DNA of 64,000 nt from positions 1 to 64,000 of IMG/VR virus record IMGVR_UViG_3300027763_000001; one strand, 5' to 3'. Origin of the DNA: a virus. The position numbers were made by a program, and so were the translations under genes. Each line of letters begins with the position of its first letter. Positions within the stretch are counted from its first letter, which is position 1. Shown here one piece after another: positions 1-64,000 of the stretch. The notes under the pieces were generated by a model. That model did not search any database. It saw only the letters and a list, made by a program, of their open reading frames with translations, and was not told the origin of the DNA.

Positions 1-378
1 AAGACTTCCAGCAACCCCTACTGCCGGTTCTTTCCCAAGCAGGACGACGACACGATCGCTGCCGCCGGGGGGTCGTTCGGGGGGTGGATGAAATATCTCA
101 AATGCGCCACCCAGCTGGCGGCCTACAAGATTGCGATCAAAGAAACCCTGGGAGTTACCATCAACCGAGTCGAGATTCTCACTTCCACGCCCCTGATCAC
201 GCAACGTTTCCAGATCTGCGGGCCCGAACTCAAGAAGTTTGAGGTCAAATGGCTCCAGAAAGTCCGGGCCTACTACGACCTAGTCGCCCAGGAGACTGCA
301 GCCGCAAGCGCCGGGCTTACCCTCGAGGAGTTGCTGGCCCTGCCGGCCGCCAAGCGGAAGGAGCTGGTGGCGGCCTAG
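1..378 (+). CDS. PD-(D/E)XK (RecB/Cas4-like) exonuclease, C-terminal part
   Basis: The reading frame is open from the first base and ends in TAG at 376-378, so the 5' end lies outside the window. The visible 125 residues contain ATQLAAYKIAI, which fits the QxxxY motif found after the catalytic core of RecB-family nucleases. It is followed by the usual amphipathic segment (EVKWLQKVRAYYD) that closes these domains. Family knowledge: such phage nucleases resect DNA for recombination or degrade host DNA. The catalytic D...(D/E)XK residues are upstream and not visible, so activity cannot be judged. The gene converges on the minus-strand membrane-protein pair and overlaps its stop by three bases. 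Residue 30 is an internal Met, not the true start. Confidence 0.65.
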   Translation, partial: KTSSNPYCRFFPKQDDDTIAAAGGSFGGWMKYLKCATQLAAYKIAIKETLGVTINRVEILTSTPLITQRFQICGPELKKFEVKWLQKVRAYYDLVAQETAAASAGLTLEELLALPAAKRKELVAA

Positions 379-710
379 AGGCGCTGGTCGGCCCGCGCCG
401 GCCACAGGTTCCCGGGCACCTCGCCCGGCGGCGTCAGCGGCAGAACGTCACCGGGGCTCGGGGGTGGGGTTCCCGCTGGCGGCGTCCGGTACACGTCTTC
501 GAGGATCTCCTTGCGCCGGCGCGCGTCGATCGCCGGGTTTGGTGTCACATATCCCAAAGCAAACCCGCCGGCTCCGGTGAACAGGCTGACCCCTTGCATA
601 TAGCAACCGCCATCGAACTTCGCCCCGCTGACCCGGCAGTCCAAGATGTAGACCAGCCCGAGCGCAGTCAGCAATCCCGTCAGCGTGAAAACCGGTGCTA
701 GAGCCTTCAT
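375..710 (-). CDS. Small membrane protein, two hydrophobic segments
   Basis: The 111-residue product has an N-terminal hydrophobic segment (about residues 5-24, ending ILDCRV) and a second one (about 41-55, FTGAGGFALGYV), followed by a charged and then Pro-rich tail. Cys25 and Cys36 could be exported or linked. The layout resembles the small membrane or spanin-like proteins near lysis genes of cyanophages, but I recognise no family. It starts at ATG 710, overlapping the last codon of the PAS-domain gene (ATGA type), so the two are probably co-translated. The shared membrane character suggests a joint job at the envelope; this is inference. Confidence 0.6.
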   Translation of the reverse strand: MKALAPVFTLTGLLTALGLVYILDCRVSGAKFDGGCYMQGVSLFTGAGGFALGYVTPNPAIDARRRKEILEDVYRTPPAGTPPPSPGDVLPLTPPGEVPGNLWPARADQRL

Positions 711-1345
711 GATTCCTGCCTCTCAAGCGCATCGATACGCCCCATCCATCCAACCACGACCCCATCGACCCGCACCGCGTCGGCCATCACCCGCACCGGG
801 ATCAGCTGGCCACTGCGCACATTCCGCAATCTCAAGCGGTAGCCAGGGAAGTCTCGCTTGTCCTGCACGGCCGACCCCCAGTCCTCGGTGTAGTGGGCCA
901 GGTCCTCCGGAGCGATGCAGTTCTTCCAGCCCAGCCCGGCTGCATCTTCAGCCGTCATGCCCACCAGCTCCAGCAGGGGCCGGCTGGATTGAACGTGGAC
1001 GCCTTCAGCGTTGGTCGTGTAAGACAAGACCCCAGCCCCGTCGCGCATGGAGTGAGCCTGCGCCTCGACGATCGCCAGGTGCCAGCGGATCCGGGCCAAG
1101 CACTGCTCGTTGCGTTTGGTCAAATCAAACAATGAGCCGCCGCCATTGGGGTACAACTGCCCCAGGACCAGGTCCAGTTTTCGCTGCGTCTCCCGGCCCG
1201 GCAAACGCTTCCGGGCCCAGGAGGCAGCCCCCCGCAGCAGGGGCCAGGTCCAGCTGTTCGCCTTTAAGAAGCCGTATCCCACCGCCCCGGCACCGCCAGC
1301 CCAAGCAAGTCGCTCCAACAGCAGGGTCAGCAGGACTGGATCCAT
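707..1345 (-). CDS. Membrane-anchored PAS-domain protein
   Basis: This 212-residue protein has an N-terminal hydrophobic helix (about 3-28), a basic linker (about 38-55), a helical stretch to about residue 100, then a PAS fold at about 105-208. PAS features visible in order are the N-terminal strand (LSYTTNAEGV), the helix ending in LLELVGMTAEDAAGLGW, the classic IAPEDL turn, a hydrophilic connector, then strands YRLRLRNVRSGQLIPVRV and VVVGWMGRIDAL. No kinase, cyclase or DNA-binding output domain follows, so it would sense or bind something at the membrane by itself or through a partner. The start is ATG 1345. The gene diverges from the primase-helicase and overlaps the next membrane gene by four bases. 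PAS identity is confident from motif order; ligand and role are unknown. Confidence 0.75.
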   Translation of the reverse strand: MDPVLLTLLLERLAWAGGAGAVGYGFLKANSWTWPLLRGAASWARKRLPGRETQRKLDLVLGQLYPNGGGSLFDLTKRNEQCLARIRWHLAIVEAQAHSMRDGAGVLSYTTNAEGVHVQSSRPLLELVGMTAEDAAGLGWKNCIAPEDLAHYTEDWGSAVQDKRDFPGYRLRLRNVRSGQLIPVRVMADAVRVDGVVVGWMGRIDALERQES

Positions 1346-1467
1346 TGCAACTGCCTGCTCCCGAGCCGGAGACCTGGATGGGTTCTGCGGTCATTCTGCC
1401 ACTACAGAGCAGTCTTGCGCTTCTGAGCACCCAGGCGAATCGGGGCGGGTCGCAGTTGTCGCAAGGA

Positions 1468-1495
1468 TTGACGCACTCTTGACGCAGTATTGACA
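1468..1495 (+). promoter_or_regulatory. Three TTGAC boxes spaced 11 bp, upstream of the primase-helicase
   Basis: TTGAC occurs at 1468, 1479 and 1490, exactly one helical turn apart, in the divergent gap between the PAS gene and the primase-helicase. Any one could act as a -35 hexamer, but no good -10 is seen at the right distance. The phased spacing is more like a protein-binding array. A fourth TTGACGC contains the TTG start codon itself at 1546. The rest of the 1346-1545 gap holds nothing else I can name. Confidence 0.4.
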
Positions 1496-1545
1496 GGAAC
1501 GGACCAACCCGTGCAAACTCGAAACTGCATTCCTGCACTGCCGCC

Positions 1546-3909
1546 TTGACGCCGATCCTCTGGTCCGCCCACCCCGACATCCATGACAAACCTCTTTGGG
1601 AACCTCGCTTTGGTTATGGCTGGCAGCGGCGAGGCCCCGACCTCCAGGGCTTGATCGACCACATCACCACCGGAGGCGCGTTTATTACCGCCGCAATGAC
1701 GTCCCACCACCGCACGGCAGCGGCCTTTGAGTCCACGTCCCTGGTGGCCATCGATGTCGACTACGGGCTGACCGTCGAAGAGTTCGCTCAACACCCCCTG
1801 GCTGCCTGCGCCTGCTTCGCCTACACCACTCCGTCGCATGAACCGGAGGCCGGCAAGCACCGTTTCCGCGTTCTGTTTCGCTTGCCTGAAACCATCCACA
1901 GCGGCGAACTTTGCAAAGCGATTGTCACGATTCTCACCAACGCCCTGGGCGGCGACCGCAGCTGCACTGATCCGACCCATCTTTTCTATGGCAACACCAA
2001 GGCCATCCGCCTGATCGAGGCACCAGACGCCGCTCTTGACGGGCAAATCATCCTTGACGCCGAGGCTTTTCTCGAACAGCAGCGCATTGCCTGCCGTGAC
2101 GCCGCTTCCGAGGTCGACGAGCTTTCGATCCTGCGTGCCATCCATGTTCTCGAGCAGGTGCTCAATCCCACTTGCGACGGCGAACGCGACAAGTTCGTCC
2201 GAATCTCAGCAGCCGCCCGCGCCGGCGGTGACGCTGTCTTTCCGGCCTGGTCTGATTGGGCCAGCAGAGGGCACCACGGATCCCAGAAGAACAAGCGCCA
2301 GTCCTCCGAGCGCTGGTTCCGCGGGCTCAAGGGAAGTTCCCTGGGCACCCTGTTTTTCCTGGCTTCCGAGCAAGACCCCAGCTGGCGCGACAGCCTGCCC
2401 GATGAACTGCGCTCTAGCGAAGGCCATGGCTTCAAGGGTCACTCCGACACCTATGCCGGCTACGACGCGGAGGACTTCATGGGCGATCCAGCCATTTCGA
2501 TCCCGAGCACTCCGCAGCCCTCGATGTTTGACCCCGAGTCCCCCTGGGCGAAGGTCGTAACGCTTTCTGCCGGCTACGAAGAGGAGGCCTTCCAGGGAGA
2601 CCCACCCGAAAAACCCACAGGCGGCGACGGGGCCAGCAACCAAGGAGTGCCCGACAAACGGGCCCCTGGTCGTCCCAAGAAGGTCAAAAACGACCCGATC
2701 GAAACGATCATGGTCCGGCTGCGCAACCTTTACCCCAGCTTGCGCCGCAACGTCGTCACCGATCAGGACGAGTTTGGCCCTAAGGAAAAGCCCCAGCAGC
2801 TGCCGGACTCCAGCACCACCTACGTCAGGCTCAGCCGCGGCACCGGCGACGTTTTCCCCAAGACGCTCGTCAACGACTTGATCCAGGTGGTTGCCTACGA
2901 GAATCGCTACAACCCAGTCAAGGGTTACCTGGAAGGCTGCCTCTCTGGCCATGCTCCTTGCTCCTATTTCGACCACCTGGCCACTCAACTCTTGGGCATC
3001 GAGATCGAGGACAGCGATTCACTGGCCATCAACGGCCGCGCAGTGGCCGACGAAATCCTGCGGCGCTTCCTGATCGGGGCCGTGGCCCGTGCCATGCAGC
3101 CGGGGTGTGACATGCCCTGGATACCGATCTTCGTTGGCGCCCAGAATCTCGGCAAGTCTGCCTTCCTGCGCTACCTGGTTCCGCCCCAGCACTGCGGTCC
3201 CTCCTGGTCAGCCACGGTGCAACAGGGGATTGGACTGCTCAAAGAGAAGCCGCACATGCTTCATGCCGGCTGGATCGTTGTTCTTGACGAGGTCGAGCGC
3301 TACTTCCAGCGCAGATACGTTGAGGAACTCAAGAACTTGATTTCGACCCCAGTCGACTATTCCGCCAAGAAGTACCAGAACGAGGTTCACTACCCCCGGT
3401 CTTTTGTGATGGCCGGCGCCACCAACACCCGCGACTTCCTGGTGGACCCCACTGGAAACCGGCGCTTCTTACCGGTCATCATCCACGGCCGAGTGCCCAG
3501 CCCCGAAGACCCACGAGTGAAGATCATCGACCTCGACCGGCTGCAGCGGGACCGCGACTCGATCTGGGCAGCCGCCTACACGGCCTACCTGGCTGGCGAG
3601 CCCTGGACCTTCTCGTCTCACGAGCTGGCCCAAGTGAACGGCTACATCGATGGATTCACTGCCGACAGCGGCATTGCCCCCTTGGTCGCCCGGGTCTTAA
3701 GTACTCACACCACCGGGCTGATCAGGGGCCGCCGCTACGTCCTGCTCAATGAGGTGATGCAGCAGATGGGCATCGAGGTGACCAAGTTCGCCCACATGCG
3801 GACCGCGGTCAGCGACGAGCTGAAGCGGCTGGGTTGGGAATCCAAGCGGGTTTTGATCATGGCCAAGTTGACCCGGGTCTGGCTGGAGCCGGCAAAGGGG
3901 CAGTCATGA
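1546..3909 (+). CDS. AEP primase / VapE-type helicase fusion
   Basis: The 787-residue protein combines primer synthesis and unwinding for phage replication. The N-terminal archaeo-eukaryotic primase domain carries the metal-binding pair in VAIDVDYG (residues 67-74) and an RFRVLFRLP strand. A PriCT-2-type region follows at about 190-275 (DKFVRISAAARAGG... WFRGLKG). A Pro/Gly/acidic linker leads to a VirE/VapE-type P-loop ATPase with Walker A GAQNLGKS (531-538), Walker B IVVLDE (577-582), and the sensor-like AGATNT and GNRRFLPV segments. The start is TTG; no better in-frame start exists upstream. It is followed at ATGA overlap by a 92-residue ORF. Divergence from the PAS gene and the TTGAC array upstream suggest it heads a plus-strand early unit. 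Confidence 0.85.
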   Translation: MTPILWSAHPDIHDKPLWEPRFGYGWQRRGPDLQGLIDHITTGGAFITAAMTSHHRTAAAFESTSLVAIDVDYGLTVEEFAQHPLAACACFAYTTPSHEPEAGKHRFRVLFRLPETIHSGELCKAIVTILTNALGGDRSCTDPTHLFYGNTKAIRLIEAPDAALDGQIILDAEAFLEQQRIACRDAASEVDELSILRAIHVLEQVLNPTCDGERDKFVRISAAARAGGDAVFPAWSDWASRGHHGSQKNKRQSSERWFRGLKGSSLGTLFFLASEQDPSWRDSLPDELRSSEGHGFKGHSDTYAGYDAEDFMGDPAISIPSTPQPSMFDPESPWAKVVTLSAGYEEEAFQGDPPEKPTGGDGASNQGVPDKRAPGRPKKVKNDPIETIMVRLRNLYPSLRRNVVTDQDEFGPKEKPQQLPDSSTTYVRLSRGTGDVFPKTLVNDLIQVVAYENRYNPVKGYLEGCLSGHAPCSYFDHLATQLLGIEIEDSDSLAINGRAVADEILRRFLIGAVARAMQPGCDMPWIPIFVGAQNLGKSAFLRYLVPPQHCGPSWSATVQQGIGLLKEKPHMLHAGWIVVLDEVERYFQRRYVEELKNLISTPVDYSAKKYQNEVHYPRSFVMAGATNTRDFLVDPTGNRRFLPVIIHGRVPSPEDPRVKIIDLDRLQRDRDSIWAAAYTAYLAGEPWTFSSHELAQVNGYIDGFTADSGIAPLVARVLSTHTTGLIRGRRYVLLNEVMQQMGIEVTKFAHMRTAVSDELKRLGWESKRVLIMAKLTRVWLEPAKGQS

Positions 3910-4184
3910 ACAAGAGACGCAACGCGAACTGTGACCGTCGCCACTCGAAGAGCGAGCCGGTCCGAGAGGAGGGCATCTCTCCGGCCGCTTTCCGCCGAGC
4001 CCGAGCGTCTTGGCTGAGTCTCACTGAGACAGCTGATTTCCAGCTTCTGCTGAGACTGGCTGCGCTGGAAGGCTTTCTTCCAGGTCAGTCGCATCAGTCT
4101 CAGGCGAGACTCACGAAATCAGCGAGAATTGACGACCCCCTGTCGCTCAAGCCGGCTGCGGGGGAACCAGTCTCAAGGGGTTGA
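3906..4184 (+). CDS. Small ORF after the primase-helicase, may be non-coding repeat DNA
   Basis: The 92-codon frame starts at ATG 3906, overlapping the primase-helicase stop in ATGA, which favours translation. The product is basic at the N terminus (MNKRRNANCDRRH) and then helical (ADFQLLLRLAALEGFL). I recognise no family. Its second half coincides with a cluster of GTCTC/GAGAC inverted repeats, so the DNA may be constrained as a binding or origin region, and the ORF might be incidental or serve both purposes. Confidence 0.45.
   Translation: MNKRRNANCDRRHSKSEPVREEGISPAAFRRARASWLSLTETADFQLLLRLAALEGFLPGQSHQSQARLTKSARIDDPLSLKPAAGEPVSRG
4018..4176. repeat. Cluster of TGAGAC/GTCTCA half-sites with two perfect inverted repeats
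   Basis: Within 160 bp the hexamer GTCTCA or its complement, or the one-base-shorter GTCTC core, occurs six times. Two pairs form perfect inverted repeats: GTCTCAcTGAGAC at 4018-4030 and AGTCTCaggcGAGACT at 4096-4111. Single copies lie at about 4051 and 4170. It sits directly behind the primase-helicase, where origins or initiator-binding iterons are often found. That role is inference. Confidence 0.45.
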
Positions 4185-4604
4185 CGCAAGAGCCTCACGA
4201 GCGCTTCCTTTCTGTCAGAAATAGAAACTCCACTGCGGACGCTTCATCCCTGTTTGTGCCCCCTTCCGAACACGCCCTGAATACCCGCTAGCCTCTGTGC
4301 GCTCCAAATCCGCATCCCATTGGCGGAAAGGGGGAAAACATTTCTGACAAGAAGGAAGCACCTATGCCCCAGGTGCGTCATGCCCCCCGGTCCCCTTCCA
4401 GCCCAACCGATCACAGCGAAGAGACCTCGTCATTACCTCCCTAGCCACGCCGAACGGCTCCCGGCTCTTCCAGTCGCGCCAAGCGGTTTTGGCTTCGGCG
4501 CCCTGGCCGGGTCTCCCTGGCTCCCGCCTGCCCCGCCCCTGGGTCCGCGCCGGCCTCCTCGGACCAGGCTTGCGTTTTAACCACCAATCTTCGAACTGTC
4601 CACC
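4185..4604. other. Intergenic stretch with paired palindromes
   Basis: No long gene is supported across these 420 bases. Two related palindromic sites are visible: TTTCTGtCAGAAA at 4209-4221 (perfect, six-base arms) and TTTCTGACAAGAA at 4341-4353 (imperfect). A TTGACGCAAGAG box lies at 4181-4192. A short ORF with a good ribosome-binding site follows the second palindrome. The 4445-4604 part is GC-rich, with open frames on both strands that read as compositional shadows. Confidence 0.4.
4364..4444 (+). CDS. Possible 26-residue small protein
   Basis: ATG 4364 follows AAGGAAG by about seven bases, the best Shine-Dalgarno-like sequence in this neighbourhood, and the frame closes at TAG 4442-4444. 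The peptide is polar (MPQVRHAPRSPSSPTDHSEE...). Because the palindrome at 4341-4353 overlaps its leader, it could be a regulated small protein or leader peptide. There is no family evidence. Confidence 0.25.
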   Translation: MPQVRHAPRSPSSPTDHSEETSSLPP

Positions 4605-4934
4605 ATGCTCCTTGAGTTTCACGGCCACCAGTCGGTCCACCCCCTTGAAGGCCGCGACCGGCCGATCGTTGATCGCCTGCTCGCCTGCACGGCAGACACC
4701 GCCACCGACACAGACGTCGTCGACCTGGCCCGCCTGGTCACCCGCTACGCCGACTTCCAGGGCGCCTTCCCCCTGAAGAAGGACCTGATCCAGGCCGCCA
4801 AAGCCTTGGGCTTCGCCAATCGCGACGCTCTCAACACCGCTGCCAGGCGCATTTGGCAGTCCGGCTACTCGCCAATGAGCGATCAGGCTGACACAGGTGT
4901 AGGATCTGGCGCAGACGTGCAGGCGGCCGAGTGA
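4605..4934 (+). CDS. Hypothetical helical protein, 109 aa
   Basis: The start is ATG 4605. The central part reads as a compact helical domain (VDRLLACTADTATDTDVVDLARLV... FPLKKDLIQAAKALGFANRDALNTAARRIW) with alternating hydrophobic positions. The LKKDLIQAAKALGF...RDALNTAARRI stretch has helix-turn-helix spacing, so DNA binding is possible but not shown. The C-terminal tail is acidic and polar. The opposite strand is also open here, but its product is Gly/Arg-rich and reads as a shadow. It begins the run of small plus-strand accessory genes. Confidence 0.55.
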   Translation: MLLEFHGHQSVHPLEGRDRPIVDRLLACTADTATDTDVVDLARLVTRYADFQGAFPLKKDLIQAAKALGFANRDALNTAARRIWQSGYSPMSDQADTGVGSGADVQAAE

Positions 4935-4977
4935 GGCGGCTGGCGTCCTGCTCCCCTTTTTTTTCCCAGGCGATTTT

Positions 4978-5175
4978 ATGAGCATTAGCAGCGACCAGGG
5001 CCGCATCGGTCCTTTTTGGTGGGTCAACTCAGATCAGACGCTTCGCACGGCATTCGTGCCAGTGACGCTTGGCATTATTGATACCGGCATGGTGGCGAAG
5101 AGCAGGGTGGTCCTCTGGGGCACCTGCGGCATTGGCTGCAACGTCCACATTGCCATGGAGGCGCTCGATGTCTGA
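4978..5175 (+). CDS. Hypothetical small protein, 65 aa
   Basis: The start is ATG 4978, after an unusual T-run (4957-4964). The product (MSISSDQGRIGPFWWVNSDQTLR...) is mostly beta-prone, with no membrane helix or recognised motif. Its final codons overlap the start of the next gene by eight bases, consistent with a co-translated accessory cassette. Confidence 0.45.
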   Translation: MSISSDQGRIGPFWWVNSDQTLRTAFVPVTLGIIDTGMVAKSRVVLWGTCGIGCNVHIAMEALDV

Positions 5176-6097
5176 GCCCGCCCCCACAATCCGCGCCGCT
5201 CTGGAGCGGTTTATTGAGCTGGGGGAGGCCGCCGCTGCTCCCACCTCAATTCCAATTATCACCAAGGCGATGTGGTTCAACGCCATCGCCGCAGCCGAAG
5301 CCGCCCTAGAGGCTGAGCCGGAGGGGCCAACGTTGGCGGAAGAGGCCCTGTGCGCACTGGAGCGGATTCAACATGGAGACGCAAGCTCCGGCTCTGACGA
5401 CTTCGATTTAGTCGCCAATGCACTAGGCCAGTTACGTCGCTACGACGCTACTCCGCCAGCACCGGAGCAGGGGCAGGGCCGATGGACCGAAGGTGTTTGC
5501 GGAGACGGCGCCGCGATCCTGTTTGATGGCGCCATGGTGCCCATTGAGGAGGTGGTTCGAGCGCTGAACGGGCGACCCACCCCGCCAGTGCCAGAACTGC
5601 TGGAAGCCAATTTTCGCGCTTGGCACAAAGAAGCACGGGGCTCTTTGTATTACGGGGCCATGCCTCTTTGTGACGCAATTGAGTGGGCGCAGCACCTGCT
5701 CCAACAAGTCACCCTGCAAGCGCTTGTTTCGCCGGCGGCACCGGCGCCGCCGATCACAGAGCCTTCAGCGCTACCTGAATTGGTCCGATACGGCTTTATT
5801 GGCGACGGCCCCAACCGGCCCCTGCTGGTTTGGTCGGTAGATGGCTATTGGACTCCATGGCACATCGCTGCCACCCTGCTTCAGCAACAGCAAGCCGAGC
5901 TGGCTACCCTGCGAGGGGTGCCGGTGGCAGTGAGTGAGCGCATCATCTCCATTGCGAAGGCGGTCCAGGAGTGCGCTTTCACCCATGAGCCAGACGCCCG
6001 GCTGATTGGCAACGTCTGCGCCGAGGACGTTGCCGATCTGTGCACCGCCGCCCTCGCCACCCCGCCAGTGCCCCAGGCTGGGGAGGTGGAGGCGTGA
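5168..6097 (+). CDS. Cyanophage-type accessory protein with PVSER-like motif
   Basis: ATG 5168 lies inside the end of the preceding ORF and gives 309 residues; longer upstream starts would read through unrelated sequence. The protein is rich in Ala, Glu and Pro, with several helical segments (AALERFIELGEAAA, LAEEALCALERI). It includes VPVAVSERIISIAKAVQE near residue 255, which resembles the PVSER motif of Synechococcus-phage proteins. Trp-containing strands (LLVWSVDGYWTPWHIA) precede it. No catalytic residues are recognised. It probably belongs with the two following genes in one translationally coupled set. Confidence 0.6.
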   Translation: MSEPAPTIRAALERFIELGEAAAAPTSIPIITKAMWFNAIAAAEAALEAEPEGPTLAEEALCALERIQHGDASSGSDDFDLVANALGQLRRYDATPPAPEQGQGRWTEGVCGDGAAILFDGAMVPIEEVVRALNGRPTPPVPELLEANFRAWHKEARGSLYYGAMPLCDAIEWAQHLLQQVTLQALVSPAAPAPPITEPSALPELVRYGFIGDGPNRPLLVWSVDGYWTPWHIAATLLQQQQAELATLRGVPVAVSERIISIAKAVQECAFTHEPDARLIGNVCAEDVADLCTAALATPPVPQAGEVEA

Positions 6098-6378
6098 GCA
6101 CCCCGCCACTGATGCCAGCGGCCTACTCCGCCGGCAATGGTGTGACGATTCGTAGAACCAGGCAGTCCCCTGATTTGTGGGCCGTTCACAAAGGGGATAT
6201 GTGGCTCGGCAACCTGGAATGCCTTTCGACTGATGGCGAATGGGTCCACGAGCCAATGCCATCGTCCCGAACCCAAGGATGGCTCGATGGCCATCGCTTT
6301 GCTACCGCTGAATCCGCTGCAGCCGTTTTGGCTGCTGTTTCACAGCCTGCGCCCCAGATCAAAAAGACCCAGCCATGA
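6094..6378 (+). CDS. Hypothetical accessory protein, 94 aa
   Basis: GTG 6094 overlaps the previous stop (GTGA), and the gene ends in an ATGA overlap with the next one, so the start is set by context. The product has beta-prone segments with several Trp residues (PDLWAVHKGDMWLGNLECL, DGEWVHEPM) and an Ala-rich helix near the end. This Trp pattern recalls small cyanophage proteins of unknown function. Confidence 0.55.
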   Translation: MSTPPLMPAAYSAGNGVTIRRTRQSPDLWAVHKGDMWLGNLECLSTDGEWVHEPMPSSRTQGWLDGHRFATAESAAAVLAAVSQPAPQIKKTQP

Positions 6379-6815
6379 GTACCTCAACCGTCAACTATCA
6401 AACCTTTCGCGATGATCTCATCGCCCGCATGGCTGATGAGCTGGACCACCTTCAGCCGCTGCCTGCGTTTCCACCTGCCACGTCTCATCCGCTCGCCGCC
6501 GAAGCGCGCGCTTTGCTTCAGCTTGGCTTGTCGCTAGTGGTTGCTCCAGTTCCGGTAAGTGAGCGGCCATGGGAGCGGGAAGGCTGGTGTCATCCCGAAA
6601 CTGGAATGTGCTTGATTGAGCAATGGTGCGCCGATGACATTTACTCGATAACATGGAAACTTCAGCTTCCGATTAGCGAGCAGGAGATAAAAAAAGGCAG
6701 ACATTGCACGATCAAGGCTATTTACCCTGAAGGGCGGGTCGATAACTTTTTGCTGATGTTCGGCAGATCGCTTCCTTTTGACAGCACTTTTTTGGCAGTA
6801 CCTATTCAGCCATGA
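6375..6815 (+). CDS. PVSER-motif cyanophage accessory protein, 146 aa
   Basis: ATG 6375 overlaps the preceding stop. The N-terminal half is helical (FRDDLIARMADELDHLQPL, AAEARALLQLGLSLV). It is followed by APVPVSERPWEREGWCHPE, matching the PVSER...E/C-rich motif I associate with small proteins of Synechococcus phages. The C-terminal half is strand-rich (DDIYSITWKLQLPISEQEI, DSTFLAVPIQP). From codon 90 onwards the DNA is AT-richer than its neighbours, suggesting a recently acquired segment. No function is known to me. Confidence 0.6.
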   Translation: MSTSTVNYQTFRDDLIARMADELDHLQPLPAFPPATSHPLAAEARALLQLGLSLVVAPVPVSERPWEREGWCHPETGMCLIEQWCADDIYSITWKLQLPISEQEIKKGRHCTIKAIYPEGRVDNFLLMFGRSLPFDSTFLAVPIQP

Positions 6816-6893
6816 CTGCCATTGCCCTCTTTTTTATCTGCTTCACGGGCATTCCTTTTTGTCGATTCTTCGGAGTCCCAACGCTATTGCATC

Positions 6894-7451
6894 ATGCCTG
6901 ACAGTAATCATGCTCCCCTCAAAACTGCCACCGAAAAACCAACCATGAAACAGTACGTCAAGCCCCGACGCATCTATCTTGCATCTTCGTGGCGGAATCC
7001 TACTCAGCCCGCAGTATTAGCCGCTTTGCGTGATGCTGGACATGAAGTGTATGACTTCCGTAATCCTGCTCCAGGGTATAAAGGCTTTGCCTGGAGCGAC
7101 TGCGGCGGCATGGCTAACCAGGACGGGCCAGGCAGAGGAGCTAGAACAATCCCCTCCTACCTGGAGGCGATCCGTTCGACACGCGCAACCGAAGGCTTTG
7201 CATTTGACAAGGAAGCGCTGGACTGGTGCGACACTTGCGTGCTGGCGCTACCATGTGGCCGCAGTGCCCATCTTGAGTTAGGTTACGCAACTGGTCAAGG
7301 CAAGGACACCTACGTGCTATTGCACGAGCATCAATTCGAGCCTGAGTTAATGTACCTGCTTAATACAGGTATTTGCGCCAGCACGCAAGAACTTATCGAA
7401 GTTCTTGGCCCTCAACGCTGCTACGGACGACCAGCGCCCCAGGCTCAATAA
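6894..7451 (+). CDS. Nucleoside 2-deoxyribosyltransferase-like protein
   Basis: This 185-residue protein begins with the fold's diagnostic first strand RRIYLASSWRNP, then AALRDAGHEVYDFRNP. A later block, FAFDKEALDWCDTCVLALPCGRSAHLELGYATGQGKDTYVLL, carries the Asp and Ser-x-x-x-Glu-type residues that in this superfamily form the nucleoside site (HLELGYA holds the candidate Glu). Family knowledge: these enzymes exchange or hydrolyse the base of deoxynucleosides, and phage members are mostly uncharacterised. Possible starts are ATG 6894 (chosen) or ATG 6945, just ahead of the conserved core; neither has a clear ribosome-binding site. It lies next to the dCMP deaminase, fitting nucleotide metabolism. 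Confidence 0.65.
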   Translation: MPDSNHAPLKTATEKPTMKQYVKPRRIYLASSWRNPTQPAVLAALRDAGHEVYDFRNPAPGYKGFAWSDCGGMANQDGPGRGARTIPSYLEAIRSTRATEGFAFDKEALDWCDTCVLALPCGRSAHLELGYATGQGKDTYVLLHEHQFEPELMYLLNTGICASTQELIEVLGPQRCYGRPAPQAQ

Positions 7452-7468
7452 AGGGAGTCCTACCAATT

Positions 7469-7498
7469 ATGACCGCCACCACCTTCTTTGTTCTTTAA
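7469..7498 (+). CDS. Nine-codon mini-ORF ahead of the dCMP deaminase
   Basis: ATG 7469 follows GGGAG (7453-7457) and reads nine codons (MTATTFFVL) to TAA 7496-7498. The deaminase TTG start lies two bases beyond. The mini-ORF has the better initiation signal, so it may load ribosomes that re-initiate on the weak TTG start. Confidence 0.3.
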   Translation: MTATTFFVL

Positions 7499-7500
7499 CC

Positions 7501-8061
7501 TTGGCTGACACCTTTCGCTCCATCCGCTATCCCAAAATTCCCAAAAACTGGGATCAACGTTTCCTGTACCTGGCTGCTACCGTCGCCGCCTGGTCCAAGG
7601 ACCCCTCGACCAAAGTCGGCGCCGTAGCCGTGCGCCAGCGGCGGGTACTGGCCACCGGCTACAACGGCCTACCTACCGGCATGATCGACAGTGTGGAGCG
7701 CTTGCTCAACCGAGACGTTCGTCTCGCTTTAACAATTCACGCTGAGCTGAACTTGGTCACCTTCGCAGCCCGTCACGGCGTCTGCCTTGATGGATCTACC
7801 GTCTACACTTACCCTTTGCTGCCTTGCGGTAATTGCGCTACCGCTTTGATTCAGTCCGGTATAACCAAAGTAGTTGCCCCGGACTTCGTCATGCCGATGC
7901 GCTGGCAGGAATCCATCACCCAGGCCAAGCAAGCCTTCCTAGAGGCCGGCGTTGGCGTCGAGTTGCTGGCCATTGAAGGTCCCCTGCATGTAGCTGCTGC
8001 GTCAAATCCAGATCGCGATGACCACGAGGAAACCGAAGACGCGCACTTGCGGCTGGTGTAA
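7501..8061 (+). CDS. dCMP deaminase (ComEB/Dcd family)
   Basis: It deaminates dCMP to dUMP, feeding thymidylate synthesis by the ThyX encoded 1.7 kb downstream. The 186-residue product shows DPSTKVGAVAV and ATGYNGLP typical of the family. The zinc-site signatures are TIHAELNLV (His-Ala-Glu: ligand His plus catalytic Glu) and PCGNCATALI (two Cys ligands). TTG 7501 gives MADTFRSIRYPKIPKNWDQRFL, the normal length before the core; a longer frame back to 7405 overlaps the preceding gene and reads unnaturally. Translation is probably coupled to the mini-ORF just upstream. Confidence 0.9.
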   Translation: MADTFRSIRYPKIPKNWDQRFLYLAATVAAWSKDPSTKVGAVAVRQRRVLATGYNGLPTGMIDSVERLLNRDVRLALTIHAELNLVTFAARHGVCLDGSTVYTYPLLPCGNCATALIQSGITKVVAPDFVMPMRWQESITQAKQAFLEAGVGVELLAIEGPLHVAAASNPDRDDHEETEDAHLRLV

Positions 8062-8353
8062 TCCCACGCCAGCGCTTATGCTGCGCCCACTTGCTCAGCA
8101 GACCTTGCACAACTGTCCTCCGGGATCCCGCGTCAAGAATTCCCTTGACGGCCGTCTGGGCATGATCTACAGCTCGCCGGAGCGAGCGCGAGCTTCTCTT
8201 GCCTTGGTTCCGGTCATGGTAGAGGGCTCCACCCGCCGCGAGCTTTGGGCCACCCACACCACCAGACTGCTCCCTCGGACTGAGCAATTTGTCGCTTTGG
8301 GTGGCACGAAGAGCGCGCCTGCCGGCTACCCTCTGACGCCTCTGGACGGCTGA
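8018..8353 (+). CDS. Hypothetical protein, 111 aa
   Basis: ATG 8018 lies inside the end of the deaminase gene (44-base overlap), and its stop overlaps the next ATG (TGATG). The N-terminal part has CGWCNP. The centre looks like a compact beta domain (GSRVKNSLDGRLGMIYSSPERARASLALVPVMVEGSTRRELWATHTTRLLPR), similar in rhythm to small SH3-like barrels, but this is only an impression. The tight overlaps support that it is translated. Confidence 0.5.
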   Translation: MTTRKPKTRTCGWCNPTPALMLRPLAQQTLHNCPPGSRVKNSLDGRLGMIYSSPERARASLALVPVMVEGSTRRELWATHTTRLLPRTEQFVALGGTKSAPAGYPLTPLDG

Positions 8354-8970
8354 TGGCCCGCCAGCGCAGCGGTTGGTACCTGGGCGAAGGCTTTCACGCC
8401 GAAGTGGCAATGGGCAAGCCCTGCCTGTTCGCTCGCCACAGCCACGGTGCTCGGGACTACCGCAGTCAGCGCTACACGGACACTCAGGCCTGTGTTCAGT
8501 GCGTTGCAGAGCTGGTTCGGCCGACTCTGAACCTGGACGTCAACGCAGTTCTGCGCTCCTACCAGTTGCACTATCTGGAGTTCTGGGCCCTGGTTGACGT
8601 GCGCGGGGCGGATGATTGCTGGGAGCACCAGAACCGAGTCCTGGATTACGGCCGCAGCAGCTGGTCTCTAAGCGTGCGTCGCCCCACCTGGCTTGCTGGC
8701 GGGCAGACACGCATTGCTCCCTACCGGGTCGCGTCCTGGTTCTCCTGGGGGGACACGGGCGCGCTGGAGGTCAAGCCGGTTTGCGGTAACCGTGCCTGCT
8801 GTAATCCTTTGCATCTGCGAGTGGTGCACGTTCCCCACTTTCACCGGGCGGCCACGATCGATCGAGTCGATCTATGCCTTCAAGTTGAGCAGCACCAGAG
8901 CTACACCAGCAAGTTGTTGCAACGGAGCACAGGGCGGGTTACCGTAGAATCCAGCTCTGCCTCTCTGTGA
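8353..8970 (+). CDS. HNH-type (His-Me finger) endonuclease-like protein
   Basis: The 205-residue product carries a C-terminal block of the HNH/AP2-associated type found in phage homing endonucleases: YRVASWFSWGDTGALEV, then CGNRACCNPLHLRVV (about residues 149-163), where Cys pairs and NPLHL match the zinc-binding second half of the motif. The usual first His of HxCxN is replaced: the sequence before CGNRAC reads EVKPV. Catalytic competence is therefore uncertain. The N-terminal half is unrecognised. It starts at ATG 8353 in a TGATG overlap and ends just before the next gene. It could be a free-standing homing endonuclease or a DNA-modification nuclease. Confidence 0.6.
   Translation: MARQRSGWYLGEGFHAEVAMGKPCLFARHSHGARDYRSQRYTDTQACVQCVAELVRPTLNLDVNAVLRSYQLHYLEFWALVDVRGADDCWEHQNRVLDYGRSSWSLSVRRPTWLAGGQTRIAPYRVASWFSWGDTGALEVKPVCGNRACCNPLHLRVVHVPHFHRAATIDRVDLCLQVEQHQSYTSKLLQRSTGRVTVESSSASL
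8945..8950 (+). promoter_or_regulatory. Possible -10 element TAGAAT
   Basis: TAGAAT lies 23-28 bases ahead of ATG 8973, at the spacing seen for other putative phage -10 hexamers in this window. No convincing -35 hexamer was found, and the site lies within the end of the HNH gene. Confidence 0.25.
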
Positions 8971-8972
8971 CC

Positions 8973-9611
8973 ATGGGCTGGACCTCCGACGATTACGAAA
9001 GAAGCATCGGACTGAAGGGCGGGCAGGAGCTCCGCAATCCGGGATCGGACAACGCTCGGTTTCGGGCCGATCTCCAGAACTCCCAGTACCAGGCAACCGC
9101 CAGGCAGCTTGGAATCAAGAGCCTGGACAGCGCCAATGACCTGGCCAAGGTCATCAGCCATCTCAACAGCCAGAAGCAGTCCACATCTCCTGTGACCCCC
9201 AGTGGCGCCGGCGGCTCTCCTGCGGCCCAAGCCACTACCGCCACCAAGGACCGGGCTGAGGCTTCTTATCGCGAGTCTCTTCCTGCCACCACTCCAAAAC
9301 AGAACCCCTGGATTCCCCTCAAGTTCGGAGGCGGCACCGGGGACGAAGCCCATAATTCCCAGGCCCGCTCCAACAACGCCAACCTGGCCACCCAGGGGAT
9401 GCTGGACGCGGCCCGCGCCACCCAGGAGAGCACTACCAAGTCGGCCGATCGCTTCGACGCGATGGCCTTCAACTCATCCCAATGGATGGCGGATATTGAC
9501 AGCCGTAACATGAGCGCCCTGTCCCCGAACCTCGCCCTGCCGAAGAATCCGACTGAAGCCCTGCAGGGGTTCTATGACGACATTTCCAGCAAAATGAAGA
9601 GCTACCTGTAA
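8973..9611 (+). CDS. Hypothetical Gln/Asn/Ser-rich protein, 212 aa
   Basis: ATG 8973 is preferred over GTG 8967, which overlaps the previous stop. The product has a helical N-terminal section (WTSDDYERSIGL... QYQATARQLGIKSLDSANDLAKVISHLNSQ). A low-complexity Ala/Thr/Ser linker follows, then a second helical section (NLATQGMLDAARATQESTTKSADRFDAMAFNSSQWMADI) ending in FYDDISSKMKSYL. The composition resembles the minus-strand putative internal virion proteins at 54.8-58.2 kb. A minor virion component is possible; I recognise no family. Confidence 0.55.
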   Translation: MGWTSDDYERSIGLKGGQELRNPGSDNARFRADLQNSQYQATARQLGIKSLDSANDLAKVISHLNSQKQSTSPVTPSGAGGSPAAQATTATKDRAEASYRESLPATTPKQNPWIPLKFGGGTGDEAHNSQARSNNANLATQGMLDAARATQESTTKSADRFDAMAFNSSQWMADIDSRNMSALSPNLALPKNPTEALQGFYDDISSKMKSYL

Positions 9612-9617
9612 GCGGTC

Positions 9618-9646
9618 TTGCCTGGCTCAAAGTGTGTCTGTATAGT
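9618..9646 (+). promoter_or_regulatory. Sigma-70-type promoter for thyX
   Basis: TTGCCT (9618-9623) and TATAGT (9641-9646) are separated by exactly 17 bases. Transcription would begin near 9653, about 75 bases ahead of the chosen thyX start, leaving a leader that contains the tandem hairpin repeats. It lies in the first clear gap of the plus-strand gene run. Confidence 0.6.
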
Positions 9647-9676
9647 GCAGCGAGTCGCAACCTCCCCTTGTCCGAA

Positions 9677-9724
9677 CTGCAGGCGCCCGACCGCCTTTTA
9701 CTGCAGGCGCCCGACCGCCTTTTT
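9677..9724 (+). repeat. Tandem 24-bp repeat forming two hairpin plus T-tract units
   Basis: CTGCAGGCGCCCGACCGCCT followed by TTTT(A/T) occurs twice back to back (9677-9700, 9701-9724) with one mismatch at the last base. Each copy can form a five-base-pair stem (AGGCG/CGCCT) followed by a T-tract, like small intrinsic terminators. They lie between the thyX promoter and its likely GTG start. The frame stays open through them, so they could alternatively encode a repeated LQAPDRL(L/F) peptide. Confidence 0.55.
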
Positions 9725-9727
9725 CGC

Positions 9728-10432
9728 GTGGTCCGCCTGGATCACTCCACCAAGCCCCAGACCCTGGCTTGGCAAGCGATGCACCAGGACTACAGCGAAG
9801 AAGCCGTTGCCGATGAGCCGGTCCCGGGCAGCGAGCAGGAGGCCGGCGAAATTCTTGTCAAGCACTTGCTCAAGGGCGAGAAGGGTCACTACGGCCCCCT
9901 TGAGCACCCGTCGATCACCTTCAACGTCATCGGCTTCCCTCACGACCTGATGCAGCAGGCCCGCACTCATCGGGTCGGGGTTTCGTTCGATGTGCAATCC
10001 GGAAGGTACACATCTCAGAGAATTGTCGACGTGGTCACAGGCAAGCGTCCACTGGAGGAGGTGTTCTATCTGCGCCCGGTCGGGACCTACCACGACCGCT
10101 TCGGGAAGAAGTATGACTACAGCGAGCACGACCGGGAGTGTGACTTCGGGGCCTGCGTTGGACTGGCGACCACCTTTGCCGTCAAGATTGATCTCGGCAT
10201 GGCTGAAGAACACGCCCGGGGCCTGATTCCCTACTGCATCCGTCAGCATTTTGTTGTGAGCTTCAACGCTCGTTCTTTGATGCACTTTATGGATCTGAGG
10301 GCTAAGGCCGACGCCCAGCTGGAGATCCGCCAGCTGTCCGCGATGCTCTTTGCTGAGTTCAAGGATTGGGTTCCCCAGATCGCTGAGTATTACGAAACCA
10401 AACGCCTGGGCAGAGCCCTGCTGGCCCCGTGA
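9728..10432 (+). CDS. thyX: Flavin-dependent thymidylate synthase ThyX
   Basis: ThyX makes dTMP from dUMP using methylene-tetrahydrofolate, NADPH and FAD. The signature ARTHRVGVSFDVQSGRY (residues about 78-94) corresponds to the RHRxxSxNxxSxRY ThyX motif in its cyanophage-like form. GHYGPLEHPSITF (53-65) is the conserved upstream block, and the C-terminal CIRQHFVVSFNARSLMHFMDLR carries the N-x-R-x-L-x-H-F substrate segment. GTG 9728 was chosen because it gives a family-like N terminus (VRLDHSTKPQTLAWQ) and leaves the tandem repeats as a leader; TTG 9668 is the alternative. The 234-residue length fits the family. It works with the dCMP deaminase and reductase in the same window. Confidence 0.93.
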   Translation: MVRLDHSTKPQTLAWQAMHQDYSEEAVADEPVPGSEQEAGEILVKHLLKGEKGHYGPLEHPSITFNVIGFPHDLMQQARTHRVGVSFDVQSGRYTSQRIVDVVTGKRPLEEVFYLRPVGTYHDRFGKKYDYSEHDRECDFGACVGLATTFAVKIDLGMAEEHARGLIPYCIRQHFVVSFNARSLMHFMDLRAKADAQLEIRQLSAMLFAEFKDWVPQIAEYYETKRLGRALLAP

Positions 10433-10590
10433 TCGACCACAGCTGGATGGAGAACGTGCTTTGTTGTAGCGACGCCCGGATCAATGCCGCTTACGCCGAT
10501 GAAGATGGCGAGCGAGCTGAGCGGGAGATGGATGCGGCTTGGTTGCTTGATCCAGTTCGATTTGTTTCCACTTCCTTTGACTGCCCCTGA
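10429..10590 (+). CDS. Small acidic protein, 53 aa
   Basis: GTG 10429 overlaps the thyX stop (GTGA) and the frame closes at TGA 10588-10590, two bases before the next ATG. The product (MIDHSWMENVLCCSDARINA...) is acidic and helical (AYADEDGERAEREMDAAWLL). The exact packing between two genes supports translation; no function is recognised. Confidence 0.5.
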   Translation: MIDHSWMENVLCCSDARINAAYADEDGERAEREMDAAWLLDPVRFVSTSFDCP

Positions 10591-10592
10591 TC

Positions 10593-11027
10593 ATGCCCCG
10601 CCTCAATCAAGAGCAAATTCTTCACCAGTTCTTCCCCGACATTTACACCTCTCCAAAGTTCGAGGTGATGCGCCGTATTGGCACTATGGCCTGCCGGCTG
10701 GTGCTGCTCGACATGCTGGGCTCCTACGAAAACGCTCGGGCCGAGCGCGGGCCTGGCGCCTTGGTGATTCGCATGGTCGAGGGCAAGCGCGACGCTGTCT
10801 ATCTCTCGGTTGACGACTTTGACTCCGACCTGTCCATTGCCACTCAGGACGGCGATGTAGGCGCTTGCTCTTTTTTCTCAAGCATTCTCGGCGAGATCGC
10901 CAGCCTCAACCACGACACCCACGCCTTGTTCGTGATGGTCGAGAGCCAGGGCGCCTCTTGCGTGGCCGTGCCTTTCGAGGCGCCTGAGCGAGCGATCGCT
11001 GAGATGCTCAAGGAGGCTGCCCGTTGA
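10593..11027 (+). CDS. Hypothetical alpha/beta protein, 144 aa
   Basis: ATG 10593 to TGA 11027. The N-terminal part is helical (LNQEQILHQFFPDIYTSPKFEVMRRIGTMACRLVLLDML). Regular strands follow (GALVIRMVEGKRDAVYLSV, HALFVMVESQGASCVAVPF), with a final helix (APERAIAEMLKEAAR). It looks like a folded cytoplasmic protein, but no motif places it in a family. It is coupled to the downstream Dam-like gene by a TTGA overlap. Confidence 0.6.
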   Translation: MPRLNQEQILHQFFPDIYTSPKFEVMRRIGTMACRLVLLDMLGSYENARAERGPGALVIRMVEGKRDAVYLSVDDFDSDLSIATQDGDVGACSFFSSILGEIASLNHDTHALFVMVESQGASCVAVPFEAPERAIAEMLKEAAR

Positions 11028-11677
11028 GCCGGCCCAGCCGCGGCCGGATCCCGGAGCACAGCGAGTACATCGCCAGTGCTCCGCCCGATGACTTCGTCAC
11101 CGCCAGCCGGGCGGCCATGGGCGGGATCGACCTGGATCCCTACTCCACCAAGCTGAACAACGGCTTGATCGGTGCCCGCACCATCTACAACACCAAGGAG
11201 CAGTCTCTCGATGAGATCCTGCAGCGTGAGTGGGGCCCGGTGGGCCAGGGCCGCACCATGGTTTTCTGCCCCAGTGGCATGGACCCCAATCGCCGAATGC
11301 TCCACAAGCTGCTGGAGGAGTACCGCGCTGGGCGGGTCAAGCAGGCCACCATCCTGCTGACCAACAGCGAGAGCGCCACTAAGTGCCCTTGGATCTGGGA
11401 CTTCCCTGTTTGCCTCCCTTTCCGCCGGCCGCGGGTGCGCTGGTGGAACAGCGAGCTGGGGCGCTTTGATACCTACACCCCGCCCCACTGGGGCTTTGTG
11501 GCCTTCTTCCCGCCCGCCGAAAGTTCAGCGTTTCTTGAGGGCCTCAACAGCTTCCATGCCGCCTTCTCTCCGATCGGGCGGATCGTCTTCAACGAACTCA
11601 GCGGCGACCAGACCTGGCAGACTCACTACCGCCAGCTGTACCGGAAGGGCTATTCCTTCCGCCCCCACGAGAAGTGA
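11024..11677 (+). CDS. Dam-type DNA N6-adenine methyltransferase-like protein, catalytic motif altered
   Basis: The 217-residue product aligns by eye with the phage Dam (PF05869-type) family: SEYIASAPPDDFVTASRAAMGGIDLDPYSTKLNN matches the GGIDLDPaS block with the AdoMet-binding Asp. RVKQATILLTNSESATKCPWIWDFPVCLPFRRPRVRWW matches the later strand and R-rich segment. At the place where family members carry the catalytic NPPY, this protein reads MVFCPSGMDPNRRM, so the motif is lost. It may bind DNA or AdoMet without methylating, or use another residue. The TTG start at 11024 overlaps the preceding stop. Confidence 0.6.
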   Translation: MSRPSRGRIPEHSEYIASAPPDDFVTASRAAMGGIDLDPYSTKLNNGLIGARTIYNTKEQSLDEILQREWGPVGQGRTMVFCPSGMDPNRRMLHKLLEEYRAGRVKQATILLTNSESATKCPWIWDFPVCLPFRRPRVRWWNSELGRFDTYTPPHWGFVAFFPPAESSAFLEGLNSFHAAFSPIGRIVFNELSGDQTWQTHYRQLYRKGYSFRPHEK

Positions 11678-12102
11678 GCCCGCCCCTGCACAGTTTCCGG
11701 TTTTCGACCGGCCGCCACTGCCCTCTGGATCGCGCCATCGTCTTCAATAGCAGCCTCACCTGGCGGCAGGCACTGCCCAAGGCTCTTCACCATCACCCTT
11801 CCCTCGTCCTACGCCGGGAGCAGGTGGAGGGCATTGCCAGGCTGGCCCGGGCCTTGAAGAACCTGGAGCCGACCAAGCCGCGCAGCAGGCACTGGGGTCC
11901 GGCCTGGTGGCACGTTTTTCAGTGGTGGGATCCGGCTTTCAAGGACTGGAGCAGCGGCCGGCGCGCCTTGATTACCCCCCGCTGCCATACTCCGCAGGAA
12001 GCGATACAGCTGCTCGAAGCGTCGCCATTGCGAGCCGTCCTTCGGGGCGGGGAGATTGAGGTGCTGATCCCGCGCCGCCCTAGCCGCCAAAGCGGTCTTT
12101 GA
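11674..12102 (+). CDS. Hypothetical protein, 142 aa
   Basis: GTG 11674 overlaps the preceding stop (GTGA). The N-terminal part is less structured. The centre has a helical, basic section (LVLRREQVEGIARLARALKNLEP) and a Trp-rich stretch (HWGPAWWHVFQWWDPAFKDW). It ends with a small alpha/beta unit (TPQEAIQLLEASPLRAVLRGGEIEVLIP). The 3' end overlaps the convergent minus-strand ORF by 23 bases. No family is recognised. Confidence 0.5.
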   Translation: MSPPLHSFRFSTGRHCPLDRAIVFNSSLTWRQALPKALHHHPSLVLRREQVEGIARLARALKNLEPTKPRSRHWGPAWWHVFQWWDPAFKDWSSGRRALITPRCHTPQEAIQLLEASPLRAVLRGGEIEVLIPRRPSRQSGL

Positions 12103-12364
12103 CTTCTTGGCGGCTGTCTTCAAATACTGCGTTCCCCTCTCGGCGCTCCGCCCCGCGCAGGGCCGAAGTGATGCCCCGCCTCCGGGCCGCTTCCACCGGA
12201 TCGGGCCGCCCCGTGCTGCCGCCCATCACCGCCGCTTGCCGGTTGTCACGGGCGGCTCGCTGCAGGTAAGCCCCAATCAGTCGCTGGCTGCCAGCGCCTC
12301 GATCAACGGCATCGCGAGTCTCGCGGTAACGGCGATCCATGGCATTGAAATTTGCAATTCGCAA
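12080..12364 (-). CDS. Putative minor virion protein, 94 aa
   Basis: This minus-strand frame (MRIANFNAMDRRYRETRDAV...) reads as a natural basic helical protein, with Arg-rich amphipathic stretches (SQRLIGAYLQRAARDNRQAAVMGG) and a PDPVEAARRRGI segment. It resembles the other small minus-strand putative virion proteins. The plus strand opposite is an unnatural N-terminal extension of the reductase frame, which supports the minus-strand reading. It is isolated between plus-strand genes, with a start 54 bases from the divergent reductase start. Confidence 0.5.
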   Translation of the reverse strand: MRIANFNAMDRRYRETRDAVDRGAGSQRLIGAYLQRAARDNRQAAVMGGSTGRPDPVEAARRRGITSALRGAERREGNAVFEDSRQEVKDRFGG

Positions 12365-12418
12365 GGGCGCGGAACGCCCGCTGTGGCTCTAGGTTACCCA
12401 AGCCGCACCCGCCACTTT

Positions 12419-15400
12419 ATGCACCCTTTCAGTGACCCCTTTCCCGCCGACGCCCGGTCTGCTTACCCTCTGTTCTATCGCTCCTACTCCCGCCGCCTGG
12501 ATGACGGCAGCCGTGAATCCTGGGAGCAGGTAGTTGAGCGCAATCTCAGCGCCCTGGTTGAGCTGGGTCGACTGAACCCTGAGCAAGAAGCCCTGCTGCG
12601 CCGGCACCAGCTGGACCTCACATCCCTGCCTTCGGGGCGCTGGCTCTGGGTTGGTGGCACCCCCTGGGCCGCCGACCAGCGCAACTTCTATGGCGCATAC
12701 AACTGCAGTTCGGTCCACGTCGACCAGCTCAGCGCTTTCGGGCTGCTGATGGACCTGGCGATGCAAGGAACCGGCACTGGTGCGGTGCTCACCCGGGCCA
12801 ATGTCGATCGGCTGCCGAAGGTTGTCAACCGGCTGGAGATCGACTACCGCGGCTCCCTGGGTTCAGCTGCCCCGGATGAGCGCAGTCCTCGCACGGCGGC
12901 AAGGCTTGTTGACTGCGAGCATCTCCTGATCAAGGTCGGCGATTCTCGCGATGGCTGGGTCACTTCCTACCAGAAGCTCATCCAGCTTGCCTGCGGCGTC
13001 GGGTTTTTCAGTACCTCTGGCGCTATCAAGATCACGATCGACCTGAGCTGGGTGCGCCCACCTGGCGAGCGGCTCAAGGGCTTCGGTGGGGTGGCCAACC
13101 CCTCGGCCCTCCCTGAGATGTATGCCCGGGTGACAGGGATCCTGAACCGCGCCATTGGCCGCCAGCTCACGCCCCTGGAGTGCTGCCTGATCATCGACGA
13201 GGCCGCCCGCTGCGTCGTGGCCGGCAACATCCGCCGCAGCGCCGGCATGCGTCAGTTCGACGAAGACGACCTTGAGGCCGCCGGCGCCAAGCGCAATCTC
13301 TGGGGCCAGGACGAGCAGGGCCACTGGGCGATCGATCCGGAGCGCGACGCATTGCGGATGGCCAATCACACCCGGCTCTTTCACCGCAAGCCCACCCGCG
13401 GCGAAGTGCTCGAAGCGGTGCGCAGCCAGCACGCTTGCGGCGAGGGGGCTATCCAGTTCACCCCTGAAGCCCTGGCCCGGGCCAATGCCGACATCCTCAG
13501 GCCCCAGTGGTTGAAGGAGAACTTTCTTGCAGTGATTGAAGAAGGCGGGCTAGAGGACGGCGCCAAAGGTCTTGCAATAATCCTGTTCGGCACGGGCGAT
13601 CTCGATGATCTCGATCCCGAGCAGCGCCGGGAGTTGAGCCACCGCATGAGCAGGTTTGGGCTCAACCCGTGCCTGACGGGAGACACCCGGATCTTGACTG
13701 TGCACCAGGGGCCGAAGTCCTTCCAAGAGCTGGCCGAGGCTGGCGAAGACGTTCTGGTGTGGTGCATCGACCTTGAGTCGAACGCGGCCTCGGTCCAGAT
13801 GATGCGAAACCCGCGAGTCACCGGCTACGACCAGCCAGTCCTGGAGATTGAGTTCGATTCCGGTCTCAAGGTGCGCGCCACCCCGGAGCACCACTTCTTC
13901 ACTCTGCAGCGCAACAAGGTGCAAGCCAAAGACCTCAAGCCCGGCCAGTCCGTCTCGGCTTTCGCGATTCATCAGCACCGCGACGGTCACCTGCGCATCA
14001 CTCGCAACGACAGGACCCGCGACGCCGTGCGGCAGCAGGTCTGCCACCGGATCATCGCCGAGCACTACGGCATCGCCGGCGAGGTGATCCACCGCCTGGA
14101 TCACGATCCCACCAGCAACCACCCCGACAACATGGCGGGTGTCACCTCCCTGGAGCACCAGCAGGAGCACTATCCCGATCGAGTCCGCGGCGGCTTCTAT
14201 CACGGCACTCCCGGGGGCCGGGCCAAGGAGATCGTCGCCAACCACAAGGTGGTGGCCGTGCGCGAGGCCGGCACTGCGACGGTCTACAACGGCACGGTCG
14301 ATGAGCACCACAACTATGTGGTGGTCGATCCCAGCGCCGTGGGCAAGTCCTTCGTCTCTGGCGTGCTGTCGGCCAACTGTGGTGAGATAATCGGCTCCGA
14401 CTTCCTGTGCAACCTCGCTGAAGTCCACCTCAACCGGCTCGACCCCAACGACTCCGGAGCGGTCGAGGAGGCCTTCCGCGCCGCTGCGCTCACGGTGTCT
14501 GTGCTGCTCCACCACCGCTTCCGCGACGAGCGGATGCAGGAAGCCCGGCTGCGAGACCCGATTGTCGGGGTGAGCTTCACTGGCCTGTTCGATTACTTTG
14601 TGCGCGCGCTGGGCGTCGACTGGCTGCGCTGGTGGGCCGAAGGCCGCCCGCCCCACGCCCAGGGGGCAGCGTTTTCCGCCTACGAGGTCAAAACCTTGCG
14701 TCGCTTCCGCGCCGTCGTCGAGGAGGAGGTGGCGACCTACTGCGAGGCCCACGGCCTGAAGGTCCCCAACCGCTGCACCACCGTGCAGCCCGCTGGCTGC
14801 CTGGGGCTCGACGCGGTGCGCGTCACCAGTCGGGGGCTGCTGCTGTTCGACGAAGCGAAACTGCTTTCGGCTTGGCATCAGGACGATCCCCTGCTTATTC
14901 GCGGCACGCTGCCTGTGGTCGACACTGTGCGCAACGAGCCCAGGCCCGCCCTGCGTCTCACCCTGGTCAGCGGCCGGCAGATCGCCTGCACCCCGGACCA
15001 CCGTTTCTGGGTAGAGAGCATGGGCTGGGTTCAAGCTCAAGCTCTTCGGATCGGCCACGAGCTTCAAGCTTCCCCAGGAGAACACTCCGGCCGACCTGTT
15101 GCTACCCAGCAGCTGGAGGAGTCTGAGATGACCCCGGCCAAAGCCCCAAGCTCCCTGACGCCAGGACTGGCCTACGTGGCCGGGGTCTCGCTGATCAAGA
15201 ACCCCGCCCGGGTCACCTGGCCGGCCCTGCGCAACATGGCTCCTGACTGCTTGCACTTCTCCTTTCCTCTCACGGAGGGGGCGGCCGCAGACCGCCTGAA
15301 CGAGTGGTTCGAGGACCTGTTTGAGACACCGCTCAAGCGGCGACTCTCGGGCCACACCATTCACCTGTTCAGCCGCGAGGCCCCCTTGCGCCGCTGGCTG

Positions 15401-16558
15401 GAGACCAACGGCCTCCTGATCGCCGATGCCCCTGAGACAGACCGGCTGCCTTTGTCCTTGCGCCAGTCCACTGCCAGTGCGATTCGTTCGTTCTTTGCGG
15501 GACTGATTGATGCGACGGCCAGCAAGATACGAAATCAGCCGCCTGTCATCAAGATCCAAAGCGAGCCCCTTGCCCGCCACCTCCAGCAGGTAGGGGAGGC
15601 CGTGGGCCTGGTCTTCCGCCTGCAGCGCCACCAGAACGGCAAAAAACCCTACTGGAAGCTGACCCTTTCGCGGTTCTGGAGCACTGCTCCAGCCCTGGAC
15701 TATTTGGCCACTTACAGCCTCCACTGCCAGGGACGGGATATGCGCAAGACGCATAACTGCTTCGGGCACCATTACTGGCAGGTGGCCGCTATCGAGCAGA
15801 TCGAAAATACCGCCACCGCAGACATCTGCTTGGACGCTGATGACGACGATGCCTGGTACTGGGCAGGTGCCATCAAGAGCCACAACAGTAAGTCATTGTT
15901 GACTAATGCCTCCCCGGGCTGGCACCCGCCCAAGGCCCCCTACTACATTCGCCGGATCACCTTCGCCAAGGACGACCCGATTGCTTTGGCCTGCCTGGCC
16001 TATGGCTACCCTGTCGTCCCATCTCAGTCCGACAAGGACGAGAGCGGCAGGTTGCTCAGCGACCCGCACGACCCGCGTTGCACCGAGTGGCTGGTGGAGA
16101 TTCCCACTGCCACGCCCTGGGCGGAGCTGGAGGGGGCGGCCGAGATCGACACCGGCAAATTCCCCGCCCTGGCTCAGTTTGACTTCTACATGAACGTGCA
16201 GAAGCACTACTCGGGGCACAACACCAGTGCCACTTTGGAGCTCGCTGAGACCGAGATTGAGCCACTCGCCACGGCCATCCACACGGCCATCGACACGGAC
16301 CAGGGATACATCTCGGCCGCTCTGCTGGCCCGCTTCGATGACAAGGAGACCTTCCCGCGGATGCCGTTTGAGCCGATCAGCAAGGAGCGCTACGAGGCGC
16401 TCTGCGCTGAAGTTGAGCAACGCCGCACCAACGACTGCTTTTTTGAGGCTCTGGCTCACTTCGACAGCAAAGCAGTCGGCGGAGCCCCCCAAGCGGAGGG
16501 CCCTGCCGGCTGCGATAGCGACAGGTGCCTGATGCCGGAGGCCGGGCCCGGAGTCTGA
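12419..16558 (+). CDS. nrdJ: Adenosylcobalamin-dependent (class II, monomeric) ribonucleotide reductase with two inteins
   Basis: The enzyme reduces ribonucleotides to deoxyribonucleotides through a cobalamin-generated thiyl radical. The 1,379-residue precursor contains two inteins (236 and 363 residues); the spliced protein would be about 780 residues, near the usual monomeric class II size. Visible reductase elements are YNCSSVHV (first redox Cys), the split NP-CGEI active-site motif (radical Cys and Glu), FLCNLAEVHLN eleven residues on (second redox Cys), the split TTVQPAG-SKSLLTNASPG loop, and the C-terminal CDSDRC pair that would re-reduce the active site. ATG 12419 was chosen: the frame is open further upstream, but that part reads as a shadow of the opposite ORF. 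It ends directly against a convergent minus-strand gene. With ThyX and dCMP deaminase it supplies dNTPs for replication. Confidence 0.92.
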   Translation: MHPFSDPFPADARSAYPLFYRSYSRRLDDGSRESWEQVVERNLSALVELGRLNPEQEALLRRHQLDLTSLPSGRWLWVGGTPWAADQRNFYGAYNCSSVHVDQLSAFGLLMDLAMQGTGTGAVLTRANVDRLPKVVNRLEIDYRGSLGSAAPDERSPRTAARLVDCEHLLIKVGDSRDGWVTSYQKLIQLACGVGFFSTSGAIKITIDLSWVRPPGERLKGFGGVANPSALPEMYARVTGILNRAIGRQLTPLECCLIIDEAARCVVAGNIRRSAGMRQFDEDDLEAAGAKRNLWGQDEQGHWAIDPERDALRMANHTRLFHRKPTRGEVLEAVRSQHACGEGAIQFTPEALARANADILRPQWLKENFLAVIEEGGLEDGAKGLAIILFGTGDLDDLDPEQRRELSHRMSRFGLNPCLTGDTRILTVHQGPKSFQELAEAGEDVLVWCIDLESNAASVQMMRNPRVTGYDQPVLEIEFDSGLKVRATPEHHFFTLQRNKVQAKDLKPGQSVSAFAIHQHRDGHLRITRNDRTRDAVRQQVCHRIIAEHYGIAGEVIHRLDHDPTSNHPDNMAGVTSLEHQQEHYPDRVRGGFYHGTPGGRAKEIVANHKVVAVREAGTATVYNGTVDEHHNYVVVDPSAVGKSFVSGVLSANCGEIIGSDFLCNLAEVHLNRLDPNDSGAVEEAFRAAALTVSVLLHHRFRDERMQEARLRDPIVGVSFTGLFDYFVRALGVDWLRWWAEGRPPHAQGAAFSAYEVKTLRRFRAVVEEEVATYCEAHGLKVPNRCTTVQPAGCLGLDAVRVTSRGLLLFDEAKLLSAWHQDDPLLIRGTLPVVDTVRNEPRPALRLTLVSGRQIACTPDHRFWVESMGWVQAQALRIGHELQASPGEHSGRPVATQQLEESEMTPAKAPSSLTPGLAYVAGVSLIKNPARVTWPALRNMAPDCLHFSFPLTEGAAADRLNEWFEDLFETPLKRRLSGHTIHLFSREAPLRRWLETNGLLIADAPETDRLPLSLRQSTASAIRSFFAGLIDATASKIRNQPPVIKIQSEPLARHLQQVGEAVGLVFRLQRHQNGKKPYWKLTLSRFWSTAPALDYLATYSLHCQGRDMRKTHNCFGHHYWQVAAIEQIENTATADICLDADDDDAWYWAGAIKSHNSKSLLTNASPGWHPPKAPYYIRRITFAKDDPIALACLAYGYPVVPSQSDKDESGRLLSDPHDPRCTEWLVEIPTATPWAELEGAAEIDTGKFPALAQFDFYMNVQKHYSGHNTSATLELAETEIEPLATAIHTAIDTDQGYISAALLARFDDKETFPRMPFEPISKERYEALCAEVEQRRTNDCFFEALAHFDSKAVGGAPQAEGPAGCDSDRCLMPEAGPGV
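13670..14377 (+). other. Intein 1 in nrdJ, with HNH homing endonuclease
   Basis: This in-frame insertion of 236 codons interrupts the radical-site motif, with junctions NP|CLTGDTRIL and VLSAN|CGEI. Splicing block A begins with Cys1 (CLTGDTRI). Block B is VRATPEHHFF with its TxxH. Block F lies near VVAVREAGTATVYNGTVDEHHNYVV, and block G is FVSGVLSAN before Cys+1. Between them sits an HNH core (EVIHRLDHDPTSNHPDN then HQQEH). All essential splicing residues are present, so self-splicing is expected. Confidence 0.9.
14798..15886 (+). other. Intein 2 in nrdJ, with degenerate LAGLIDADG-like domain
   Basis: A 363-codon insertion splits TTVQPAG|S. It starts CLGLDAVRVTSRG (Cys1), has block B ACTPDHRFW (TxxH), and ends with IENTATADICLDADDDDAWYWAGAIKSHN before Ser+1. 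The centre carries AYVAGVSLIKNPARV and SFFAGLIDATASK, spaced like two LAGLIDADG dodecapeptides. The catalytic acidic residue expected in the first copy is not obvious, so the homing endonuclease is probably inactive, whereas the splicing residues look intact. Confidence 0.87.
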
Positions 16559-16903
16559 TCAGAGCCCCCGCTCGTCGAGGTCCTCGTCCTCCCTCACCTG
16601 GTGGGCGAGGACGATTCCCTCTTTGTCGACCGCGCAAGCCGTCACCGTAATAGCCATCGGCTCTGCAGCAGTGGAACGGAGAAACCCCGCGCAAGACCAC
16701 AGCACCGCTTCGACTGCGTCGGGGCCGAGCAGTTCTCGGTTGCCGATGCGTGACGCCAGTTTTTCCAGCTGCGCGGCCAGCAAGCCGGCTTCACTGCCGC
16801 TGGGAACCTGGCGGTACGGGAAGAGTGCCAATGCGGCGTTTCGCCCGGACGTCTCGAAGGCCATCCCCATCCCACTGGGGAAATTGATATGAGCCTGACT
16901 CAT
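16559..16903 (-). CDS. Hypothetical protein, 114 aa
   Basis: This frame ends immediately against the nrdJ stop. The product has a Gly/Phe-rich start (MSQAHINFPSGMGMAFETSG), a helical middle (SEAGLLAAQLEKLASRIGNRELLGPDAVEAVLWSCAGFL) and a strand pair (PMAITVTACAVDKEGIVLAHQV) before an acidic tail. The start ATG overlaps the upstream membrane-protein gene (four bases), so both are read leftwards, probably after the endolysin gene. No family is recognised. Confidence 0.55.
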   Translation of the reverse strand: MSQAHINFPSGMGMAFETSGRNAALALFPYRQVPSGSEAGLLAAQLEKLASRIGNRELLGPDAVEAVLWSCAGFLRSTAAEPMAITVTACAVDKEGIVLAHQVREDEDLDERGL

Positions 16904-17379
16904 TCCAGCCCCAGCTGCTGATTTATTTGATCCATCTGCTGGCGCATGGATCCGATCACCGCGACCAGCTGGTCTGTGTTGACCCCGCTCAAGGCGGTCG
17001 CCGGCGCTGATCCCGCCGTTCCGGGTGCTGGATTGAGCGGTCCGCGAACCATTCCGCTGCCGCTTAATTTCGCCACGGTCTCCCCCAGGGCCAAGCCCAA
17101 CTCGTCGCGGGTGACCACCTCTTGCAGCACTGGCTTCAGTTGCTCGCGAGTGACCGCAGAAGCTCTCAACTGTTGAAGCGTCTGAAGGAAGGGCGTCAGT
17201 TCGTCGCGGGTGGGGCGCTGGTCGATTCCGTAACGCAGGTCTTGGATCACCCGGCCAGTGTCCTGCACGGAGTTGATATGGTCCCGGCGCAAGCGAGAAG
17301 TCGAAAGCCGCCCGCCAAAAAAGCCGCCAGCCCCGCCGACAACAAGTGCCACCGCGCCAGAGAGAAGGTAAGTGAGCAT
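16900..17379 (-). CDS. Membrane-anchored coiled-coil protein (spanin- or holin-associated?)
   Basis: The 159-residue product has one N-terminal transmembrane helix rich in Gly (MLTYLLSGAVALVVGGAGGFFGG). A basic stop-transfer (RLSTSRLRRDH) and a long polar helical region follow, with a Pro/Ala-rich linker and a final amphipathic helix (NTDQLVAVIGSMRQQMDQINQQLGLE). The single anchor plus periplasmic or cytoplasmic coil resembles phage lysis-accessory proteins. It sits directly downstream of a muramidase gene, as lysis cassettes do. The specific role is inferred from context only. Confidence 0.55.
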   Translation of the reverse strand: MLTYLLSGAVALVVGGAGGFFGGRLSTSRLRRDHINSVQDTGRVIQDLRYGIDQRPTRDELTPFLQTLQQLRASAVTREQLKPVLQEVVTRDELGLALGETVAKLSGSGMVRGPLNPAPGTAGSAPATALSGVNTDQLVAVIGSMRQQMDQINQQLGLE

Positions 17380-17437
17380 AAAGAGGAATCAGAGGCTGCC
17401 AGGTGCAGCAGGCAGCGTGAACTCTACCGCTCTTGAC

Positions 17438-18781
17438 TCACTGGGACCAACGCTTGGCCAGCCGCCGCCGAAGCGGGTCGAAGTTCTGGTAGGGCGTCAT
17501 GCTGCCACTACCGGCCGGCGCTGGCGCCAGGAAATCGACTGAAGCGATTGTGCCGTCCTGACTGAGGACTCGGCCGGTGCCGCCCTGCCTGCCGATGACC
17601 GCTCCCTCGGGCACCTCTTGGCCCTTGGTCACGTTGATCGAATCAAGGTGGCCGTAGAGCACGTCGACTTTCTGGCCGGTGGCCGGATCGATCGATTCCT
17701 TGACCACGTAATTGCCGTAGCCCTTGCCTGTCGCCCCCCGGCCCGAGCCCTGGTAGCCGATGTCCTTGATCCGTCCGGGCAGCAGGGACCGGAACTGCTT
17801 GTCCTCAAAGTAGAGATCAATCCCCGGCTGCCCTTGGTCAAAGGAGGTCGAGACAGAGCGCTTGAATGGCACCGGTTTGGCGCCACTGGCGCCCGGTCCC
17901 GGGCCGGCGCCGCCAGCGGGCTGTCTTGGCGGGCCCTGGGCGGGCGCCTCCATGGGGGCAGCAATCGCCTGCGGCGGGACACTGGCCGGGGGCTCACCGT
18001 TAACCATTTGAGCCAAGGTTCCAGCCATTCGCTGCCGGCCTTGGGCGCCCCTGGCCGCCAGGTATTGCAGCCCGGCATTGCCAGCCCCGGCCACTCCGCC
18101 GGCGGCGATCGCGCTGCCGATCGTGGCAAGTGCCAACGTCTCTGGTGTTTGCCCCTGTCCGGGCATTGGCATTGCGGTTGATCGGTTTAGCCCTCCGTAA
18201 GGATTCGGCACATCCAGGGACAACTCTCCGGGGGGAACTCCCCCGCCTGCTGCGGGCCTTTGAAAGCTGGCCCCCGGATTTGGGGGCGCCCCCTTCGCGG
18301 CGGCGGTGAACTTTGCCAGCAGGTCGGCAGCCTTTTTGACTGGCTGACCATAGGCACTTTTGCCTGCCAGCGTCGGCAGCGAAGCCCACTCCGGCGCCAG
18401 CTTGGCCAGCGTGCCAGCGTCTACCTTGCCGGCCATCACGTCGTCGAGGTTCACTCCGCGGCGTTCGATCAGCCGCATGGCCGCAGCATCTTGGCTGGCC
18501 GGACTGAAGTCCGTGAGCCCTAACTGCCCGGCGACCTCGTCCCAAGTAGTCGAAAGGAACTGGTAGCGGCCCGAGGCATCAGAAGCCCACTGGCTGTTTA
18601 CGCCACCTTTGCCCCGGCCCAGCACCTGGCGGGGGTGCTTCCACCCCCGGCTGGTGTCAAAGCGACCGCCGCCGAACTGGACGTCGTAGTCGGCGCCCTC
18701 CGCTGAAGCGATGGTGTCCAGCAGCGCGCGACCGAAGGGGTTCTGGGCCGCGGCCCGGTAATCCTGCAGTGTCCTGGCCAC
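17438..18781 (-). CDS. Bifunctional lysin: muramidase-like N terminus, degenerate M23-like C terminus
   Basis: Residues about 15-115 carry a phage muramidase-type domain: LLDTIASAEGADYDVQFGG, with Glu28 as the likely acid, then SDASGRYQFLSTTWDEVA and FSPASQDAAAMRLIERRG, as in virion-associated or endolysin muramidases. A long Pro/Gly/Ala-rich linker (about 160-300) follows. The C-terminal domain has M23 layout (GKGYGNYVV, VDVLYGHLDSINVTKGQEV, GAVIGRQGGTG). The first zinc His is replaced (GQPGID instead of HxGxD) and the closing HxH is replaced by SVDFLAP, so metallopeptidase activity is doubtful. It starts at GTG 18781. It could be an endolysin or a tail lysin; the adjacent membrane protein favours lysis. 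Confidence 0.75.
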   Translation of the reverse strand: MARTLQDYRAAAQNPFGRALLDTIASAEGADYDVQFGGGRFDTSRGWKHPRQVLGRGKGGVNSQWASDASGRYQFLSTTWDEVAGQLGLTDFSPASQDAAAMRLIERRGVNLDDVMAGKVDAGTLAKLAPEWASLPTLAGKSAYGQPVKKAADLLAKFTAAAKGAPPNPGASFQRPAAGGGVPPGELSLDVPNPYGGLNRSTAMPMPGQGQTPETLALATIGSAIAAGGVAGAGNAGLQYLAARGAQGRQRMAGTLAQMVNGEPPASVPPQAIAAPMEAPAQGPPRQPAGGAGPGPGASGAKPVPFKRSVSTSFDQGQPGIDLYFEDKQFRSLLPGRIKDIGYQGSGRGATGKGYGNYVVKESIDPATGQKVDVLYGHLDSINVTKGQEVPEGAVIGRQGGTGRVLSQDGTIASVDFLAPAPAGSGSMTPYQNFDPLRRRLAKRWSQ

Positions 18782-18804
18782 GGTGCCTCCAGCTTCGAGG
18801 CTTC

Positions 18805-18810
18805 AGTCTA
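18805..18810 (-). promoter_or_regulatory. Possible -10 element TAGACT for the lysin gene
   Basis: Read on the minus strand, TAGACT lies 24-29 bases ahead of GTG 18781. AAGACA lies 15 bases further upstream as a weak -35. The same hexamer precedes other minus-strand genes here. Confidence 0.3.
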
Positions 18811-18856
18811 CGGAGGCTCGCCTTGTGTCTTACGCGGGACAGACGAGAGATAACGC

Positions 18857-18892
18857 AAGGTGACCTAGGATGGTGCATGCCAGGTCTACCTG
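18857..18892 (+). promoter_or_regulatory. AGGT..ACCT inverted repeats and TAGGAT ahead of the HTH gene
   Basis: Two short perfect inverted repeats, AGGTgACCT (18858-18866) and CAGGTctACCTG (18881-18892), flank a -10-like TAGGAT (18866-18871). All of it lies within 40 bases of the start of the helix-turn-helix gene. The arrangement would suit autoregulation. The half-site resembles the CAAGGT...ACCTTG palindrome at 23911-23928. Confidence 0.35.
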
Positions 18893-18895
18893 TCC

Positions 18896-19150
18896 ATGCC
18901 GCCACTGCCTAGCGATCCTTCTTCTCAGCTCGGCCCCCCGGGCAAAACCTCTGAGATTGACTGGATCTCAACCAAGGAGATGTGCCTCGATCTTGACATC
19001 TGCCGTTCAACTCTTTACCGAGTTCGCACTGATGACGAGCGGATGAAGCAAGGATCTCATTACATCCGCAAGAACCCCACGTCGGTTCGCTGCGGCCACC
19101 TGCTTTGGAACCCCGAGAAGGTTCGGGAGATCTTTGGGCGCCAAGGCTAA
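18896..19150 (+). CDS. Small helix-turn-helix DNA-binding protein
   Basis: The 84-residue product has a disordered Pro/Ser start and then [27 protein letters not shown]. This is the helix-turn-helix of excisionase/MerR-like small regulators, followed by the wing-like [25 protein letters not shown]. It starts at ATG 18896 and its TAA overlaps the next ATG (TAATG). It diverges from the lysin gene, with operator-like repeats in between, so a transcriptional role (self-regulation, or early/late control) is likely. There is no integrase nearby to make excisionase the first choice. Confidence 0.7.
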
Positions 19151-19443
19151 TGAACACGCCGGTTGATCCCACTCAGTCACCGGAGCTACATCTCACGCCC
19201 AGCGGCGAGAAGGACAAGGTGGCCTATTGGCGGCGGCAGAACGAGCTCGACCAGTTTCATCGAACCTTCAAGCCGCCCACCCACGAGGAGAGGTTGGCCA
19301 TGGCCCAAGGCAAGCCGATGCCGGCCCGCTCTCGCGTCCAGGCTCTTTCTGATGACGCCGCCAACCAATGGAGCGTCGAAGAAATTTACGGCATCGAGCC
19401 GCCTGAGGGTGGCGACACCGAAACCGCATTCCCTTTAACCTGA
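19150..19443 (+). CDS. Hypothetical charged protein, 97 aa
   Basis: ATG 19150 overlaps the previous stop (TAATG). The product is hydrophilic and largely helical ([37 protein letters not shown]) with an acidic C terminus. It lies between the HTH gene and DnaE and ends 20 bases before the polymerase. A replication accessory role would be a guess from position only. Confidence 0.55.
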
Positions 19444-19463
19444 GCTGCCCCGCCCCCGCTCCC

Positions 19464-22400
19464 TTGGCCTTCGTTCCGCTTCACAACCACAGCGACTACA
19501 GCATGCTGGACGGCGCCAGCCAGCTGCCGCAGATGGTGGAGCGGGCCGTGGAGCTGGGGATGCCAGCCCTGGCCCTCACCGATCACGGCGTGATGTACGG
19601 CGCCATTGAGCTGCTCAAGCTTTGCGGCAAGGCCGGCATCAAGCCGATTATCGGCAACGAGATGTATGTGATCAACGGCTCGATCGAGGATCCGCAGCCC
19701 AAGAAAGAGCGCCGCTACCACCTGGTGGTGCTGGCCAAAAACGCAGTCGGCTACCGCAACTTGGTGAAGCTCACCAGCATCAGCCACCTGCGCGGCATGC
19801 GGGGCCGGGGCATCTTCTCTCGCGCCTGCATCGACAAGAGGCTGCTGCGCCAGTACAGCGAAGGCCTGATCATCGCCACCGCCTGCCTTGGCGGTGAGAT
19901 TTCCCAAGCGATCCTCAAGGGGCGCCCCGACGTGGCCCGCTCCGTGGCGGCCTGGTACCAGGAGGTGTTTGCAGGCGACTTTTATCTGGAGATCCAGGAC
20001 CACGGCGGCACCGAAGACCGCATCGTGAACGTGGAGATGGCCCGCATCGGCGCTGAGCTGGGGATCGAGCTGATCGCCACCAATGATGCCCACTACCTTG
20101 GCGCGGGCGATGTGGAAGCCCACGACGCTTTGCTCTGCATCCTCACGGGCAAGTTGATCAGCGACGAGAAGCGCCTGCGCTACACCGGCACCGAGTACAT
20201 CAAGAGCGAAGCAGAGATGCTTACTCTTTTTGCTGACCACCTGGAACCGGAGACGGTGGCCGAAGCGGTGGCCAACAGCGCTCGGGTGGCTCAGAAGGTA
20301 GAGGATTACGGCATCTTGGGCCGCCCCCAGATGCCCCGCTTCCCGATCCCGGAGGGGCACACGACCGCGACCTACCTTGCCGAGCTGGCCGAAGCCGGGC
20401 TGCGGCAGCGCCTGGGCCTGGTGGCCGGCGAGCCCTTTGATCCGGCCTACGGCGAGCGGTTGGAGTTCGAGCTGCAGGTGATGGACCGGATGGGGTTCTC
20501 TGCCTACTTCCTGGTGGTGTGGGACTACATCCGCTTTGCCCGCGACAGCAATATCCCGGTGGGCCCGGGCCGGGGTTCGGCGGCCGGCTCGGTGGCGGCC
20601 TGGGCCCTGGGGATTACCAATATCGATCCGGTGGAGCACGGCCTGCTGTTCGAGCGTTTCTTGAATCCAGAACGCAAATCGATGCCTGACGTCGACACCG
20701 ACTTCTGTATCGAGCGCCGCGGCGAAGTGATCGACTACGTGACCCAGCGCTACGGCAAGGACAAGGTCGCCCAGATCATCACCTTCAACCGCATGGCCTC
20801 CAAGGCGGTGCTCAAGGATGTGGCCCGAGTCCTCGACATCCCCTACGGCGAAGCCGATCGACTGGCCAAGCTGATTCCCGTGGCCCGGGGCAAGCCCGCC
20901 AAGCTCAAGGAGATGATCGGCGCCGAATCTCCCAGTCCAGAGTTTCGCGAGAAATATCAAAGCGATCAGAATGTGAAGCACTGGGTGGACCTGGCGATAC
21001 GCCTCGAGGGGACCAACAAAACCTTCGGGGTCCATGCCGCCGGGGTGGTGATCGCCGCTGATCCTCTCGACGAGCTGGTGCCGCTGCAGCTCAATAACGA
21101 CGGCCAGGTGATCACCCAATACTTCATGGAGGACGTGGAGGCGATGGGGCTGCTGAAGATGGACTTCCTCGGCCTCAAGAACCTCACGATGATCCAGAAG
21201 ACCGTCGACCTGGTGGAGCGGAGGAGCGGTGTGCGGGTGGATCCCGATGCCCTGCCTGCCGGCGATGAGGACACCTACGCCTTGTTGGCCCGCGGCGATT
21301 TGGAGGGCATCTTCCAGTTGGAATCCAGCGGCATGCGTCAGATCGTGCGCGACCTCAAGCCTTCGTCCTTGGAGGACATCTCGTCGATCCTGGCCCTCTA
21401 CCGGCCCGGCCCGCTCGATGCCGGGCTGATTCCTAAGTTCATCAACCGCAAGCACGGCCGAGAGCAAGTCGATGTGCCTCACCCCAAGCTTGAGCCGATT
21501 CTGAGCCAGACCTACGGAATCATGGTCTACCAGGAGCAGATCATGAAGATCGCTCAAGACTTGGCCGGCTATTCGCTAGGTGAGGCTGACCTGCTGCGGC
21601 GAGCGATGGGCAAGAAGAAAAAAAGCGAGATGGAAGAGCACCAGAGCCGTTTCGTGGAAGGGGCCACTAAACGAGGCGTGGATGCCCAGGTGGCTGAGGA
21701 CCTGTTTGAGCAGATGGTGCTCTTCGCTGAGTATTGCTTCAACAAGAGCCATTCCACCGCCTACGGGGCTATCACCTACCAGACGGCCTATCTCAAGGCC
21801 CACTATCCGGTGGACTACATGGCCGCATTGCTCACGGTGAATGCAGGTGCTAGCGACAAGGTGCAGCGCTATATCTCCAACTGCAACGCGATGGACATCG
21901 AGGTCATGCCCCCCAGCGTGAACGCTTCCGGCGTCGACTTCACCCCTGTCGATGGACGGATCCTGTTCGGTCTTTCAGCGGTGCGCAACCTCGGCGAGGG
22001 GGCGATTTGCTCGCTGATTGACGTTCGTGATGGCGGCGGCCCGTTTCAGTTCCTGGCGGATCTCTGCGACCGCCTCAGCGGCTACCAGGTCAACCGCCGT
22101 GCCATTGAGTCGCTGATCCACTGCGGCGCCCTTGACGCGCTTGAGCCCGGGGCTAACAGGGCCCAGCTGATGGCGGACCTTGATCCAACCCTTGACTGGG
22201 CATCCTCTCGAGCCAGGGACCGGGCCAGCGGCCAGGGCAACCTTTTCGACCTGTTCGGGGGTTCCGTGCTTGGAAGCGCTTCGCCCGATTTGTTCACCGC
22301 CCCGAAGGCGGCCCCGGTGGCCGACTATCCGCCGCAGGAGAAGCTCAAGCTGGAGAAGGAACTCCTTGGCTTCTACATCTCTGACCACCCCTTGCGCCAG

Positions 22401-23006
22401 ATTGGCGCCCAAGCGAAGCTCCTGGGCCCGACCGACTTGAGCGGCCTGGAGGAGCTGGCCGACAAGGCCAAGGTAAGCGTGGTGGCGATAGTGACCGAGC
22501 TGCGCCAGGTGACCACCCGCAAGGGCGATCGCATGGCGGTGCTGCGGCTGGAGGATCTCACCGGCAGCTGCGAGGCGGTGGTGTTCCCTAAGTCGTTTGC
22601 CCGCTTGGCGGATCACTTGATACTGGACGCCCGCCTGCTGGTGTGGGCGGGAGCGGACCACCGCGACGAACGGGTGCAGCTGATTGTGGACGATTGTTGC
22701 AGCATTGATGATCTGCACCTGCTGGTGGTGGATCTGCCGGTGAACCAGGCCGGCGACACTGCCGTCCAGCACCGGCTGCGGGATTGTCTGCAGCGTCACA
22801 GGCCTGACGCAATGAAACGGGAGACGGCAGAAGCGCTGGTGCCAGTGGTGGCCCGGGTCCTGGACGGCGAGCGCGGTCGCTGCGTGCAGCTCGGGGCCCA
22901 GTTCTGCGTGGCGGACGGCGGATCGACCGCCCGGGCCCTATGCGCTGCTGGGCTTCAGGCCTCCCTCGTGCCCCTGCTTGATTCGCCCGAGGTCAGCAAG
23001 GGGTAG
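19464..23006 (+). CDS. dnaE: DNA polymerase III alpha subunit (DnaE), cyanobacterial type
   Basis: This 1,180-residue replicative polymerase has the PHP domain first ([31 protein letters not shown]), then the C-family palm with [14 protein letters not shown] (residues about 407-420, catalytic Asp pair) and [14 protein letters not shown] (third Asp). The finger and thumb segments include the [11 protein letters not shown] block. A C-terminal OB-like region ([37 protein letters not shown]) follows. The sequence reads as the picocyanobacterial protein throughout, implying capture from a host. The frame is continuous at [11 protein letters not shown] (Cys codon at 21735), where many cyanobacteria carry the split DnaE intein. 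The start is TTG 19464, giving the family-standard [13 protein letters not shown]. It would copy the phage genome with the primase-helicase, with clamp and loader borrowed from the host. Confidence 0.95.
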
Positions 23007-23057
23007 CGGCGGGCTTGCCCCTGCGGCCGCGTCGGCTGCTCTCCGGTGCCAGGCGGC

Positions 23058-23645
23058 TCAACTCCGCCGCATCTTGAACGCATCCATCGCCGGAGACGGC
23101 TCATTCGCCTTGGCGTCCATCCGGTTCAGCAAGTGCTGCAGGATCGCCCCGCCGCTGCCCAGCCCGGCTCCGCCCAAGAGTGCTGGCAGGGGACTGGTAC
23201 CGGCCTCGCCGGAGTTGACCGCTTCGCCGACAGCGACAGGGTCGACTCCGTTGGCCTGAGCCTCGGCCTCGAACCCGCTCATTTTCATGCCGATTGCAAT
23301 CGCCCGCTGAGCGATTTGCGGGGCGCCGGCAGCTAGCGCCCCAGCGTCCTTGACCAGGCGCCTGAGTTCGTTAGGGGCCCCGGGCATGGTGGCCAGCACT
23401 TGATCGGGGGGAGCGCCGGCCAAGGTAGCCATGACCAGCTCACGCTCTCCGGAGTTGGTGGTGCGCCCCACCGTGCCCATCACGGCCTGGGCCACCTGCG
23501 GCGGCATGGCTGCCAGTTCGCTGCGAATGGACTTGAGGGTCTCGCCCGTGTAGTCAATTTCGTCGTGAGCCATGCGATCGAGCCCCGCCGCCCCGGCGAG
23601 CCCCGCTACCCCGCCCATCGCGGCCGTCTTTAAGGCGGGGAACAT
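23058..23645 (-). CDS. Putative virion-associated Ala/Gly-rich protein, 195 aa
   Basis: The N terminus is Ala/Gly-rich and hydrophobic (ALKTAAMGGVAGLAGAAGLDRMA). A helical region follows (TGETLKSIRSELAAMPPQVAQAVMGTVGRTTNSGERELVMATLAGAPPDQVLATM), then a second glycine-rich segment near the end (LPALLGGAGLGSGGAILQHLL). The composition matches the putative internal proteins at 54-60 kb. Two hydrophobic Gly-rich patches suggest membrane insertion during ejection; this is inference. It converges on DnaE. Confidence 0.55.
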   Translation of the reverse strand: MFPALKTAAMGGVAGLAGAAGLDRMAHDEIDYTGETLKSIRSELAAMPPQVAQAVMGTVGRTTNSGERELVMATLAGAPPDQVLATMPGAPNELRRLVKDAGALAAGAPQIAQRAIAIGMKMSGFEAEAQANGVDPVAVGEAVNSGEAGTSPLPALLGGAGLGSGGAILQHLLNRMDAKANEPSPAMDAFKMRRS

Positions 23646-23668
23646 GGCGTGATCACGGTCGTCTCACG

Positions 23669-23674
23669 AGTCTA
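23669..23674 (-). promoter_or_regulatory. Possible -10 element TAGACT
   Basis: On the minus strand TAGACT lies 24-29 bases ahead of ATG 23645, the same hexamer and spacing as upstream of the lysin gene. It overlaps the 3' end of the neighbouring 77-residue gene. Confidence 0.3.
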
Positions 23675-23905
23675 CCGGGAAGGTTCCCCCGCCCCCGGCC
23701 GCGGGTCCAGGGCGACATCCATGCCCTTCTCGACGATCTCGCGCAGCTCCTCGGTGCTCGGGTAGTGGCGCAACATTGTGCGGGCCGCGATCCTCAGCTC
23801 CATCGACAGGTTGCGCGACTCGGCCGGATCGGTCAGCCGCTGCAGGAAGGCCCTCGATGCCACCACCATGGCGGCCGATGCCAAGCGCCGTTTTCCGTTG
23901 TCCAT
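23672..23905 (-). CDS. Small helical protein resembling the BPSL0761 family, 77 aa
   Basis: The start is ATG 23905 (MDNGKRRLASAAM...). A longer frame exists but would run across the opposing promoter. The core LASAAMVVASRAFLQRLTDPAESRNLSMELRIAARTMLRHYPSTEELREI resembles small proteins of the BPSL0761 type (a helical 'trefL...P...A..LLRHYP' pattern) known from bacteria and phages, with unknown function. The C-terminal tail is Pro/Gly-rich. It is divergent from the diphosphohydrolase gene, and its start codon overlaps the -35 hexamer of that promoter. Confidence 0.5.
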   Translation of the reverse strand: MDNGKRRLASAAMVVASRAFLQRLTDPAESRNLSMELRIAARTMLRHYPSTEELREIVEKGMDVALDPRPGAGEPSR

Positions 23906-23934
23906 TGACACAAGGTTGACACACCTTGCATAAT
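23905..23934 (+). promoter_or_regulatory. Promoter with embedded 18-bp operator-like palindrome
   Basis: Consensus -35 TTGACA (23905-23910) and -10 CATAAT (23929-23934) are 18 bases apart. The entire spacer is the perfect inverted repeat CAAGGTtgacacACCTTG (23911-23928). A second TTGACA (23916-23921) lies 11 bases from the first, inside the palindrome. A protein bound here would block RNA polymerase completely. The predicted start near 23941 leaves a very short leader to the TTG start at 23957. Confidence 0.65.
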
Positions 23935-23956
23935 ACTGGGACTGGCTTGCGACACC

Positions 23957-24532
23957 TTGAGCTACTCGAACGATCGAATTACGCGGCCGTGGCTGGGCAC
24001 CGCCCAAGCTTTACGCCACGTCGAGCGGATTCACCAAGAGGAAGAGGCCGCGCTCAGCGGGCAGCCTGCTTCGCCCGCCGAGGACGACCTCAAGCCCACC
24101 AACCCCAAGACAGCGATCGGAGACAGGAAAGTCCCGCTCGCGCTGTGCTCCCCGATCGCAGCAGCTCACTGGGTCCTCGCTCAGTTTGCTGGCATGTGCA
24201 AGTACCAAGCCTGGAACTGGCGAATTGCTGGGGTGCGAAGCAGCACTTATCTTTCGGCGATCAAACGCCACCTCGACGCTTACATCTCAGGCGAAGAGCT
24301 TGACCCCGTTGACGGCTCTCACCACCTCGGCAACATTATGGCCTGCTGCGCGATCTTGCTCGACGCGCAAGCGGCCGGCAAGCTCAACGACGACCGCCCA
24401 CCAAGCGTCGACTGCCGCGGCACGTACGAGTTTGTCGAGAAGCAGATGGTCGCGCTTCGCGAGAAGTATAAGCACATCGAGCAGAAACCATACACGATCG
24501 AAGACACGATCAAGCCCGATGCAACAACCTGA
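23957..24532 (+). CDS. dATP/dGTP diphosphohydrolase-type protein (DUF5664-like)
   Basis: The 191-residue product carries the DUF5664-type pattern: NPKTAIGDRKVPLALCSPIAAAHWVL, then FAGMCKYQAWNWRIAGV, then YLSAIKRHLDAYISGEELDPVDGSHHLGNIMACCAILLDA. The repeated acidic and His residues resemble the metal site of MazG-like and dGTP/dATP-hydrolysing phage proteins. Family knowledge: such proteins trim purine dNTP pools, sometimes to bias DNA composition. The TTG 23957 start follows the strong promoter by about 16 bases. Several plus-strand frames are open, but only this one shows conserved-looking blocks. Confidence 0.7.
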   Translation: MSYSNDRITRPWLGTAQALRHVERIHQEEEAALSGQPASPAEDDLKPTNPKTAIGDRKVPLALCSPIAAAHWVLAQFAGMCKYQAWNWRIAGVRSSTYLSAIKRHLDAYISGEELDPVDGSHHLGNIMACCAILLDAQAAGKLNDDRPPSVDCRGTYEFVEKQMVALREKYKHIEQKPYTIEDTIKPDATT

Positions 24533-24773
24533 CATGCAGCTCAACAGCGAACTGATTGGGGATCTCAAAATCGCCCAAGACTTAATCGGTTCTCCCGAGA
24601 CTGGAGAAGCCGAGCGCGCTGAGATGCTCAAAGCTCTCTGCGCTTTTCACGAAGAGCGCCTCAACTGGCGTTTGCAGCGGGTCCTCGAGGGACACTCCTT
24701 CAGGCGCTTCCTTCAGCAGCCGCGCCTCGCCCGCCCCCCGGTCAGTGGCTGCAAGCCCAAGGGGTTTGGCTGA
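24519..24773 (+). CDS. Hypothetical small helical protein, 84 aa
   Basis: ATG 24519 overlaps the preceding gene by 14 bases. The product is helical (MQLNSELIGDLKIAQDLIGSPETGEAERAEMLKALCAFHEERLNWRLQRVLEG) with a basic, Pro-rich tail. It is probably co-expressed with the diphosphohydrolase-like gene from the promoter at 23905-23934. It converges on the virion block. Confidence 0.5.
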   Translation: MQQPDMQLNSELIGDLKIAQDLIGSPETGEAERAEMLKALCAFHEERLNWRLQRVLEGHSFRRFLQQPRLARPPVSGCKPKGFG

Positions 24774-24788
24774 TGCCTGCCGCGAGCC

Positions 24789-25559
24789 TCAGGGAACGGG
24801 AAGCTCGGTCGCAGGCACGCTAAACGAAGCCGTGTACCTGCAGGCTGCAGTAAACCTGACGCAGTCGAGGTATCCTCTCCAGTAATTGCTGTTGCCAGCG
24901 TACCCTGCGCCGATAGTGTTGATAAAAAAAGCAGACGTGTAATTACTATTGGTCCCAACAAGCAGTCCGTTTAGGAAAAGCCGCAACACTGGCCCATCTC
25001 TGGTTAGTGCGATATGATTGAATACGCCAGAAGTCAATGCGGGGCTTGGTACTACCTTGTCGAAGGCATAGCTATTGGCGTAAACGGTGATACCACCAGA
25101 GGATTGTGAATCTTCGTTGAGCCTAAACATTTGCTGGTTTCCGCCAGCACCCAAAGTGGAGCCCAGCATGCACCTATCCTGCTGTGCGTTCACCGCGTTC
25201 CACCACAGCTCTGCCGTGAAATCCTCTGCAAATGCTTCTCCGCTCCACCGCAGGGCGTCACCGCTGCCGTCGAACAAAGCGCTAGACCCGCCAAACCGAC
25301 TGGCGGCGGTGCTGAGTTGAGCGTTGCCAAGTACGGTTACCGCCTTAGCGTTGGGGCCGCTGTCGATAAACGCGGTGCTCCTGTTGTCTCCGTTCATCAG
25401 AAACAGCGCCGTGACATCGCCCAAGAATGGGTCGTCTGCGAACGGCCAAGCTCCTACCCTTCTCGCCATCGACTGCTCGTTTGGCAACCACAGCCCCGGC
25501 GCTGCGCCTGCTGTCGGCGCTCTCGGTACCCCGATCAAGCCGCCATTAAAACCCAGCAT
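24789..25559 (-). CDS. LamG/concanavalin A-like tail or surface protein, 256 aa
   Basis: Apart from a short N-terminal anchor, the protein is one laminin-G/ConA-like sandwich: FLMNGDN, FIDSGPNAKAVTVLGNA, SALFDGSGDALRW, FTAELWWNAV, SGVFNHIALTRDGPVLRLFLNGLLVG and YLDCVRFTAACRYTASF are the successive signatures of phage LamG domains. Such domains bind carbohydrate on the host or decorate the virion. Related domains occur three times in the 1,800-residue tail protein of this phage. The DNA is AT-richer than the flanking genes. It ends the leftward capsid-gene run, overlapping the previous gene by one base. Confidence 0.75.
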   Translation of the reverse strand: MLGFNGGLIGVPRAPTAGAAPGLWLPNEQSMARRVGAWPFADDPFLGDVTALFLMNGDNRSTAFIDSGPNAKAVTVLGNAQLSTAASRFGGSSALFDGSGDALRWSGEAFAEDFTAELWWNAVNAQQDRCMLGSTLGAGGNQQMFRLNEDSQSSGGITVYANSYAFDKVVPSPALTSGVFNHIALTRDGPVLRLFLNGLLVGTNSNYTSAFFINTIGAGYAGNSNYWRGYLDCVRFTAACRYTASFSVPATELPVP

Positions 25560-25918
25560 CAGCTGATGTCCTCGTAGCTGATCGTTAGCTCCAGATCGCC
25601 AGCCACGTCCGCCTTGGCCCTGAGGCTGTCGCCTTCCTTCAGGTAGATGTAAGCCTCACGGGCCACCAGGACCTGCGTCGCGCCGGCGGGCACCGAGATC
25701 AATTTGGCCAGGTGGGTGTCCACCCCTGAACGCCGCCACACCAGGTCAATCTTCGCGATCAGGCTGCCGTCGACATTGGCGCAGTAGACCGCATTGATCT
25801 TGAACACCTTGCCACTGGCCGCCGCGTTGGTCAGCGCATCCGCCAGGGTCGTTGTCACCGCGTAGCCAATCGTCTCGCCGGTGACGAGGCTTGGCTCCCT
25901 GAGATTCGGTGCGGCCAT
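25559..25918 (-). CDS. Small virion protein, 119 aa
   Basis: The product is almost entirely beta-structured (ETIGYAVTTTLADALTNAAASGKVFKINAVYCANVDGSLIAKIDLVWRRSG... LISVPAGATQVLVAREAYIYLKEGDSLRAKADVAGDLELTISYEDIS). This pattern is typical of small decoration or tail-associated proteins located next to tail genes. Its place between a SWIM-motif virion protein and a LamG protein supports a structural role. No specific family is recognised. Confidence 0.6.
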   Translation of the reverse strand: MAAPNLREPSLVTGETIGYAVTTTLADALTNAAASGKVFKINAVYCANVDGSLIAKIDLVWRRSGVDTHLAKLISVPAGATQVLVAREAYIYLKEGDSLRAKADVAGDLELTISYEDIS

Positions 25919-25924
25919 AAACCC

Positions 25925-27748
25925 TTAGCTTCCCCACCACTCTATGAGGCCCAGCTCTTCGGTTCCATAGCGCTGCACGACCCAGCTGGCGAAGTAATCG
26001 CGTGGCGGCCCGGACTTGAGCGTCGCCTGCAGCCCGCCTGCACCCCTTTGCGCCGTCTCCAGGCCGTGGGTGGCCACTGCGCTCAAGGTACCAAGCTCGA
26101 GCGCCCCCTGGCCTCGCAAGGCGCCGCTGAGGTCGGCTACCGGTGCAGCAAACAGTACCAGGGGCCCCAGTGAGCCCCGACCAACTAGGGCCGACTGCAA
26201 ATTCATGGTCATCACCAGGCGGGAGCCACCCAGGCCACCGCGGCCTGCCAGGGTGCCGCGGGAGCGGCGTTTGGTCTTGGGCCTGGCGACTCCCAATGCC
26301 CCTGCCCCCAGCAGCCGAATCTCCAGGCGCGCCACACGCCGCCCAGGGAGCACCGGTCCGTCGGGCCCGACGCCCAGCACCGGCACCAGCTGCAAGATGT
26401 CGACTCCATCGAGCTGTTGCACAAAGCCGCCCGAGGGCGGATCGAACAACCACACTTCCGTGGTCCCTCTGGGGCTCCACCAGTCGTTTTGCCGACACCA
26501 GGAGTAGGGCGGCTCGGCCGGATCAGTCCACAGAATCGGCTGATTGACGGGCCGGAAGGTGGGGGCCCCGCCCCGCAGCTCTCCAGTGGGGTCCAGCTCA
26601 AGGCCGATCGACGGGGCCACCGCCAGCAGCAGTCGATCGAAGGTGATCAGCTGCTGGCCCAGGGCCCGCCCCAGCTCCTTGAATGTGTAGTCTCGATCCA
26701 GCAGGGAGCGCTCGTCCACCCACTGCCTGCCCTCCATCGAGGGGTAATCGCTGGGCTCGTAGAACGGCACGCCTGCTTGCCAACGCATGGCGTGGATGTG
26801 CTTGCACTCCCGGCGCCGGTCCACCCGCCGGTCCAGGTCCCGCCATTTCTTGCTGTAGCCAATCGACTCCTGCTCCCAAGGGGTCTGCTCGCCGCGCCCA
26901 GCGGATGCGACCGGGAAGCGGTCTCGTACCGATCCGCCGGTGCTCATTAAATCGGCAATCTGACGGCCCTGGTAGTCCGGGCAGCTGCACTCGAAGCGGT
27001 GTGAACTGCACAAGTGCCGGGTTGCATCAGCCCGCCAGAAGACCGGCGCCTGCGGGCTATAGCCAATACGCCTCCAGTAGCTCCTGGGGCCAGACACCTG
27101 GCGAATAAAGGGTCTCGACAAATCGAAGATCAACTGGAACTTCGAGACATCCACCTCGATCAAGGTCAGCGCCACCGCGCCGACGGGGTCTTCGGCCAAG
27201 TCTTCCGGGTAGAGAGAGCCAGCAGCTGAATCCTCGAACTGATCGCCGACGAACGAGCGCCACGCCGCCAACTTGTCCCGGTCCAGGACGCCCTTGACGT
27301 CGTAAATCAGCCGGTGTTTGGAGGGGTCGACGTCGTCCCGGTCCAGAGTCAGGCTGCCAGGCTTGATCGATTGAGGCAGAATCAAGGCGCCCCGGGGGCG
27401 CTGGGTGACATGCCAGGCTGACTCGGCTGAGTTCAGGCTGGCAAACACCTGGGTGACCAGGGGAATGGGCCCGGTCCCGGGGCCGGTCTTCAGGCGGGCG
27501 TAGAAAGCCAGCTGTTGATCAAGCCAGCCTTTGCCGTCCCCGAAGAACATCTGCATCCCGGCTTGCCAGCGCCGGTAGTCGCTGCCTTTCTCGTAGCTCT
27601 CGATCAGGGTCGGAACCCGAATGCCGCCAGACTGGCCCGAGCCGGAGTACAGTCCCCGCGCCCGGCCGGCTACCGGCTTTGAGAAGTCATCGCCGCCCCG
27701 GGGGCGCGGGAACGCGAAACTGGCGCCGTACCCCTTGCCTCGGGCCAC
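25925..27748 (-). CDS. Virion/tail protein with SWIM-like zinc motif and GRG-L repeats, 607 aa
   Basis: GTG 27748 was chosen because it lies just after the upstream gene's stop; TTG 27781 would overlap it. The N-terminal 240 residues are unrecognised, with a beta-rich section. Residues 254-317 hold ECSCPDYQGRQ followed after 58 residues by ECKHIHAMRW, the CxC...CxH pattern of SWIM zinc fingers (C254, C256, C315, H317). The C-terminal 110 residues contain repeated short blocks (LAGRGGLGGSRL, ALVGRGSLGPLVL, ALRGQGALELGTL, QRGAGGLQATL). The same blocks occur in both long tail proteins on the plus strand. It is a structural protein by context. Confidence 0.6.
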   Translation of the reverse strand: MARGKGYGASFAFPRPRGGDDFSKPVAGRARGLYSGSGQSGGIRVPTLIESYEKGSDYRRWQAGMQMFFGDGKGWLDQQLAFYARLKTGPGTGPIPLVTQVFASLNSAESAWHVTQRPRGALILPQSIKPGSLTLDRDDVDPSKHRLIYDVKGVLDRDKLAAWRSFVGDQFEDSAAGSLYPEDLAEDPVGAVALTLIEVDVSKFQLIFDLSRPFIRQVSGPRSYWRRIGYSPQAPVFWRADATRHLCSSHRFECSCPDYQGRQIADLMSTGGSVRDRFPVASAGRGEQTPWEQESIGYSKKWRDLDRRVDRRRECKHIHAMRWQAGVPFYEPSDYPSMEGRQWVDERSLLDRDYTFKELGRALGQQLITFDRLLLAVAPSIGLELDPTGELRGGAPTFRPVNQPILWTDPAEPPYSWCRQNDWWSPRGTTEVWLFDPPSGGFVQQLDGVDILQLVPVLGVGPDGPVLPGRRVARLEIRLLGAGALGVARPKTKRRSRGTLAGRGGLGGSRLVMTMNLQSALVGRGSLGPLVLFAAPVADLSGALRGQGALELGTLSAVATHGLETAQRGAGGLQATLKSGPPRDYFASWVVQRYGTEELGLIEWWGS

Positions 27749-27752
27749 CGAA

Positions 27753-28286
27753 TCAGTAGAACCCGCCCTGGGCCACCACAATCGCCTGGGACGGCCCGAA
27801 GCTGGACTGCAGAATCACGCTGGCCCCTGCGTACAGATACCAGCCACGGGGCAGGATCAGCCCGGTGTTCTTCTTGTCCAGCTCGGACGGATAGGCTGCC
27901 ACGGTCGCAGCTGGTGAGGCCAGGTTGGGCACCGGAGCCAGCAAAGGCAACAGCGGCAAGTTGGTCCGCTGCCCCAATGAAAGTGACAAAAAGTCAGCGC
28001 TGGCCACCGTCCAGGCGTTGGAGCTGTTCAGGCCTGCAGCCGTGGGCTGCTCGCTGGCCACCACAATCAGGCGGGCAGCAGTGATCCCCGTCTCCGGGCC
28101 AACCGCCGTGATGCTGTCGATCATGCAGCCATCGCTGCCGCTGTCGACAAGCAAGCGCAGACCAGCTGGCACGAGGCTTTGCAGGTTGGTTGGCGTCGAG
28201 AGGGCTGCAGTCTCGCCGACACCGACGATCTTGAATAAGGGGCGATCAATCAGCAGCGGCTGTTTGTTGGTCGAACTCGAAGACAT
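27753..28286 (-). CDS. Virion-associated beta-rich protein, 177 aa
   Basis: The product has strand-rich segments (RPLFKIVGVGETAALSTPT, LVPAGLRLLVDSGSDGCMIDSITAVGPETGITAARLIVVASEQP) and ends GWYLYAGASVILQSSFGPSQAIVVAQGGFY. This pattern is typical of phage small tail or decoration proteins, and similar endings (RGWYLYAG) occur in cyanophage structural genes. It lies in the leftward capsid run with short spacing on both sides. The specific role is unknown. Confidence 0.6.
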   Translation of the reverse strand: MSSSSTNKQPLLIDRPLFKIVGVGETAALSTPTNLQSLVPAGLRLLVDSGSDGCMIDSITAVGPETGITAARLIVVASEQPTAAGLNSSNAWTVASADFLSLSLGQRTNLPLLPLLAPVPNLASPAATVAAYPSELDKKNTGLILPRGWYLYAGASVILQSSFGPSQAIVVAQGGFY

Positions 28287-28295
28287 GGATCGGTC

Positions 28296-29099
28296 TCAAT
28301 AGGGAAGGTTGGCAGCGCCAGGGTTGGGGCGCGAGGTATTGCGGTACGCCTCCCGCATCAGTTGGACCTGATCTATCAGGTCGGCATTGAGATTGAAGTT
28401 CGCTGCCGCGCCAGCCTGAGCCTGTTGCTCGGCAGTGAGGCCAACGTTGGCTCCAGTGGTCGACAAGGGGCCAGGGGCGGCGTCAATTGCCATGGTTTGC
28501 GGCAAGCCCGCCGGTGTAACAAGAGGCGCGGCGCCCTGCTTGGCCATAAAGCGATCGACAATGTTCAGCCCGTCGGCACCCCTGGCAGCACCTTGATTGC
28601 TCCGCGCCCAGGCAGCCAGGTCGGGGCGCAAGCCGCTGAAGCGATCGCCGCTCTCAGGGAAGGCGGCCCCCTGGGCAATCCCGCCGCCAGCGCCAAAGTC
28701 GGCCGCTGAAACTGGGACGGGCCGCCCGCCACCAAGTTCTGAAAGCATCCGGCGGCCGGTATTCCCAGGGGCACCCGGCAGCACGCCGTTGCTGGCGGGC
28801 GTGCTGAGACTGGCCGGATCCACTAAGCGCATCCCGGCGTTGCCGGCCGCTTGAACCAGAGCCCCGTTCCGAGAAGCGCCCAGGGGAGCCATTACGGCGT
28901 TGCTTCGGCTAGCGGTACTGTTTGTGGGGGCGCGCTGAGGCGCCATTGGCATCGGAGCCTGTCCGGCGGGCACGCGGTAATCTGCTGCAGCGTTGCCGTC
29001 GGCGGGGCTGCTGGCGGGAGGCTGAGGAGGTCTAACTGGCGCCCTGAAGTCGCTGCGGTTCATTTGGCCGAAGCCTTGAAGCATTCCGGATGGATTCAT
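28296..29099 (-). CDS. Disordered Ala/Pro/Gly-rich virion protein, 267 aa
   Basis: Nearly the whole chain is low complexity (PPQPPASSPADGNAAADYRVP, MPMAPQRAPTNSTASRSN, GNTGRRMLSELGGGRPVPV), with only short helical segments near the end (DLIDQVQLMREAYRNTSRPNPG). It resembles the putative internal proteins encoded at 55-58 kb. Position between capsid genes suggests a structural or assembly role. No family is recognised. Confidence 0.5.
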   Translation of the reverse strand: MNPSGMLQGFGQMNRSDFRAPVRPPQPPASSPADGNAAADYRVPAGQAPMPMAPQRAPTNSTASRSNAVMAPLGASRNGALVQAAGNAGMRLVDPASLSTPASNGVLPGAPGNTGRRMLSELGGGRPVPVSAADFGAGGGIAQGAAFPESGDRFSGLRPDLAAWARSNQGAARGADGLNIVDRFMAKQGAAPLVTPAGLPQTMAIDAAPGPLSTTGANVGLTAEQQAQAGAAANFNLNADLIDQVQLMREAYRNTSRPNPGAANLPY

Positions 29100-29101
29100 G
29101 G

Positions 29102-29596
29102 TCAGCGCCAGTTGGAGGTTCCGATGTGGTGTGTGATCCGGTCGACCACCGAGGTGTCGGCAGGGCCGGGCAGGGCATTGACGAACTCGGCGCCGGCAGC
29201 CCAGAAGGCGTGGCGCCGAGCGTCTTCGCGGCGATAATTCGACACGTAGAGACTTTCGGCCAAGCGGTCCACCTCTCGGAGGTAGATTTCTCGTCCGTTC
29301 TGATCGGCTTTGATTGGATCGGACTGGAAGATGGCCCGTTCGGTGTCGCCAGTGAAGCGCTCAATGCGCGATGGCCTGGGGCCATCGACGCTACCAAAAA
29401 CCTCTGAGAGCGTCCAAGCGCGATCGCAGCGATTTAGGTGCTCAGTGACCTTCTCATACCAGTAGGAATCCGGAATGCGCGCCATGGCTTCTTCCAGCCG
29501 CGACAGGTCGCCGGCGGGGATTCCACCGCCGGAGTTCATGCCCAGGTGAAACCGAGTGCGGCTTTTGTCGTAAGAAGAAAGTTCCACCGACCCCAC
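29102..29596 (-). CDS. Putative head-tail connector/adaptor protein, 164 aa
   Basis: GTG 29596 opens a mainly helical protein: RTRFHLGMNSGGGIPAGDLSRLEEAMARIPDSYWYEKVTEHLNRCDRAWTLSEVFGS, then DREIYLREVDRLAESLYVSNYR-type helices (from about residue 105). A GIPAGDLSRLEEAM-like start, followed by a helix every 15-20 residues, is typical of the small connector proteins encoded near capsid genes. The call is by size, fold impression and place. Confidence 0.5.
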   Translation of the reverse strand: MGSVELSSYDKSRTRFHLGMNSGGGIPAGDLSRLEEAMARIPDSYWYEKVTEHLNRCDRAWTLSEVFGSVDGPRPSRIERFTGDTERAIFQSDPIKADQNGREIYLREVDRLAESLYVSNYRREDARRHAFWAAGAEFVNALPGPADTSVVDRITHHIGTSNWR

Positions 29597-29611
29597 AGAG
29601 GGTGCAAGGCC

Positions 29612-29617
29612 AGTCTA
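29612..29617 (-). promoter_or_regulatory. Possible -10 element TAGACT
   Basis: On the minus strand TAGACT lies 16-21 bases ahead of GTG 29596, between this gene and the upstream helix-hairpin-helix gene, whose stop is at 29622. It repeats the hexamer found ahead of other minus-strand genes. Confidence 0.25.
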
Positions 29618-29621
29618 GGGC

Positions 29622-30050
29622 TCAGCCAACGAAGAACTGGTCTTGCTTCAGCACTTCGTTCCACTCGACTCGTTCGATTCCGCGCAGTTGATCCAGGTTG
29701 GTGAAACGCTCACCAGGCAGGGAGTTGCGCAAGTCAACGATCTTTTTCGCCGTGGCGTAGCCAATGCCCCTGAGAGCCACCAGCTGTTCAGCGCTGGCGG
29801 CATTGAGGTTGATCCGGGTTTCAGGAGGAATGGCGCTCGACGGAATCTCATCCTCGGCTTGCTGGGCTGGTGTCTTTTGAGGCTGGGGGCCATCGGTACT
29901 GGTTCCTGCGCCTGGCTCGTGGAAGAGCAGGTTTTTCAATTGCGGGTAGTAAGTGCGGCCGTCGTTGGTCTTGACCATCGCGAAGTCGACGTCGTGATAG
30001 CCGATGAGCTCGACGATCTGGCCGGTGGTCGTGTCTTTGACGAGAGCCAT
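29622..30050 (-). CDS. Helix-hairpin-helix (ComEA-like) protein in the capsid region, 142 aa
   Basis: ATG 30050 was chosen; a frame extending back to 30083 would run into the terminator hairpin. The N-terminal part is a small beta unit (ALVKDTTTGQIVELIGYHDVDFAMVKTNDGRTYYPQLKNLLFHE). After a Pro/Gln linker, the C-terminal part RINLNAASAEQLVALRGIGYATAKKIVDLRN...FTNLDQLRGI is a ComEA-type helix-hairpin-helix, with both hairpins (LRGIGYATAKKIV, LRGIERV). Such domains bind DNA without sequence specificity. A DNA-binding virion or packaging-associated protein is the simplest reading. Confidence 0.7.
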   Translation of the reverse strand: MALVKDTTTGQIVELIGYHDVDFAMVKTNDGRTYYPQLKNLLFHEPGAGTSTDGPQPQKTPAQQAEDEIPSSAIPPETRINLNAASAEQLVALRGIGYATAKKIVDLRNSLPGERFTNLDQLRGIERVEWNEVLKQDQFFVG

Positions 30051-30062
30051 GGCGGCAGGCAT

Positions 30063-30094
30063 AAAAAAGGGCACCCGACGCATCGAGTGCCCTT
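30063..30094 (-). terminator. Rho-independent terminator of the capsid genes
   Basis: Read leftwards, AAGGGCAC and GTGCCCTT form a perfect eight-base-pair stem, with an additional inner CGA/TCG pairing in the loop, followed immediately by six T residues (complement of 30063-30068). It lies just downstream of the 212-residue structural gene, so it would end or attenuate transcription from the major capsid operon before the helix-hairpin-helix gene. Confidence 0.8.
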
Positions 30095-30118
30095 ATCTTA
30101 CTGAGCCTGGCGCAAGAC

Positions 30119-30757
30119 TCAGTTCTCAACCCGGAATGGCAGCTTGACGTCTTCGAGGCCAGCCACGTCGTCATCGAGCATGTAGTTGACCTCGACGATG
30201 ATCGGGGTGCCGCCAACCAGGTCGGATGTCAGGTTGGAGCCAGCCACGGTGCCGGTGCTGTCGGTGGTCATCAGCAGCAAGGTCTCAGCAGCTGTCAGAG
30301 CGACAGGGGTGATCAGGCTTTGACGTACCTGCCGGGGGGTGATGGTAGCCGAGGCCACCGGAGCTAGAGCTGAGCTGGTGGCCACGTTGGCGGCGGTGAT
30401 CGTGTTGTCGTTGGCCACCGCGTCCGCCAGCTTCAGTCGATTGGTGTTGGTACCGACTAGGCCACTGGTGGCGACGCCAACCGAGCGGTCCCGGCGCATG
30501 TCCGGGATTCGAAAACCGATCGAGTACAGCTGGGCGCCAATAGGGATCACCAAGCCGACCCGATCGGGACGAGGCTTGTCGTCGGCCCTTAGATCGGGGC
30601 TGGGGATTGTAATCGGCCAGCTGTTGGCGCCAGTGGCGGTAATCAGGGCGTAGCCGAGAACCTGATAGAAGGCCCGGCCAGGCTCGGCAAGCACGGCCTG
30701 GTTTTGGTAGCCCGACAGGCGATTGACGTAGTTGCCCGGGTAGATGGTCTTGGCCAT
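30119..30757 (-). CDS. Structural protein downstream of the major capsid gene, 212 aa
   Basis: The product is beta-rich with many Thr/Ala stretches (TATGANSWPITIPSPDLRADDKPRPDRVGLVIPIGAQLYSIGFRIPDMR... NTITAANVATSSALAPVASATI...). This is typical of decoration or head-completion proteins that follow the capsid gene. VGLVIPIGAQLYSIGFRIPD reads like a well-ordered beta sheet. It is read from the same leftward unit as the capsid protein and followed by a strong terminator, so it is probably abundant. Confidence 0.65.
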   Translation of the reverse strand: MAKTIYPGNYVNRLSGYQNQAVLAEPGRAFYQVLGYALITATGANSWPITIPSPDLRADDKPRPDRVGLVIPIGAQLYSIGFRIPDMRRDRSVGVATSGLVGTNTNRLKLADAVANDNTITAANVATSSALAPVASATITPRQVRQSLITPVALTAAETLLLMTTDSTGTVAGSNLTSDLVGGTPIIVEVNYMLDDDVAGLEDVKLPFRVEN

Positions 30758-30802
30758 GAGAAGGATCGCCTACAAGTGGTGGATAAGGATTAGCGGGAGA
30801 TC

Positions 30803-31951
30803 TCAGTAAACGAAGGAGTAGGCAACCGTCACGAAATCCTTGTTCAGAAGTTCAAACGCTCCGAAGAGGCTCCACACCATGATGATGAAACGTCCGAAGT
30901 CGTCATCGTTGCTGAGCAGGATTTGGGCATCCTTGCCGCCGATGCCGACACCGACTGACTGGGGCCCGAAGAACAAGATCGGAGCCGTAGGGGTCACAGC
31001 GTTGTTGATCGACGCACTGGTGATCGTCGCCGAGAGGCTCTTGGCTGCCAGGTTGGTCGACTCGAACCAGCGGACGCCTTCAAAAAGGAAGCCCGTGGGC
31101 GAGGTTTGCTGACCGTTGATCGAACCGGCTTGCCCGTAAGCGGGGCCCATGCCCAGGAAGTTGTGGGCGTTGGGATGCAATGACGGATTCATTGGATCGA
31201 TCACCCCATTGCCGGGGTAGCGAGCGACTTCCCGGAAATCCTTGTCCTGACGAAGGTGCATGCCCGCGGTTGGCGCGTAGATGGCCCTGTAATAGCCATC
31301 GTCGAAGCGGGGTACATTCCGCTCGCCCATGTCTTTGACTACAGGCAGCAAGTCGTTGACGACCGAGAATTTGCCGGTGTCGGTGCCGGTGCCGGCGTAG
31401 GTGAGGAACGGTGCGCTGGCAGCGCGAACCTTGGCGCCAGGGTAGTAGTAGCCACCCCTGGTGGAACCGGCCGGGCCATTGGACTCAGCCTTGAACAGTT
31501 CGTCGGAGAAGACGCGGTCCTTCCAGCGGCGGTAATCATCGAGCATGGTCATCGAACCGATGCTCTGGTGGAACATATTGATGTTCCCGTAATCGAGCAG
31601 CAGTCGCTGACCGGTGAGCAAGGTCTCGCGGGCCACCTTGAAGGTCGAAGGCGCAGCGGGGTCGTTCGGATCGGCGGGGCCGGTGTACTCCTCGAGGCTC
31701 ACCAGCACTTTGTCCTTGACGATGTTCCGGGAGGAAGCCGTGCCAAGGGTCTGGTCAGCGGTGCGCTTGCGGCTGTCCTTGGTGCCGGGGTTCCCCCAGA
31801 ACCGGTAGCGGTCCAACTGCACGGTCTGACCGGGAGATTTACCCCAATCCCAAACGACCAGGGGAGCCGACACCATTTCCACCACATAGCTCGGGTGAGG
31901 CCGGTGGAGTTCAACCCCAAGCAATTTTGGAAAATCGTTGTCGATCCACAT
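30803..31951 (-). CDS. Major capsid protein (N4 gp56-like)
   Basis: The 382-residue protein starts at ATG 31951. It shows capsid-like features: an N-terminal arm, a segment with REVARYPGNG and strand-rich loops, and the block TGQRLLLDYGNINMFHQSIGSMTMLDDYRRWKDRVFSDELFKAESNGPAG resembling the E-loop/spine helix of N4gp56-type capsids. DDGYYRAIYAPTAGMHLRQDKDF matches the family's 'GGYxAIVxPxxxxxLRxDxxW' pattern. It is first in a leftward unit, preceded by a perfect palindrome and closed by a terminator after the next gene, consistent with high expression. Confidence 0.7.
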   Translation of the reverse strand: MWIDNDFPKLLGVELHRPHPSYVVEMVSAPLVVWDWGKSPGQTVQLDRYRFWGNPGTKDSRKRTADQTLGTASSRNIVKDKVLVSLEEYTGPADPNDPAAPSTFKVARETLLTGQRLLLDYGNINMFHQSIGSMTMLDDYRRWKDRVFSDELFKAESNGPAGSTRGGYYYPGAKVRAASAPFLTYAGTGTDTGKFSVVNDLLPVVKDMGERNVPRFDDGYYRAIYAPTAGMHLRQDKDFREVARYPGNGVIDPMNPSLHPNAHNFLGMGPAYGQAGSINGQQTSPTGFLFEGVRWFESTNLAAKSLSATITSASINNAVTPTAPILFFGPQSVGVGIGGKDAQILLSNDDDFGRFIIMVWSLFGAFELLNKDFVTVAYSFVY

Positions 31952-31980
31952 GGCGTAGCGTCTCCCGTGTCGCGTGATCT

Positions 31981-31995
31981 GTCTTAATCTAAGAC
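31981..31995. promoter_or_regulatory. Perfect palindrome GTCTTAatcTAAGAC ahead of the capsid gene
   Basis: This six-base-arm inverted repeat lies 30-44 bases ahead of the capsid start and 22-36 bases ahead of the divergent plus-strand gene. On the minus strand it contains the -10-like TAGATT (31991-31986), and on the plus strand TTAATCT. It could be an operator or a bidirectional late promoter element. Confidence 0.4.
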
Positions 31996-32016
31996 TGGTG
32001 AATCGGGAAAACTTGC

Positions 32017-32709
32017 ATGACGCCAGACCAGGCTCGCGGCCTGTCTTCTGTCCTTGTCTCCAGCGGCAGCTTCTACCTGTTGCGCCGCCCCACGGTCAGT
32101 TACATCGAGATCGTCTGGTCTGGCTCCCAGCGCCAGGCCGCCTACTTCCACGAAAAAGTTGCTGAAATTCAGCACTTTTTCCCGACAGCCGCCCAGGTTT
32201 CTCCGGGGACTGCTCAATCGCCAGGACTGCGCTTCAAAATCACCAGCGATCGTCTTCGGCCCCTCTACAACCTCTTTGTACCCCGCGGCAGCCGCCGGAT
32301 CTCCTCAGCCTGCCTGGAGCTCTGCGGTGCCCGAGCGATTGCCTGGCTATTCAGCGATCACGGCCGTCGCACCCCTCGCGGCTTCGAACTTGCCTCCGTG
32401 GCCCGCCACGCGGAAGAGGCTGTCCTGCTGGCTCAGTGGATCAAGACCATTCTGGGCGTCGACTGCCGGGCCCGTCTGCGCGGCCGGCGCCTTGCCCTGC
32501 TCTTGGACTCGGCCAATGCCGCCAAGGCTGCTGAGCAGTTGCTTGATTACAGCCCCGCCTCGCGCCGCCACCTTTTCCTCCAGCTCCTCAATGACCGCGA
32601 TCCCGTTTGCGACCCGCGTGATCTGCTACTGCTTGGGAACCAAGGGGCAGCTAGACCTGCGCGGCAAACGCTCGCGCCCCTGGCTCAAACTCCGCCGCTC
32701 AGAGCTTGA
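32017..32709 (+). CDS. LAGLIDADG endonuclease-like paralogue 1 (degenerate)
   Basis: The 230-residue product resembles the 'intron endonuclease' half-fold: a start GLSSVLVSSGSFYLLRRPTVSYIEIVWSG, the SPGLRFKITSDRLRPLYNLFVP.GSRRIS block, then ARAIAWLFSDHGRR, which corresponds to the 'LAxWFmDDGs' turn of single-chain LAGLIDADG proteins. ELASVARHAEEAVLLAQWIKTILGVDCRA follows. The catalytic Asp of the first dodecapeptide is not evident, so activity is unlikely. It is closely related in order of motifs to the next gene, which overlaps it by 119 bases. It stands at the junction between capsid and tail-fibre genes. Confidence 0.5.
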   Translation: MTPDQARGLSSVLVSSGSFYLLRRPTVSYIEIVWSGSQRQAAYFHEKVAEIQHFFPTAAQVSPGTAQSPGLRFKITSDRLRPLYNLFVPRGSRRISSACLELCGARAIAWLFSDHGRRTPRGFELASVARHAEEAVLLAQWIKTILGVDCRARLRGRRLALLLDSANAAKAAEQLLDYSPASRRHLFLQLLNDRDPVCDPRDLLLLGNQGAARPARQTLAPLAQTPPLRA

Positions 32710-33211
32710 GCAGACCTACCTGGACCACCAGGTGAGGATGCTTAGGCGCCTTCATCCCCAGCCGGGCAGCTTCAAGGTGCACTGGAATCGGCTCGGCGCC
32801 GATTCGGTCTACGACGACCTGGTTGCCGAGTTTACCTGCCCTGAACTCTGGGGCGCTTACGATCTCCTCTACCCCCGCGACCGCCGTCGCATCACCAGCG
32901 AGGCCCTGGTCGCTGTCGGGCTGCCGGGGCTGGCTGCTGCCTGGCTTGACGAGGGAGAACGCAATCCGCAAAGCGCCAAGCTGCGCCTGTTCGGCCCTGG
33001 GCCTAGCGACGTTGAGATCCTCGGCTGGATCGAGAGTCTTGGGGTCCCGGGCCGCATCGCGCCAGGGCCGCGCCTGCAAATGTCCCTGGCTTTTGATCAG
33101 TGGCAGGCTGACACTCTCGTGCGCCAAATTCGTCCTCTTGTGCACCGCAGCATGGCCTATCGCTTGAGGCCCGCAGCCCCGGGCGCTCGTGCCCTTTACG
33201 CTGGCCTTTGA
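32591..33211 (+). CDS. LAGLIDADG endonuclease-like paralogue 2 (degenerate)
   Basis: ATG 32591 gives 206 residues. CLGTKGQLDLRGKRSRPWLKLRRSELEQTYLDHQVRML parallels the first paralogue's start. YDLLYPRDRRRITSEALVAVGLPGLAAAWLDEGER matches its LYNLFVP..SRRISS...AIAWLFSDHGR block, and LVRQIRPLVHRSMAYRL is the closing segment typical of these proteins. The true start could be slightly downstream, since the two frames overlap by 119 bases. The stop overlaps the next ATG (TGATG). The duplicated, degenerate pair may have a new, non-homing role. Confidence 0.5.
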   Translation: MTAIPFATRVICYCLGTKGQLDLRGKRSRPWLKLRRSELEQTYLDHQVRMLRRLHPQPGSFKVHWNRLGADSVYDDLVAEFTCPELWGAYDLLYPRDRRRITSEALVAVGLPGLAAAWLDEGERNPQSAKLRLFGPGPSDVEILGWIESLGVPGRIAPGPRLQMSLAFDQWQADTLVRQIRPLVHRSMAYRLRPAAPGARALYAGL

Positions 33212-35457
33212 TGCCGACGCAGTTCTCAATGGCAGGCCAGGGAGGGGGCAGGCCCTGGCGGGACCTGGGGCCGCTGACCACTCAGTCCAGCGTCCAGCGC
33301 GGGACGATCGGCGAGAGCAGCGGCGCTGCCACCTTGCTGCTGGCCTTTCAGCTGCCGCGCCCGGCGACCGTTTTTGTGCGGCTCCTGCCGATCTCGCCAT
33401 TTACTGATCGTTTTATCGGCGCAGCGTTGCAAGACGCAAGCGGCCACGGGATTGCCCTGGCGGACGACGGCCGGGCGGTTTTCGTCAATGCGCTCAATAC
33501 TCCGGCCGACGAGGCCCGCAGGCGCCTTCCTGCCGGCGACTATCGCGTTGTCATTAGCACCAGTCAGTGGCAAGAGGCCCCCTTTGCTCTCCAGCTGGAC
33601 TCTTTCGCTCTGGAGAGCCCGCGCCTAGCAGCGGCAGGGCAGGGGCGACTGCGCGGCAGGCTGTCTACCGCAAGACCAGAGGTCTTTCTCCGCGCTCGCG
33701 GTGGACTGAGGGCTTCCCTGCAGCCTGTCGACTCTCTGCTCTGGCGAGGCACAGGCGCCGCCGGCCTGCGGGCTGGCCTGCAAGTGCTCCCCAGCTACGA
33801 GCAGCCGCCGCCGGCGGGGTTGGGCCATGTTTGGTTCATCCGTCAAACGGGCCCAAGCGGACGCCTGCGCCTGGGAGGTGCAAGCGGGGTGAATTGGGTC
33901 ACCCTTGAATTGAGTGACACTCTGCCGGGGTACATCGCTTCCGAGCTGGCCCTGCCTGACTTCCGCTTCAATGCCGGGCGTCGCACGATCTTCTCGGACC
34001 GCGCCTACGACATTTACGGAGCTTACCCAGAACTCGGCGTCGCCCCGTCCGCGCTCCGCGCCCAGGTCTCCCCAGACGCCCCAGGGGTGCCTTATTTGGA
34101 TCTCACCAACGGCCGCCATCGCCGCGAGGTCTTGGTCGCCTTGCCTCTCGACGCAAGCCGCTGCTTGGTGCTGCATCTCGAGGAAACTTTGGCATGGAAC
34201 AACGACGTCGTCCTTGACGTTGACGACGCACTGCCTGCCTCTCCCCGGCTGATCGTGAGCAATCGACGCCGTTCCTGGTTTCACCGCCGGCGAGTCAACA
34301 CCTTCGTCACCGACGGCCTGGCGCTGCGGCGGCTGCAGAACCCTCCGTCCGCCCTGCTGCTACAGCTCGATACGGTCCTGCCGCCCCTAGATCAGCAACT
34401 GGTGGAGCGCGCGGTCCGGGTGCCTGGGCCCTCGTTTCGCCTGCCGCCTTTGCGGATCCTCTTCCCCGTCTTTGTCGCCGAAGCTCGTCCACCGGCGGCG
34501 GCCGACCTCGTCTTCGGGGCCGACCCCAGCGAACGCGCCGCGGGACTGCTTCTCAGTTACGGCATGACCCGCCTGCTGGCCGCTGACACCTTGATGAGTT
34601 CGATGGCGATCTACCGGACCCTGGAGGATTTTTCGGCCATTGCCGCCAAGGCGGACTATGACCCCAAGGCCACTGGCTTCGTGATCGCCAACATTCCGGA
34701 CCGCCCTGACGGGCTGCCGATTCTCAGCCCCTGGCTGAGGGATGGTGGCTATCGCGTCACAGGAACTGCCACCGGGTCTTACCAGGCCTCTGGCGATCAG
34801 CTATTGCGCTACGGACGCTGGAATGGCCCCTTGCCTGCGAGAGCTGACACGGAAGTCAGCGCAGCCGACCCTCGCTGGTCGCTGGCGGCCCAGGGCCTGG
34901 CCCTGAGTGCTGAGCGGTTGTTCCGCAGTGAAGCGCCTTCAGTGCTGCTGTCTTATGACTGGGGCGATGGTGCCTACTGCCGCCTGAAGCTCCAAGGGTT
35001 GGGCTTCAGTGATGAGGATCTTTCGGTCGCCCCACCTGAACGACCGCAAAGTGGCACCCTCAACGGCGGGCGTCCGCGCCCCCTGGCCGGACGGGGCGGG
35101 TTAGCGCTGGGGGTGCTCATTGCCCAGCAGACCCGCCGGTTGCGCGTCGTTCAATACGGCCGAGGGCAACTCATGAGCGATTTGGCTTGGGGCCCTCGCG
35201 GCCGACTCAAAGCTCGGGGCCAGCTGAGGGCAACTCTCACTGTTGCTCCCGATCTCACGATCGTGCAGCGGCTCCTGCGCGGCTTCCTTGCTGGCGCGGG
35301 CGGCCTTGATCGCAGCCAGCTCAACCGACCCCCGACTCGACTGACCGGCCGAGGGTCCCTTGGCCGCCCCTGGCTCAGTTCCAAGCCGCCAAACGAGTTT
35401 CCGCTGGCCAGAGCCACCGGCCAAGGGCGGTTGATCGCGACCCTGAGCGCCACTTGA
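33211..35457 (+). CDS. Tail fibre-like protein with GRG-L repeats, 748 aa
   Basis: ATG 33211 overlaps the previous stop. The N-terminal domain ends AGDYRVVISTSQWQEAPFALQL, which is repeated in the next, 1,800-residue protein (PGKYTVVVSCSQWQSTPFELVL). The two therefore share a mounting domain. Blocks such as AAGQGRLRGRL, LRARGGLRASL, LAGRGGLALGVL, KARGQLRATL, LTGRGSLGRPWL and ATGQGRLIATL punctuate the chain. In between are beta-rich sections with no recognised binding domain. It forms the start of the plus-strand tail block; it is likely a fibre or baseplate-spike component. Confidence 0.65.
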   Translation: MPTQFSMAGQGGGRPWRDLGPLTTQSSVQRGTIGESSGAATLLLAFQLPRPATVFVRLLPISPFTDRFIGAALQDASGHGIALADDGRAVFVNALNTPADEARRRLPAGDYRVVISTSQWQEAPFALQLDSFALESPRLAAAGQGRLRGRLSTARPEVFLRARGGLRASLQPVDSLLWRGTGAAGLRAGLQVLPSYEQPPPAGLGHVWFIRQTGPSGRLRLGGASGVNWVTLELSDTLPGYIASELALPDFRFNAGRRTIFSDRAYDIYGAYPELGVAPSALRAQVSPDAPGVPYLDLTNGRHRREVLVALPLDASRCLVLHLEETLAWNNDVVLDVDDALPASPRLIVSNRRRSWFHRRRVNTFVTDGLALRRLQNPPSALLLQLDTVLPPLDQQLVERAVRVPGPSFRLPPLRILFPVFVAEARPPAAADLVFGADPSERAAGLLLSYGMTRLLAADTLMSSMAIYRTLEDFSAIAAKADYDPKATGFVIANIPDRPDGLPILSPWLRDGGYRVTGTATGSYQASGDQLLRYGRWNGPLPARADTEVSAADPRWSLAAQGLALSAERLFRSEAPSVLLSYDWGDGAYCRLKLQGLGFSDEDLSVAPPERPQSGTLNGGRPRPLAGRGGLALGVLIAQQTRRLRVVQYGRGQLMSDLAWGPRGRLKARGQLRATLTVAPDLTIVQRLLRGFLAGAGGLDRSQLNRPPTRLTGRGSLGRPWLSSKPPNEFPLARATGQGRLIATLSAT

Positions 35458-35482
35458 CGCGGGGCGCATGTTGCAGCACTGC

Positions 35483-35488
35483 CAGAAT
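35483..35488 (+). promoter_or_regulatory. CAGAAT element within conserved CTGCCAGAATG
   Basis: The 11-mer CTGCCAGAATG lies about 30 bases ahead of ATG 35518, and the identical 11-mer lies 24 bases ahead of ATG 46203. Both gaps otherwise differ. CAGAAT could serve as a -10. A GGGGAG ribosome-binding site stands just ahead of ATG 35518. Confidence 0.3.
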
Positions 35489-35517
35489 GGCCTGACCACC
35501 AGGGCGTTTCGGGGAGC

Positions 35518-38500
35518 ATGACGAATTGGTCGCAGGATGGCGCCCCATCGTTCAATCGACCTGAGCTGGTTCGCTTCGATTCGCTGCGCGACAGCAAGGA
35601 CCTCGGGGCGATCACCGACATCAAGGCCCACCTGTCCGGCTTTATCGGCGCCGAAGCTGGCTCTCAAAGCCTGTTTTTCTCTTTCCAGCTACTTGTACCT
35701 GGTGCCATCCAGGTCCAGACCGTCACAGGCAGTAAGTGGACCGCTCGCTTTGTCTCCGCCTCCCTGCGCTCGGAGTCCGGCAGTATCGGCTTGGACGATC
35801 GCGGCAACGCCCGTGGTGTCGACATTGTCAACAGCATCGACGCTGACGAGGCGCTGGCTCCTTTTCCGCCCGGGAAATACACCGTGGTGGTTTCCTGCTC
35901 CCAGTGGCAGTCAACGCCTTTCGAGTTGGTTCTGCGAGTCAACCCGACCACCAGACTGCATGCCGACATTGCTGGCCGCGGCGGGCTTGGGCAGTACACC
36001 CGCTTGCGCGTGGCTGTTGCCCGCCTTAGCGGCGCGCTCACCGGCCTCGGCCAACTCCGGGCGCCAGGCTCGGGCTTGTTCTCGGGCCGCCGCGATCGCC
36101 CTCTCGTCGGCGGCTTTCTCGCCGGCAGGGGCGCGCTAACTGGCAAGCTTTCAGTGCGCGAGCCTCTGCGCGGCCTGTCTGGCGCTTTTCTTGCCGGCCG
36201 CGGCGGCCTTGGGGCTTCGACAGTGGTTTCAAACAACCTGGGCCCCAGGATGTGGGCCTCCAGGCTTGTTACCCCAACAGAGGCGACAGACAGCGCTAGC
36301 TACGCCAGTGTGGCCTTGAGCGAGGCCGATTACAGCCTTCACGCTTTTTACTATCTCCCGCCTGGATCTCCCAGCAGCCAGCGACGGCTCGCGGTAACTT
36401 ACCGCGCCCCTAACGGACAGGTGCTATGGAGCCGTCTTACTGATATTTATTGCTTAACTAATGATACGCAGGGCTGGAAAGTGCTCGCCTTGACCGGTGG
36501 CGACTTCCTCCTGTTCAGTCAAAGCCAGGCGGCCTTTAACGGTTTGCTTGTAATTCGCATCGGACGAGACGGAGTAGTTGCTTGGAAGCGGCAATTTGGA
36601 TCTCGCATCAATCCTGTGGTTGGTAGCAACAACAGCAGCGAGATCGATGAAATCAGTGACGCAGTCTTGCAGCCTTCGTTGAATCGGGTCATATTCGCCG
36701 TTGTCATGGGTATCGGCTTAGGCGGGATCACTCCTGGCTATATCACACTTGATCTTAATACTGGGGCTGCCGTTTCGGCTCGCGCACTAAGGGGCGGCAC
36801 TATGCAAATCGACAGCGATGGCGTTACTCTTAACGCCCCCTTGATCAAGACGGACGGCCGATTTATACTAACTGGCAGCAAAAGAGGCCAGCCAGCCTAC
36901 ACATGGACCGTGGAATGCGATGGCAACCTTACCGGCGTCAACACGTTTTACAAATACACTGACGGCACTAGCCTTGTTTTCGACGGCAGCGCAGTGCTGC
37001 ATGGCGACGGCTCGCTCACGATCGCGGGAGGCAGCGCAATAAGAAGCTTTGAAGACGGTGGCGGTAGGGCCGATACCGGCTTTCCTTTGCTGCAGCTCGC
37101 CCCAGACTTGACAATTCGTCGGCGCGTCACCAGCGCTGCTGGAAACGGTGACTTCACCCGAGGGGCGCTAATAGCTACTGACGCCCTAGGCGCCCTGCAC
37201 TACGGCAACGAAGATGGCATTTATTCGCGGGACTACGAGGGCGACCTTACTTATCGCTATACAACTTTCGCTGGACTACCGGGGCAGATTAATCAGATCT
37301 CTGCCACCAAGCCTGGGCCTTGGTTTAATGTTGCCAGCCAGTGGGGCATCCTGGCCACGTCTACTGCTTCCAGTCAACCAGCACTGGGGACGGTAGTGGT
37401 GGGTTTTGAGATCGACATGGCGCCTACGACTGTAGCCAATGGACTGAATTACAGTATTACTATCGGCACTTCTGAGGATGTCCCGCAAGCCCGCCAGGTT
37501 GTGCCGGCCGTAGTTGCTCTTGATCTTGACGAAAACGACGGCGACATCGTGCCGATTGCGTTTGTCTCTTTAGCAGTCGTCCTCAACACAAGTACGCCTG
37601 CCTGGAACCCAGCCTTTGCCGATGCCAGTTCGATTCTCGCCTGGGAACTAACATCCAGCACGATTCGCCGTGGAACTTCTAGCGGATTTCCTCAGCTGGC
37701 AATTAAGCTCGACCCTGCGATAGAGCCAGACCCTTTGGCTCAGTTCGTCGTTTTTCATCTGCCAGGTACTGGCATTCCTGACACGAACTTCTTTGTTGAT
37801 TACTCTCAATTTGCTCATCAGCCGGTTCCGCTTGGCAACGTCAAATACTCGACTGAACAGGCCCTTTACCCAGACCTTGGTGGCTTTTTTGAGCGCACTT
37901 CTATTCGCTTTGACGGCACCGAAGACGCAATCGCCTACGCGCCATCGCCGGCTTTTCGTTTTGGTAAGGAAAATTTTACAATTGAGGCTAAAATTTTTCG
38001 GCTAAACAGCAACCCTTGTGTCTTGTTTAGCAACAGCCAGGTCGGAGATCCAGGGGCCCATAGCAATAGCTTTTACCTGGCCCTCGGCGCTGATGGGATC
38101 CTTGAGATCTTTTCGATAGGACGCGGCCGGCTTTCCCCCGTCTTCTCTGCATCCCCGAGGCGCACTGTGCCGTACGGCGTTTGGTCTCATGTTGCCCTAA
38201 CAAGAGAGGATCAAATATGGCGCGTTCACATCAATGGCCAGGCTGACGCAGCGGCCTGGCGTTACGACCTGGACCTAAGCGCTGGCGCCCTGCTGATTGG
38301 CAGAGGGACTCAGATCCCTACGAATGGTTTTTTTGGCCTTGGCCCTCAGGGCGCCGACTACTTTCCCTTCACCGGCTTCATGGTCGACATTCGGATCACC
38401 AAGGGAGCCGCTCGCTACCACCGCAACTTCAGGCCCCGCGCTGCTCCGATTCAATACCTTCCCGCGGGGCCCCCTGCAAGCTCGCCAGCAGGAACTGAGC

Positions 38501-40920
38501 CTGCCGAGGCAGGCGCGGCCGCCCCCGACCTGGCTTTTAACCGGGTCCTGTTGTTCGCCCGGATGAACGGCAGCGACAACGTCTTTCGCGATAGCGGTCC
38601 TTACGACCACAGCCTGATTCCCTTCGGCAACGTCACACAAATTCCTGGCGGCAAATGGGGCGGCAGCCAGGGGGCCTTCGACTCTTTTGGTGACTGGGTA
38701 GAGGTGCCTACCAACCCCGTGCTGGCCCTGGGGACAGGCGACTTTACTATTTCGATGTGGGCAAAGCGCACCGGCGAAGGCCAAGAAGCCGACTTCTTCC
38801 AGGCCCTGCTGGACAGCCGGACTGCCGAGCCTGAATCTCAGTTCTGCCTGCGCATCAACCGCAGCGTCACCGGCCGGCAGTTGTGCCTCTATGTCGGCGG
38901 GGCGATTCGAATCTTGGGCCAGCCCATGGCCATCAACGTTCGCTACCACGTCGCAGTGGTTCGCAGGAGCGGGATCACCTCTCTCTACATGAACGGGGCT
39001 CCTTCCGGCAGCACCTGGGCTGATACCACCAACTACACCAGCGCCAACTGGACGATTGGCCGAGCCCGGTTTGCTGCAGGAGCCGACCAGTGGTACTTCC
39101 AGGGCCACTTGAACGATGTTCGCATTGAGCGCGGTGCGCTCTACGACGGTGCCTTCATTCCTCCGACCGCTCCGATCGGAACCCCTCCATCGGCTACGGC
39201 CCGCTACTGGCGGCTAGTGGATTTGCGTCCATACCAAGGCTCAAGTGGCGTCTTTTCGCTCTCTGAAGTTGCGTTGCATCAGGGCCGCAACCGGTTGCCT
39301 GGAACCACCACGACCAGTCTGCCGGCGCCCAGCTCCGGTCTGCTGGTCAGCACTCAGGACCTAAGCGCCACCTTGAACTGCGACTGGAGCCGAGCCTCCA
39401 TGGAGCAGATCGGCAGCTGGATCCAAATCGATGCCGGCGGACCTGTCACGGCCGACGGCTTGCGCCTAGCCACGGCCGGGCAGTCTGCCAGGGGCGTCTC
39501 AGGTCTCACGCTGCAGTATTCCAGCGACGGGGCCAACTGGGCCCCCCTAGGGCATGTCGCCAGCATCCCGCTAAGCGATTCAGCCCTAGGCCCTCGGCTG
39601 GGTTTCGTGCCCCTGCCCGGGCCGCCCACCGACATTGTTGATGCTGATTTCGATCGCGTCGTTCTTCTGCTGCGCGGCAATACACCCAGCGCTCTTGCAG
39701 CTGACAGCGGCCCCAGGGGGTTGACGGTCGACAACGTCAATGTTTCAGCCAGCACGATCGAAAGCGCTCAAGGCGGGCAAAGCATGCTGTTCAGTGCTAC
39801 CAGCGGCTCCTACTTGACCCTGGGCGCGACCGGCGGTGATACGGGCCGGCGCTCGGTGTACTTTTCCTTCGGGACCGGCGCCCTGACGGTCGAGCTGGAC
39901 ATTTTCCCGCTGACGATCCCGGCCAACTACTTCTCGCTGTTCAATACCAATGCCATCGGCGATTCAGCCAGCTACGTCAATGGTTTTCAGTGGGTCCTGA
40001 CAAGCACAATGAAGCTAGATCTTTACATCAATGGAGCCTTTCGTGGCGTTTCGCTGGGGTCAGTCAACCTGCGCCAATGGAACCGCTTGCGCCTCAGCCG
40101 TGATACTGCCGGTGTTTGGCGATACAACATCAACGGCGCGGTCGACGGGGCCGCCTTCACTAACGCAGTCGATCTGTCGAGCCGCGCCTTCACGATCGGA
40201 CGGGACGGAGCCAACACTGGCGCTCCCTACCTCTACAACGGCTACATGGATGAGGTGAAGGTTACCCGCGGGCTGGCTCGCGGCAATGCAATACGCATCA
40301 CTAATCTTGCCTGGACCTCCAGCGCCCGAGGGCGCCTGATCGGGGGCTTGGTCACGGGCCGGGCCATGCACAGTATCCTGTTCGGCCGCGGGCGACTGAG
40401 CGGAACCCTGACCACTGTGACTGTCACTGGCTCGCAAGAGACGGCATCCATCACCAGCTTGCCTGACGCGAGCCTGCCGCTGACCGGGCTCGAGCGAATC
40501 GCGATGGACCAGGCCGGAGCGACCGTATCGGCCGGGGGATTTGTGACAGGCCAGACATACCGGATCGCCGGTGTTGGGTCCACCGATTTCAGGCCGATCG
40601 GGGCCGCCTCCAACACGATTGGTCTGATCTTCAAGGCCACGGGCCCAGGGACAGGTAACGGCACTGCGGTCGTAATCAGAACCGTGGACGCGGCGATCCG
40701 GGACATCGCCGGTCTTGGCACGGCGGCCAGTGTCGTCGAGTATGACACCACGAGCACCCCAAACACGATTTACATCGGGCGAGCTCCCGTTGGCACGGAC
40801 CAGACGGCAGCGGGTTGGACGATAGAGCGGACTACTTTCACGGCTCAAGGCATTAAAGTGGGCGAAGCACTGACCGCCACCGGCGCCTGGACTGCACGAA
40901 CTTCTCTCGCTTACGCCTGA
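35518..40920 (+). CDS. Giant tail adhesin with LamG-like and discoidin-like domains, 1,800 aa
   Basis: GGGGAG precedes ATG 35518 by a few bases. The N-terminal domain matches that of the previous gene, followed by GRG-L repeats (IAGRGGLGQ, LTGLGQLRA, LAGRGALTGKL, LAGRGGLGAS). A long beta-propeller-like section (about 240-740) is encoded by AT-richer DNA. Three LamG/ConA-like sandwiches follow (about 790-970, 1010-1220, 1380-1590), each with FDGTED or DSFGDW, DFTISMWAKRTG and GYMDEVKVTRG-type signatures. A discoidin-like part (YWRLVDLRPYQGS... WIQIDAGG...LQYSSDGANWAPLG) lies between the second and third. A C-terminal GSTDFRPIGAASNTIGLIFKATG element ends it. Receptor binding at the host surface is the likely job. 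Confidence 0.75.
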   Translation: MTNWSQDGAPSFNRPELVRFDSLRDSKDLGAITDIKAHLSGFIGAEAGSQSLFFSFQLLVPGAIQVQTVTGSKWTARFVSASLRSESGSIGLDDRGNARGVDIVNSIDADEALAPFPPGKYTVVVSCSQWQSTPFELVLRVNPTTRLHADIAGRGGLGQYTRLRVAVARLSGALTGLGQLRAPGSGLFSGRRDRPLVGGFLAGRGALTGKLSVREPLRGLSGAFLAGRGGLGASTVVSNNLGPRMWASRLVTPTEATDSASYASVALSEADYSLHAFYYLPPGSPSSQRRLAVTYRAPNGQVLWSRLTDIYCLTNDTQGWKVLALTGGDFLLFSQSQAAFNGLLVIRIGRDGVVAWKRQFGSRINPVVGSNNSSEIDEISDAVLQPSLNRVIFAVVMGIGLGGITPGYITLDLNTGAAVSARALRGGTMQIDSDGVTLNAPLIKTDGRFILTGSKRGQPAYTWTVECDGNLTGVNTFYKYTDGTSLVFDGSAVLHGDGSLTIAGGSAIRSFEDGGGRADTGFPLLQLAPDLTIRRRVTSAAGNGDFTRGALIATDALGALHYGNEDGIYSRDYEGDLTYRYTTFAGLPGQINQISATKPGPWFNVASQWGILATSTASSQPALGTVVVGFEIDMAPTTVANGLNYSITIGTSEDVPQARQVVPAVVALDLDENDGDIVPIAFVSLAVVLNTSTPAWNPAFADASSILAWELTSSTIRRGTSSGFPQLAIKLDPAIEPDPLAQFVVFHLPGTGIPDTNFFVDYSQFAHQPVPLGNVKYSTEQALYPDLGGFFERTSIRFDGTEDAIAYAPSPAFRFGKENFTIEAKIFRLNSNPCVLFSNSQVGDPGAHSNSFYLALGADGILEIFSIGRGRLSPVFSASPRRTVPYGVWSHVALTREDQIWRVHINGQADAAAWRYDLDLSAGALLIGRGTQIPTNGFFGLGPQGADYFPFTGFMVDIRITKGAARYHRNFRPRAAPIQYLPAGPPASSPAGTEPAEAGAAAPDLAFNRVLLFARMNGSDNVFRDSGPYDHSLIPFGNVTQIPGGKWGGSQGAFDSFGDWVEVPTNPVLALGTGDFTISMWAKRTGEGQEADFFQALLDSRTAEPESQFCLRINRSVTGRQLCLYVGGAIRILGQPMAINVRYHVAVVRRSGITSLYMNGAPSGSTWADTTNYTSANWTIGRARFAAGADQWYFQGHLNDVRIERGALYDGAFIPPTAPIGTPPSATARYWRLVDLRPYQGSSGVFSLSEVALHQGRNRLPGTTTTSLPAPSSGLLVSTQDLSATLNCDWSRASMEQIGSWIQIDAGGPVTADGLRLATAGQSARGVSGLTLQYSSDGANWAPLGHVASIPLSDSALGPRLGFVPLPGPPTDIVDADFDRVVLLLRGNTPSALAADSGPRGLTVDNVNVSASTIESAQGGQSMLFSATSGSYLTLGATGGDTGRRSVYFSFGTGALTVELDIFPLTIPANYFSLFNTNAIGDSASYVNGFQWVLTSTMKLDLYINGAFRGVSLGSVNLRQWNRLRLSRDTAGVWRYNINGAVDGAAFTNAVDLSSRAFTIGRDGANTGAPYLYNGYMDEVKVTRGLARGNAIRITNLAWTSSARGRLIGGLVTGRAMHSILFGRGRLSGTLTTVTVTGSQETASITSLPDASLPLTGLERIAMDQAGATVSAGGFVTGQTYRIAGVGSTDFRPIGAASNTIGLIFKATGPGTGNGTAVVIRTVDAAIRDIAGLGTAASVVEYDTTSTPNTIYIGRAPVGTDQTAAGWTIERTTFTAQGIKVGEALTATGAWTARTSLAYA

Positions 40921-40923
40921 GCC

Positions 40924-43900
40924 TTGGCCAACCAGACGATCACCACCGCACTCAACTATGACAGCGCCGCTATTGGCGGTTTGCTGGATGGCGAGAGCAT
41001 CACGATCAACGGCGGGTCGCTAACGATTGACGCGGACACGCAGATCAACCAGCAGGCGGCGGCGTTTGGCAATGTCACGCTGTCGTCGACGCTGAGCGGG
41101 TCGGTCCTGATCGACGGCATGAAGGTCTGGGAGGTGCCGTTCTCGTCGGCGTCTGGAAACGTGCCCACGCAGGCGGCGCTCGGGAGCAATAACGTCACAG
41201 GCGGCACCAGCGGCGCGACGGGTGAGTTGACCCGTGTGTGGGCGGCAGGATCGTTTGACCCTGCCGCGGCGGGCGGCGCTATGCCTGCTTCGGGCTACAT
41301 CAAGCTGCGGAGCACGACCGGAAACTTCCAAGCGGGCGAGAGCATTACGCTTCCGGGCGGTGCCACGATTGTCGCCAGCAATGCGGGCAAGCGCGGCACC
41401 ATCCAAGTCATCGCGCGCACGATTGGCGGGGTCGGCGTTTTCATGGCAGTACCGCGTCTGGCTTCCTGCGTTGTCGATGGCACCTGGTACGAGCTGGGCA
41501 CCACTGACGGCACGAACAATCAGATTTTCACGCTGCCCGTGCGCGAGGAATTAGGCGGCATCCAGATCGAGACTGCCCCCGGATCGGGCGTTTATGAGTG
41601 GTACCCCAACGCAGGCGACATTTGGAACGGCCACTACACTGTCAACGAGGGACTGAATATCACCAATGGCACCCTGGCAAGGAATGCCATTTCGGCGTTT
41701 CCCTATCCACCGGCGGAACGTCTCCGGGAAACTACGGCAACGGGCGTGCATAGTGCTTCGTTCCCGCTTGGTCAATTCGACACCAGCTTCCCGCCTGGCA
41801 CCTATACCTTTTCCACCGTCTTGAAGCGTGAGACGCGGCAATGGGCAGCGGTACAGTTTTCCACAAATGGCGGTGCCGACCGTTACGGCGTATTGGTGGA
41901 CCTGGACGCGGGGACGCTCACTGCTATCCCTAATGTCGGCAATCCGACCGGAACAAACTCTTCGATTGCCGTAGATAGCAACGGCTGGTATCGGGTAAAC
42001 GTCACGATTAACCACTCAGGCGCGGGACAGACCGGCCAATGTACCGTTGCAACTTCAAACTCCGCAACCCCGACCTATGTGACCGGCCTGCCGTCCTTTG
42101 CCGGCAACGCCTCGGAGGGCGTCTATATCGCCCTGTCGCGGCTGGAAATGGCAACGTTCTCTTTCATCCCTACGAATGATGTTCGCGGAAAGTATTGCGC
42201 TGTGGACCCGATTGCGGGAACAGTTAAGCTGGCACTTCGCGGAGCAAATAATTCCGGCTTCAAACCACCTTCGGGCTGCAAGGTCAGGATACCAAACGTC
42301 TTTTTGTCCACCACGCAACCGGTAGATAGCGCCGCACCGATGCTGACCGCGCTGAACACGCGGTACTATATCCAATCCGGCAATCCCGGCCCCACGGTGA
42401 GAGGGGCTGTGCTGAATTGGTTCAACACCGGCAACATTGTGATTTCCGATAGCTGCACTACACAATACATCAACAGCACGGCAATCACTAACTGTTGCGT
42501 CGGTGTGGGCCTGATGCCATCAACCACTACCGCCCTCGCAATAGCAAACGTCACCGCCGGAAACGTGACCGATAGCCGATTCACCCGACGCAGTAACACG
42601 ACGGTTTTTTCCGCAGTAGCTAGCACCAATATCGCAATCCAGCGATGCCGGTTTGACCTGATTGCCCGCTGGCAGGGCCTTTCGCAAAGGCAAACGACCG
42701 GACCAACTCAGTTCCCTACTGTGAATTTGGGAATGTCCAACTTCGTTTTCGAGGACGGCGAGGTGATCAATGGGCAGACTACAATCGGCGCGGGAAACTC
42801 AAACGGCCTGATCAAGAATTTTAAGTACGCGGATGTCATGGCCGGCGGCACCCCCGCAGTAGCGAGTTCGGCTATTCTTGCGCAAGGCACAAACATCACG
42901 ATTGATGGGTTTACGGCGCTAGGTGGATTGCTGAATGTACATCCCTATGACCAGATTGTGAACCTTGCGGTCAGCGGCGGATATTACACCAACCTGTCAA
43001 TTGGAAACATCGGCACACCGTCAGCCCCGTTCAATGGTGGTACGGTTAACCCGATGGGGTACATCTTGAACGGGTTTGCGGGTTCCAGGGCCACACTCCG
43101 GCGCATCTACACCACTAATAACCGCCTCGGGCCTGTGTTGTTTACTGCAAACGGCCCGTTGTTTGAAATGTTCGATGTCTGGGCCACCGGATCACAATTT
43201 ATCGACTTGAACGGCCCATCTATCACCAGCCGGGGCGGTCGCTGGTCGAATTTCAGGCGCGGCGTTGCGAATGCAAACGGCACTCATTGGGATGATGCAT
43301 ATATCTCCACTACGAATGGGCGCATTACGGTCATGGCAAACGAGCCTACAGTCGCTTCCGCAAGCCAATTTTCCGGCACATTCGGCATCGGCTCCGGCTA
43401 TACCGGCACAGGCAGCATAGTTCTTTCAAGGTTGACGGATGAGGCAGTCTGGACCTCGCCCCATCGGTTCTATGGTCACACCGCGTTCGGCGGCGGTGGA
43501 TCGCCCGGCGGGGCAGGCACGCAAAACCTGCTTTGGGAATACAAGATCGACACGGGCAGCGGTTTTGGAGCGTCCTGGACATTTTTGGCAAACACGGTGC
43601 AAACCGTTGGCGACCCGGCGAATGGCGCGACCACGGTAACGATGAACGGAACCGACTTGGCGGCGCTGACCCGCCAGCCGCAGATCGGGGATTTTATCCA
43701 GCACAGCACTTTCCGACTGCCGCAGGATACGATCATCACCAACATCGTCGGGAACGTGATCAGCGTCTCCAACGCTTTCGTCTCCTCGCTGCTGGGCCCA
43801 AGCGGCACGATTTCTTTCTCGCCGGTTAACGTCGCTGTCAGCCCGACCGATGGCTACCTCCTGCAAATCCGGTGCCGCGCGACTTTGGCCGCAACGGGGA

Positions 43901-44226
43901 CGCTTACAACCGGGTTTTCTGCAGGCATCCAGACCAACGCGATAGATCAGCAAATTCCGCACCCCTTGCCGGGTTCGCTGGTCAACATTACCAATCTTGT
44001 TCCGCAGACGCGGGTCAAGGTCAGCCGGGTGGACACCGGCGTAACCTTGCAGCAAGCATCGTGCGGCGCGGGTACAAGTCTGGCCTTTGATTTTCAGTAC
44101 ACAGGCGCGGTGGAGGTGGAGGCGCGAAACGCGGGCGGCGCTCCAACGTACGAGCCGTGGGTGACACAAGTCACCATTTCACCTGCGACGCCGATAAACA
44201 TCGCCGCGCTTCAAGAACCCGACTAA
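40924..44226 (+). CDS. Tail fibre/tailspike-like protein, 1,100 aa
   Basis: The start is TTG 40924, three bases after the preceding stop. The N-terminal section reads as short beta-turns (ALNYDSAAIGGLLDGESITINGGSLTIDADTQI), typical of fibre proteins with parallel-beta structure. The middle contains right-handed beta-helix-like runs (TNITIDGFTALGGLL, NLAVSGGYYTNLSIGN). An apparent carbohydrate-facing part follows, and the C terminus has Ig-like strands. Codon use differs from the rest of the phage: GCG for Ala and CGC-rich dinucleotides are common and overall GC is lower, consistent with import from another phage lineage. The enzymatic site, if any, is not recognised. Confidence 0.65.
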   Translation: MANQTITTALNYDSAAIGGLLDGESITINGGSLTIDADTQINQQAAAFGNVTLSSTLSGSVLIDGMKVWEVPFSSASGNVPTQAALGSNNVTGGTSGATGELTRVWAAGSFDPAAAGGAMPASGYIKLRSTTGNFQAGESITLPGGATIVASNAGKRGTIQVIARTIGGVGVFMAVPRLASCVVDGTWYELGTTDGTNNQIFTLPVREELGGIQIETAPGSGVYEWYPNAGDIWNGHYTVNEGLNITNGTLARNAISAFPYPPAERLRETTATGVHSASFPLGQFDTSFPPGTYTFSTVLKRETRQWAAVQFSTNGGADRYGVLVDLDAGTLTAIPNVGNPTGTNSSIAVDSNGWYRVNVTINHSGAGQTGQCTVATSNSATPTYVTGLPSFAGNASEGVYIALSRLEMATFSFIPTNDVRGKYCAVDPIAGTVKLALRGANNSGFKPPSGCKVRIPNVFLSTTQPVDSAAPMLTALNTRYYIQSGNPGPTVRGAVLNWFNTGNIVISDSCTTQYINSTAITNCCVGVGLMPSTTTALAIANVTAGNVTDSRFTRRSNTTVFSAVASTNIAIQRCRFDLIARWQGLSQRQTTGPTQFPTVNLGMSNFVFEDGEVINGQTTIGAGNSNGLIKNFKYADVMAGGTPAVASSAILAQGTNITIDGFTALGGLLNVHPYDQIVNLAVSGGYYTNLSIGNIGTPSAPFNGGTVNPMGYILNGFAGSRATLRRIYTTNNRLGPVLFTANGPLFEMFDVWATGSQFIDLNGPSITSRGGRWSNFRRGVANANGTHWDDAYISTTNGRITVMANEPTVASASQFSGTFGIGSGYTGTGSIVLSRLTDEAVWTSPHRFYGHTAFGGGGSPGGAGTQNLLWEYKIDTGSGFGASWTFLANTVQTVGDPANGATTVTMNGTDLAALTRQPQIGDFIQHSTFRLPQDTIITNIVGNVISVSNAFVSSLLGPSGTISFSPVNVAVSPTDGYLLQIRCRATLAATGTLTTGFSAGIQTNAIDQQIPHPLPGSLVNITNLVPQTRVKVSRVDTGVTLQQASCGAGTSLAFDFQYTGAVEVEARNAGGAPTYEPWVTQVTISPATPINIAALQEPD

Positions 44227-44237
44227 AGGAAAACCCC

Positions 44238-45680
44238 ATGCCTATCGCAACTGACTTCACCGTCTCCCCAGCCGGCGACATTCGCCGCCAGGCGGGCGCC
44301 AGTACGGAGGTCTACTCCGTACTGGCGCTGCACGCATGGTTGCAGGCCTCAGCGTATCAGGAAGCAGTAACAGGCGACGACTTTTTGGATATTTATACGC
44401 CAAACCCTTCCAAACTGGACGGCCCACGCGATACAGCCGTTGCTTCGCGCCTGAACTTGCTTACAAAGGGATCGGTCGCGTACAACCTGGACGACGCGGC
44501 AGCGAGGTTTGTCAACTTTGGATCGGTCAAGCAGCAGGGTGCATTTGTTCAATACTCCGGCTTCAAGACCATTGGCGGCATCGTGGCCGCCAGCCCAATC
44601 TATGTGGTGCAAAGCGGTTCGAAGCTGACGAAGTTCTGGGCCAATGGCCATGTGCAGATCATAATCAAGGTCAAGACAGCGAACGCCTTTATCGACGGCG
44701 GAAACGTTACCGCCTTCAGTCGGAAATGGGGCCAAACCTATTCCCACTTCGATGTAAACCTATCGGCCGGGGGCGAGAGCAACGCGGCGCTTTCGACCGC
44801 GCTTGATGGAAATATCCTATTAACTGAAGCCCAGGCGGCGGCGCTTTCGACCAAGGTGGCGGTGGCGTTCGGCGACACCACTCAGGATCTAGTGAATGGC
44901 AATGGCGCTAAGTCATATAAAGGCACCATCACTCTTTCCGATTCCTGCACATTGCAAGAAGCGTATCAATACTTGCAATACCTTACGCGAGAAGATAGCG
45001 CGGCCACGCTAAACGGTATTCCCGGCTGGCGTTACCGTGCGCTCAATGCGGCGTACACCGAAATCCCGGCGGCCCCGTTTGGGACGTTCGCTGGCGGCAA
45101 ATTCTTCCTGGCGCAGGGCTGGTTCATTACTGGCGTCCTTCCGGCTGAAAGCACAAAATATCAGCTGATCGCGCACGACGGGACCGAACAAGTTCCGCCC
45201 ACGCTTGCCAGCATTACGATTGGCAACCTTGACGTCGGGTACCGAGTGGTGGTGGCTCGTGACGATGGATCGGGTGAAGTCTTGAAGGACGAATACACGC
45301 CTGTTGCAGCGGCTGCCGGTGCCACGGCTTTAGCGGTGGTGGAAAGCATTAAGACCGATACACCTGCGGCGGGCGTGATCCGCGTTAAGGGATTACGTTA
45401 CACCTACGCTTCTTTTAATGCAGGCACCAAGACCTTCTCCGGCCTTTCCCCGGCTCTATCGAGCAGCATTGTCACAGCAGATGACGTTTTCGTGCCGTTC
45501 ATTGACCGCATTGCAACCGCAGGGACTGAAACGGTATCGTTTATCCATGCCGGCAACTTCAATGCACAGGTGTTGGTCCGTTATGGCGTCGGCAGTTCGC
45601 CCATTCAGCCGTACGCTACGACCCTGACTATCACAAGCTCGGGCGGTTCTGTGAACGCAAGCCGCGATAGTGATGTGTAA
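44238..45680 (+). CDS. Tail-associated protein, 480 aa
   Basis: ATG 44238 follows AAAGGAAAA. The product (MPIATDFTVSPAGDIRRQAG...) is beta-rich, with sections such as FVNFGSVKQQGAFVQYSGFKTIGGIVAASPIYVVQSGSKLTKFWANGHVQIIIKVKTAN. I associate this style with phage baseplate or fibre-attachment proteins. A repeat-like C-terminal half (AESTKYQLIAHDGTEQVPPTLASITIGNLDVGYRVVVARDDGSGEV) resembles fibre stalks. It shares the unusual codon use of the preceding gene, and its TAA overlaps the next ATG (TAATG). Probably part of a transferred fibre module. Confidence 0.6.
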   Translation: MPIATDFTVSPAGDIRRQAGASTEVYSVLALHAWLQASAYQEAVTGDDFLDIYTPNPSKLDGPRDTAVASRLNLLTKGSVAYNLDDAAARFVNFGSVKQQGAFVQYSGFKTIGGIVAASPIYVVQSGSKLTKFWANGHVQIIIKVKTANAFIDGGNVTAFSRKWGQTYSHFDVNLSAGGESNAALSTALDGNILLTEAQAAALSTKVAVAFGDTTQDLVNGNGAKSYKGTITLSDSCTLQEAYQYLQYLTREDSAATLNGIPGWRYRALNAAYTEIPAAPFGTFAGGKFFLAQGWFITGVLPAESTKYQLIAHDGTEQVPPTLASITIGNLDVGYRVVVARDDGSGEVLKDEYTPVAAAAGATALAVVESIKTDTPAAGVIRVKGLRYTYASFNAGTKTFSGLSPALSSSIVTADDVFVPFIDRIATAGTETVSFIHAGNFNAQVLVRYGVGSSPIQPYATTLTITSSGGSVNASRDSDV

Positions 45681-46117
45681 TGCCTTACCACATAGCGCCA
45701 TTCACTTTTGATTTCGAAGCGTCACTCATATACATAGATGAAGGCGTGCCCGACATCCTCTGTATTCCACTTTACACTGCTATCAAAGCAGCGCAGGCCA
45801 GTGAAGAAGGAATCATCTATGACCGAATCAGCAAAGGATCAGGCCTTACCGTCCTTGGTCCCGGTGTTCAGGAAGGCATCACCGTCAAATTACTGGGGAT
45901 GTGGCAGCTTAAGTTCCCTGCCGGAAACTACATCGCCCGGGTCGCGGGAGGAAATCTTGTCGGCGGACCAAACGGAGACCCCATCGCCTACTCCGCCGGG
46001 GTCCAAACCCTCCTAATCCAATCCGCTGCTTCTACTGTGGTGATGGCTAGCGGCCAAGGCAACTGCGCAACCCCCGACCAAGTCGCTGCGATCGTAAAGG
46101 GAGCGGTAAGTGCGTAG
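45680..46117 (+). CDS. Small tail-module protein, 145 aa
   Basis: The start lies in a TAATG overlap with the 480-residue gene. The product is a compact beta protein (FTFDFEASLIYIDEGVPDILCIPLYTAIKAAQASEEGIIYDRI, VKLLGMWQLKFPAGNYIARVAGGNLVGG). A Val/Ala-rich end, SAASTVVMASGQGNCATPDQVAAIVKGAVSA, could mount on a neighbour. It continues the transferred fibre module. Whether it is a chaperone or structural is unknown. Confidence 0.55.
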   Translation: MPYHIAPFTFDFEASLIYIDEGVPDILCIPLYTAIKAAQASEEGIIYDRISKGSGLTVLGPGVQEGITVKLLGMWQLKFPAGNYIARVAGGNLVGGPNGDPIAYSAGVQTLLIQSAASTVVMASGQGNCATPDQVAAIVKGAVSA

Positions 46118-46173
46118 CGGCTCTCTTTAGGGTCGAGCTCAGGACAGTGGCCCGCGGCACGCCACGCATCTGC

Positions 46174-46179
46174 CAGAAT
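46174..46179 (+). promoter_or_regulatory. CAGAAT element within conserved CTGCCAGAATG
   Basis: This is the second copy of the 11-mer also found at 35478-35488, lying 24 bases ahead of ATG 46203. A GAGAGGAAAG ribosome-binding site follows it. No good -35 hexamer was found. Confidence 0.3.
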
Positions 46180-46202
46180 GAGAGGAAAGCCTCCACCAGC
46201 CC

Positions 46203-46625
46203 ATGCCGTTCTCCCAGTACATGGCCACCCAGATACTGAACTGGGTGCGCGGCACGGTCATGCCAGCGGCCCCGACCGGCCTGTTCATTACCATTCACAG
46301 CGCCAGCCCCACTAATGACGGCTCGGCGGCCAACATCACCTCTACGGTTACCGGCAATAACAACCGCATTCAGCTGCCCCAAGCAGACCTGGCTGCTATC
46401 ACCTCGGTCGGCGGTGGTGGCTTCGAGAGGCTGAATGCTCAGACAGTGATCATCACCAACAGCGCTGTCAATGGCGCCTCGGCGTTTGCCAGTCATGCTG
46501 CCGTTTGGAATGCCAACACGGGGGGCGACCTGCTGCTCCATGACGCACTTTCGGTGGTGACGGAGATCCAGTTTGGCGATCTCGTAAAATTCGATCCCTC
46601 GACCTTCTCGCTTCGAGTTATTTGA
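46203..46625 (+). CDS. Phage tail fibre-type small protein, 140 aa
   Basis: ATG 46203 follows an AGAGGAAAG ribosome-binding site. The product shows the familiar layout of small tail proteins: MPFSQYMATQILNWVRGTVMPAAPTGLFITIHSASPTNDGSAANITS, then GGGGFERLNAQTVIITNSAV and GDLLLHDALSVVTEIQFGDLVKFDPSTFSLRVI. Many phages carry such proteins at the tail tip or fibre base. It is followed by a stop/start overlap (TTGATG) with a tiny basic gene. Confidence 0.65.
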   Translation: MPFSQYMATQILNWVRGTVMPAAPTGLFITIHSASPTNDGSAANITSTVTGNNNRIQLPQADLAAITSVGGGGFERLNAQTVIITNSAVNGASAFASHAAVWNANTGGDLLLHDALSVVTEIQFGDLVKFDPSTFSLRVI

Positions 46626-46774
46626 TGGCAACTCAAACGAAGACCACCGGCCTGGGCAAGACTTGGCTCCAGGGCGACAAAAAGGACCCCGTGCATCACA
46701 AGACCACCCAAGGCAACGGGCGGGGCAGCCGAGCAAAAGGGAGCCGGAAGCTCAGTCGCGGTCAGGGGCGATAA
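46625..46774 (+). CDS. Small very basic protein, 49 aa
   Basis: ATG 46625 overlaps the preceding stop (TGATG) and the frame ends at TAA 46772-46774, one base before the next start. The product (MATQTKTTGLGKTWLQGDKK...) contains many Lys/Arg residues and ends KGSRKLSRGQGR, consistent with nucleic-acid or virion binding. The tight coupling on both sides supports translation. Confidence 0.55.
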   Translation: MATQTKTTGLGKTWLQGDKKDPVHHKTTQGNGRGSRAKGSRKLSRGQGR

Positions 46775-46775
46775 A

Positions 46776-47111
46776 TTGGAAGTCTTCCTGGACAAGGCGG
46801 TCGGGCCCGAGCGCCTTGTCGTCGAGGTCCGACTGGAACATGCCGCCATCCGCACAGCGCTAGACCTTCACTGGGTTCATTGGATGGTCTTCCAGGTGCT
46901 CGCCGGAGCCGACGCCCCGGTGACTTATCTCAATGGCGAGATTCTCGGCGGCGGCAGCAGAAACTTTGAGATCGCCCGCGTCCACGATACGGAGCGCCAG
47001 GAGGACGTCTACACATGCTCCTGGGATGCCGCCACGCCTCTGCTCGATGACCCCGACGTAATTGACCTGGAGATTATTGAGAAGCGCTTGGCTCTGCCGG
47101 CTGGGGCGTGA
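46776..47111 (+). CDS. Hypothetical protein at the end of the tail block, 111 aa
   Basis: TTG 46776 begins one base after the preceding stop. The product is alpha/beta (MEVFLDKAVGPERLVVEVRLEHAAIRTALDLHWVHWMVFQVLAG... TYLNGEILGG...VYTCSWDAATPLLDDPDVIDLEIIEKRL) and acidic at the C terminus. Its end overlaps the convergent minus-strand gene by 38 bases. No family is recognised; tail assembly by context only. Confidence 0.5.
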   Translation: MEVFLDKAVGPERLVVEVRLEHAAIRTALDLHWVHWMVFQVLAGADAPVTYLNGEILGGGSRNFEIARVHDTERQEDVYTCSWDAATPLLDDPDVIDLEIIEKRLALPAGA

Positions 47112-47313
47112 GGCCGAAGAGGGCTCGCGCTTGCCGTATCTGCAGCTCCCTGCGCTCGTCTTGATCAGCCTGATAGGCCGCCAGGAAGTCCCACTCTTCG
47201 ACCGACTCCCAGTCGCTCCAGGAGCTGCTGGCGATGCCGTCGCCGGGGTAAAGGCTGTCTAGGTTAAATCGATGCCGCCACTGCAGGGTGCGATCGCCTT
47301 CGTTGACAATCAT
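47074..47313 (-). CDS. Hypothetical small protein, 79 aa
   Basis: ATG 47313 gives MIVNEGDRTLQWRHRFNLDSLYPGDGIASSSWSDWESVEEWDFLAAYQADQDERRELQIRQARALFGL. The acidic, Trp-rich centre and amphipathic helix at the end read as a natural protein. It ends the leftward run that begins at 63.3 kb. The function is unknown. Confidence 0.55.
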   Translation of the reverse strand: MIVNEGDRTLQWRHRFNLDSLYPGDGIASSSWSDWESVEEWDFLAAYQADQDERRELQIRQARALFGLTPQPAEPSASQ

Positions 47314-47339
47314 TCGGAACTGAATTGGAGCGCTGCTTA

Positions 47340-47678
47340 TTACTTAGGCAGCCTCATCTCATCCCGCAGGCAGTGGTGCATCGCCAGCTTGCGCATGTCC
47401 TCGAGGTGGCGCTCCGTGGCCGCCAGGGAGCCTGCTGAGCCGCTTCCTTCACTGGGGCGCAGGCCACACTGCCAGAGCTGGTCCATCAACCCCTGGGCTT
47501 CGGTGGGGGCCAGGGTGAACAAGGGGCGGTGCGGGAAGCATTGATCGGATGGAAGCGGCTCCATCGCCAAGCCCGTCGCGATCAAAAGGTCGCTTCCCGT
47601 CCGACCGCCCAAGCTTCCCAGCTGGAACTCGATGGAGCTTCCCCAGGCGGCGCGTTGGGCGTAGATCTTGAAGGTCAT
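47340..47678 (-). CDS. Hypothetical protein, 112 aa
   Basis: ATG 47678 gives a normal beta-type start (MTFKIYAQRAAWGSSIEFQLGSLGG); longer frames run into the upstream gene. The product is alpha/beta, with a helical end (TEAQGLMDQLWQCGLRPSEG... AATERHLEDMRKLAMHHCL). That end resembles short regulators that phage genomes often carry next to the HTFxELYxHR family gene found just upstream. No family is assigned. Confidence 0.55.
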   Translation of the reverse strand: MTFKIYAQRAAWGSSIEFQLGSLGGRTGSDLLIATGLAMEPLPSDQCFPHRPLFTLAPTEAQGLMDQLWQCGLRPSEGSGSAGSLAATERHLEDMRKLAMHHCLRDEMRLPK

Positions 47679-47706
47679 GGTCAGCAATCCCAAGGGGTAG
47701 AGGTCG

Positions 47707-48336
47707 TCACGACGGCAGCCCCGCCCGCTCGAGGTCACCGGCCGTCTGCCGCCCCTGCCAGGTGGCCGAGCGCATCAGCCGCTCCTGCACGTCAGCTGCC
47801 GCATGGCCGTCCCACTCGGGGGCCAACGGCAGCTCTATGACGTGCGAAATGGCTCTGATCGCTCCCAGGTCGCTCACCGGCAAGTGATAGGTGACACGCT
47901 CCCACTGCTGCTCACCCGTGCGGAGGTCCATGCCGGCCACAAAGAACCCCTCGAACATCCCGCCGTCGCCGTGCTTGAGCGAAAACCAGGGATTACAGTC
48001 CTCGGCCGTGGCAGCCATCAGCGCCAGGAACAGCGCGTGCCGGTGCTCGTAGAGCTCGCGGAAGGTGTGATACCCGTCGCTGGTGTCCTCGTCGGCCGGG
48101 CGCCTCCGGGACTCGTCGTAGCCCGCCATGATGGCGTTGGCGAACCAACCGAGCATGGCGTCGGTGGTATCGACCTGCAGGCCGTCACCGTGCAACTGGG
48201 CGAGCCTGGTGTCCGGGTTGATCGCCACGAACGCCTTGGCCCAAGCCATCGCATCCATCGAGCAGTGCCAGTGCTTCCCGTCGGAACCGCGAATGCCGTC
48301 TGCGGGGCCAGGAATCGGGTGCATCGGTAGATCCAT
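47707..48336 (-). CDS. Conserved phage protein with HTFxELYxHR and WDGH motifs, 209 aa
   Basis: ATG 48336 gives MDLPMHPIPG. The blocks SDGYHTFRELYEHRHALFLALMAA, NPWFSLKHGDGGMFEGFFVAGMD, RVTYHLPVSDLGAI and EWDGHAAADVQERLM match a family I recognise as widespread in tailed phages (HTFxELYxHR ... HxDG ... ITYHLP ... WDGHxxxDVxxRL). Its biochemical function is unknown to me. It starts two bases before the preceding stop on the minus strand. Confidence 0.7.
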   Translation of the reverse strand: MDLPMHPIPGPADGIRGSDGKHWHCSMDAMAWAKAFVAINPDTRLAQLHGDGLQVDTTDAMLGWFANAIMAGYDESRRRPADEDTSDGYHTFRELYEHRHALFLALMAATAEDCNPWFSLKHGDGGMFEGFFVAGMDLRTGEQQWERVTYHLPVSDLGAIRAISHVIELPLAPEWDGHAAADVQERLMRSATWQGRQTAGDLERAGLPS

Positions 48337-48338
48337 GA

Positions 48339-49517
48339 TCAGTAGTCCCAAGTGACGCAAGGTGAAACGCCGGCCTTCGGGTGGAACCCGCCGCCATTGC
48401 GCTTGTCGATGTGCAGGAACCCTTTGCGGCGTCCGTCGCCGAGGGCACCGCTCCAGCGGGGCTTAAGCCACCGGAACATGCCATCGAGATCGCCGTCGGC
48501 CGGGCAGATGTCCAGTGCGTCGCCCACGACGTGCCGGCTGTCTGCCACCCCGCCGGCCGCCCGGTTGTAGGGCTCAGGCCGGTAGCCGCTGGTCAGGAGC
48601 ACTGCTCCGTTCCAGTGGTCCCGGATCGCATCAGCGTCACGAATCACCGCCAGGATGTTCTTTTCCTCGGGCGAGCCAGCTGCCGGGCGCCGGCGCAGGT
48701 CTCCCCGCAGCACCTCGCGGACCGTGAAGTACCGGCCCACGGGCGCGTTCAGATCGGTCCAGTCCACGGTGGTGATCCGCCCGATCGCGGGAACTGGCGC
48801 GACCTCGGGGGCGAAGTGGGGCCCGAAGACGTACCACTGGCCGGGCTGCCCCTCGACGGTCACCAAGTCGTGCGCGTCGCCCGCAATCTCTTCGATTGAG
48901 GTAAAGCGGATCAGCTGATTCGGCGCCACCTTGATTCGCCCAGAGGCAGAAAGGTAGCTGCTAGGAATTGGAGCCTTTTTCAGGAACGTGTCCTGCGTGG
49001 CCTTCAAGATCTGGGTCATGACGGTTTCAAGGTTCCAAAGGGCCGCTTCACGGTGACGACGGTTGGTGAGTTCAGGCGAAAGTCTACCAAGGTTGTCGCG
49101 ATCGAACTTCAGCAGCAAGGGTTCAATCGCGCCCGGGTAGCCCCAGATTGAGCGCAGCTGCCTGCGCCTATGCGCTTGCTCGTGCTGGACCCCCCGCTCA
49201 TCGCCGCAGCCCGGGCCCAACAGAAAGGCCAGCACCGCCGCTCGCTGCGACGGCCCCAGCAGGTCCCAGCCTGCCAGGGCCTTGCGGGCCAGCTCGTCGC
49301 AAGAAAGCAGTTCTTGCGATAGCAGAGCATCCGCCTGCGCCCGGGTCGCCCGGTCTCCCAGGATTACCCCGGTCCAGCCGTGCATCGTCAACCGATAGCC
49401 AACTTCTGCGACCCCGGACTCGTTCAGGCGTGCCTCTTCGATCAGGGGCGTCGTTTCGCGGACCAGATCGGCGGCCTGGCTCAGCGCCCGGGTGCCACGC
49501 TCAGGCAGGGGCCCCAA
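48339..49517 (-). CDS. Lytic enzyme: GH24-like N terminus plus M15 peptidase C terminus
   Basis: Residues about 15-110 resemble phage T4-type (GH24) lysozyme in layout: LIEEARLNESGVAEVGYRLTMHGWTGV, RATRAQADALLSQELLSC and GPSQRAAVLAFLLGPG; the catalytic Glu is uncertain. The C-terminal 110 residues are an M15 D-Ala-D-Ala carboxypeptidase-like domain: VLLTSGYRPEPYN, then SRHVVGDALDI (S327xH329xxGxAxD336) and LHIDKR (H369), supplying the zinc ligands and catalytic Asp. The middle has an SH3-like or binding part (LSASGRIKVAPNQLIRFTSIEEI). Together they would cleave glycan and peptide bonds. It is the second lytic enzyme of this phage, encoded in the late minus-strand run, so an endolysin or a virion lysin is possible. 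Confidence 0.75.
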   Translation of the reverse strand: MGPLPERGTRALSQAADLVRETTPLIEEARLNESGVAEVGYRLTMHGWTGVILGDRATRAQADALLSQELLSCDELARKALAGWDLLGPSQRAAVLAFLLGPGCGDERGVQHEQAHRRRQLRSIWGYPGAIEPLLLKFDRDNLGRLSPELTNRRHREAALWNLETVMTQILKATQDTFLKKAPIPSSYLSASGRIKVAPNQLIRFTSIEEIAGDAHDLVTVEGQPGQWYVFGPHFAPEVAPVPAIGRITTVDWTDLNAPVGRYFTVREVLRGDLRRRPAAGSPEEKNILAVIRDADAIRDHWNGAVLLTSGYRPEPYNRAAGGVADSRHVVGDALDICPADGDLDGMFRWLKPRWSGALGDGRRKGFLHIDKRNGGGFHPKAGVSPCVTWDY

Positions 49518-49725
49518 CGGCCTGGGCTAAAACAGCGGTGACTGCCGCCTGGTCGCTCATATCGACTCCGGCCGCCTGGGCAATCGCCGCCACCCCGGCA
49601 TGGCCGGGAAGCTCTCCGCCCTGGGACAAGACGTGCTGCTTGAGCCCGTTCTTGTAGGCCAAGGCCATGGCCGAACCCGGTTGCTGTAGATGGGGGGCCG
49701 AGGCCACGAAGTTGGAAGCGTTCAT
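49501..49725 (-). CDS. Small Ala/Gln-rich protein, 74 aa
   Basis: ATG 49725 overlaps the scaffold-candidate stop (one base). The product (MNASNFVASAPHLQQPGSAMALAYKN...) ends in helices with many Ala and Gln (GVAAIAQAAGVDMSDQAAVTAVLAQAVGAPA). Its 3' end overlaps the lytic-enzyme gene by 17 bases. It could be part of the head-assembly group; no function is assigned. Confidence 0.5.
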   Translation of the reverse strand: MNASNFVASAPHLQQPGSAMALAYKNGLKQHVLSQGGELPGHAGVAAIAQAAGVDMSDQAAVTAVLAQAVGAPA

Positions 49726-50891
49726 CAGTTCTCACCCATCAGCTGGCGGGACATCAGGGCTTGAGGTAGCGCGGCCATGTTCTGACTGTAGAGCGCAGCA
49801 GCGGCCCTGGGGTCACTGTCCATCAAAGCGAAAACGGTCGCCAGGATGTCATTACCGTTCGCGCTGCCACCCTGCCCCGGGGGCCGCATCTCCAGTTGCG
49901 GGCGCTGATACAAAGGCTGGCCTTGGGGCTCGGGGGGCTGAGCCTGGAACCGGGGCTGGCCCTGAGCCTGGAACTGGGGGTAGCCCTGGGGCGTGCCCCC
50001 AGCGGGGTACTGGTTGTAGCCTTCCATCAGCTCGGGGGCTCGCGCACCGCTCCTGGGGGGCAGCATGCGTCCGCTGGACTCGCCGTAGGCCACTTCGGCG
50101 GCCAGACGGTCACGAGGGCCTTCCTGGGCCGGAGCTGCAGGCAGCTCGCCGGGGCCGCCGGGGCCGAAAAACTCAGTAGTGTACTGGGCCAGTAGGGGAG
50201 GGCTTGAGAGGATAGTGTGATAGGCCGCGTTGTCCTCGGCGGCTGCGGTGATCAAGGTGTGAGCGTTCTGCAGGTTTTGGTGAAGCTGCTGGGCCTGGGC
50301 AGTCACATCGAGAGTCTGCTGGGCCTGACGCAACAGAGCGTCCTCAATCACGCAGGAATAGTGATTGAGCAGCGCCGGGGCCTCGGGCCCAAAATGCTGC
50401 AGAACCTCAAGACTTGCGCCGCTGAGGCCGCCCAGGTACTGGTCGCCCGTTGGCGCGGCGGTAGCCAACGGCGAAGGGGTCGCCGCCCACTGCTGGAGCT
50501 GGGCCTGGGCCGGGTGCGGCTGGGAGTAAGGCGCGGGGCTGTAAACCGGTTGCTGGAACACCTGGGGCGGGGCCATTACCCCAGCCGGAGCTGGAGCCGG
50601 GGCGGGCACTGGCTGGGTCTGCGGCCAGAACTGAACCGGGGCTTGGGAGCTGGGCGTCGCGCTCGAAGAGTTGTAAAGCCCTTGAAGGGCCGCGTCCCAT
50701 TGGCTCACCGCCTGGGGCGCCGGTTGGGAATAGGGCACTACCAGGGCCTGTGGCGCCGGAGCCGTCTGGTACGAAGGTGGGTGGCTCGCCGCCGGTGCTT
50801 GCTGGTAGGCCTCTGGCGAGGCGGGAGCGCTGGAAGGCATCGAGCCCTGCGGGATCGCCGGAGCCTGAGGAGTCGCGGTAGGTCCCTGCAT
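49725..50891 (-). CDS. Putative scaffolding-type protein, Pro/Gln/Ala-rich, 388 aa
   Basis: The start is ATG 50891, inside the portal gene. The N-terminal 165 residues are low complexity with repeated P, Q, Y and A (QAPAASHPPSYQTAPAPQ, FWPQTQPVPAPAPAPAG). The centre has a helical region (SLEVLQHFGPEAPALLNHYSCVIEDALLRQAQQTLDVTAQAQQLHQNLQNAHTLITAAAEDNAAYHTIL). The C terminus is Gln/Pro-rich and ends with a helix (NDILATVFALMDSDPRAAAALYSQNMAALPQALMSRQLMG). Position after the portal and composition suit a scaffold or head-assembly protein. It overlaps the portal frame by 485 bases. Confidence 0.55.
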   Translation of the reverse strand: MQGPTATPQAPAIPQGSMPSSAPASPEAYQQAPAASHPPSYQTAPAPQALVVPYSQPAPQAVSQWDAALQGLYNSSSATPSSQAPVQFWPQTQPVPAPAPAPAGVMAPPQVFQQPVYSPAPYSQPHPAQAQLQQWAATPSPLATAAPTGDQYLGGLSGASLEVLQHFGPEAPALLNHYSCVIEDALLRQAQQTLDVTAQAQQLHQNLQNAHTLITAAAEDNAAYHTILSSPPLLAQYTTEFFGPGGPGELPAAPAQEGPRDRLAAEVAYGESSGRMLPPRSGARAPELMEGYNQYPAGGTPQGYPQFQAQGQPRFQAQPPEPQGQPLYQRPQLEMRPPGQGGSANGNDILATVFALMDSDPRAAAALYSQNMAALPQALMSRQLMGEN

Positions 50892-52638
50892 AGGTCAGCT
50901 CTCGCTTGAGGAAATCGAAGGCCCGGTAGATGTAGGGCGTCAGGTCCAGTCTAGGGTCTGCCAGGAGCGGCAGATTGGGAACCTGAGGATGCGGCGTTTG
51001 CTGCATCTGGGACACCAGCGACAGAAAAGTCGCAATACTGGCCTGGGTCTGCTGCGCCATCCTAAACGGGAAGCCGCTCAACATTGCACTTCGTTCTTCA
51101 TCTGTTTTGTCGGGGAACAGATGACGCAAGGCCTCAACCGAGGCAACTCCCAGTTCTTGCAGGTTGCGCACCACAATCGACTTCTGCAGGATGTCATCCG
51201 CCGAGTCCTCGAACACGGGTCCGCGCCAGCGCCAATCCACCTGGCGGTCCCCGTCGGGAATCAGTCCCGTTACCCCAGGCGGCATGGCCTGCTCTTGCAC
51301 CGCCTTGCGAATTGCCTCTTCGAGCTTGGCGTCGTACTTGGCCATCGCCGCATCGAACGCCTCGGCCTCCTTGCGGAACTTCTTGGGATCGGTAGCCTCT
51401 TCCTGCAGGGGCGCCTCAGGGCGCTTCATTTTGATCGCCGCGGCGAACGATTCGCGAAACACCCGCTCCTCGTTGTAGATGATCAGCGCCAGCAACTTGC
51501 ACAGCCCGTAGGTGAGCAGTCCGCGGCACTTCCGCCCGGCCGTGGCGGCAGGCCGGCCAAACAGGCTCTTGATCTCGTAGGCAGTTGCCCCGCTACTTAT
51601 CCCCAGCTCGTCGACGCCACCCAGGACCCCCCGCAGTTCTTCGCGGTACTGACGAGCGTAGAGATTTTGATCGCCACTGACCGAGTCTGGCGTGATATAC
51701 GCCACCCGGTCAGTGGGGTCCACGTTAGAAATAATTCGAGCAATCTTGAAGCCACGCTCACGCCCGCCCCCCGAGCCCGCTGGCGGCGACATCCGCGTTG
51801 AAGGCGCCCCTTCGCCAGAGAAGCCAGCCTGAGACGCAATTGTCGGCCGCTGCGCCGGCGATCCAGTCGAAGCCTCGGTCGTGATGTCCGTCTTGGGTCT
51901 TGAAGACACCAGGGTCGGGTTGCCAAAAAACCTGATGTTTTCCCTGATGTTGCCTACCAGCTCGTCGTGGCCGGTTATCTGTGACTCCAGCCAATCGAAG
52001 TCACCGGTGGCGTCCATCCCGGTGGACCTCATTTTATTAAAAGCTTCTACCGCCGGGATGAAGCCCAGGGAATTGCGCACCGTCCTGGTTCTGCCGAACA
52101 TCTCGCCTGTGAACGGCCCGGCCGCGTCAAGGTTCGGCCGCGACATCAGGATCGTTTCACGAATCGAGTCCCGGCGCACCACAAGCTTCACCCACTGCTG
52201 CATCTGGCCGTTGGGCCCGGGATTGGCCGACATCCCCGCCCCTGGCTTTACCTCGTAGCTGTAGACCAGGATCAGCTCGTCGATCTCAGCCATCGCGTCG
52301 TAATACGCTCGGTAGTCGCTCTTAGGGAACCACAGGATCCGGTAACTATCCTTGACCGGGCGGAAGAACCAGATCCCCTTGCCGTCCAGCAAGAAGTCAT
52401 CAACCACGCCCTCCAGACGCTGGTCGACCTCGTTCTCGGTGATCAGATTCTGCAGAAACGTCTTGCGATGCCCGAAGGTGTCCTGCTTGGGGTAAAACTC
52501 GATACCTTGCCGCAGCATGAACAATTGCTGCTGGACCAAGTGGCCGCCCACCACCAAAGTGTCCGATTCACCAGATGCCGTGCGGGACCTGAGAGCCTCT
52601 AGCAACTCACGAAAACGTTGGGATTTGGCTGCCGGCAT
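50407..52638 (-). CDS. Portal protein
   Basis: The 743-residue product is the third of a leftward terminase small, terminase large, portal set. Its body shows portal-like features: an N-terminal helical section, the strands RPVKDSYRILWFPKSDYRAYYDA and VVRRDSIRETIL, the crown-like segment RYTPDSVSGDQNLYARQ-type (DRVAYITPDSVSGDQNLYARQYREELRG), and long helical stretches (AEAFDAAMAKYDAKLEEAIRKAVQEQ). The last 160 residues are a Gly/Pro/Ser tail that lies entirely in the overlap with the scaffold candidate, read in another frame. The real protein may end earlier or have this disordered tail. The size fits podovirus-type portals. ATG 52638. Confidence 0.75.
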   Translation of the reverse strand: MPAAKSQRFRELLEALRSRTASGESDTLVVGGHLVQQQLFMLRQGIEFYPKQDTFGHRKTFLQNLITENEVDQRLEGVVDDFLLDGKGIWFFRPVKDSYRILWFPKSDYRAYYDAMAEIDELILVYSYEVKPGAGMSANPGPNGQMQQWVKLVVRRDSIRETILMSRPNLDAAGPFTGEMFGRTRTVRNSLGFIPAVEAFNKMRSTGMDATGDFDWLESQITGHDELVGNIRENIRFFGNPTLVSSRPKTDITTEASTGSPAQRPTIASQAGFSGEGAPSTRMSPPAGSGGGRERGFKIARIISNVDPTDRVAYITPDSVSGDQNLYARQYREELRGVLGGVDELGISSGATAYEIKSLFGRPAATAGRKCRGLLTYGLCKLLALIIYNEERVFRESFAAAIKMKRPEAPLQEEATDPKKFRKEAEAFDAAMAKYDAKLEEAIRKAVQEQAMPPGVTGLIPDGDRQVDWRWRGPVFEDSADDILQKSIVVRNLQELGVASVEALRHLFPDKTDEERSAMLSGFPFRMAQQTQASIATFLSLVSQMQQTPHPQVPNLPLLADPRLDLTPYIYRAFDFLKRELTYAGTYRDSSGSGDPAGLDAFQRSRLARGLPASTGGEPPTFVPDGSGATGPGSALFPTGAPGGEPMGRGPSRALQLFERDAQLPSPGSVLAADPASARPGSSSGWGNGPAPGVPATGLQPRALLPAAPGPGPAPAVGGDPFAVGYRRANGRPVPGRPQRRKS

Positions 52639-52639
52639 T

Positions 52640-54238
52640 TCAGTATTCGACCTCGACCGCGGAGCGGCTCATCAGTGACTGAACCACAATGTTAAGACTG
52701 TCCACGCAGTCGTCATTCGTGCAGTGGCCGAAATTGACAACCTCATCGATCATCACCTTGAAGTCCCGGTACCGGTTGAGCCGGACCTTGCCGGTCTGGA
52801 GCAGCCCCATTATTCCCCGCAGGCGCGCCATTTTGTCCCCCTTCAGCCCCTTGATCGGGCTGGGCCGCAGGTTGAACAGCTGCCGCTCCTCGTGGCAGAT
52901 TCGCTGGAAATCCCCGCTGAACGACTTCTGGTAAGCCACTGCTTCCGGCCAGATCGTCACCTCGCTGGACGTCGCAAAGAACTGAGGCTTCCCGTCGCTC
53001 AGCGGCTCCCCCTCCCGCAGCAGGTTCCACTCGACCAAAAGCTCGCAAAGCGCGTCAATTTTTTCGACGTTGCCGATCGTGCGCAGCCGCCGGTAGTCGA
53101 TTATGTAACAGGCATCCCCCAGGCGGCCAGCCAGGGTGAACACGGTCCAGTCGTGCCGTTCGGTAAGCCCGGCTGACAGGTCGATCCCGACTCCGATCTC
53201 GTCGTAGACCTCAGGGAGCTCGACCATGCGGAACAGGCTCGGGCTGATTCCCAGCTCGGTGGTGCTCACCGGCTTGTTGAGGTACTGATATGCAAAGGCG
53301 ACGTAGTCCTTGGTCTGCTGGGCCAGCAGGTACTTGAGACTCCACATTGCCGGCCAGTAGCTGCGCGGCGTGCCGTCGTTGCTGTATTCGATCGCGGCCT
53401 GGGTGATCACCTTCCAGCCGTTCTTGGGCACGAAGGTGGTGGCAAACATGTCATCGAAGTGGAACCGAGTGCCCAGCACCAGCGAGCGGCCCCCTTCGAA
53501 CCGGGTGGGCCCGATCACCGCGTTCCAGTTGTGCTCCATCTCCCGGCGCACGTCCGGATTGGCGATGTCCGACTGGCTCTTAATCAGGTCGTCCACCACG
53601 ATCAGGTTGGCCCGTTTCGAGGTGATTGCTCCTCGCAGGCCGGCGCAGGCCAGGGTGAAGGCGTCCTCGCCTCGCGTGTCGATCCCCGCAAAAGCGAAAT
53701 CGATCGCCCACAGCTCGTCCCCCTTCTTCTGCCGGCTCATCCGCACGTTCGGGAAGATCAGCCGGTAGTCGTCCGAGTTGATAATCGACTTGACCGCCGC
53801 GCTCTTGGCCCGCGCCACCTGCACGTTGTACGACACGTACAGGACGCGCAGCAGCTTGTGCTCCAGGGCGTGCTTGCCAATCAGCCAAGCCAGTAACATG
53901 GCCACGAAGGTGCTTTTGGCGCTTCCCCTGGGGCTCAGCAGGGCCGTGTCAGGCCCAGCGATATGGCTCAGATGCTCGTTGCTCTGGCCTGTGAGGAAGA
54001 CCTCGTACCACTCACGCATGTGCCGCGGCGGCGGCTTGCCCATGCGGGTGCAGAATGCCTCGAAACTCTCGCGGGCTACCAGGATCTCCGCTGGCGTCTC
54101 GTCGGCAACCTCCTTTACCTCGGGCGCGCCCTGAGCGAAGGGCACGACAGGGTTGGCCGCCGCGGCAGAAGCCATGGCCGATACTGCAGCTTCACGGGCA
54201 GCCCGGCGGTAAGCGAGAACGCGAGACGTGGCCGGCAT
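52640..54238 (-). CDS. Terminase large subunit
   Basis: This is the ATP-driven packaging motor and nuclease. The ATPase half has Walker A-like TALLSPRGSAKST (S102-T110), Walker B NLIVVDDL (212-217) and a coupling motif at LVLGTRFH. The nuclease half has an RNase H-like start EIGVGIDLSAGLTERHDWTVF (Asp353) and the final acidic pair in TNDDCVDSLNIVV. ATG 54238 starts it; the stop lies one base from the portal ATG. It is transcribed leftwards with the small subunit candidate just upstream. Confidence 0.9.
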   Translation of the reverse strand: MPATSRVLAYRRAAREAAVSAMASAAAANPVVPFAQGAPEVKEVADETPAEILVARESFEAFCTRMGKPPPRHMREWYEVFLTGQSNEHLSHIAGPDTALLSPRGSAKSTFVAMLLAWLIGKHALEHKLLRVLYVSYNVQVARAKSAAVKSIINSDDYRLIFPNVRMSRQKKGDELWAIDFAFAGIDTRGEDAFTLACAGLRGAITSKRANLIVVDDLIKSQSDIANPDVRREMEHNWNAVIGPTRFEGGRSLVLGTRFHFDDMFATTFVPKNGWKVITQAAIEYSNDGTPRSYWPAMWSLKYLLAQQTKDYVAFAYQYLNKPVSTTELGISPSLFRMVELPEVYDEIGVGIDLSAGLTERHDWTVFTLAGRLGDACYIIDYRRLRTIGNVEKIDALCELLVEWNLLREGEPLSDGKPQFFATSSEVTIWPEAVAYQKSFSGDFQRICHEERQLFNLRPSPIKGLKGDKMARLRGIMGLLQTGKVRLNRYRDFKVMIDEVVNFGHCTNDDCVDSLNIVVQSLMSRSAVEVEY

Positions 54239-54293
54239 CTTGCCAGGCTAGAGCAAGACGCATGAGACGCAAATTGAGACAGCTTGGCCGGCC

Positions 54294-54806
54294 TCAGCGC
54301 TCGTCCATCAAGACCGCCCACACCGCCTTGAACGCTTGAGCCAGCGCTGATTCCATGTCGGCACTCCCCGCAAAGATTGCCCGCAGCTCCCGCATCACCC
54401 GATCCGCCCCGGCCATCATCAAGCCCCGCCTATCGAGGGTTCGCGCCATCTTGTCCACTTCGGTGAGATGCCCCCGTAGCTCCCGCGAGAGGAACGCAAT
54501 CCGCGAGTACCCCTCTTTAGCGTCCAGGGTCTCGCTGGCTATCAGGACTCGGGCGTCCGCAATGTCGGTCTTCAGCTTGTCCGCTTCAGCCAGCAGCACC
54601 TTGCGCCGGTCTGTCCGCGGGTAAAGCTCATTGGCCCAGGCGATCAAGTCACCCATCGAGCCGGTGTACCCCATCACTGTCGCCAGGGTCCAAATCTCGA
54701 TCGGCGAAGTGGCGGTCTCCACCGTGTCGATAAACAGCTCTCGATCGGCGTCAGCCAGCATGCGCAGGAATTGCGCCACCTGGCTGACAACCTGTGCAGG
54801 CATCAT
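54294..54806 (-). CDS. Putative terminase small subunit, 170 aa
   Basis: The protein is mostly helical: VVSQVAQFLRMLADADRELFIDTVETATSPIEIWTLATVMGYTGSM, then long charged helices (RRKVLLAEADKLKTDIADARVLIASETL, AFLSRELRGHLTEVDKMARTL, DRVMRELRAIFAGSADMESALAQAFKAV). Size, helical coil and position one gene before the large subunit match small terminase subunits; no helix-turn-helix is obvious. A direct pair of TGAGAC boxes lies in the 55-base gap to the large subunit. Confidence 0.6.
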   Translation of the reverse strand: MMPAQVVSQVAQFLRMLADADRELFIDTVETATSPIEIWTLATVMGYTGSMGDLIAWANELYPRTDRRKVLLAEADKLKTDIADARVLIASETLDAKEGYSRIAFLSRELRGHLTEVDKMARTLDRRGLMMAGADRVMRELRAIFAGSADMESALAQAFKAVWAVLMDER

Positions 54807-55435
54807 CCGTAGTACCTCTGGCCTTGCTGACGGACCCGGTCCCTGTCGCTATCCCGCAGCCGGTTCGTGTTGTCCGTAGCGTTGTTCTGCGACAGCCGGC
54901 TCTCCTCGCCCTGCACCCGGTAACCCAGCCGGTCCTGCTCGCCCCGGGCAGTCACTCCCAGCCGGTCCTGCTCGCCCCGGGCAGTCACTCCCAGCCGGTC
55001 CTGCTCGCCCCGGGCAGTCACTCCCAGCCGGTCCTGCTCGCCACCGGTGACAAGGCCTCGCCGCTGCTGGTCCCCTTGGGTCATGATCTGGTCCTTGGTC
55101 AGTTCGCCTTCAACGCTCATCAATTCTTTCTTCGAGCCGGTCTCGGCCGCCAGAAGCTCGAGGGTATTCCCCTTGCGCAGGTTTTCGACACTCTGTTGGT
55201 ACCGCGTCAGCGACCCCAAGAAGGCGTTGTCGTACTCCATCTGGTTCGCAGTATTGAGACCCGTCCCATAGCTGTCTGCAAGCTTCCCAACCGCGATCCC
55301 CGAGAGCGCTTCATTGCCGGCGTACTTGTTCGCCAGGTTCACCAGCCCCGACTGAGACCTGTCATAGATCGATGCCGCAACGCTACCCCCGTAGGGCTGC
55401 CCGCCAGAACCAGTACCCGATGCAAAAGATGCCAT
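54803..55435 (-). CDS. Putative internal/assembly protein with 11-residue tandem repeats, 210 aa
   Basis: ATG 55435. The first half is helical (AASIYDRSQSGLVNLANKYAGNEALSGIAVGKLADSYGTGL). The second half contains three and a half copies of GVTARGEQDRL, flanked by degenerate versions (LVTGGEQDRL, YRVQGEESRL). They make a long charged helix or coiled coil, which is typical of internal virion or tail-length proteins. The repeats are encoded by a 33-bp direct repeat. It ends RDRVRQQGQRYYG. Confidence 0.6.
   Translation of the reverse strand: MASFASGTGSGGQPYGGSVAASIYDRSQSGLVNLANKYAGNEALSGIAVGKLADSYGTGLNTANQMEYDNAFLGSLTRYQQSVENLRKGNTLELLAAETGSKKELMSVEGELTKDQIMTQGDQQRRGLVTGGEQDRLGVTARGEQDRLGVTARGEQDRLGVTARGEQDRLGYRVQGEESRLSQNNATDNTNRLRDSDRDRVRQQGQRYYG
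54926..55041. repeat. 33-bp tandem repeat, three and a half perfect copies
   Basis: Copies begin at 54926, 54959 and 54992, with a partial fourth from 55025. They keep the reading frame and encode the 11-residue GVTARGEQDRL unit. Such perfect copies could change in number by slippage or recombination. Confidence 0.9.
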
Positions 55436-55438
55436 GGC

Positions 55439-55984
55439 TCAGACGAGAAGAGAGACAATCGGTGCAATAGCACCAGTCAGCTCAGAGAGAGTCTCGGTGA
55501 AACCCTTGGGCTTCATCAATACGTCCCGCATCAGCTGCAGCCGGGCGGCATCATTGGTCTGCTCGCCAGTGACGGCCGTGGACACCCTGTCGTTGGTGTC
55601 TCTACCCAAGCCGACAAAGCGGTCGGCGACGTCCACCCCTTGCCGGTAGGTCTGATCTCCCAGCCTGAGCTGATTGTCGGTGTAATTTTTGAGGTTTGCG
55701 CTGTTTTCTTCCACCCGGATCTGGCTGCCAGTCCTGGCTTCCTCTCGCAGCAGGGGCGCCATGCGCATTCTGCCGTAGACGCCGTTATCAATCCCTCGCC
55801 TCTGCGACCAATCGGTTCGGTAGGCGTCCTGCCACGCCTGTTCCCCCAGCCCCTCCCCCATCTGCGTTGGCGAGGACAAGCCCGGTGCGACCACGGCCTC
55901 CTGCGGCTTGCTGACAGGCGCCTTCGGCACCTCCGGCGACTTGTATGTGTAGCGGCTTGGCTTGAACAGGTCGAGTGGATTCAT
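55439..55984 (-). CDS. Putative internal virion protein, 181 aa
   Basis: ATG 55984. The N-terminal section is Pro-rich (FKPSRYTYKSPEVPKAPVSKPQEAVVAPG). The remainder is a helical, charged protein (LREEARTGSQIRVEENSANLKNYTDNQLRLGDQTYRQGVDVADRFVGLGRDTNDRVSTAV) ending in a short hydrophobic helix (ETLSELTGAIAPIVSLLV). The composition and place in the block upstream of the terminase genes suggest an internal or assembly protein. Confidence 0.55.
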   Translation of the reverse strand: MNPLDLFKPSRYTYKSPEVPKAPVSKPQEAVVAPGLSSPTQMGEGLGEQAWQDAYRTDWSQRRGIDNGVYGRMRMAPLLREEARTGSQIRVEENSANLKNYTDNQLRLGDQTYRQGVDVADRFVGLGRDTNDRVSTAVTGEQTNDAARLQLMRDVLMKPKGFTETLSELTGAIAPIVSLLV

Positions 55985-55987
55985 GGC

Positions 55988-56500
55988 TCAATTCCTCGTG
56001 GTTGGTGCTGGGAGGCTCGATCGGGCTCTATCAGCGCTCGTCGCTGCGCCAAGGTAAGTCTGCAGCAGCGGCGCGTTTACTGCCTGCGCCCCCTCGAAGG
56101 TGGCCAGCCCTGTCCCGTAACGATTGCCCGCCCGGGTGAGCCCATCACCCTGGGGGGCGAACAGCTGTCCCATCGCCCATTCCTTCGCTCCCGAGCCCCG
56201 CAGGCCGGAGGCGGACTGCAGGAGCCGATCCGCCAGCGTCGCCTTGCGGGTTTGCTTGCGCTGCTTCTCCAGCGCCGCAATCTCGGCCTTCTGCTCCAGA
56301 GTCCGCTGGCGATTGACCAGGTTCGTGTTGGCTAGCTGCGCCTGGTTGTTGAGCCCAGTCTGGGCCAATGGCGCCATCAAGGCAGCCGTTTGCGTCGGCA
56401 TCTGCCCCAGCAGCATGTCCGAACCGTTATCGAACACCGTCCCTTGGAGCGGGGCGACCGGGCGAAACGTCTGAGTGTAGGCACCAGCAAGAGCGCTCAT
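55988..56500 (-). CDS. Putative internal virion protein, 170 aa
   Basis: ATG 56500. The product is Ala/Gln-rich and helical (AALMAPLAQTGLNNQAQLANTNLVNRQRTLEQKAEIAALEKQRKQTRKATLADRLLQSASGL), with a basic coiled section in the middle. The short gap to the next gene (three bases) supports co-transcription. No family is recognised. Confidence 0.55.
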   Translation of the reverse strand: MSALAGAYTQTFRPVAPLQGTVFDNGSDMLLGQMPTQTAALMAPLAQTGLNNQAQLANTNLVNRQRTLEQKAEIAALEKQRKQTRKATLADRLLQSASGLRGSGAKEWAMGQLFAPQGDGLTRAGNRYGTGLATFEGAQAVNAPLLQTYLGAATSADRARSSLPAPTTRN

Positions 56501-56506
56501 GGCTGA

Positions 56507-57241
56507 TCAGTACGGATTAGGCATTGAAAGGATCCCTTGGGCCCCTGCTGACATCGCCCCCAGCGCTTGGCTGGATCCATTCTGGGCCATTGCCAGCACC
56601 GCCTGGGCATAGGCAGCTTGCTGACGTGCCTCAAGGTCTGCTTTCATGCGCAAGATATCATTCTGACGAGACAGCGCCATCTCCCGCTCAGCGATCGGCA
56701 GGTTTGCCTGCCGGCGGCGAGAATCCATCGTGATCCCAGCCTCGTTGGCGCTGATGGCATTTTGGATAGCTTTTTGCTCAGGAGTGTCAGACCGGGTAAG
56801 CCCCACCAGGTCCGTCGCCCCCCGCAGCCCCGCCTTGCCCGCCTGACTGCCCGCCAATCCCAGCCCGGCAGCCGCGAGCCATCCCATGGGCCCGCTCATC
56901 CCGAACGCCAGTGGCGCCAACGCGGCCAAGCTGCCCACGCCCGCACCGGTGGCGTCTACCAGATTCTGCTGAGGGGTTTCACTCTTGTCCCCCATCTCGC
57001 CGGCAGCGGCCAGCAGCCCTCCAATACCGGCCCCGCCGGTAATCAGCCGCTTGCGGCCCATACCGCCGGCAAGGCCACTCAGTGAGGACATCAGATCGCC
57101 GGCCCAGCGAGGGCCGGCGCCGCCACTGACGCCATTGCCGGAAGAAGAGGACCTGATCGCCTCGGCATCAATCGCCTCAGGGGCAACCCTCGCGTAGCGC
57201 GGTCTGACCGCCAGCGGACCGCCTGGGACGTACGGTGGCAT
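56507..57241 (-). CDS. Putative internal virion protein with Gly-rich hydrophobic segments, 244 aa
   Basis: ATG 57241. The product has an Arg-rich start, two glycine-rich hydrophobic patches (LITGGAGIGGLLAAAGEMG and VGSLAALAPLAFGMSGPMGWLAAAGLGLAGS) and a helical Gln-rich C terminus (AEREMALSRQNDILRMKADLEARQQAAYAQAVLAMAQNGS). Such patches occur in ejection proteins that cross the host envelope. The role is inferred. Confidence 0.55.
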   Translation of the reverse strand: MPPYVPGGPLAVRPRYARVAPEAIDAEAIRSSSSGNGVSGGAGPRWAGDLMSSLSGLAGGMGRKRLITGGAGIGGLLAAAGEMGDKSETPQQNLVDATGAGVGSLAALAPLAFGMSGPMGWLAAAGLGLAGSQAGKAGLRGATDLVGLTRSDTPEQKAIQNAISANEAGITMDSRRRQANLPIAEREMALSRQNDILRMKADLEARQQAAYAQAVLAMAQNGSSQALGAMSAGAQGILSMPNPY

Positions 57242-57268
57242 CTCCGAGACGGCGACGAAACTCCCCAG

Positions 57269-57274
57269 ATTCTA
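57269..57274 (-). promoter_or_regulatory. Possible -10 element TAGAAT
   Basis: On the minus strand TAGAAT lies 28-33 bases ahead of ATG 57241, in the 47-base gap after the upstream gene. It is the only clear AT-rich hexamer in that gap, and is similar to the TAGACT elements elsewhere. Confidence 0.3.
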
Positions 57275-57288
57275 AGCGCTCTGAGGCC

Positions 57289-57864
57289 CTAGCCGAACAG
57301 TCCGCCCAGAGCCTTGCCGGCCACTCCGCCGATCGCTCCTCCAGCGGGTCCACCAAAGACCGATCCGACCACCGATCCGATCGCTCCAAGGAGGCCGCCG
57401 CTCCTGTTTTTGGTCGCCTTCTGTTGCTCGCTGTAGTTCCGCGTCACGTACTGCTGTTCCTCCCACAGCTTGGCATCTGCAAGCCCCTGGCTCCTCTGCA
57501 TCAGCGCTTGCCCCGTGCCATCCAGCGCCATGGCAGCCGCGCTCCCCTGCGCCTGGGACAGCGCTTCGCTCCCGCTCGCAAAGGCACGGCCGGCATCGCT
57601 GCTCGCCCTGAACCCCTCCTGGTTCGGTCTCACTGGACCGTTCTCCGCCGCTGCTCGCACGCTGTCCATAGCCCGCCCCGGGCCCGGGGCCGCCGACTGC
57701 CCTGTCGCCGCCGATGACAGCCTTTGTACGGGCTCTGGCGCGCTACTTGCCAGCGAGCCGCCTTGGCCATCGCCCCAGTCTCTCTTCGTGAACTGCACAG
57801 CGCCCGGCGGCGCGTAGGCCTGCTCGGGCGTGTAACTGCCTGAGAATTCGTAGTTGCGTCTCAT
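57289..57864 (-). CDS. Putative internal virion protein with glycine zipper end, 191 aa
   Basis: ATG 57864. A disordered N-terminal part (SGSYTPEQAYAPPGAVQF...) is followed by an Ala/Gln-rich helical region (SDAGRAFASGSEALSQAQGSAAAMALDGTGQALMQRS) and a glycine-zipper C terminus (GLLGAIGSVVGSVFGGPAGGAIGGVAGKALGGLFG). The glycine zipper can insert into membranes, as in phage internal ejection proteins. The gene overlaps the upstream ORF by four bases. Confidence 0.6.
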   Translation of the reverse strand: MRRNYEFSGSYTPEQAYAPPGAVQFTKRDWGDGQGGSLASSAPEPVQRLSSAATGQSAAPGPGRAMDSVRAAAENGPVRPNQEGFRASSDAGRAFASGSEALSQAQGSAAAMALDGTGQALMQRSQGLADAKLWEEQQYVTRNYSEQQKATKNRSGGLLGAIGSVVGSVFGGPAGGAIGGVAGKALGGLFG

Positions 57865-58196
57865 CGCCTGCCGCCGGAAACAATCTGGCCAAGGGCACCA
57901 CCGATCGCCTCGAGCACCTGCAAATTATCCCTGCCTGCGCCCTGCGACTGCGCAGAGCCCATGGAACCCGCCGAGTAGCCCTTCGGCTTTCGCCTGTTGA
58001 CGCTGCGGAAAGCTCTCATCTGCTCGTCATTGACCTGCTTTTGTGCGATCGCACTGGCCTGATTGCTCAGCCCTCGCCCGATCATCTCCCCCATCCCCCG
58101 GACGCCCGCCGTCCTGGCCGAAGTAAAGGCGTCCACGGCACTGCCCCCTTCGCTGCCACCCGCGAAACTGCTCCCGCCCATCACGTTCAGTCTCAT
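57861..58196 (-). CDS. Putative internal virion protein, 111 aa
   Basis: ATG 58196. The product is Ser/Gly/Ala-rich (MRLNVMGGSSFAGGSEGGSAVDAF...), has a short helical middle (ASAIAQKQVNDEQMRAFRSVNRRKPKG) and a Gly-rich end (AIGGALGQIVSGGRR). It overlaps both neighbours by four bases. It shares composition with the surrounding internal-protein candidates; no family is recognised. Confidence 0.5.
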   Translation of the reverse strand: MRLNVMGGSSFAGGSEGGSAVDAFTSARTAGVRGMGEMIGRGLSNQASAIAQKQVNDEQMRAFRSVNRRKPKGYSAGSMGSAQSQGAGRDNLQVLEAIGGALGQIVSGGRR

Positions 58197-59608
58197 CGCC
58201 GTCCTCCAGTTGCCCCATTCTGGCCCACCCGGGGCGGCGCGGGCAACTCAGCCGGCGCAGTGCCTGGCTCTTCTTCTTCCTCGATCGGCGCTTTGCCCTT
58301 CAGCCCCCTCCGCACACCCTCCAGAGTCGAGCCGATCAGGGCCGCCGCTGTCAGTGACCCGCCTCCGTGGATCAGCACGTCCTTGAGCACCTCGTTCTCT
58401 ACGGCACGGTTGTACTTACCGTGATTCGCAACGGCGTCCGCAACCGCCACCTCATGCGACTCCGCCGGGCCCCGCTCGTCCTGCGGCGTCCCCTTGAGCA
58501 CCGCCAGTTTTCCCAGCGCCTCCTGTCTCCGCTGCAGCAAGTCCACCCCGATCTCCCCGCTTACCGGATCCACCCCGCTTCGCGTCAAGCGCATCGCCGC
58601 TTTCCGCGCTCCGTACCGCCCTCCCGCCGCCATCGCCACCGCTGGAATAATCGCCGTCGCCACCGGCAGCGACTTACCCAGGAAGTTCACCTCTGCCCCG
58701 TGAATCCCGTCGGCAGTCAGCTTGATCGGCCACTTGCTTCCGTGCAGGAAGGCCTTGTACTGCTCGTACTCTCCTTTGGTCACATCGGGCCGTTCTTGCA
58801 CAAAATCCCGGTACGGCAGCAGTTCTCCGCTCCGCCCCAGCACCATCTCGCTCAAAAACTCCGCCGCTGGGCTGCTTGACTCCCGCCGATCACCATCGCC
58901 AGGCGCAGCCGCGCCGTATCCATCCAGTCGCCCAAAACTGCCGTTGGCAAACTTCATCGCGATCCATGCTGGTGCCGTCGCAGCCATTCGCATCGCCCGG
59001 CTTTTGAGCAGTGGCGCCGGCACGTCAGAGATCCCCGCCTGGGCGTGGTGTAGCCCCTGCAGCGTTGCCACGCTCGTTACTGCCTCCCCGGCATTCATCA
59101 GCCACCACAAGTTCATCAACCCCTGCACTCCAACGGCGTCCGCCATCGTTACGCCAAGGGCTTGGGCCGCCTTGCGCCGCCCGCTATCCCCGATCGGCTC
59201 CTGCACCGTCGGGTTGTCAAACTCAGGGGTGAAGTCCTTGTGGACCGTGCCAGCCCGCAGGTCCGGCAGGGCTTCCCGCGCCGCGCCGAACCCCTCCATC
59301 CGCTCCTTGGAATACCCGCCCAGCGGGATGCGCTGCACCCATCCCGGCGTATTCCACGGCAGCCGCTGTCCCAGTGCCGTATCGCCCACCCTTCCGGGCA
59401 GGTGCTGCCTGGCGTAGTCCAGCAATGGCGAGCTTCCGGCCGCGTCCTCAAGGACTGAGTTCTCGAACCCTCCGCCGACGCCCCGGGCCACCAGGTTTTG
59501 GTACTCCCTGGGATTTGAGCGGAACGCCTGCGCAGCGATCCACTTCAGCTCATCCCAATCGAAGGGAAGATTCGCGTTTTGGATCACCTGCGAGCCGTTC
59601 GCCATCAC
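58193..59608 (-). CDS. Putative large internal virion protein, 471 aa
   Basis: ATG 59608. The N-terminal half reads as a globular domain with several Trp and Pro residues (DWDELKWIAAQAFRSNPREYQNLVARG, GQRLPWNTPGWVQRIPLGGYSKERMEGF). The centre is helical and partly hydrophobic (MADAVGVQGLMNLWWLMNAGEAVTSVATL; LPVATAIIPAVAMAAGGRYGARKAAM). The C terminus is acidic and then Pro/Gly-rich. The hydrophobic helices suggest membrane contact on ejection. It could be an internal or tail-length protein; no catalytic site is recognised. Confidence 0.55.
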   Translation of the reverse strand: MMANGSQVIQNANLPFDWDELKWIAAQAFRSNPREYQNLVARGVGGGFENSVLEDAAGSSPLLDYARQHLPGRVGDTALGQRLPWNTPGWVQRIPLGGYSKERMEGFGAAREALPDLRAGTVHKDFTPEFDNPTVQEPIGDSGRRKAAQALGVTMADAVGVQGLMNLWWLMNAGEAVTSVATLQGLHHAQAGISDVPAPLLKSRAMRMAATAPAWIAMKFANGSFGRLDGYGAAAPGDGDRRESSSPAAEFLSEMVLGRSGELLPYRDFVQERPDVTKGEYEQYKAFLHGSKWPIKLTADGIHGAEVNFLGKSLPVATAIIPAVAMAAGGRYGARKAAMRLTRSGVDPVSGEIGVDLLQRRQEALGKLAVLKGTPQDERGPAESHEVAVADAVANHGKYNRAVENEVLKDVLIHGGGSLTAAALIGSTLEGVRRGLKGKAPIEEEEEPGTAPAELPAPPRVGQNGATGGRR

Positions 59609-60229
59609 TCAGTTCCCCATCGACTGCAGGACAAGGTCCTGCACTTCCCTTGGCTGCTGCGCCAGGAACCGGGCGAACATTTCGTCGCCGCTGTCGCCCG
59701 TCGCCAGGCCGGGGCTGGCTGCTCCGTAATTCGACGGCAGCTCCAGTGGCGATGGCCCGAACTGCTGCCGCGTAAAGCCGCCCTGTGCTGGTGCCGGCGG
59801 TGGCGCCGCAACAGCAGGCACCAGCTTGGCTCCTGCCTGCTGTTGCTGCTTCTGCAAGATTCCCTCCATCAGCGGCCGCGGCGACCCGAAGCCAACCCCC
59901 ATCTCGGTCACCATCGAGCCGCCCAGCCTGGCCATGTCCAGCGCCTGCGGACTCTGCAGCTTCAGCAGCCTGCCCACCCGGTCACCAGCTACTCGGCCGC
60001 CCAGGGATCCGAGCAGTCCAATCCCCAGGTCTTCGGCCCCGATCGCCAGCGAATCCCCAGCATTGCCGCCCCCGAACGCCGCCCCGGAAAACAGTGCCGC
60101 CAGACCGTTGCCCCCGTACTCCAGTCCCATCTGCAGCTTGTCGATCTTGCCCGCCTCATCGCGAGGCACCAGCACCCGCTTCAGGTAGTCCAGCGCCCGT
60201 CCGCCCAGTCCCGCGAATCTCATGCTCAT
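59609..60229 (-). CDS. Putative internal virion protein, 206 aa
   Basis: ATG 60229. The product begins MSMRFAGLGGRALDYLKRVLVPRDEAGK, then has glycine-rich hydrophobic stretches (NGLAALFSGAAFGGGNAGDSLAIGAEDLGIGLLGSLGG). A Gln-rich linker (LQKQQQQAGAK) leads to a Pro-rich region and a helical end (DEMFARFLAQQPREVQDLVLQ). It ends directly before the next gene. The composition fits the internal-protein block. Confidence 0.55.
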   Translation of the reverse strand: MSMRFAGLGGRALDYLKRVLVPRDEAGKIDKLQMGLEYGGNGLAALFSGAAFGGGNAGDSLAIGAEDLGIGLLGSLGGRVAGDRVGRLLKLQSPQALDMARLGGSMVTEMGVGFGSPRPLMEGILQKQQQQAGAKLVPAVAAPPPAPAQGGFTRQQFGPSPLELPSNYGAASPGLATGDSGDEMFARFLAQQPREVQDLVLQSMGN

Positions 60230-60591
60230 GCGATCCCTCCGGGCCCGCCTTGTGGCTTGCTCGTCGGTCCAGGCGAAGGCTGCACCGGCGCCATTGCCGG
60301 TGGCAGCGCAAACGGTGATCCGGGGGACTGCATCGCATCCATAAATCCCTTCAGCGCCGGCCCGGCCGCCGCCACCAGGTCCGCTCGCTGGAACGCCTCA
60401 GCGATCTCATCACCCGCAAACCGCGTCGTCCCAGCCGGAGACGGCGTCCCTCGCACCGACACCCCCGCACGGGTTGGGCTGGACGCCGGAGACTCCTTCA
60501 GGCTGTTCGCATTCACAACCGCAGCGCTAAGCGCGCGCCGCACCGAATCAGGCGGGCCTGTCAATGGAGAGAGGGAAAGGCCGCCAGCCAT
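60226..60591 (-). CDS. Putative virion protein, 121 aa
   Basis: ATG 60591 was chosen over an in-frame TTG at 60600. The product is Ala/Pro-rich, with a helical centre (DSVRRALSAAVVNANSLKE, DEIAEAFQRADLVAAAGPALKGFMDAMQ) and a Pro/Gly-rich end. The start overlaps nothing; its stop overlaps the next gene by four bases. No family is recognised. Confidence 0.5.
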   Translation of the reverse strand: MAGGLSLSPLTGPPDSVRRALSAAVVNANSLKESPASSPTRAGVSVRGTPSPAGTTRFAGDEIAEAFQRADLVAAAGPALKGFMDAMQSPGSPFALPPAMAPVQPSPGPTSKPQGGPGGIA

Positions 60592-60612
60592 AGGTCTCAA
60601 CCTGAGATGCCC

Positions 60613-60618
60613 ATCCTA
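60613..60618 (-). promoter_or_regulatory. Possible -10 element TAGGAT
   Basis: On the minus strand TAGGAT lies 22-27 bases ahead of ATG 60591, in the short gap after the 905-residue gene. Next to it is the near-palindrome GTCTCAaccTGAGAT (60594-60608), using the same half-site as the 4.0-4.2 kb cluster. Confidence 0.25.
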
Positions 60619-60629
60619 GGCGGCTTCGC

Positions 60630-63347
60630 TCACACCCTCCGCGCTCGCGCCAGGGCTATCAGCTGTTCCATCGTCGCGTTCCGCATCTGCGGCGCCCTGG
60701 CCGGGTCTACCCGAGAGGCGGATGGCGCCAAAGCCGGGTTTTGTCCCCACGTCCCCACCACCGGGTCCGCCCCCGACAACCCCAAGGGCGGATTTTTGCG
60801 CGACTGGGGCTGCCACTCGAGTTCGCTCATCGACGGGCCTGCGCCCGCCTCGATACCGGTCTGCGCCGCCAGATCCCTTAGCAGTGTCCGCAGCCGCAGT
60901 TCGCCTCCAGTCCCGACCTGTTGAGACGCCATCGCAGGCCGCGCCTCGTCCCCGTACCGCCCGGGGCCCGTCACCGCGTTCAGCTCTAGTTCTGCGCCCA
61001 CGTTGATCGGCCGCGCCGCGGGTGCCGAGTAGTCCGGCCCAGGACCCACCTCGCCCCTGGTCGGCGACATGACGTTCTCCCCCAGCCAGCCCTCTATCGC
61101 CGCCACCGTCTGCCGGTCGAATCGGCTTGGGGCCCGCATCACTTCCGCCGCCTGCCGTGGCGCCAGCCCGCCTGGCAGCTCCGCACCCTGGTTCAGTGCA
61201 TATCCGCCCATCACGCTTTCGGCCGTTGGCGCTGGCACCGGCGGCGGCACTGGCACCCCCGGATAGATCTCGCCGCCCTTGAAGTCGTCGAACTGCCACA
61301 TCCCGGGCGCTGCGTCCAGCCGCCTGCCCTGCACGTCTCGCGCATGTTCCAGCAGCGGCTTCACCACTCCGTGCCACGTATCGCCATACGCCTGGCTCGC
61401 AAGTGTCGGCCCAATCGCCGGCGCGCGCACCGGGGCGTCCTCTGCTGGACGGCCGCCCAGCCTCGCGATCGTGTCCAGCATCGTGAACAGCGAGTTGTCG
61501 TACACCGTCCCTCGCTCCGTTCGCCCCACCCGCTCCACCCGGTCCGGGAAGTCCCCGCGCACCGCCGCGCTCCGGCTCGACACCGCGTCCGCCCCCAGCG
61601 TCCGCTGCATAGCCGTGTTCTGTACCGCATTGATCAGTGGATCCGTCAGTCCGGTGTCCCCCACCAGTCGCCAATCCCCCGGAACCCCCGCATACTCCGC
61701 CAGCGCCTGCACCAGCGACCGCGCTCCTTCCAGCTTCTCCTGCTGCCACTTTGCGTTCTCGCCCACTCGATATCGCCTGGTGAACACCTCATCGCCCTCG
61801 CCCTGCTCCGGCGCCCATTGATCCACGGCGAACACCGCCGGGCCCGGCACCGGCCGCCCGTCCTGCTCTTGCACGATCACCAGCTGCCCGTCGCCCAGGT
61901 CAGCCACCATCGGCTTCACGTCGGCCTCGTTCCAATATCGCTGCACTGCCCCGAAGTCCGGCTCCACCGGCCGCCGCCCCATCACCAGCGTCCGCACCGG
62001 CGTTTCGGCCTCCTCCAGCGCTCGCTGGAAGGCCTGTCCCACCGTTGGCCACGTTGCCGCCCTCGGCACCCCCGGATCGTTCGGCCGGCTAAATCCGTGC
62101 GTCCGGCCGAGCTCGTCGACGTTCCACTCTTCCGGATTCGGCGCTCCTACCGCCTCGTAGGCCCCCATCTCGAACTTCCCCGTCGCAGGCTCGGACTGCG
62201 AATACCGCTTGGCCAGCCCGATCAGCGGGTGGTCGTCCGCCAAGCCCAGATCCATCGGATCCAGCACCACGCTCGGATCCACCAGCAGCTGCCGCACGCC
62301 ACGCGGGTCCACCGCCAACACCCGCCGCGCTTTCCCTTTCTCGTTCAGCTCGTAGGCGCTCTGGTCAGCAACCGCTTCCAGCTGCTTCAGCATTTGCCCC
62401 GCACGCGCCCGCTCCATCGGGCTGGCGCCGTAGGCCGCGGTCCGCTGCGCCTGCTCTCGCGCCTGCTGTACCCACTTCTGCTCCCGTGGCTGCTGCACCG
62501 TCGGTACCTCCGTCACCGTGCTCCCGTCCCACCGCTTCTGCTCCGATCGGCGTGCCATCAGCAACGGCACATCGCCGCCAACCACCCGCTCACCGAACGA
62601 CTCCTTGGCCAGCGCATTCCGGCGTCCGCTCGTCCCCACCTTCTTCCCGTGCCCAAACGTCTGCCGTAGTAGCCGCTGCTCGTCCTGGTCCAGTTGCCGC
62701 ACCTTGCTCCGCAGCGCCTGGACTGCCGGCTCGTCGGGCCCGTAATACGTTGGCCCGACCTGCAACCCCTCGCCTACCGCCGTCCCCGCCGGCACCAGAT
62801 CCCCCGCGCGCTCCAGGGCTCTCCCCAGCCCCAGCTCATAAAACGCCCGGCGCACTTCCCCCTGGTCATCACGCCCCTGCCGCCGGAACCCGCTCCTGTT
62901 CTCCCTCGGCACCGACAACTGCTCACCAATAGCAATCGCTACGGCCTCCCGCGCACCCAAATTCGGACCCCCAGGCCCCGAATCCATAAACTGCGCCGCC
63001 CGTAGCGCCGTATCCGCATCCAGACTTCCCGCCGGCACCCCCGCCATCCCCTCCAAGTCCTGCACAAAGCTCCACGTCCCCGGTTCCGGCTCCATTCCGG
63101 GCTCCAATTGGCTCAACAGCGTTGATGCCGCATCCATCCGTGCGCTCACCTCCTCAAACCCTTCCGTGTTTCGCCCTCCCTCCCGCGCGCGCCCCTCCCG
63201 CAGCCGCCTAATCATCGCCGGCCCCCTGTCATACCCCTTTAACCCCCGCTCCTCGGCAAATCGCCGCGTTTCCGCAGGCTGGAAACCACCGTTTCGGCGG
63301 CTGCCGGGGCGAATCACACGCTCTCCTTGCCCGCCACTCATCGTCAT
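60630..63347 (-). CDS. Large virion-associated protein, 905 aa
   Basis: ATG 63347 (MTMSGGQGERVIRPG) gives the first and longest gene of the minus-strand late run. The protein is charged and mixed alpha/beta: N-terminal helices (FEEVSARMDAASTLLSQLEPGM), Arg/Gln-rich sections (SPMERARAGQMLKQLEAVADQSAYELNEKGKARRVLAVDPRGVRQLLVDPS), a strand-rich middle (DFGAVQRYWNEADVKPMVADLGDGQLVIVQEQDGRPVPGPAVFAVDQWAPEQ) and a Pro-rich C-terminal quarter. No enzymatic motif is recognised. Size, place and composition suggest an internal or ejection protein. An antisense open frame exists but is a compositional shadow. Confidence 0.6.
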   Translation of the reverse strand: MTMSGGQGERVIRPGSRRNGGFQPAETRRFAEERGLKGYDRGPAMIRRLREGRAREGGRNTEGFEEVSARMDAASTLLSQLEPGMEPEPGTWSFVQDLEGMAGVPAGSLDADTALRAAQFMDSGPGGPNLGAREAVAIAIGEQLSVPRENRSGFRRQGRDDQGEVRRAFYELGLGRALERAGDLVPAGTAVGEGLQVGPTYYGPDEPAVQALRSKVRQLDQDEQRLLRQTFGHGKKVGTSGRRNALAKESFGERVVGGDVPLLMARRSEQKRWDGSTVTEVPTVQQPREQKWVQQAREQAQRTAAYGASPMERARAGQMLKQLEAVADQSAYELNEKGKARRVLAVDPRGVRQLLVDPSVVLDPMDLGLADDHPLIGLAKRYSQSEPATGKFEMGAYEAVGAPNPEEWNVDELGRTHGFSRPNDPGVPRAATWPTVGQAFQRALEEAETPVRTLVMGRRPVEPDFGAVQRYWNEADVKPMVADLGDGQLVIVQEQDGRPVPGPAVFAVDQWAPEQGEGDEVFTRRYRVGENAKWQQEKLEGARSLVQALAEYAGVPGDWRLVGDTGLTDPLINAVQNTAMQRTLGADAVSSRSAAVRGDFPDRVERVGRTERGTVYDNSLFTMLDTIARLGGRPAEDAPVRAPAIGPTLASQAYGDTWHGVVKPLLEHARDVQGRRLDAAPGMWQFDDFKGGEIYPGVPVPPPVPAPTAESVMGGYALNQGAELPGGLAPRQAAEVMRAPSRFDRQTVAAIEGWLGENVMSPTRGEVGPGPDYSAPAARPINVGAELELNAVTGPGRYGDEARPAMASQQVGTGGELRLRTLLRDLAAQTGIEAGAGPSMSELEWQPQSRKNPPLGLSGADPVVGTWGQNPALAPSASRVDPARAPQMRNATMEQLIALARARRV

Positions 63348-64000
63348 CGCCCTTCCGCCCCGCTGAGTCTGGTGAGTCCGAGTCTAAGACCGCAGTTTCG
63401 GGTGGGACGCGCCGCCCAAAACGCATTCCTTGACCCACCCCGACCGCCCCTGACCCCTCTTGACACACTTCAGCCTTCCCGATGGCTCTTCTTAAGCACG
63501 CATCCACCACCCACTCATTAGCATCAAATGTTTTCTACTATTTTTTTTTTTCAAATTAACGTCTAAAGCACCCCATAGGGGTGCGATACCCTCACGAAAA
63601 AAAACAACTGCTTGCACATGTACCGCATGTGCCGGCCTTGTCGCCGCAGTAGAGGTACCCGCAGCATGCGTTGACCAGCCACAGCCAACTTTAGCTGGAT
63701 TTGCCAGCTATTGTAAGCCTTTGTCAGCCCTTGATTCTTTTAGCTTTGGGCTTTATATCTCTTCATTTGTTGCTTTTCAGGTGTTTCACCGTTGCTTACG
63801 GCCGTGCGCTTGAGCAGGGCGTAAGTTTCGCTGTAGTTGGCAAGTGTTGCTGCGTGTGTCCACCTTCGCCAGCTACCGCCAGCCATACTCTGATTAACCA
63901 TTGTTTGCTATACCGCCCCTGCCACCCCCCGGCAGCGGTTTAGCACTTCGATTGGAGGGTATCAGCGGTGCCCAGTGAGTGTATGAGTTATCTACACGCG
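63348..64000. other. Non-coding, AT-richer stretch with inverted repeats; putative origin or control region
   Basis: About 650 bases without a convincing gene. A putative -10 TAGACT (minus strand, 63386-63381) serves the 905-residue gene. Three perfect inverted repeats follow: GCACCCCataGGGGTGC near 63570-63585, CACATGtaccgCATGTG near 63615-63632, and TAGCTGGatttgCCAGCTA near 63692-63711. Poly-T and poly-A runs flank the first (63541-63552, 63597-63605). GCCAGC recurs several times. TTATCTACA (63988-63996), one mismatch from the DnaA box, lies at the right edge. An 80-codon hydrophobic frame on the plus strand (63701-63943, TTG start) is not supported as a gene. Confidence 0.5.

Follow-up and report, generated by a model that had tools for sequence, protein, structure and literature searches.

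The window analyzed here, the first 64,000 bases of a viral record of 94,461 bases, contains a ribonucleotide reductase (RNR) gene interrupted by two inteins, and we consider it very probable that this is the monomeric class II reductase (NrdJm) of a probable S-EIV1-like cyanophage carrying two class 1 inteins with independent origins, both of them mobile elements. Several inteins in one RNR have precedents, and the two-intein gene clearly exemplifies a class of selfish element already described; what is new is that the intein 1 site is empty in three contigs that resemble the same phage. The coordinates, reading frame and lengths proposed in a preliminary description of this DNA held up on computation, with a precursor of 1379 aa, an extein of 780 aa and inteins of 236 and 363 aa. 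The features are as follows:

12419-16558, plus strand: nrdJm, which encodes the 1379-aa precursor of a monomeric class II ribonucleotide reductase and its two inteins (TIGR02505; 1l1l)
12419-13669, plus strand: N-extein, ending in GLNP; 46-49% identity to intein-free NrdJ and 97-98% to L007-L009
13670-14377, plus strand: intein 1, 236 aa, between GLNP and CGEI (NP/C...SAN/CGEI, slashes marking junctions); Intein_splicing; site empty in L007, L008, L009 and L011
14042-14179, plus strand: residues 125-170 of intein 1, its worn HNH core; H142R, G145H, N150S, L155M and N164Q relative to relatives
14378-14797, plus strand: middle extein, 140 aa; its first codon, TGT, encodes the radical cysteine and Cys+1 nucleophile of intein 1
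14798-15886, plus strand: intein 2, 363 aa, between TTVQPAG and SKSLLT (PAG/C...SHN/SKS); L007-L011 have homologues at this site
15167-15202, plus strand: remnant of LAGLIDADG motif 1, LAYVAGVSLIKN; Lys134 replaces the usual acid in all homologues
15488-15523, plus strand: remnant of LAGLIDADG motif 2, SFFAGLIDATAS; Thr240 replaces the usual acid in all homologues
15887-16555, plus strand: C-extein, starting at Ser+1 (SKSLLT) and ending with the C-terminal CDSDRC cysteine pair, from the NrdJ alignment

Judged by its sequence, the product of ORF 12419-16558 is a monomeric class II (B12-dependent) RNR of the NrdJm/RTPR type. It scores 614.6 bits against TIGR02505 (adenosylcobalamin-dependent RTPR; cut-off 340) and matches PF21995, a B12-enzyme insertion domain (E 1.9e-9); its sole PDB relative by sequence is the L. 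leichmannii RTPR (1l1l, E 3e-23). In an extein alignment of the window and seven further NrdJs, of which six naturally lack inteins, the NPCGEI motif is invariant (it also occurs in 1l1l), as are C96, C418, C428, C766 and C771, which we take to be the five cysteines expected of an RTPR: an active-site pair (C96 and C428), the NPCGEI radical cysteine (C418) and a C-terminal pair (C766 and C771). The terminase is nearest to that of Synechococcus phage S-EIVl, at 46% identity, which points to a Synechococcus-like cyanobacterium as the probable host. Directly upstream of the reductase lie a dCMP deaminase (7405-8061) and ThyX (9632-10432), a nucleotide-metabolism cluster spanning 7405-10432. A 777-aa minus-strand open frame (13550-15883), antisense over both inteins, was judged a likely high-GC artefact.

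The preliminary description had placed two inteins, with splicing residues intact, at two active-site motifs, and this is borne out. Intein 1 is recognized by profile (Pfam Intein_splicing, E 6.8e-15; TIGR01445 above cut-off) and has the sequence features of a class 1 intein, namely Cys1, a TPEH block B (T71 to H74), an HHNY block F, a terminal Asn (N236) and Cys+1. Its penultimate residue is Ala instead of His, as in all four close homologues; some DnaE inteins likewise end in Ala-Asn/Cys. An AlphaFold model of its splicing domain was usable and, in a fold search, had the Ssp (Synechocystis) DnaE intein as its top PDB match (E 4e-8). Intein 2 is identified instead by its residues, which are also those of a class 1 intein (C1, a TPDH block B from T65 to H68, H362-N363 and S+1), and by a codon-exact junction over which intein-free relatives read PAGTKS. 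Its match to Intein_splicing is weak (E 0.001; four of five homologues match), its AlphaFold prediction, built on five alignment rows, had a mean pLDDT of 40 and was not used, and its block F is atypical (DDAWYWAG), without the canonical His-Asn. Both insertions are in frame and flush with the conserved motifs, as had been claimed: with the inteins removed, the extein aligns without gaps to the other NrdJs at both junctions, and empty sites are codon-exact. Two intein profiles run over the whole 94 kb record found no inteins beyond these two.

From these residues we infer that both inteins splice. Each would excise itself after translation by an acyl shift at Cys1, transfer to the +1 nucleophile, Asn cyclization and ligation. 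For intein 1 this nucleophile would be the radical cysteine of the enzyme itself: with cysteine at positions 1 and +1 alike, the radical cysteine of the mature enzyme would be the +1 residue of splicing, and activity would thus need splicing of at least intein 1. Most likely, reductase activity depends on splicing of both inteins. The weak profile matches of intein 2 and its lack of a canonical block F could alternatively mean that one or both inteins are splicing-dead and the gene is on its way out, a fate of the kind proposed (as degeneration) for the two-intein nrdA of a Campylobacter phage (PMC3653736). We regard this as very unlikely, given 1379 codons without a stop or frameshift, conservation of all extein cysteines and extein dN/dS to relatives of 0.09 and 0.23.

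The preliminary description had further assigned the inteins endonucleases of two types, at different stages of decay. The types stand, HNH in intein 1 and LAGLIDADG in intein 2, but the HNH core of intein 1 proved to be degraded itself. It scores 18.2 bits against HNH_3, below the Pfam cut-off of 24.8, whereas homologues in L017, L019 and L030 reach 40.4, 28.5 and 45.2 bits. Columns identical across these three homologues yet altered in the window include H142R, G145H, L155M and N164Q, of which H142 is presumably the general base of the HNH fold. Intein 1 thus appears to lack both the catalytic residues and the above-cut-off score of an active HNH endonuclease. Losses at conserved columns amount to 5/20 in the HNH core versus 7/83 in the splicing domain, a borderline difference (Fisher P 0.053), and the HNH part of the AlphaFold model (pLDDT <50) was too poor to position catalytic residues. 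The HNH of intein 1 looks inactive, having worn only in the window copy. The homologue at L030:4001-4711 has an intact-looking HNH (45 bits) at the same site of an NrdJ that is highly divergent (27% extein identity).

In intein 2, similarity to LAGLIDADG_3 falls under the cut-off (E 0.034), and an hhalign comparison finds the intein collinear with the L016 intein of LAGLIDADG type (E 0.0019, though at a probability of 14%). Neither motif has the acid found in active enzymes, Lys134 and Thr240 standing in its place in 5/5 homologues, down to 57% identity. As this loss is common to every known homologue, it is old, and the endonuclease looks inactive. The domain is still full length, with dN/dS of 0.11-0.43, near the value of the splicing part, indicating that this LAGLIDADG-derived domain is retained under purifying selection. 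An endonuclease without catalytic acids in all known homologues that is still conserved makes intein 2 a test case for the persistence of dead domains. The claim of different decay stages accordingly survives as a matter of timing (an old loss in all homologues of intein 2, a loss in this copy only for intein 1) and not as a difference in present state, since both look inactive.

Comparison among related phages, which the preliminary description had suggested, separated the two inteins: intein 1 is missing from L007-L009 and L011, and intein 2 is kept. L007, L008 and L009, from three other metagenome records, share 94-97% DNA identity with the window over kilobases on both flanks and look like the same phage; the L008 contig also carries a 99% identical copy of the DnaE-like DNA polymerase III alpha subunit (1180 aa) found at 19464-23006. 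All three contain intein 2 and have an empty, codon-flush intein 1 site (NP/CGEI), and a search with the empty site as DNA pattern matched exactly these three contigs. The radical cysteine codon is TGC in these empty alleles and TGT in the window and in L017-L020. L011 (76% extein identity) likewise has intein 2 alone, with its intein 1 site empty, and the L010 fragment contains intein 2. A second intein 1-positive copy of the phage was not found in the viral contigs searched, a set that may leave out records near the window. Among the 80 top-ranking NrdJ relatives from viral contigs, a list biased toward uninterrupted genes, 76 lack inteins; the other four (L033, L034, L035 and L047) are the L007, L008, L009 and L011 contigs again. 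By these comparisons intein 1 is polymorphic within the phage. The result is a natural near-isogenic pair of alleles of one phage gene, the first having an intein at its radical cysteine and the second lacking it, so that the cost or the benefit that an intein brings to a viral RNR can be measured.

This distribution bears on whether the inteins could be kept as post-translational switches, with redox- or infection-sensitive cysteine chemistry at the radical-cysteine junction gating dNTP synthesis. Cys1 and Cys+1 of intein 1 are indeed located at the catalytic cysteine, intein 2 holds a full-size but catalytically dead domain under purifying selection, and M. smegmatis DnaB, with two inteins of which one is blocked by oxidation, offers a precedent (PMC6195587). 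However, intein 1 is missing from this gene in near-identical phages, which argues against need, and so few of the best NrdJ relatives have an intein at all; purifying selection is expected of any intein obliged to fold and splice, and inteins cluster in RNRs without a demonstrated regulatory role. We therefore find a switch very improbable. The stronger form, in which neither intein is selfish any longer, the intein 2 domain serving folding or regulation and intein 1 conditioning exposure of the radical cysteine, is if anything slightly more doubtful. We prefer to see both inteins as mobile elements that would have settled where the DNA of the gene is most conserved: intein 2 old in the phage clade, its LAGLIDADG catalytic acids lost, and intein 1 having moved laterally among phage NrdJs, polymorphic here and with an HNH that lacks its probable catalytic His.

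Homologues of intein 1 occur at the same site in L017/L018 (76% intein identity, 50% extein identity to the window), L019/L020 (74% and 51%) and L030 (54% and 27%). The extein tree makes sisters of the L019 carrier and the intein-free S-CBS2 (support 100/99), the window clade is separate, and intein-free NrdJs are placed between the intein 1 carriers; this patchiness favors lateral spread of intein 1 among phage NrdJs. We dropped the gap between intein and extein identity as sole proof of transfer, because the intein/extein divergence ratio is nearly constant across pairs and fourfold sites are near saturation; taken alone, a constant ratio would also fit a slowly evolving intein, vertical descent and many losses. 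The similar ratios and near-saturation also imply that the direct donor is not among the sampled homologues, and the GC3 of intein 1 (0.86), equal to the host gene level, implies that these are not recent donors. A donor search of named phages and bacterial and archaeal genomes returned only distant intein 1 homologues (about 25-35%), and no homologue was found in plasmids. Distant inteins (30-34% identity) do occupy the NP/C site in Saprospiraceae and Halobacteriales RNRs (L027 and L028 near 4001, L029 near 306), so this site is used across domains.

Three SNPs separating the window from both intein-less alleles lie ≤10 bp from the intein 1 junction (Poisson P about 0.001), a pattern suggestive of gene conversion around that point, although the SNPs do not give its direction. 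No long co-conversion tract was seen, as there is no local excess divergence beyond about 10 bp of the junction. Intein 1 could instead be old in the phage clade, the contigs without it having lost it by recombination with intein-free alleles after the HNH died. Several observations are compatible with such a loss: the worn HNH, a GC3 matching that of the host gene, the position of the window outside L007+L009 in the gene tree, and the derived state of two of the three junction SNPs in the intein-less alleles. Yet intein 1 is missing from the next outgroup, L011, as well, so that a single gain takes one step and a gain plus a loss takes two. Loss is in our estimate unlikely, if by no means negligible, and we infer that intein 1 was gained in the window lineage rather than lost elsewhere.

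Precedents for parts of this arrangement exist, beginning with genes of several inteins. RIR1 of Trichodesmium erythraeum, in a similarly cyanobacterial setting, has four; it is a cellular gene that also contains group II introns, unlike the phage monomeric class II gene of the window with its two (PMC1635734). The nrdA of a Campylobacter phage has two putative inteins in one phage RNR, as here, but encodes a class I enzyme whose function has been doubted (PMC3653736). M. smegmatis DnaB similarly combines two inteins in one enzyme; there, however, the enzyme is a helicase, DnaBi1 is a class 3 intein and redox regulation was measured (PMC6195587). RNR inteins were reported in 8 of 18,717 marine viral RNRs (PMC12918982), and in cryoconite holes they vary within phage populations (PMC7468147).

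Other systems resemble intein 1 more closely. The NrdJ-1 split intein also sits at the NPC radical-cysteine motif of an NrdJ, but it is split, its native exteins read NPC/SEI (one residue further, with Ser+1), and the solved fusion (PDB 8ubs, 151 aa) is too short for an endonuclease (PMC13123727). Thermus phage g20c likewise has a monomeric class II RNR (NrdJm) with a likely intein (PMC6459318), the N-terminal part of which matches intein 1 at 34% identity over 40% of intein 1; the exteins are about 28% identical. The dCTP deaminase of Aphanizomenon phage CL131 has an HNH_3 intein, again in a cyanophage nucleotide-metabolism gene, for which self-excision was demonstrated in E. coli; its host gene is different, and it is 27.5% identical to intein 1 (PMC6293099). 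Two further arrangements surfaced in related sequences. A 394-aa intein with well-matched LAGLIDADG motifs (E 1.7e-11) occupies a third site, GNVRR/SAGMR, in the related phage NrdJ of L016 (5790-6971). A 'hypothetical protein' of Microcoleus phage My-WqHQDG (L006:2237-2674) is an NrdJ whose NPC motif holds a mini-intein of roughly 145 aa, apparently inserted one residue later (NPC/CLVAG...NN/CEI), so that the mature motif would be NPCCEI.
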